Assembly: GCA_029859485.1 (NCBI GenBank)
Contig: JAOUDB010000016.1
Coordinates: 1 to 17,481 of the forward strand
Origin: Desulfuromonadales bacterium
Lineage (GTDB): Bacteria > Desulfobacterota > Desulfuromonadia > Desulfuromonadales > BM103
Direction: 5' to 3'
DNA: 17,481 bases
The notes beneath the pieces were generated by a model. The model saw nothing but the letters and a program-made list of their open reading frames with translations, did not search any database and was not told the DNA's origin. This document shows positions 1-17,481 of this stretch, piece by piece. The translations under genes were made by a program, and so were the position numbers. Every line of letters begins with the position of its first letter. The first letter of the stretch is position 1.

Positions 1-30
1 GGCCTCAGATTTACCTCTGACGCCTTTTTT
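1..30 (+). terminator. Rho-independent terminator of an upstream rightward gene
   Basis: Bases 1-9 (GGCCTCAGA) pair with 16-24 (TCTGACGCC) with one mismatch, leaving the six-base loop TTTACC, and a run of six T follows at 25-30. This is the layout of an intrinsic terminator reading rightward. It implies a + strand gene ending just before the window and converging on the leftward DHH gene. The stem may begin before base 1. Confidence 0.7.
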
Positions 31-41
31 GCTTAATTATT

Positions 42-956
42 CTAGCCGCTTGTCGACTTGATAAACTCAACCATCTCGTGAAGAATGTCTTCCGCCTCTT
101 CATAAGGGACCTGGCAGGTTCCCACCACCTTGTGACCGCCACCGCCGTATTTAAGCATCAGGGAACCGACGTCCACGGTTGCCGTCCGTTTGAGAACACT
201 ATATCCCACCGAAAAAAAGACGAACTTGCCATCTTTACCATCAAGCATGCGGATAGAGATGTTCGCCTCCTTATAGAGAGAATAGATGAGAAAACGATTT
301 GACGGGGGAGCCATGCCGGCAATACGGAAATCGGAGATAACGATCGATCCGTCTGACTAGGTACAAGTGTTGTAAAATTTCTTGGCTTTTTCGGTGCACT
401 CAAAGTAGAAGTCTGTGCGTTCCTTCGTATCCGGATGAGCGAGGATTTCATTGATCGACATGTCCCCGATCATATCAACCAGGTAGCGGCAATAAGCCAG
501 ATTACTGATGGTGTAAGTCTTGCTATAACCGAGCCCGGTTCGCGGGTCACAGAGGAAACCGAGGAGAACCCAGCCGGTGGTGTTGAGAATCTCCTCTTCG
601 CCCAACTGCGCGGAGTCAAGCTTGTCGGCATACTCGAGAAGTTCTTTAAATCGTTCAAACTTTTCAGCACCGTAATAAGTGCAGATCACACGGGCAGCGC
701 TTGGTGCCCTCTAGCTTGAGCCTTTGTAGCGGCCCTCAAGGTCATTTCGCTCAATTTCACTGGAATGATGATCGAACCAGAGGCCGCACCCAGGGACATA
801 AGGGACATTGGCCAGGATATCATTCTCTGTGACAGAAATTTTGCCGTCTTGAAGGTCGTTTGGATGGGTATAGACCATCTCATCCATCATGCCGAGTTCT
901 TTTAAGAGAACCGCACAGCAGATGCCGTCAAAATAGGAGCGAGTCAACAACCTCAT
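42..956 (-). pseudogene. DHH-family phosphoesterase with two in-frame TAG codons
   Basis: One reading frame of 304 codons runs from ATG at 956 to TAG at 44-42, interrupted only by TAG at codon 82 (713-711) and codon 200 (359-357). The frame is never shifted. The N-terminus has the DHH motif FDHHSS at residues 61-66, the middle has APSAARVI right after the first TAG, and the C-terminus has the DHHA1 motif GGGGH at residues 271-275. These are marks of the DHH/DHHA1 phosphoesterases (exopolyphosphatase-, NrnA- and RecJ-like), which cleave phosphodiester or phosphoanhydride bonds using metal ions. Motif I, usually RSDFDG, reads RSYFDG, so a metal-binding aspartate is replaced by tyrosine at residue 8. 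A GGAG ribosome site lies 8 bases before the ATG. A TAA follows the terminal TAG three codons later. The likeliest reading is a recent pseudogene; amber decoding is the alternative. The exact substrate cannot be told. Confidence 0.8.
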
Positions 957-982
957 GCAAGGTTCTCCAACAAAGAGGATGC

Positions 983-1012
983 ATCGTAGTTAGTAAAACT
1001 GTGTCAGTACAA
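983..1012 (-). promoter_or_regulatory. Possible promoter of the DHH gene
   Basis: On the minus strand TTGTAC (1012-1007) and TACGAT (988-983) are separated by 18 bases, about 27 bases upstream of the ATG at 956. Each hexamer matches the sigma70 consensus at four of six positions. The match is weak, and the gene may instead be transcribed from the genes upstream. Confidence 0.3.
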
Positions 1013-1080
1013 GTCGCATCAGATATCAGAAGAACACTCAAGTCGCAACAAGTTTCCGGGCAGAATGATTGCGACCAGGT

Positions 1081-2490
1081 TTAATCAGTATCCTGCAAAC
1101 AGGAGAGAACCTGGTCACCGGCCTTGTATGCCGCATTGACACAATCATTGAGACCGATACCAAAGAAAGAATTACCCGTCAGGATCAAACCGGGATGATT
1201 CTTCAGGCGCTCCTCTATCGCAAGCAGTCGCTCCGCGTGGCCGACAACATACTGGGGGATAGCGCGCTGGTGACGGAAAATACGCACAAAATCAGGTTCT
1301 GCCTCTATCCCCATGATCTTCTTGAGCTCGACCATGGTTCTTTCTTTAACCTCGGCATCGCTCAGTTCGATCGCCTCAGGAGTCGTGGCGCCCCCCATCA
1401 TGGAACGCAGCATGACGTGGCCTTCCGGAGCACGTTGCGGGAAGATGCTCGAATCCCATAGCGTACCAAGGATATTACAGCCCTCTTTCTTCGGGATCAG
1501 GTAACCAAAACCATCCAGGTCACGAGCCACTTTTTCCTGCTCATAACCGAAACAGATCACGTTCATCGGTGCGTAGGGAATGGCACCAAGAAGTTCAGAC
1601 AATTCACCGTCAACCGACCAAGTCAGCTCTTTGAGGACATGGGCCGGTGCGGCAGAAACAACAACATCGGTATCGTAGTTAGAACCGTCAGCCAGGCGTA
1701 GCTCCCAGCCACCATCGATCTTTTTCAAACCTGCAACAGCCTGACCGGTCCGGACCTCACCTTTAAGACCCTTGACCGTGCCATCAGTCAGCTCCTGAAT
1801 ACCACCAACAAAAGAGGTCAGTACGCCGCCCGGTCCGGCGGCACTGGCGACCTGCTTGCCGGCTTTAACTTCGGCCTTCTTTTTCTTGGCCAACAGCATC
1901 ATGGCTCTGAGAAGGCCGCCATACTCCTGTTCCAGTTCGTGAATGCGTGGGAAGCAACTCTTCAGGCTCATAGTCTCCGGATTGCCGGCAAAGATCCCCG
2001 AGACCATTGGCCCGATCAATTTGTCGAGGGCTTCTGCGCCAAGGCGACGACGGGCAAAATCAGCCAGGGTTTCATCAACGCCATCGGTGCGCTTGGGTTT
2101 GATGAACTCCTGGGCCAGACGAATCTTGCCCGGCCAGCTGATCAATTTCGACTGCAAGAACATCGGTCCGTTTTCCGGCAGGCGGTTGAGGATTCCGCCA
2201 CTGTAGATGAATCGCTTGCGGGCGTTATCATTGGAACGCTCAAGCTGATCCCGAATACCAAGCTGATCACACAACTCCAGAGTCATCGGTTTGCTATCAA
2301 GAAAGCCGTTCGGGCCCCATTCGCAGAGATAACCCTCTTCCTTGATACTCCAGATTTTGCCACCGGTTCTCTCCTCTCGCTCGAAAACCGTGACCTCGAC
2401 ATCCAGACCGGCTTCACCGGCAAGACGCTCGATTGTAAAGGCAGTACTCAAGCCGGAGATACCGGCACCAATGATTGCAATTTTTTTCAT
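1081..2490 (-). CDS. hemY: Protoporphyrinogen oxidase, HemY type
   Basis: This 469-residue FAD enzyme oxidises protoporphyrinogen IX (or coproporphyrinogen III in the Gram-positive branch) in the late steps of haem synthesis. The N-terminus carries the dinucleotide-binding motif GAGISG at residues 8-13, followed by VFEREERTGGK, the usual FAD adenosine-ribose region. The C-terminus has the second FAD segment TGNSFFGIGLNDCVNAAY. The length and the central LIGPMVSGIFAGNPETMS region fit the HemY/PPOX family well. An amine oxidase of another specificity is less likely because these regions are so typical. GGAG lies six bases before the ATG, and the stop is TAA. It is the third of four leftward genes; no other haem gene is in view. 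HemY-type enzymes usually use oxygen, so its presence suggests at least some oxygen tolerance or another electron acceptor. Confidence 0.9.
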   Translation of the reverse strand: MKKIAIIGAGISGLSTAFTIERLAGEAGLDVEVTVFEREERTGGKIWSIKEEGYLCEWGPNGFLDSKPMTLELCDQLGIRDQLERSNDNARKRFIYSGGILNRLPENGPMFLQSKLISWPGKIRLAQEFIKPKRTDGVDETLADFARRRLGAEALDKLIGPMVSGIFAGNPETMSLKSCFPRIHELEQEYGGLLRAMMLLAKKKKAEVKAGKQVASAAGPGGVLTSFVGGIQELTDGTVKGLKGEVRTGQAVAGLKKIDGGWELRLADGSNYDTDVVVSAAPAHVLKELTWSVDGELSELLGAIPYAPMNVICFGYEQEKVARDLDGFGYLIPKKEGCNILGTLWDSSIFPQRAPEGHVMLRSMMGGATTPEAIELSDAEVKERTMVELKKIMGIEAEPDFVRIFRHQRAIPQYVVGHAERLLAIEERLKNHPGLILTGNSFFGIGLNDCVNAAYKAGDQVLSCLQDTD

Positions 2491-2507
2491 AATTAACTCC
2501 GGAAATC

Positions 2508-2572
2508 GGGTTAAGGGTCCGGGGCCAAAGGCAAACGGAAACCATTCACCCTGAGCCCTTACCCCTGAACCT
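2508..2572. repeat. GTTAAGGG palindromic repeat, copy A
   Basis: The sequence between the start of the protoporphyrinogen oxidase gene and the end of the dehydrogenase-like gene begins GGGTTAAGGGTCCGGGG and ends GCCCTTACCCCTGAACC. The two ends are imperfect inverted copies of each other. The same pattern and size recur at 3522-3579 on the other side of the dehydrogenase-like gene. Confidence 0.55.
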
Positions 2573-2576
2573 CCCT

Positions 2577-3509
2577 TTAATGTCCTATCGAGCCAAAATA
2601 TCCCATATTCGGTTTATCCAGTTGCGCAACAACATTCTTCAACCCGGCCGCCAAGTTCGGATATCTCAAGGTGACACCAAGTTGATCGATCATCTTACGG
2701 TTATCCATGCGCCGGGTCTCCGTAAGGTAAGAAAGCATAATCGGATTCATGACACGCTTCGCTTCTTCCATATCAACCTGCGGCAAAAGTGGCAGGTCAA
2801 GCAACCCAGAGACAAGGTTGAAATATTGTGTCATGGTTCCCGGCTGGCCGTCACTGACATTAAAAATATCACCATCAGCGGCTTTTTCAGCGGCTTTCAC
2901 GCAGACGACAGCCAGATCATCGGCATGGATGCGATTGGTCGGTGGCGATTCTGCCTCTCGCAGCACCGGGTGCCCTTGCTGAATCCTCGCCAGAGGGAGG
3001 CGACCGGGGCCATAGATGCCGGTCACCCGGAGGATAACAACCGGGACCGAGTGCTCCCGTCCCCACTCCTGCAAGGTGGTTTCGGCATCAACGCGACGCT
3101 GCGCGCGGCTGGTCTGAGGATTCAGGGGCGTCTCCTCGGTGACCCATTCGCCACCACAATCACCATACACGCCGCTGGTGCTCATATAAACCACTTTGTC
3201 TGGCAACAGCCCGGCATCGACAGCCTGACAAAAGCTGCGCATGCGGCTATCGAAAGGACCGCCCCCGGTCGGAGGGGCAAAATAGTAAATCAGCTTCCCG
3301 CCTGTCGGCAAATCGTTCAGTGAGGTTAAATCATCCAGGGTTCCCATGACAGGCTCGATGCCATGGCCAAGCAAGCGCTCAGCACCCTCTTCGGAACGAA
3401 CCAGCCCGGAGACTTTCCGCCCAGCCTGCTTCTCCAACTGGGCGACTCGAACGCCGATATCACCGCAGCCGACAATCAGGATGTCAGGTAATGAGTTTGA
3501 GTTTTTCAT
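2577..3509 (-). CDS. Atypical short-chain dehydrogenase-like NAD(P)-binding protein
   Basis: The product of about 310 residues has a Rossmann-fold start, ILIVGCGDIG, near the N-terminus, and the strand STSGVYGD near residue 110, typical of extended short-chain dehydrogenase/epimerase proteins. The catalytic YxxxK is absent: the expected place reads SRAQRRVDAE, with arginine where lysine is normal. This fits the atypical SDR5 (YeeZ-like) group, whose members bind a nucleotide but whose reaction is mostly unknown. The motif LRVTGIYGPGR and the C-terminal NVSDG stretch also fit. The start is uncertain: GTG at 3515 and ATG at 3509 lie in the same frame and neither has a clear ribosome site; ATG is preferred. 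The stop is TAA. The gene sits between pepN and hemY in the same direction, with gaps of 82 and 86 bases, each filled by the same palindrome. Confidence 0.8.
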   Translation of the reverse strand: MKNSNSLPDILIVGCGDIGVRVAQLEKQAGRKVSGLVRSEEGAERLLGHGIEPVMGTLDDLTSLNDLPTGGKLIYYFAPPTGGGPFDSRMRSFCQAVDAGLLPDKVVYMSTSGVYGDCGGEWVTEETPLNPQTSRAQRRVDAETTLQEWGREHSVPVVILRVTGIYGPGRLPLARIQQGHPVLREAESPPTNRIHADDLAVVCVKAAEKAADGDIFNVSDGQPGTMTQYFNLVSGLLDLPLLPQVDMEEAKRVMNPIMLSYLTETRRMDNRKMIDQLGVTLRYPNLAAGLKNVVAQLDKPNMGYFGSIGH

Positions 3510-3521
3510 AGTCACTTATTC

Positions 3522-3579
3522 GTTAAGGGTAAAGGGGTCTGGATTCTGGGCTTTCTTCCTTAGATTCTGTGCCCTTAAC
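3522..3579. repeat. GTTAAGGG palindromic repeat, copy B
   Basis: GTTAAGGG at 3522-3529 pairs perfectly with CCCTTAAC at 3572-3579. The flanking bases (GTAAAGGGGTCTGG inside the left arm) parallel copy A at 2508-2572. The repeat fills most of the gap between pepN and the dehydrogenase-like gene and would fold in the shared transcript. Confidence 0.55.
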
Positions 3580-3591
3580 CCTGCTCCAAGT

Positions 3592-6231
3592 TCAAAGCGA
3601 TTTTCCTACAATCTCTCTCACATCCGTGGAGAGATTCTCCTGAAGCTGAATACGCTCCAACTGAACTTTCATCATGTCCTGACGCTCACTGTCGTAACGC
3701 CGCCAACGACTTAAAGGAGAAACCAGCCTGGCGGCAACCTGGGGGTTGAGTATGTCGAGCTCAATCACCCGGTCAGCTAAAAAAACGTACCCGGCACCAG
3801 ACAGGTCATGGAATCGAACCGGGTTGCCCTGGGCAAAAGCACCAACCAGGGAACGCACCCGGTTCGGGTTGCGCATGGTAAAGTCCGGGTGCGCCATCAA
3901 CGTCTCTATTTCAGTGAGAGTTTCCGATTGCGGCGAGGTTGCCTGCAAGGTGAACCATTTATCAACCACCAGGGGGTCGGTCTCAAATTGATGGTAGAAA
4001 GCAGCAAGAGCTTCTTCCCAACGAGGCAATCGATTATGGACCAGGCAGGTCAGCGCCGCCATACGGTCCGTCATATTGTCCGCATCAACAAAACGATCGA
4101 AGCAGTTCTGCTGTATAGAGGGGGTATCGAGCAAGGCCAGATAACCGAGGCAGAGATTCTTCAGGCTGCGGCGACCGATCGCCTGCGAGTTCAAGGAATA
4201 GAGGCCATTATCCTGCATTGCTCCGAGAACCGCGGTCAATTCCTCTTTTAACTCCAACGCCAGAGTTTTACGCAAAGTTTGACGGGCAGCATGAATCGCA
4301 CCCGGGTCAGCCACGCCCATGGCTTCGGCAAGTTCCACTTCGCCCGGCAGGGTCAAGGCGAGAGACAAGAGTGCAGGATCAGCCTCCCGGTCCTGCAGCG
4401 CAGAACGGAACGCTGCAAGAAAATCTCCGGGGACCTCTGCTGCCCGTTTTGCCCTGATATCACCAACCATCTCCAGAAGAAGATCAGTCGCCAGTCGCTG
4501 TCCAGCCTCCCAGCGATTAAAAGCGTCGCTGTCGTAGGCAAAGAGGAAAGTCAGATCCTCTCTGTCGTAGGCATAATGAACCTTAACGGGAGCAGAGAAA
4601 TCTCGCAGCAGTGAAGGCACGGGCGCAACAGAGAGGTTGACAAAGGTGAAGGTCTGTTCAGCCTCGGTAAGTTCAAGGGTTCGTGAGCCAACTTGTGCTT
4701 TTTTCTCATGGTCAAGTTGCAGAGGCAGGTCCTGGCCATCGGGGCCCAGCAGACCGACCCGTAAAGGAATCAGGAAAGGCTGCTTTGCCGACTGTTCGGG
4801 TGTCTCGGCACAAGACTGGCGCACCGTCAGGCAGAAGGTCTTGGCTTCGTCATCGTAGCGACCCTCGATATCGAGAACCGGCGTGCCGGCCTGGCTGTAC
4901 CAACGCTTGAATTGATTCAAGTCCGTACCGGTCGCATCCGCCATCGCCGCGAGGAAATCATCAGTGGTCACCGCTTGGCCGTCATGCCGCTCAAAGTAGA
5001 GTTTCATGCCCCGCTGAAAGCCTTCTTTGCCAAGCAGGGTCTGGTACATACGAATCACTTCGGCGCCCTTATTATAGACCGTCGCCGTATAGAAGTTGTT
5101 GATCTCGATATATGATTCGGGACGCACGGGATGAGACATCGGCCCGGCGTCTTCGGGAAATTGAAAATTGCGCAACAGCCGAACTTCGCCGATCCGCTTG
5201 ACCGCCCGCGAACCCATGTCGGCGGAAAATTCCTGATCACGGAAGACCGTCAAGCCTTCCTTGAGGCTGAGCTGGAACCAGTCACGGCAGGTGACTCGGT
5301 TGCCTGTCCAGTTATGGAAATACTCGTGACCGATCACACCTTCAATGCCCTGGAAATCGACATCTGTTGCTGTCTCAGCTTTAGCCAGAACGTACTTGGA
5401 GTTAAAGACATTCAGCCCCTTGTTCTCCATCGCCCCCATGTTGAAGTCATCAACCGCGACCACCTTGTACTCATCGAGGTCATATTCCAGGCCGAAGACC
5501 TCTTCGTCCCAGCGCATGGCGTTTTTCAGCGAAAGCATGGCATGCTCGCACTTATAGCGATTCCGCTCCTCGACAAAGATCTGCAGGCTGACCTTGCGCC
5601 CCGACATGGTGACGAAGCTATCGTCTATAGCCGTGAGTTTGCCTGCCACCATGGCAAACAAATAACTCGGTTTCGGGAAGGGGTCTTCGAATCTGGCATA
5701 GTGGCGGCCGTCATCAAGGTGTCCTGACTCAATCAGGTTGCCGTTGGCAAGCAGCACAGGGGTGGTTTCCAGCTCACCAACCAAGGTCGTGGTAAAGCGC
5801 GCCATAACATCAGGACGATCCGGATAGAAAGTGATTTTTCGAAAGCCCTGGGCCTCGCACTGGGTACAGAAAATCTCGCTGGCGCGATACAACCCCTCCA
5901 ACGCGGTATTGCCATCGGGGTTAATCTCGACCAGCGTCTCCAGGACAAAACGTTCCGGCACAACCGGAATCGTCAGGCCTTCGCTATCAACCTGGTACTC
6001 ACCGGCAGTCAACTCCCGACCATCGAGCTTTATGGACAGCAGCTCAAGCTGCCGGCCATAAAGATGGAGACCTGCCCGTTTTTCTGAGCAATCCGGGTTA
6101 GCTTTAATTTGAATAGTCGTGCAAACTTTGGTTTGCGCAGGTGAGAGTTCTATATGTAGATCGACCGTTTCAACCAGGTATGACGGTGGCCGATAATCTT
6201 TAAGATAAATGGTTTGCAGTTTCGATTTCAT
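3592..6231 (-). CDS. pepN: Aminopeptidase N (M1 family metallopeptidase)
   Basis: This 879-residue zinc enzyme removes N-terminal amino acids from peptides in the cytoplasm, recycling peptides left by protein turnover. The substrate-binding motif GAMEN is at residues 266-270. The zinc motif HEYFH is at 302-306, with the third ligand Glu325 exactly 18 residues later (HExxH-18-E). The transition-state tyrosine is probably Tyr386 in the ATVYNKGAEV stretch. The length nearly equals the 870 residues of the E. coli enzyme, and the second half matches the helical C-terminal domain of this bacterial subtype. No signal peptide is seen. The start is an ATG with only a weak AGG upstream; the stop is TGA. 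It is the first gene of the leftward block and is divergent from the NlpC/P60 gene. Confidence 0.95.
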   Translation of the reverse strand: MKSKLQTIYLKDYRPPSYLVETVDLHIELSPAQTKVCTTIQIKANPDCSEKRAGLHLYGRQLELLSIKLDGRELTAGEYQVDSEGLTIPVVPERFVLETLVEINPDGNTALEGLYRASEIFCTQCEAQGFRKITFYPDRPDVMARFTTTLVGELETTPVLLANGNLIESGHLDDGRHYARFEDPFPKPSYLFAMVAGKLTAIDDSFVTMSGRKVSLQIFVEERNRYKCEHAMLSLKNAMRWDEEVFGLEYDLDEYKVVAVDDFNMGAMENKGLNVFNSKYVLAKAETATDVDFQGIEGVIGHEYFHNWTGNRVTCRDWFQLSLKEGLTVFRDQEFSADMGSRAVKRIGEVRLLRNFQFPEDAGPMSHPVRPESYIEINNFYTATVYNKGAEVIRMYQTLLGKEGFQRGMKLYFERHDGQAVTTDDFLAAMADATGTDLNQFKRWYSQAGTPVLDIEGRYDDEAKTFCLTVRQSCAETPEQSAKQPFLIPLRVGLLGPDGQDLPLQLDHEKKAQVGSRTLELTEAEQTFTFVNLSVAPVPSLLRDFSAPVKVHYAYDREDLTFLFAYDSDAFNRWEAGQRLATDLLLEMVGDIRAKRAAEVPGDFLAAFRSALQDREADPALLSLALTLPGEVELAEAMGVADPGAIHAARQTLRKTLALELKEELTAVLGAMQDNGLYSLNSQAIGRRSLKNLCLGYLALLDTPSIQQNCFDRFVDADNMTDRMAALTCLVHNRLPRWEEALAAFYHQFETDPLVVDKWFTLQATSPQSETLTEIETLMAHPDFTMRNPNRVRSLVGAFAQGNPVRFHDLSGAGYVFLADRVIELDILNPQVAARLVSPLSRWRRYDSERQDMMKVQLERIQLQENLSTDVREIVGKSL

Positions 6232-6265
6232 TCAAGACCTGTGCTTTCTTTCAGATTGTCTTCTG

Positions 6266-6294
6266 AAGATACCTCAATTTGAGACTTCAGGCAA
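6266..6294 (-). promoter_or_regulatory. Possible pepN promoter
   Basis: On the minus strand TTGCCT (6294-6289) and TATCTT (6271-6266) stand 17 bases apart, placing a transcript start near 6259 and a leader of about 28 bases. Each hexamer matches the sigma70 consensus at four of six positions, so the call rests mainly on spacing and location. Confidence 0.35.
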
Positions 6295-6406
6295 AGGGCA
6301 ATCCCCTGAAAACACTGGCACAGAAGGATTATCTTGGAACAATGCTTGCTTGAAATGAGGGAATCACCTTTCAATCGCTTTTGCCAACGCCAGATGAGGA
6401 CTATTT

Positions 6407-6928
6407 ATGTCTCCTGCAACGCAAAAAGTCGTGAAATGGCCACTGCTCTTCATACTGTTCACATTCGTTGTCGCTTGCACGGGGAAACAGCAACTAACAG
6501 TACAAGAGTCTTCTATAACGACCGATCAGAAACCGTCGATCTCCCCGGAAAAAGCGATTGAAAGTCCAGGCACACAGGCGCTTGACGTCGCCCGCAAAAT
6601 GCTAGGCAGCCCTTACCGTTACGGCGGGACGGACCCGAAAGGCTTCGACTGCAGCGGCCTGGTACGATATGCGTTCAGCCAGAGCGGGGTAGAGCTACCC
6701 CGCACCTCGAGGGAAATTTTTCGCGCCAGTCAGAGAATTGACCCAGAAAAGATCGAACCCGGCGACCTGGTCTTTTTTACCCTCTCAGCAAACAAGATTT
6801 CCCATGTCGGCATCTACGCGGGGCAGAGCCGCTTCATCCATTCACCTTCTTCGGGTAAGGGGGTCAGCTATGCCAGCATGGCAAATCCTTACTGGCAGAG
6901 ACGCTTGATAGCCGCCGGGAGATTTTGA
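6407..6928 (+). CDS. NlpC/P60 family lipoprotein, likely cell-wall endopeptidase
   Basis: The 173-residue product starts with a short positive segment and a hydrophobic helix ending in FVVAC, a lipobox with the lipid-anchored cysteine at residue 24. A low-complexity linker follows to about residue 55. The NlpC/P60 domain fills the rest: YRYGG, then the catalytic cysteine in DCSGLV (Cys82), the catalytic histidine in ISHVGIY (His133), and a polar residue, probably His145, in FIHSPS. Such enzymes cut the gamma-D-glutamyl to diamino acid bond in peptidoglycan stem peptides, here on the outer surface of the inner membrane or in the outer membrane. The size resembles the E. coli Spr/MepS and NlpC group. 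GAGGA lies six bases before the ATG; the stop is TGA. The gene stands alone, divergent from pepN and 579 bases before nrdJ. Confidence 0.9.
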   Translation: MSPATQKVVKWPLLFILFTFVVACTGKQQLTVQESSITTDQKPSISPEKAIESPGTQALDVARKMLGSPYRYGGTDPKGFDCSGLVRYAFSQSGVELPRTSREIFRASQRIDPEKIEPGDLVFFTLSANKISHVGIYAGQSRFIHSPSSGKGVSYASMANPYWQRRLIAAGRF

Positions 6929-6977
6929 CTTTTCTAGTTATCCACTTCGCTCAAGTGAGGGTCATTCAGAGAAAACC

Positions 6978-7060
6978 TTTCACCACAGAGACACAGAGGG
7001 CACAGATAAATCAAAAAAATCAGGTGTTCTCTGTGCTCTCTGTGTCTCTAGCGAGTGAAA
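6978..7060. repeat. CAGAG-type palindromic repeat, copy 1
   Basis: The left arm (6978-7006, including CACAGAGACACAGAGGG) is an imperfect inverted copy of the right arm (7027-7060, including CTCTCTGTGTCTCT), with about 20 A-rich bases between them. Each arm is itself built from CAGAG units about seven to eight bases apart. Two further members lie at 10395-10468 and 11093-11210. It follows the NlpC/P60 gene and may end that transcript. Confidence 0.8.
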
Positions 7061-7183
7061 CGAACGGGAGGTAAAGAAAATTATTAATTCTAAAAATAGC
7101 TATTGGATCCTGAAGTAGATAACCAGATCAAATTTAATGAAATCAAGGCACATCATGACCCGCCAGCGATAAAAATCTGCTTG

Positions 7184-7225
7184 GGGAGGCTTGGTAAAAA
7201 CGCCTCCTAAGCCAGCCAAAGGCTG
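7184..7225. repeat. Two adjacent small hairpins
   Basis: GGAGGC at 7185-7190 pairs with GCCTCC at 7202-7207, and CAGCC at 7213-7217 pairs with GGCTG at 7221-7225 around the loop AAA. On the minus strand the second begins TTGTAGGGCAGCC, which resembles dispersed repeats seen in many bacterial genomes. The function is unknown. Confidence 0.4.
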
Positions 7226-7361
7226 CCCTACAACGCACTTTTCCTAATAATCTCTAATACTTAAAAAGAGCATAAAAAAACCTGTCTCACCTGACAATAA
7301 GCACATAAATTTCAAGCGAAGGCCCCTGCAGAAAATTTCTCATATTCTAATCAATTTCAGT

Positions 7362-7390
7362 TTGCCAAACATTATGTAGTAGAGTAGAAT
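7362..7390 (+). promoter_or_regulatory. nrdJ promoter
   Basis: TTGCCA at 7362-7367 and TAGAAT at 7385-7390 are separated by exactly 17 bases, a good sigma70-type promoter. Transcription would start near 7397, leaving a leader of about 110 bases before the reductase ATG at 7508. Both NrdR boxes overlap or abut this promoter, which supports the assignment. Confidence 0.65.
7367..7382 (+). promoter_or_regulatory. NrdR box, upstream
   Basis: AAACATTATGTAGTAG matches the NrdR consensus acaCwAtATaTwGtgt at 11 of 16 positions. It lies in the promoter spacer, exactly 32 bases (three helical turns) before the stronger box at 7399, which is the spacing expected for paired NrdR sites. Confidence 0.55.
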
Positions 7391-7398
7391 AGCTTCCG

Positions 7399-7414
7399 CT
7401 ACAATATATAGTGC
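7399..7414 (+). promoter_or_regulatory. NrdR box, downstream
   Basis: CTACAATATATAGTGC matches the NrdR consensus at 13 of 16 positions, with the core CAATATATAGTG complete. It covers the predicted transcript start. NrdR is the ATP/dATP-sensing repressor of ribonucleotide reductase genes, so binding here would block transcription when dATP is plentiful. Confidence 0.75.
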
Positions 7415-7507
7415 TTTATGCGCAGCGCCGGACTATCGTCCAAACTGCTTAAACAAGGGCTTCCAGCCGACCTGAGGGGCGATGGGGGACAAACGAGGGG
7501 ATCAGAA

Positions 7508-9658
7508 ATGGCAGGCAATGTGATTAAGAAACCGATTGAAACGACAGAAATCCCCTGGCAGGAAGCTTCACTGGACATCTGGGACAGCAAATACCGGCTC
7601 AAAGATGCAACAGGCAAACCTGTCGACGCGGATCTGCACGCAACTTTTGTGCGTGTCGCCAAAGCGCTGTCTCTCGTTGAAGAAGACGAGACAAAACAAA
7701 ACCACTGGTACGAACGATTTCTGTGGGCATTAGAAAACGGCGCTATCCCTGCCGGACGCATCACGTCTAACGCAGGGGCTCTCGAACACAAGCCTGCCAC
7801 ATCGACCATCAACTGTACTGTTTCGGCAACAGTAGAGGACTCGATGGATCAGATTCTGGGCAAGGTTCATGAAGCCGGCCTGACGCTCAAAGCGGGCTGC
7901 GGCATCGGTTACGATTTCTCAACGCTGCGTCCACGCAACGCCTTTGTCAACGGCGCCGGAGCTAACACCTCCGGGCCGCTGTCTTTCATGGACATCTACG
8001 ACAGCATGTGTCGTACCGTCGCTTCAGCCGGCGGCCGTCGTGGCGCCCAGATGGCGACCTTCGACATCTCTCATCCCGATGTTGTTGATTTTATCAAGGC
8101 CAAGCGAGAAGATGGTCGCCTGCGCCAGTTCAACCTTTCTCTTCTGATCACCAACGAATTCGTAGAAGCGGTAAAGCAGGATCAGGAATGGCCGCTCTGC
8201 TTTCCTCTGACGGCCAAGGAACTGGCACGCGACGGACTGGACCTGAAGGACCCGTCACAAGTTCTCTGGAAGGACTGGCCCGTCAAGGAGGACTATGTGC
8301 AGAACGATGTCGGCGAAGTCGCCTGCAAGATTTATCGTACTATCCGCGCCAAGCAGTTGTGGAATGTGATTATGGCATCCACCTACGATTTCGCCGAGCC
8401 TGGCTTCATCCTCATCGACAAGGTCAATGAGATGAACAACAACTGGTTCTGCGAAGAGATCCGTGCGACCAACCCCTGCGGTGAGCAACCCTTGCCTCCC
8501 TACGGCTCCTGCCTGCTCGGTTCGATTAACCTGACCCGTTTTGTTGACCAGCCCTTTACCCCTGAAGCGAGCTTTAACTGGGAGCACTTCCGCGAGGTTG
8601 TCGCTGTTTTCACCCGCATGCTGGACAACGTCGTCGAGATCAACGGTCTGCCACTACAACAGCAACAAGACGAGATCTTTGGCAAGCGTCGTCACGGTCT
8701 CGGTTATTTGGGGCTCGGCTCGACAATCACCCTGCTCGGCATGAAATATGGTGATGCCGACGCCGTAGCCTTCACAGAAGAGGTCACCCTGCAGATGGCG
8801 CTGGCCGGTTGGCAGCAGGCGGTGGCCCTGGCAAAAGAAAAAGGCACCGCACCGGCTCTCAAGGAAGAATACGAAGTCACTGCCGAGATGCTGCGCAAGC
8901 GTCCCGAAATGGCAGCGGACGGCATCAAACTTGGTCAACGTGTGCCTGGGCGGATCTTACACACCCGCTACAGCCGTTACATGCAACAGCTCGCTAAAAA
9001 AGCTCCAGAGCTGGTCGACGAACTGGCTGAAGTTGGAGCGCGATTCACCCATCACAGTTCCATTGCACCTACCGGCACGATTTCCCTGTCCATTGCCAAC
9101 AATGCCTCCAACGGCATTGAACCCAGCTTCGCCCACCACTATTCGCGCAACCTGATCCGCCAGGGCAAAAAGAGCAAAGAGAAGATCGATGTCTTTTCCT
9201 ATGAGCTGCTGGCGTATCGTGAACTGATCAACCCTAATGCCATGCCTGACAGCAAAAAACCGGAAGAGCGTCTACCGGACAACTTCATCACCTCGGAAGA
9301 TGTCACGCCGAAGCAGCACGTCGACATTCAGGCCGCTGCGCAGAAATGGATTGACTCTTCCATTTCCAAGACCGCAAATGTCCCCAGTGATTACCCTTAC
9401 GAGGATTTTCAGGACATCTACATGTATGCCTACGAACAGGGCTTGAAGGGCTGCACGACCTTCCGCTACAACCCGGAAGCCTTCCAGGGCGTATTGGTCA
9501 AGGATAAGGACCTGGCGGACACGATCTACCAGTTCACGCTGGACGACGGCACAGTGCTCGAAGTCCGTGGCAACGAAAACGTCGAATACGACAATGAGAC
9601 CCATTCAGCGGCGAACCTGTACGACGCGCTCAAAGAAGGCTATTACGGTAAGCTGTAA
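7508..9658 (+). CDS. nrdJ: Coenzyme B12-dependent (class II) ribonucleotide reductase, catalytic subunit NrdJa
   Basis: This 716-residue enzyme reduces ribonucleotides to deoxyribonucleotides using adenosylcobalamin to generate the active-site thiyl radical. The catalytic set is complete: Cys103 (INCTV), Asn322, Cys324 and Glu326 in NPCGE, and Cys335 in GSCLLGSINL. The spacing of 11 residues between the last two cysteines matches the class II enzyme of Thermotoga. SAGGRRGAQMA near residues 173-183 is the usual substrate and cofactor loop. The start at 7508 is chosen because GAGGGG lies seven bases upstream; a longer in-frame start at 7418 adds 30 residues unlike the family and would fall on the transcript start. 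The stop is TAA. The C-terminal cysteine-rich tail of one-piece class II enzymes is absent and is supplied by the next gene, 19 bases downstream, as in the NrdJa/NrdJb pair of Pseudomonas. Confidence 0.93.
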   Translation: MAGNVIKKPIETTEIPWQEASLDIWDSKYRLKDATGKPVDADLHATFVRVAKALSLVEEDETKQNHWYERFLWALENGAIPAGRITSNAGALEHKPATSTINCTVSATVEDSMDQILGKVHEAGLTLKAGCGIGYDFSTLRPRNAFVNGAGANTSGPLSFMDIYDSMCRTVASAGGRRGAQMATFDISHPDVVDFIKAKREDGRLRQFNLSLLITNEFVEAVKQDQEWPLCFPLTAKELARDGLDLKDPSQVLWKDWPVKEDYVQNDVGEVACKIYRTIRAKQLWNVIMASTYDFAEPGFILIDKVNEMNNNWFCEEIRATNPCGEQPLPPYGSCLLGSINLTRFVDQPFTPEASFNWEHFREVVAVFTRMLDNVVEINGLPLQQQQDEIFGKRRHGLGYLGLGSTITLLGMKYGDADAVAFTEEVTLQMALAGWQQAVALAKEKGTAPALKEEYEVTAEMLRKRPEMAADGIKLGQRVPGRILHTRYSRYMQQLAKKAPELVDELAEVGARFTHHSSIAPTGTISLSIANNASNGIEPSFAHHYSRNLIRQGKKSKEKIDVFSYELLAYRELINPNAMPDSKKPEERLPDNFITSEDVTPKQHVDIQAAAQKWIDSSISKTANVPSDYPYEDFQDIYMYAYEQGLKGCTTFRYNPEAFQGVLVKDKDLADTIYQFTLDDGTVLEVRGNENVEYDNETHSAANLYDALKEGYYGKL

Positions 9659-9677
9659 ATTTTAAGGAAGAAAAAAG

Positions 9678-10367
9678 ATGGCTAAAAAAATTGAACAGAA
9701 GATTGTTGGCTACGAAGTCGTTAACCTCGACGAGCAGCGCAAGAAGGCCGCCAAGGATGAGAAAAACCAGATTGAGGACATGCACGAGAACGTTAAACGT
9801 CCTGAAATGCTGGTGGGGGCCACTTACAAAATCAAGACCCCGCAGAGTGAGCATGCCCTCTATGTCACCATCAATGACATGGTATTGAACCATGGCACCA
9901 AGCACGAAGTTCGCCAGCCTTTCGAGATTTTCATCAACTCGAAAAATATGGACCATTTTCAGTGGGTGGTTGCCCTGACCCGGGTTATGTCAGCGGTCTT
10001 TCGCAAAGGTGGCGACGTCACCTTTCTGGTCGATGAGATGAAAGCGGTCTTCGACCCTCAAGGCGGCTACTTCAAACCAGGCGGCGGTGGCTTTATGCCC
10101 TCGATCGTAGCTGAGATTGGTCACGCCCTGGAAAGCCACATGAAGATGATCGGCCTGATCAAGGAAGAGAAAATGCCCGCAGCCCAGAGAGAGATGATTC
10201 TGGCCAAGCGTGCCGAATACGACAATCTCAAGGGGGAAGCCAAAGGTGAAGATAGCGGCAACTTCCCTGCAGACGCCAAGCTGTGCGCCAAGTGCGTCGC
10301 CAAGGCTGTCATCATCATGGACGGCTGCCTGACCTGCCTGAACTGCGGCGACTCCAAGTGTGGTTAA
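9678..10367 (+). CDS. nrdJb: Class II ribonucleotide reductase accessory subunit NrdJb (TSCPD domain)
   Basis: This 229-residue protein corresponds to the C-terminal part of one-piece class II reductases. Its middle section, with FKPGGGGFMPSIVAEIGHAL, is the TSCPD-type domain. The tail has six cysteines, at 203, 206, 217, 220, 223 and 228, ending DSKCG. In this family the tail is thought to bind zinc and pass electrons from thioredoxin to the active-site cysteines. The N-terminal 60 residues are highly charged. AAGGAAG precedes the ATG at a good distance, and the 19-base gap to nrdJa implies co-transcription. The stop is TAA. In Pseudomonas the partner subunit is needed for activity; the same is inferred here. 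Confidence 0.88.
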   Translation: MAKKIEQKIVGYEVVNLDEQRKKAAKDEKNQIEDMHENVKRPEMLVGATYKIKTPQSEHALYVTINDMVLNHGTKHEVRQPFEIFINSKNMDHFQWVVALTRVMSAVFRKGGDVTFLVDEMKAVFDPQGGYFKPGGGGFMPSIVAEIGHALESHMKMIGLIKEEKMPAAQREMILAKRAEYDNLKGEAKGEDSGNFPADAKLCAKCVAKAVIIMDGCLTCLNCGDSKCG

Positions 10368-10394
10368 AAGCAAAGACCCCTGAAGCAAAAAACG

Positions 10395-10468
10395 TTTTAA
10401 CGCAAAGAAGCAACGGGCGCAGAGAAAGCTGCTATTCTCTGCGCCTCTGCGTCTCTGCGTTGAGAGAA
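10395..10468. repeat. CAGAG-type palindromic repeat, copy 2
   Basis: AACGCAAAGAAGCAACGGGC with the following GCAGAGAA (10399-10426) is an imperfect inverted copy of TTCTCTGCGCCTCTGCGTCT and the following bases (10435-10462). The loop is only about eight bases. It lies in the shared leader between nrdJb and the dCMP deaminase, where it could stabilise the reductase message or partly terminate it. Confidence 0.8.
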
Positions 10469-10497
10469 GGTCTTTGCCTTTCCTTGAGGAGAAGATC

Positions 10498-11019
10498 ATG
10501 ACGAGTTCGAACTGGGACGTTCGCTGGATGGCCCTAGCTCAATTTATCGCGACCTGGAGCAAAGACCGGGGTCGCAAGGTGGGCGCCGTGATTGTCGGCC
10601 CCGACAATGAGATCCGCTCAACCGGCTACAACGGAATTCCCCGCGGCGTTAACGACGATGTTGAAGAACGCCATGAAGCCAGCAACGGCGAGAAGTACCT
10701 GTGGGTCTCTCATGCGGAGCGCAATGCTATCTATAATGCCGCGATGCTCGGCGTTTCAACTAAAAACTGTACTCTCTACATCCCCTGGTATCCTTGTATC
10801 GAATGTGCCAAAGCCATCGTACAAGCAGGAATCAGCACAATTGTCTGCTTCGAACCCGACCTTGCAGACAGCAACTGGGGACAAGGGTTTGAAAGGTCGC
10901 TTATTGTTCTTGGCGAAGGCAATGTTGTGACTAGAATCATTGATCAGAAGAACTATCTGAAAGAGGTTATTGACAAGGAATTTCTGGTTGGGAATGTGCC
11001 TGTTGGCCCCTGCGCATAA
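10498..11019 (+). CDS. dCMP deaminase (ComEB-like zinc deaminase)
   Basis: The 173-residue protein deaminates dCMP to dUMP, the precursor of dTMP. The zinc site is complete: HAE at residues 72-74 supplies a ligand and the catalytic glutamate, and PCIEC gives the cysteine ligands at 100 and 103. SKDRGRKVGAVIV near residues 21-33 and STGYNGIPRG near 41-50 are typical of dCMP deaminases rather than of tRNA or cytidine deaminases. The start at 10498 follows GAGGAGA by five bases; an in-frame start at 10474 has no such site. The stop is TAA. It follows nrdJa and nrdJb, so reduction of nucleotides and supply of dUMP are probably linked, although a palindrome of about 70 bases lies in the gap. Confidence 0.88.
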   Translation: MTSSNWDVRWMALAQFIATWSKDRGRKVGAVIVGPDNEIRSTGYNGIPRGVNDDVEERHEASNGEKYLWVSHAERNAIYNAAMLGVSTKNCTLYIPWYPCIECAKAIVQAGISTIVCFEPDLADSNWGQGFERSLIVLGEGNVVTRIIDQKNYLKEVIDKEFLVGNVPVGPCA

Positions 11020-11092
11020 AGATTTCTGCCATCGGAACAGATAGCAATAAAGCTTCGGCTCACTCCTTCAGAACAACAAGACAAAATCAAAG

Positions 11093-11210
11093 TCACCCTC
11101 ACGCAGAGGCGCGGAGAGCGCAGAGAAAGACTGCTCATAGGAAAGCTTTGTCCGTTTATTTCTTACTCTGCGCTCTCTACATCTCAAGAGAGCAATGCGA
11201 ACGGGCGTGA
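11093..11210. repeat. CAGAG-type palindromic repeat, copy 3
   Basis: The left arm contains CACGCAGAGGCGCGGAGAGC followed by GCAGAG (11100-11125), and the right arm (11161-11210) contains CTCTGCGCTCTCT and the tail GCGAACGGGCGTGA. The inner 13 bases GGAGAGCGCAGAG pair with only slight mismatch. The tail GAACGGG is shared with copy 1. The repeat fills most of the gap between two converging genes and may terminate both. Confidence 0.75.
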
Positions 11211-11249
11211 GTCAGGCCGCTTGCTTTTTATCAGCCAAGGCCGCCTCTT

Positions 11250-11672
11250 TCACCCAGAACCAGAAGCTTTTTTTGCGACAATCCCCCCGAATTTCTCGCC
11301 ATCGATAGAGAATCTCTCATGCGTCCCCTCCCCGATCAGGTCTTGCTCATCCCTGGCAACGATCGACCACTTGGTTCTTGGGCCGTTGACTTCAAGCAAG
11401 GTCACTTCGACATTGACCTCCATCCCGGGTGGTGTTGCTGCAGTATGAGTCACGCAGATATTTGTGCCAAGACTGATCTCACCTTCATTCATGTAGGGTC
11501 GCAATGCTTCCATACACGTCCACTCCATAAGGCCGACCATAAACGCGGTGGCGAAAACCGGCGGCATTGACTGGAAAAGATCTGATTCCTGAAAGACGTA
11601 GGGTACGGTTTTGTCATTGGGAACCTTATAACTATGGCTGAAGGTCAGGCCCTTTTGCAGCGTTTCTTTCAT
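11250..11672 (-). CDS. FlK-like hotdog-fold thioesterase
   Basis: The 140-residue product resembles the thioesterase family named after fluoroacetyl-CoA thioesterase FlK, small hotdog proteins that hydrolyse acyl-CoA esters. Supporting features are the AFMVGLMEWTCMEALRPY helix, the following GTNICVTHTAATPPGMEV strand pair, and the final EGTHERFSID segment. The start at 11672 is chosen because AGGAG precedes it at the right distance; an upstream in-frame start at 11768 would add 32 residues unlike the family. The stop is TGA. It is a single gene, convergent with the deaminase and divergent from the MFS gene. The substrate is unknown; many relatives in anaerobes are housekeeping thioesterases with no link to fluoroacetate. 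Confidence 0.8.
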   Translation of the reverse strand: MKETLQKGLTFSHSYKVPNDKTVPYVFQESDLFQSMPPVFATAFMVGLMEWTCMEALRPYMNEGEISLGTNICVTHTAATPPGMEVNVEVTLLEVNGPRTKWSIVARDEQDLIGEGTHERFSIDGEKFGGIVAKKASGSG

Positions 11673-11708
11673 AGCAACTCCTAAAATTTGCAGTTGATTG
11701 ATCCTGTT

Positions 11709-11724
11709 TTGATTATCAATAATC
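11709..11724. promoter_or_regulatory. AT-rich palindrome, possible operator
   Basis: TTGATTATCAATAATC contains two overlapping palindromes, TTGAT-T-ATCAA and GATTAT-CA-ATAATC. It lies about 37 bases upstream of the thioesterase start and could bind a dimeric regulator. It does not match a full Fur box. Confidence 0.3.
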
Positions 11725-11788
11725 CTAGCGCGTTTTCCGCATCTATCAACAGGAGAAAAGAAGACCACAGCGTTCCCCTTGATTGCCC

Positions 11789-11817
11789 TTGACTCTCCAA
11801 GGGCGGCAAGTCAGAAT
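11789..11817 (+). promoter_or_regulatory. Promoter of the MFS-acyltransferase pair
   Basis: TTGACT at 11789-11794 and CAGAAT at 11812-11817 are 17 bases apart, with a predicted start near 11824 and a leader of about 28 bases to the ATG at 11852. The -35 is strong and the -10 moderate. Confidence 0.5.
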
Positions 11818-11851
11818 AACCGCCAAATCAACAGGAAACGAATAGACGACG

Positions 11852-13006
11852 ATGCTCTACACTCCCGCATTCTGGGCCATGGCACTGGCCAACCTCTGCC
11901 ATACAGCCAGTTTCAGCGCTTTCTTTCTCTTACCGCTCTACATTCTCGAGCACGGTGGCAACCAGGGTGACATTGGAGTGGTCATGGGTATTTTTGCCCT
12001 GGCCTCGGCTATCAGTCGCCCCTGGGTCGCGGAGATGATCGACCGCATAGGTCGCAAGCGCAGTTACACCCTGGGCAGCATCCTCATGCTCGCCTCGCCC
12101 TTCTTGTATCTCGGCATTCAAGACCCTCTTGGCTCGGCCTACCTGCCTTTTTTACTCTTGAGAGCCTTGCATGGTGTCGGACTGGCCATCTGCTTTACAT
12201 CCGTGTTCACCTTTATGGCTGACATACTTCCTCAAGATCGACTTAACGAGGGCATCGGCATGTTCGGCATCTCCGGTTTGATCGGCATTGCCATAGGTCC
12301 GATCTTAGCGGAAATCATGCTTGAACATTTCGGTTTTGCTGGTCTCTTTATTGTGGCTGGCATCCTGTCTGGCATTTCCCTGATCATTCATCAACCCCTT
12401 AAGGAGAGTGCCCCTACAGGAGAGGAAGAAAGCGACCTCACCACCTTCTTCGGACTCTTCAGGCGGGAGAAGTTTATCGTCGTAGGCCTCATCTCTCTGC
12501 TGTTCGGAGTCGGCCTTGCTGGGTCAGGAAACTTCGTTGCACCCCTGGCAGAAGAACGCAACCTCGGCTTTATTTCGGCTTACTTTTTCTGTTATTCGGG
12601 TGGAGCGATCACAATACGCTTCGTCAACGGCTGGCTCTCTGGAAAGTTCGGTGAAAACCGTATTCTTCCATGCAGTATTGTGCTCTACATGGCCGGGCTC
12701 TTGCTGTTACCCTTGGCCTACAATCAAGAAGTACTCTGCGTCGCAGGAATCCTGTCCGGAATCGGTCATGGCCTGCTTTTCCCCCTTCTGAACACCATGG
12801 CTGTACGTGACGAGAGTGCTTCAATCCGCGGCAAAGCAACAGGAATCTTTACCGGCGGAATTGATTCGGGAATCTTTGCAGGATCATTGATATTGGGCTA
12901 TATTGGCGATTGGTTTGGACTCAACGTCCTCTTTCTCTGCGCCGGCTTAAGCATGACGATCGCACTGATCATTTTCCGATTTCGCAGACCGGACTCTTGC
13001 AACTGA
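11852..13006 (+). CDS. Major facilitator superfamily transporter
   Basis: The 384-residue protein is almost entirely hydrophobic helices, about 12, with a central charged loop (KESAPTGEEESDLTT) separating two halves. The family signature between helices 2 and 3 is present as RPWVAEMIDRIGRKRSY. These are secondary carriers of the inner membrane driven by ion gradients. The substrate cannot be read from the sequence; the protein looks like the sugar/drug efflux branch. AGGAAACG precedes the ATG, though somewhat far. The stop is TGA and the acyltransferase starts 13 bases later, so the two are very likely one transcript. The pairing recalls lplT-aas, an MFS lysophospholipid flippase and its acyltransferase, but homology to LplT is not shown here. 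Confidence 0.88.
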   Translation: MLYTPAFWAMALANLCHTASFSAFFLLPLYILEHGGNQGDIGVVMGIFALASAISRPWVAEMIDRIGRKRSYTLGSILMLASPFLYLGIQDPLGSAYLPFLLLRALHGVGLAICFTSVFTFMADILPQDRLNEGIGMFGISGLIGIAIGPILAEIMLEHFGFAGLFIVAGILSGISLIIHQPLKESAPTGEEESDLTTFFGLFRREKFIVVGLISLLFGVGLAGSGNFVAPLAEERNLGFISAYFFCYSGGAITIRFVNGWLSGKFGENRILPCSIVLYMAGLLLLPLAYNQEVLCVAGILSGIGHGLLFPLLNTMAVRDESASIRGKATGIFTGGIDSGIFAGSLILGYIGDWFGLNVLFLCAGLSMTIALIIFRFRRPDSCN

Positions 13007-13019
13007 AAAAGAAGGTACC

Positions 13020-13814
13020 ATGGACAAGATCAAGGGGTTTTACCAAGGAACAGAATATCGCTCCCCCGAACGTAAGATAGGCTTTCTGAGCAAATTGCTG
13101 CCAACGCTCTCTTTCTACATCAGGGCGATTTCAATCGTATACAAGGCAAGCTCAGCAGCCAAACGTGGCAGTTACGACTCTATTGACTGGCATAACAGCA
13201 GCGCAGCCACCGTCGAAGCTCTGGAGAAAACCGGCTGCCACTTTGAAGTGACCGGTATTGAGCATATCCAGGGCATCGATCGCCCCATCATTTTTATCGG
13301 CAACCACATGAGCACCCTCGAAACCTTTGTGCTGCCATCGCTGATTATGCCGCAGAGCCGTGATCTCGACTATGTTATCAAGCGCAGTCTGGTTGAATAT
13401 CCGATCTTCGGCAATATTGTAAAAACCAGGGATCCTGTCGTCGTTGACCGGGTCAATCCTCGCGATGACCTCAAGGTTGTCATGGAAGAAGGGGCTAAAC
13501 GCCTGGCACAGGGACGCAATCTGATAATCTTTCCCCAGCACACGCGAACGGTTGACTTCGACCCGAAGAAATTTAACAGCATCGGTGTCAAGCTTGCTCA
13601 AAGAACCGGGGCCATTGTTATTCCCGTCGCGCTTCTGACATGGGCCTGGTCAGCGGGCAAAATGGTCAAGGATTTCGGGCCGATCATTCCTTCCCGAACG
13701 ATTCACTTTGCTTTTGGTGAGCCGATGGAAATAACGGGCAAAGGGCAAGAGGAGCAGCAGCGTATTGTTGACTTCATTCAAAGCCATCTCAAGAGATGGC
13801 GAGCAGAGGCCTAA
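13020..13814 (+). CDS. PlsC-type acyltransferase with altered catalytic motifs
   Basis: The 264-residue protein has the architecture of 1-acyl-sn-glycerol-3-phosphate acyltransferases, which attach the second fatty acid to lysophosphatidate. A hydrophobic N-terminal segment near residues 25-45 suggests membrane association. The catalytic block I, normally HxxxxD, reads HMSTLE (residues 96-101), with glutamate in place of aspartate. Block III, normally FPEGTR, reads FPQHTR (171-176). Block IV is IVIPVALL. These changes may mark a subfamily with a different acceptor. AAGG lies just before the ATG, and the stop is TAA. It follows the MFS gene by 13 bases. The fold assignment is firm, while the substrate is uncertain; phosphatidic acid synthesis or lysolipid re-acylation are the main options. 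Confidence 0.85.
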
Positions 13815-13888
13815 AGCCAAACGCGACAGATCTTCTCACATTCAAAACCGGGACAACACCTTTCATGGCCAATCCTTTTGTGACGCTC

Positions 13889-13917
13889 TTGACGTTCCGC
13901 CAAGCCGTCACTATATT
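13889..13917 (+). promoter_or_regulatory. Promoter of the DnaJ-like gene
   Basis: TTGACG at 13889-13894 and TATATT at 13912-13917 are exactly 17 bases apart, matching the sigma70 consensus at five of six positions each. The predicted start near 13924 leaves a leader of about 27 bases before the ATG at 13951. The gene can therefore be expressed separately from the acyltransferase. No clear heat-shock (sigma32) promoter was seen. Confidence 0.65.
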
Positions 13918-13950
13918 GACCAGCCAAAGAACATTCACCAAGGAAAAATC

Positions 13951-14832
13951 ATGGCCTCAGATTACTATGCTGTGCTCGGTATCGAGAAAAACGCAACTGC
14001 CGACCAGATAAAAAAAGCCTACCGTAAACTGGCACTGAAATATCATCCCGACAAAAACCCGGATGACAAAAAGGCTGAGGAACGCTTCAAGGAAATTTCC
14101 GAAGCCTATGCGGTCCTCTCTGATGCTGAGAAGAAGCAGCAATACGACCAGTATGGCGACGCGGCCTTCCATCAGCGCTTTTCTCAGGAAGATATTTTCC
14201 GCAATGCAGACTTCGGAGACATCTTTCGTGAGTTCGGCTTCGGTGGTGGTGGAGAAGACGTCTTCAGCCAATTATTCGGTGGTAAAGGGGGACATCACCG
14301 CCCCCGACCCAGAAAGGGCCAGGACTACCTGATGCGAATCACGATCCCGTTTCGCCAGGCAATCCTCGGCGGAGAAAGACGGGTCGATCTCGAGCGCAAC
14401 GGTCAGAATGAGCAGTTGCAGGTGCGTATTCCGCCCGGAGTAGAACCAGGACAGAGGCTGCGAATCTCCGGCAAAGGTGCGGCAAGCCCGAACGGCGGGC
14501 CGAACGGCGACCTGATGTTGGAGATCAACGTCAGCAAAGACACCCGTTTTCGCCGCGAGGACAAAAACCTTTACACAACCGTCAAAATTCCTTTCAGCGG
14601 GGCATGTCTCGGCACCACGGTCACCGTAGAAACGCTTGAGGATAGTAAGCGCATCAAAGTGAAGCCAGGCACACAGAATGGCAGCAAGATCAGGCTCAAA
14701 GGCTTCGGCGTCCCTGGCCGGGCGGGGAAAACAAACGGTGACCTCTATGCTGTCATTGACATTGAGGTACCACAGTTGCTGAGCGAGGAGCAGAAGGTGT
14801 TAATAGAGAAGCTTCGCGATGATGGTTTATAA
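13951..14832 (+). CDS. cbpA: Type II DnaJ/CbpA co-chaperone
   Basis: The 293-residue protein is an Hsp70 co-chaperone: its J domain stimulates DnaK ATPase and its C-terminal domains bind unfolded clients. The J domain fills residues 1-70 with the essential HPD at 32-34 (KYHPDKN). A glycine/phenylalanine-rich linker follows (about 95-120), then two beta-sandwich domains starting at [12 protein letters not shown]. The CxxCxGxG zinc repeats of classical DnaJ are missing, which makes it the CbpA-like type II. Start 13951 follows AAGGAAAAA at a good distance; an in-frame start at 13765 would overlap the acyltransferase gene and add unrelated residues. The stop is TAA. A strong hairpin terminator lies about 40 bases downstream. 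Confidence 0.92.
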
Positions 14833-14870
14833 GAAGGGTTTTAGTTCGTAACGTGAAAAAAGAACAGGAG

Positions 14871-14914
14871 CAAAACTAACGGCCAGGGCAAATATGCCCT
14901 GGCCGTTAGTTTTG
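14871..14914. terminator. Bidirectional terminator hairpin between cbpA and the ABC operon
   Basis: Bases 14871-14889 pair perfectly with 14896-14914, a 19-bp stem with the loop AAATAT. The outer stem is CAAAACTAAC and the inner part is GC-rich (GGCCAGGGC). The stem ends in a run of A on one side and T on the other, and TTTCTGTTTTT follows on the right, so it can end the rightward cbpA transcript and the leftward permease transcript. Confidence 0.88.
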
Positions 14915-15002
14915 GTTTCTGTTTTTCTCTTAACCGGCAGCGAGGCCCGTTCACATCTAGCAGCGTATGGGCTTGTGTAAGTAAGCAGCCTTCGAGAAGT
15001 CG

Positions 15003-16688
15003 CTATTTATTGACAACCTCCATTCTGGTCAGTTTATTGCCAATTAGCGCGGCGGCGATAACCAGTGAGGAAGAGATTCCGATCATGATAATGCCGAGCG
15101 CCGACAGTTCACCCCACAACCCGTCTTCAGCGAAATGCAAAATCTGCACGGCCAGAACTTCAGTTCCGGGCCGGGAAAGAACAACAGAAAGGGTCAGCTC
15201 GCGGAGAAACATACTTGCCATGAGAATCCAGCCGGAAACGATCCCGGGGATCAACAGTGGGATAACGATGCGGCGCATGGTATAGAAGGGACTGGCTCCA
15301 CAAACCCGGGAAGATTCCTCCAGGTGGCTATGGATCTGGACAAAAGCGCTGGAGATCGGTCTGATCCCGTAGGGCAGATAAGTGGCAATATAGCCGATCA
15401 ACAAGGCCGTGATCGTCCCATAGAGTGGCGTTCGCACGAAAAACCACATGAACCCGACACCGATGACGATGCCGGGGAAGGAAAATGACAGAAAACTGAG
15501 CGATTCAAGAAGCCCTGATGCGGTCGAACGGACCTTGACAATCACGTACGAGACAAAGATCGACAGAACAGTACCGAGGGTCGCACCGACGACCCCGAGG
15601 AACAGACTATTCTTCAACGACAGCAGCGAGATCGGATCGCGGAGCACCCCAACCCAGTTATCCCAGGACATCATCGAAAACGCTTTGGCACTTGGAACCA
15701 TCGAATAGGGGAGCATGGAGGTGTAGAAGAGTACCAGTACCGGCAGCAGGATCAGGATAAAGGAAAGAAACCCCACCACGACGAACAGCGGGTACCTGGC
15801 ATTTTTCAGTTTGATCAAGGTCGGCTTGAAGCCACGGCTGGAAATTGTCACGAACTTGCTGCTCTCAGCGGTTAAATAGCGATAGACGTAGATCAGGGTG
15901 ATTGACGCGGCTAGCGCGCTCATGCCGATCGCCGCCGCCTTGCCAAAATCTGCGGCAAAGCCGCTGGATACGTTTCTGTATATATGCGTGGAAAGAACGT
16001 AGATGCGACCCGGCATGCCGATCACCGAGGGAACGGCAAAAGAAGCGAGGCTACGCACAATGACCAGGATTGCCGAAGCCAGTATGGCAGGCCGCAAGAC
16101 CGGCAGGGTCACCTTAAACAAGGTCCGCAGGTTGGAGGCGCCACATACCTTGGAGGATTCTTCCAGCGAGACATCGAAGGCGCTCATGGCCGGCGCGATA
16201 ATCAGGTAAGCGATCGGCAGATCGAGCAAACCTTCAACCAGGATCATCCCCGGCAGGGAATAGATGTTGAACCAGGCGCTCTGAAGACCGAACAGATCGA
16301 TGAACAACTTGTTGAGGATGCCGTTACTTGGATTCAGCAGCAACACCCAGCTGACTGAAAACAGGATGTGCGGAATCATCATTGGGATAATCGAGATGAT
16401 CTTAAAAATAAACTTGAACGGCAAATCGGTTCGGGTGTTGACGTAGGCCAGGAACAGCGCCAGCAGGGTCGCCAGCAACGCCGACCCCCCGGTAAAGACA
16501 AAGGTATTCCACAAAATGGCGGCAAAATCTGGATCGGTGTAGGCTTCGACATACTTGCTGACAGTGAACTGCCCGAAGGAAACGAAATCCTGGGAGAAAC
16601 TGCCCAGCAGCAGCATGACCACCGGACAGAGCGTCAAGAAACCAACGATGATGATCAGGGTTGTGGTCAGAGTCGGTTTTTTAAACAT
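15003..16688 (-). CDS. Two-domain ABC transporter permease, iron(III) type
   Basis: The 561-residue inner-membrane protein has about 12 helices in two similar halves, each with the coupling (EAA) loop that contacts the ATPase: EESSKVCGAS at residues 176-185 and EESSRVCGAS at 457-466. A single chain with two such halves is typical of the FbpB/AfuB/SfuB iron(III) importers, and also of some thiamine and 2-aminoethylphosphonate transporters. The ATG follows the end of the ATPase gene by eight bases, with AGGGG overlapping the ATPase stop, so translation is probably coupled. The stop is TAG, with no other in-frame stop for more than 50 codons, which shows that TAG serves as a stop here. Iron is the likeliest substrate, but the binding protein that would settle this is outside the window. 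Confidence 0.88.
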   Translation of the reverse strand: MFKKPTLTTTLIIIVGFLTLCPVVMLLLGSFSQDFVSFGQFTVSKYVEAYTDPDFAAILWNTFVFTGGSALLATLLALFLAYVNTRTDLPFKFIFKIISIIPMMIPHILFSVSWVLLLNPSNGILNKLFIDLFGLQSAWFNIYSLPGMILVEGLLDLPIAYLIIAPAMSAFDVSLEESSKVCGASNLRTLFKVTLPVLRPAILASAILVIVRSLASFAVPSVIGMPGRIYVLSTHIYRNVSSGFAADFGKAAAIGMSALAASITLIYVYRYLTAESSKFVTISSRGFKPTLIKLKNARYPLFVVVGFLSFILILLPVLVLFYTSMLPYSMVPSAKAFSMMSWDNWVGVLRDPISLLSLKNSLFLGVVGATLGTVLSIFVSYVIVKVRSTASGLLESLSFLSFSFPGIVIGVGFMWFFVRTPLYGTITALLIGYIATYLPYGIRPISSAFVQIHSHLEESSRVCGASPFYTMRRIVIPLLIPGIVSGWILMASMFLRELTLSVVLSRPGTEVLAVQILHFAEDGLWGELSALGIIMIGISSSLVIAAALIGNKLTRMEVVNK

Positions 16689-16696
16689 GAACGCCC

Positions 16697-17481
16697 CTAT
16701 ACCGAAAGTAGAAAACAGTGATCAGGGTCGAAAGAGATGGTGATGGTGTCCCCTTCTACAATATCTGCTGTTGGATCGATGGTGGTGGTTAGCAACGTTT
16801 CTCCGACCCGTATTTCGCCCTCGTAGGCCTCACCGATGAAGATCAGTGACTCCATCTTGCCGCTGAAGAGATTATGCCCCTCTGCAACCTGTTTTGGGGC
16901 CAGGCGGATAAATTCGGGCCGGACGCAGAGCATAGCCTCCTCTCCGACCGCAATATTCTGGCTGTTGAGAGCCACGAGCGACCCAATCTCCGAGGTAAAA
17001 ACAGCGTGTTCTCCTTGATGTTTGGCGATCTTGCCTTTGATCAAGTTGGCGCGACCGATAAAATCCGCCACGAACCTGTCATCTGAGTTGAAATAGATCT
17101 TCTTCGGATCACCCAGTTCAACGATTTTGCCGGCCCGCATAACCGCTATCAGGTCAGAGAGCGCCAAAGCCTCAATCCGGTCATGGGTGACATAGACCGC
17201 GGTAATCTGCAGTTCGCTGAGGAAGCTGCGTAGCTCTTTACGTGTCTCTTCGCGAAGCTTCGCATCCAAGTTGCTCAGGGGCTCGTCAAAAAGGATCACC
17301 TTCGGCTCTGCCACCAGCGCGCGCGCCAGGGCGACCCTTTGCTGCTGGCCCCCGCTCAGTTTAGTTGCCGGCCGGTTCTCATAGCCATCCAGCTGGACAA
17401 AATTTAGCGCCTTGGCAACTTTTTCACGAATCTCGGTTTGAGAGGTCTTGCTGGTTTGCAGCGGGTAGGCCACATTGTCGA
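16697..17481 (-). CDS. ABC transporter ATP-binding protein, iron(III)/polyamine type (5' end outside window)
   Basis: The visible part, about 261 residues, starts inside the protein at DNVAYPLQ; the Walker A and Q-loop lie beyond base 17481. Present are the signature LSGGQQQRVALARAL, Walker B VILFDEPLSNLD and the H-loop VTHD. The residue after VTHD is arginine where glutamine is usual. The motif FIGRANLIKGKI marks the start of the TOBE domain, which runs to the C-terminus and is shared with FbpC-, PotA- and MalK-like ATPases. The ATPase powers the permease encoded eight bases downstream. The stop is TAG. A start at the GTG at 17473 is rejected because the frame stays open to the window edge and the residues before it are typical of the middle of the family. 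Confidence 0.9.
   Translation of the reverse strand, partial: DNVAYPLQTSKTSQTEIREKVAKALNFVQLDGYENRPATKLSGGQQQRVALARALVAEPKVILFDEPLSNLDAKLREETRKELRSFLSELQITAVYVTHDRIEALALSDLIAVMRAGKIVELGDPKKIYFNSDDRFVADFIGRANLIKGKIAKHQGEHAVFTSEIGSLVALNSQNIAVGEEAMLCVRPEFIRLAPKQVAEGHNLFSGKMESLIFIGEAYEGEIRVGETLLTTTIDPTADIVEGDTITISFDPDHCFLLSV

Follow-up and report, generated by a model that had tools for sequence, protein, structure and literature searches.

At one end of a 17,481-nucleotide contig of a Desulfuromonadales bacterium, the whole of which is here called the window, a DHH phosphoesterase gene is interrupted by two TAG codons. The question raised by this locus is whether these codons mark a dead gene, are read as amino acids, or are errors of sequencing or assembly. 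An initial annotation had favoured a young pseudogene while keeping both amber decoding and sequencing error as possible causes. The comparisons presented here leave little doubt that the gene is a recent, still decaying and ordinary pseudogene of a PggH-like DHH/DHHA1 phosphodiesterase.

The interrupted frame and its family

Translation of the minus strand from an ATG at 956 down to 42 gives a frame of 304 codons with no frameshift and with internal TAGs at codons 82 (711-713) and 200 (357-359), in agreement with the initial description of a frame intact except for two ambers. The motifs FDHHSS, APSAARVI and GGGGH, rightly listed there as conserved, are all readable. Motif I, also correctly reported as mutated, reads TRSYFDG, with Tyr in place of an Asp present in all 114 homologues that have a residue in this column (118 compared). 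An alignment of the two interrupted positions, proposed at the same time, showed that the column of codon 82 is variable (K in 80 of the 118 homologues, T in 15, A in 10, E in 7, Q in 2 and four others), and that of codon 200 is mostly occupied by W (66/118) or R (30/118). The coordinates of the locus are collected in Table 1.

Table 1. Features of the DHH locus in the window
Feature	Position	Strand	Remark
PggH-like DHH phosphodiesterase, very probable pseudogene; single frame of 304 codons	42..956	-	Family assigned via an intact relative
In-frame TAG, codon 82	711..713	-	From translation; ORF P0122 of another contig stops at residue 81
In-frame TAG, codon 200	357..359	-	From translation; ORF P0225 of another contig stops at residue 199
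Codon 8, motif I Asp lost	933..935	-	Tyr in the window, Cys in P0122
Terminal TAG, followed by TAA after two more sense codons	42..44	-	TGA at the same place in the G001 copy
hemG-like gene, intact, directly upstream; synteny anchor and selection control	1081..2490	-	
Overlap with the beginning of C88, another contig of this genome	1..172	.	169/172 bases equal, first 126 of C88 exact

The window protein itself matches Pfam DHHA1 below threshold (20.8 vs 25.9 bits) and has no NCBIfam match, and its family was assigned through P0002, a full-length unbroken relative with 91% identity to it. P0002 also lacks a Pfam DHH match and an NCBIfam match and stays below threshold for DHHA1 (19.4 vs 25.9 bits). 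Residues 2-296 of its 303 align with PDB chain 7d62 (PggH, E=1.9e-77), in an alignment that takes in TRSDFDG, FDHH and GGGGH, and this was the sole chain matched at E up to 0.001. In the available portions of two reports, PggH is presented as a pGpG-specific phosphodiesterase (PMC10600005; PMC10294637). A near-full-length match together with motif I, DHH and GGGGH places the ancestral gene with PggH, the nearest solved structure, whereas the window copy, interrupted twice and with Tyr instead of Asp at residue 8, departs from it. The pGpG activity of the intact relatives is thus a prediction by sequence; dinucleotide hydrolysis was probably the ancestral function, and the enzyme of this gene probably clears a spent signalling molecule. 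Source names for the relatives vary between 'exopolyphosphatase' and 'oligoribonuclease NrnB/cAMP/cGMP phosphodiesterase (DHH superfamily)'. The likeness to the NrnA/NrnB oligoribonucleases of the DHH family lies in the NrnB name given to some relatives, but P0002 differs from them in its missing Pfam DHH and NCBIfam matches, and a separate NrnA-like protein is found in the window's own genome (G000).

Decay of the window copy and reality of the stops

A sister genome (G001), 92% identical to G000 in the DHH gene, carries an intact copy at the same locus, so that the two stops of the window copy can be set against an unbroken orthologue. Changes were polarised against two further relatives (G004 and G005), and those of the upstream neighbour, which we take to be hemG, additionally against G007; 12 and 19 changes that could not be polarised were set aside. 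On the window branch the DHH gene accumulated 13N/7S vs 2N/18S in hemG (Fisher p=0.0008). Selection looks partly relaxed in the intact copy as well, since N/S was also raised on the G001 branch (8N/4S in the DHH gene vs 4N/9S in hemG, p=0.12). Pairwise dN/dS between window and G001 reached 0.34 in the DHH gene and 0.068 in hemG; the window-G004 pair gave 0.235, and pairs of intact DHH copies ranged from 0.036 to 0.149.

The positions of the replacements point in the same direction. Among 118 homologues of at least 280 residues, taken from the best 120 of 7998, 87 of the 304 columns are invariant and 138 are at least 95% conserved. Fourteen replacements were assigned to the window lineage by hand from the alignment table; five of them fall on invariant columns (8, 30, 33, 126 and 229), the motif I Asp included, and six on columns at least 95% conserved, vs 6.4 expected without constraint. 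The G001 lineage placed none of its seven replacements on conserved columns, where 3.2 were expected (P=0.014), and none on invariant ones. Because of this difference in hits on conserved columns, the intact G001 copy is taken to keep its protein core, and the window copy is not.

Some observations speak against a simple picture of decay: there is no indel, the blocks beyond motif I can still be read, and part of the window branch was under constraint, since dN/dS with G001 is 0.34 and not 1. As dN/dS is well below 1 and the G001 values are raised, these figures show a recent inactivation, and constraint may be weak in both copies. According to the mechanism that we propose, the two nonsense codons, the loss of the motif I Asp and the further changes at invariant sites would inactivate the gene; translation would end with an 81-residue product that has no functional active site, and no enzyme would be formed. 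An intact sister copy, stops, excess replacements and hits on conserved sites are features shared with bacterial nonsense pseudogenes in general, and we found nothing in which the window copy differs from them.

Three protein searches, one of them with scoring restricted to the 7999 candidates that had most words in common, recovered three ORFs bounded alike. P0122, from a 954-base contig, has 81 residues and ends where codon 82 would stand; with Cys at residue 8 and Ala at residue 30 it departs from the window, and its cluster may include the window's own ORF, the letters of P0122 being different from those of the window. P0225 (932-base contig, 33 member sequences) has 117 residues that correspond exactly to 83-199, with Cys187 and Asn196 in common with the window, and P0074 (920-base contig, 18 member sequences) starts at residue 83 and reaches the end; its residue 200 is Trp, and it has Lys256 in common with the window. 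All three are known as proteins, from which the type of stop codon behind a boundary is not readable, and a contig edge or the choice of start could imitate such a boundary; the two ends of P0225 cannot both be contig edges, because its contig far exceeds the ORF in length. These ORFs suggest that the gene exists in several haplotypes that have decayed to different degrees and, to judge by their recurrence in further assembled haplotypes, the lesions seem to predate the single genome G000. The word 'young' in the initial annotation therefore needs qualifying: it suits a copy 92% identical to an intact one and with a perfect frame, and sits less well with lesions of this apparent age.

The same ORFs bear on whether the stops were created by sequencing or assembly error or by a chimeric multi-strain consensus. 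The assembly is fragmented and MAG-like (637 contigs, 6.24% contamination), and the window end overlaps contig C88 with three differences in 172 bases, a sign of co-assembled haplotypes, of which more than one seem to be present in the bin. However, ORFs bounded at both sites exist in other public contigs, with letters that differ from the window's, and the other window genes discussed for their TAG ends are long open frames, so that an error, as considered in the initial annotation, is very unlikely. Contig C88 (L066) continues downstream in synteny with G001.

A useful fragment, either residues 1-81 or a restart product, could be imagined given that an 81-residue ORF with its own start recurs in another contig (P0122). 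Yet the motif I Asp is missing in both haplotypes (Tyr and Cys), the remainder of the enzyme is absent from such a product, and Met83, a possible restart in P0074 and P0225, is Arg in the window; we regard a fragment still made and useful as extremely improbable. An ordinary pseudogene, the reading favoured from the outset, agrees with the two stops, the lost Asp and the intact G001 orthologue at the locus, as well as with the lack of detected decoding machinery described below.

TAG codons and the genetic code

The lineage near Desulfuromonadales was formerly placed in the Deltaproteobacteria. In the accessible part of one report, an in-frame amber codon of a methylamine methyltransferase is read as pyrrolysine in some marine Deltaproteobacteria (PMC8318568), and the window gene resembles that case in its in-frame TAGs and its lineage. 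Reading of TAG 82 and 200 as pyrrolysine or another amino acid would give a full-length enzyme. That both internal stops are TAG, which had been called striking, is compatible with this idea but is also unremarkable: the intact G001 gene is open to 112 one-step nonsense changes, of which 46 lead to TAG, and with G001 codons two stops would both be TAG with a chance of ~0.17-0.19, about one in six. The window gene differs from the system of that report in that it is not a methyltransferase and in that the pyl genes sought (PylS, PylD) and a suppressor tRNA were not found.

The searches for this machinery had been recommended in the initial annotation. No genome exceeded the curated PylS cut-off among 58 (best in G000 19.8 vs 178.15 bits; weak matches in 50) or the PylD cut-off among 23 (best in G000 19.9 vs 150.05 bits; weak matches in 22), while one of 14 control genomes passed in each search; Methanosarcina acetivorans, a pyrrolysine user, was among the matching controls, the one that passed being unspecified. 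Transfer RNA matches numbered 43 in G000, 46 in G001 (one below cut-off) and 44 in G009, with 150 of 174 first-look candidates scored in G001 and 150 of 165 in G009. ARAGORN assigned 33, 38 and 38 anticodon types to these loci, none of them CTA; ARAGORN recognised no tRNA in one short match of G000 and one of G001. A suppressor gene could be missed in G000, which is 91.55% complete, and its tRNA set is incomplete, since six anticodons of G001 are absent (Arg CCG, Arg CCT, Leu TAA, Pro GGG, Ser GCT and Ser TGA). The better witness is G001, 99% complete; both G001 and G009 are nearly complete genomes of the same genus as G000. ARAGORN also reports a tRNA-SeC with anticodon TCA in G000 (L078, G000:C333), and selenocysteine use of TGA is thus possible in this genome.

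In addition, RF1 exceeded its cut-off in all three genomes, the G001 copy terminates in TGA where the window copy has TAG, and damage to invariant residues away from the stops is not explained by decoding. Amber decoding therefore appears to us highly improbable: the gene is an ordinary dead gene, with no sign of an altered genetic code. In three frames, which we take to be rpoD, ispE and prs, G000 and G001 share a terminal TAG at an identical position. As had been pointed out, two other window genes, presumably a permease and an ABC ATPase (15003-17473), also end in TAG, with the next in-frame stop 53 and 9 codons on, respectively. Conservation of the permease end was discarded as a test, as G001, G005 and G007 hold no close relative of it (best 28% identity), on account of which the permease looks accessory by sequence comparison.

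Several apparent signs of amber use were likewise rejected. The TAG inside the PylD-like matches of G004 and G007 stands outside the gene, directly before the ATG of a neighbour that we take to be TrkA-like. When ORF ends in part of G000 (the window and 34 loci) were compared with fetched loci of G001, G005 and G007, 19 TAG-ended ORFs had a match with at least 80% identity; 10 ended at the same place and nine elsewhere, and none of the nine speaks for decoding. One is the middle piece of the DHH pseudogene, four lie in the window opposite hemG or the 7418-9658 frame (one of each partly outside), those of L050 and L062 lie opposite frames of 294 and 148 codons, and that of L049 overlaps a 250-codon frame on the same strand; that of L054 overlaps no other frame of at least 100 codons, and its counterpart, also TAG-ended, stops 17 residues off. 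One further in-frame TAG interrupts a different DHH gene of G009, some 350 residues long (L196, G009:C7:105800-108200; match at contig 106874-107308, minus), at a position occupied by Ser in G001, G002, G005 and G007; the gene is otherwise readable. This TAG was not retained as a sign of decoding, no CTA anticodon having been found among the tRNAs of G009, and probably reflects either an error or a nonsense change of recent date.

Repeated loss among relatives

Matches to the DHH gene occur in 27 of 98 genomes, four of which (G013, G015, G016 and G020) are represented solely by a distant form (39-40% identity). An orthologue is present in 23 of the 98: 18 copies have neither stop nor shift in the matched stretch, counting that of G008, which runs to a contig end, and five are broken, G000 included. 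Among the other broken copies, G084 has one TAA, G009 a frameshift, G093 an internal deletion with a shift, and G017 a TAA at 29 with homology lost after about residue 88. G000, G009 and G017 belong to one family, and G084 and G093 to the same order. An extra distant form at 37-42% identity accompanies the close orthologue in G008, G009 (where the orthologue is broken), G010 and G014.

For synteny, hemG was fetched from 16 other genomes and 1.5 kb beyond it were viewed. The DHH gene follows hemG within this distance in G000 and in eight of the 16 (G001, G003, G004, G005, G006, G008, G010 and G017, the last a remnant); in G009 and G014 some 2 kb of the same contig separate it from hemG, and in G021 it is on a different contig. 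In G007, G002 and G012 hemG is present and the orthologue is absent both beside it and in the whole genome; G011 has no match to the DHH gene in its genome, and G013 only the distant form. The hemG of G007 is 97% identical to that of G000. Because the alignment picks up again beyond the gene (G007 vs G001 and G005; G002 vs G001), the comparison points to a local deletion in G007 and G002.

In a tree of hemG, in which 7 of the 14 inner branches are open, the broken G000 groups with the intact G001, G004 and G005, the absent G007 stands beside the intact G005 (86/92), and the broken G009 beside the intact G010 (98/96). Each being next to an intact relative, there look to be at least three separate losses within the genus (G000, G007 and G009) if presence is ancestral; several of these genomes exist as draft assemblies, and errors may account for some of the lesions. 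The same gene is lost or broken several times in the family and order. We consider it doubtful that loss was favoured repeatedly in this lineage, beyond drift, as a tuning of pGpG and cyclic-di-GMP turnover.

Loss could be tolerated through another DHH/DHHA1 phosphodiesterase that remains. A further DHH protein, with an open frame of 328-395 codons, is encoded in all eight genomes tested, G000 included. That of G000, a NrnA-like protein of 328 residues, exceeds the Pfam cut-offs for DHH and DHHA1. Its structural matches include NrnA chains as well as solved phosphodiesterases of the DHH/DHHA1 type (TmPDE, E=5.2e-42), while its score stays under the NCBIfam NrnA cut-off (97.8 vs 350 bits). Judging from these matches, it may replace the function of the PggH-like gene and so make its loss tolerable.

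Overall, these data remove a candidate for amber decoding outside methyltransferases. The intact, two-stop, frameshifted and deleted copies at one locus form a small series, well placed for watching gene loss, and suggest that several related genomes can do without this dinucleotide phosphodiesterase.
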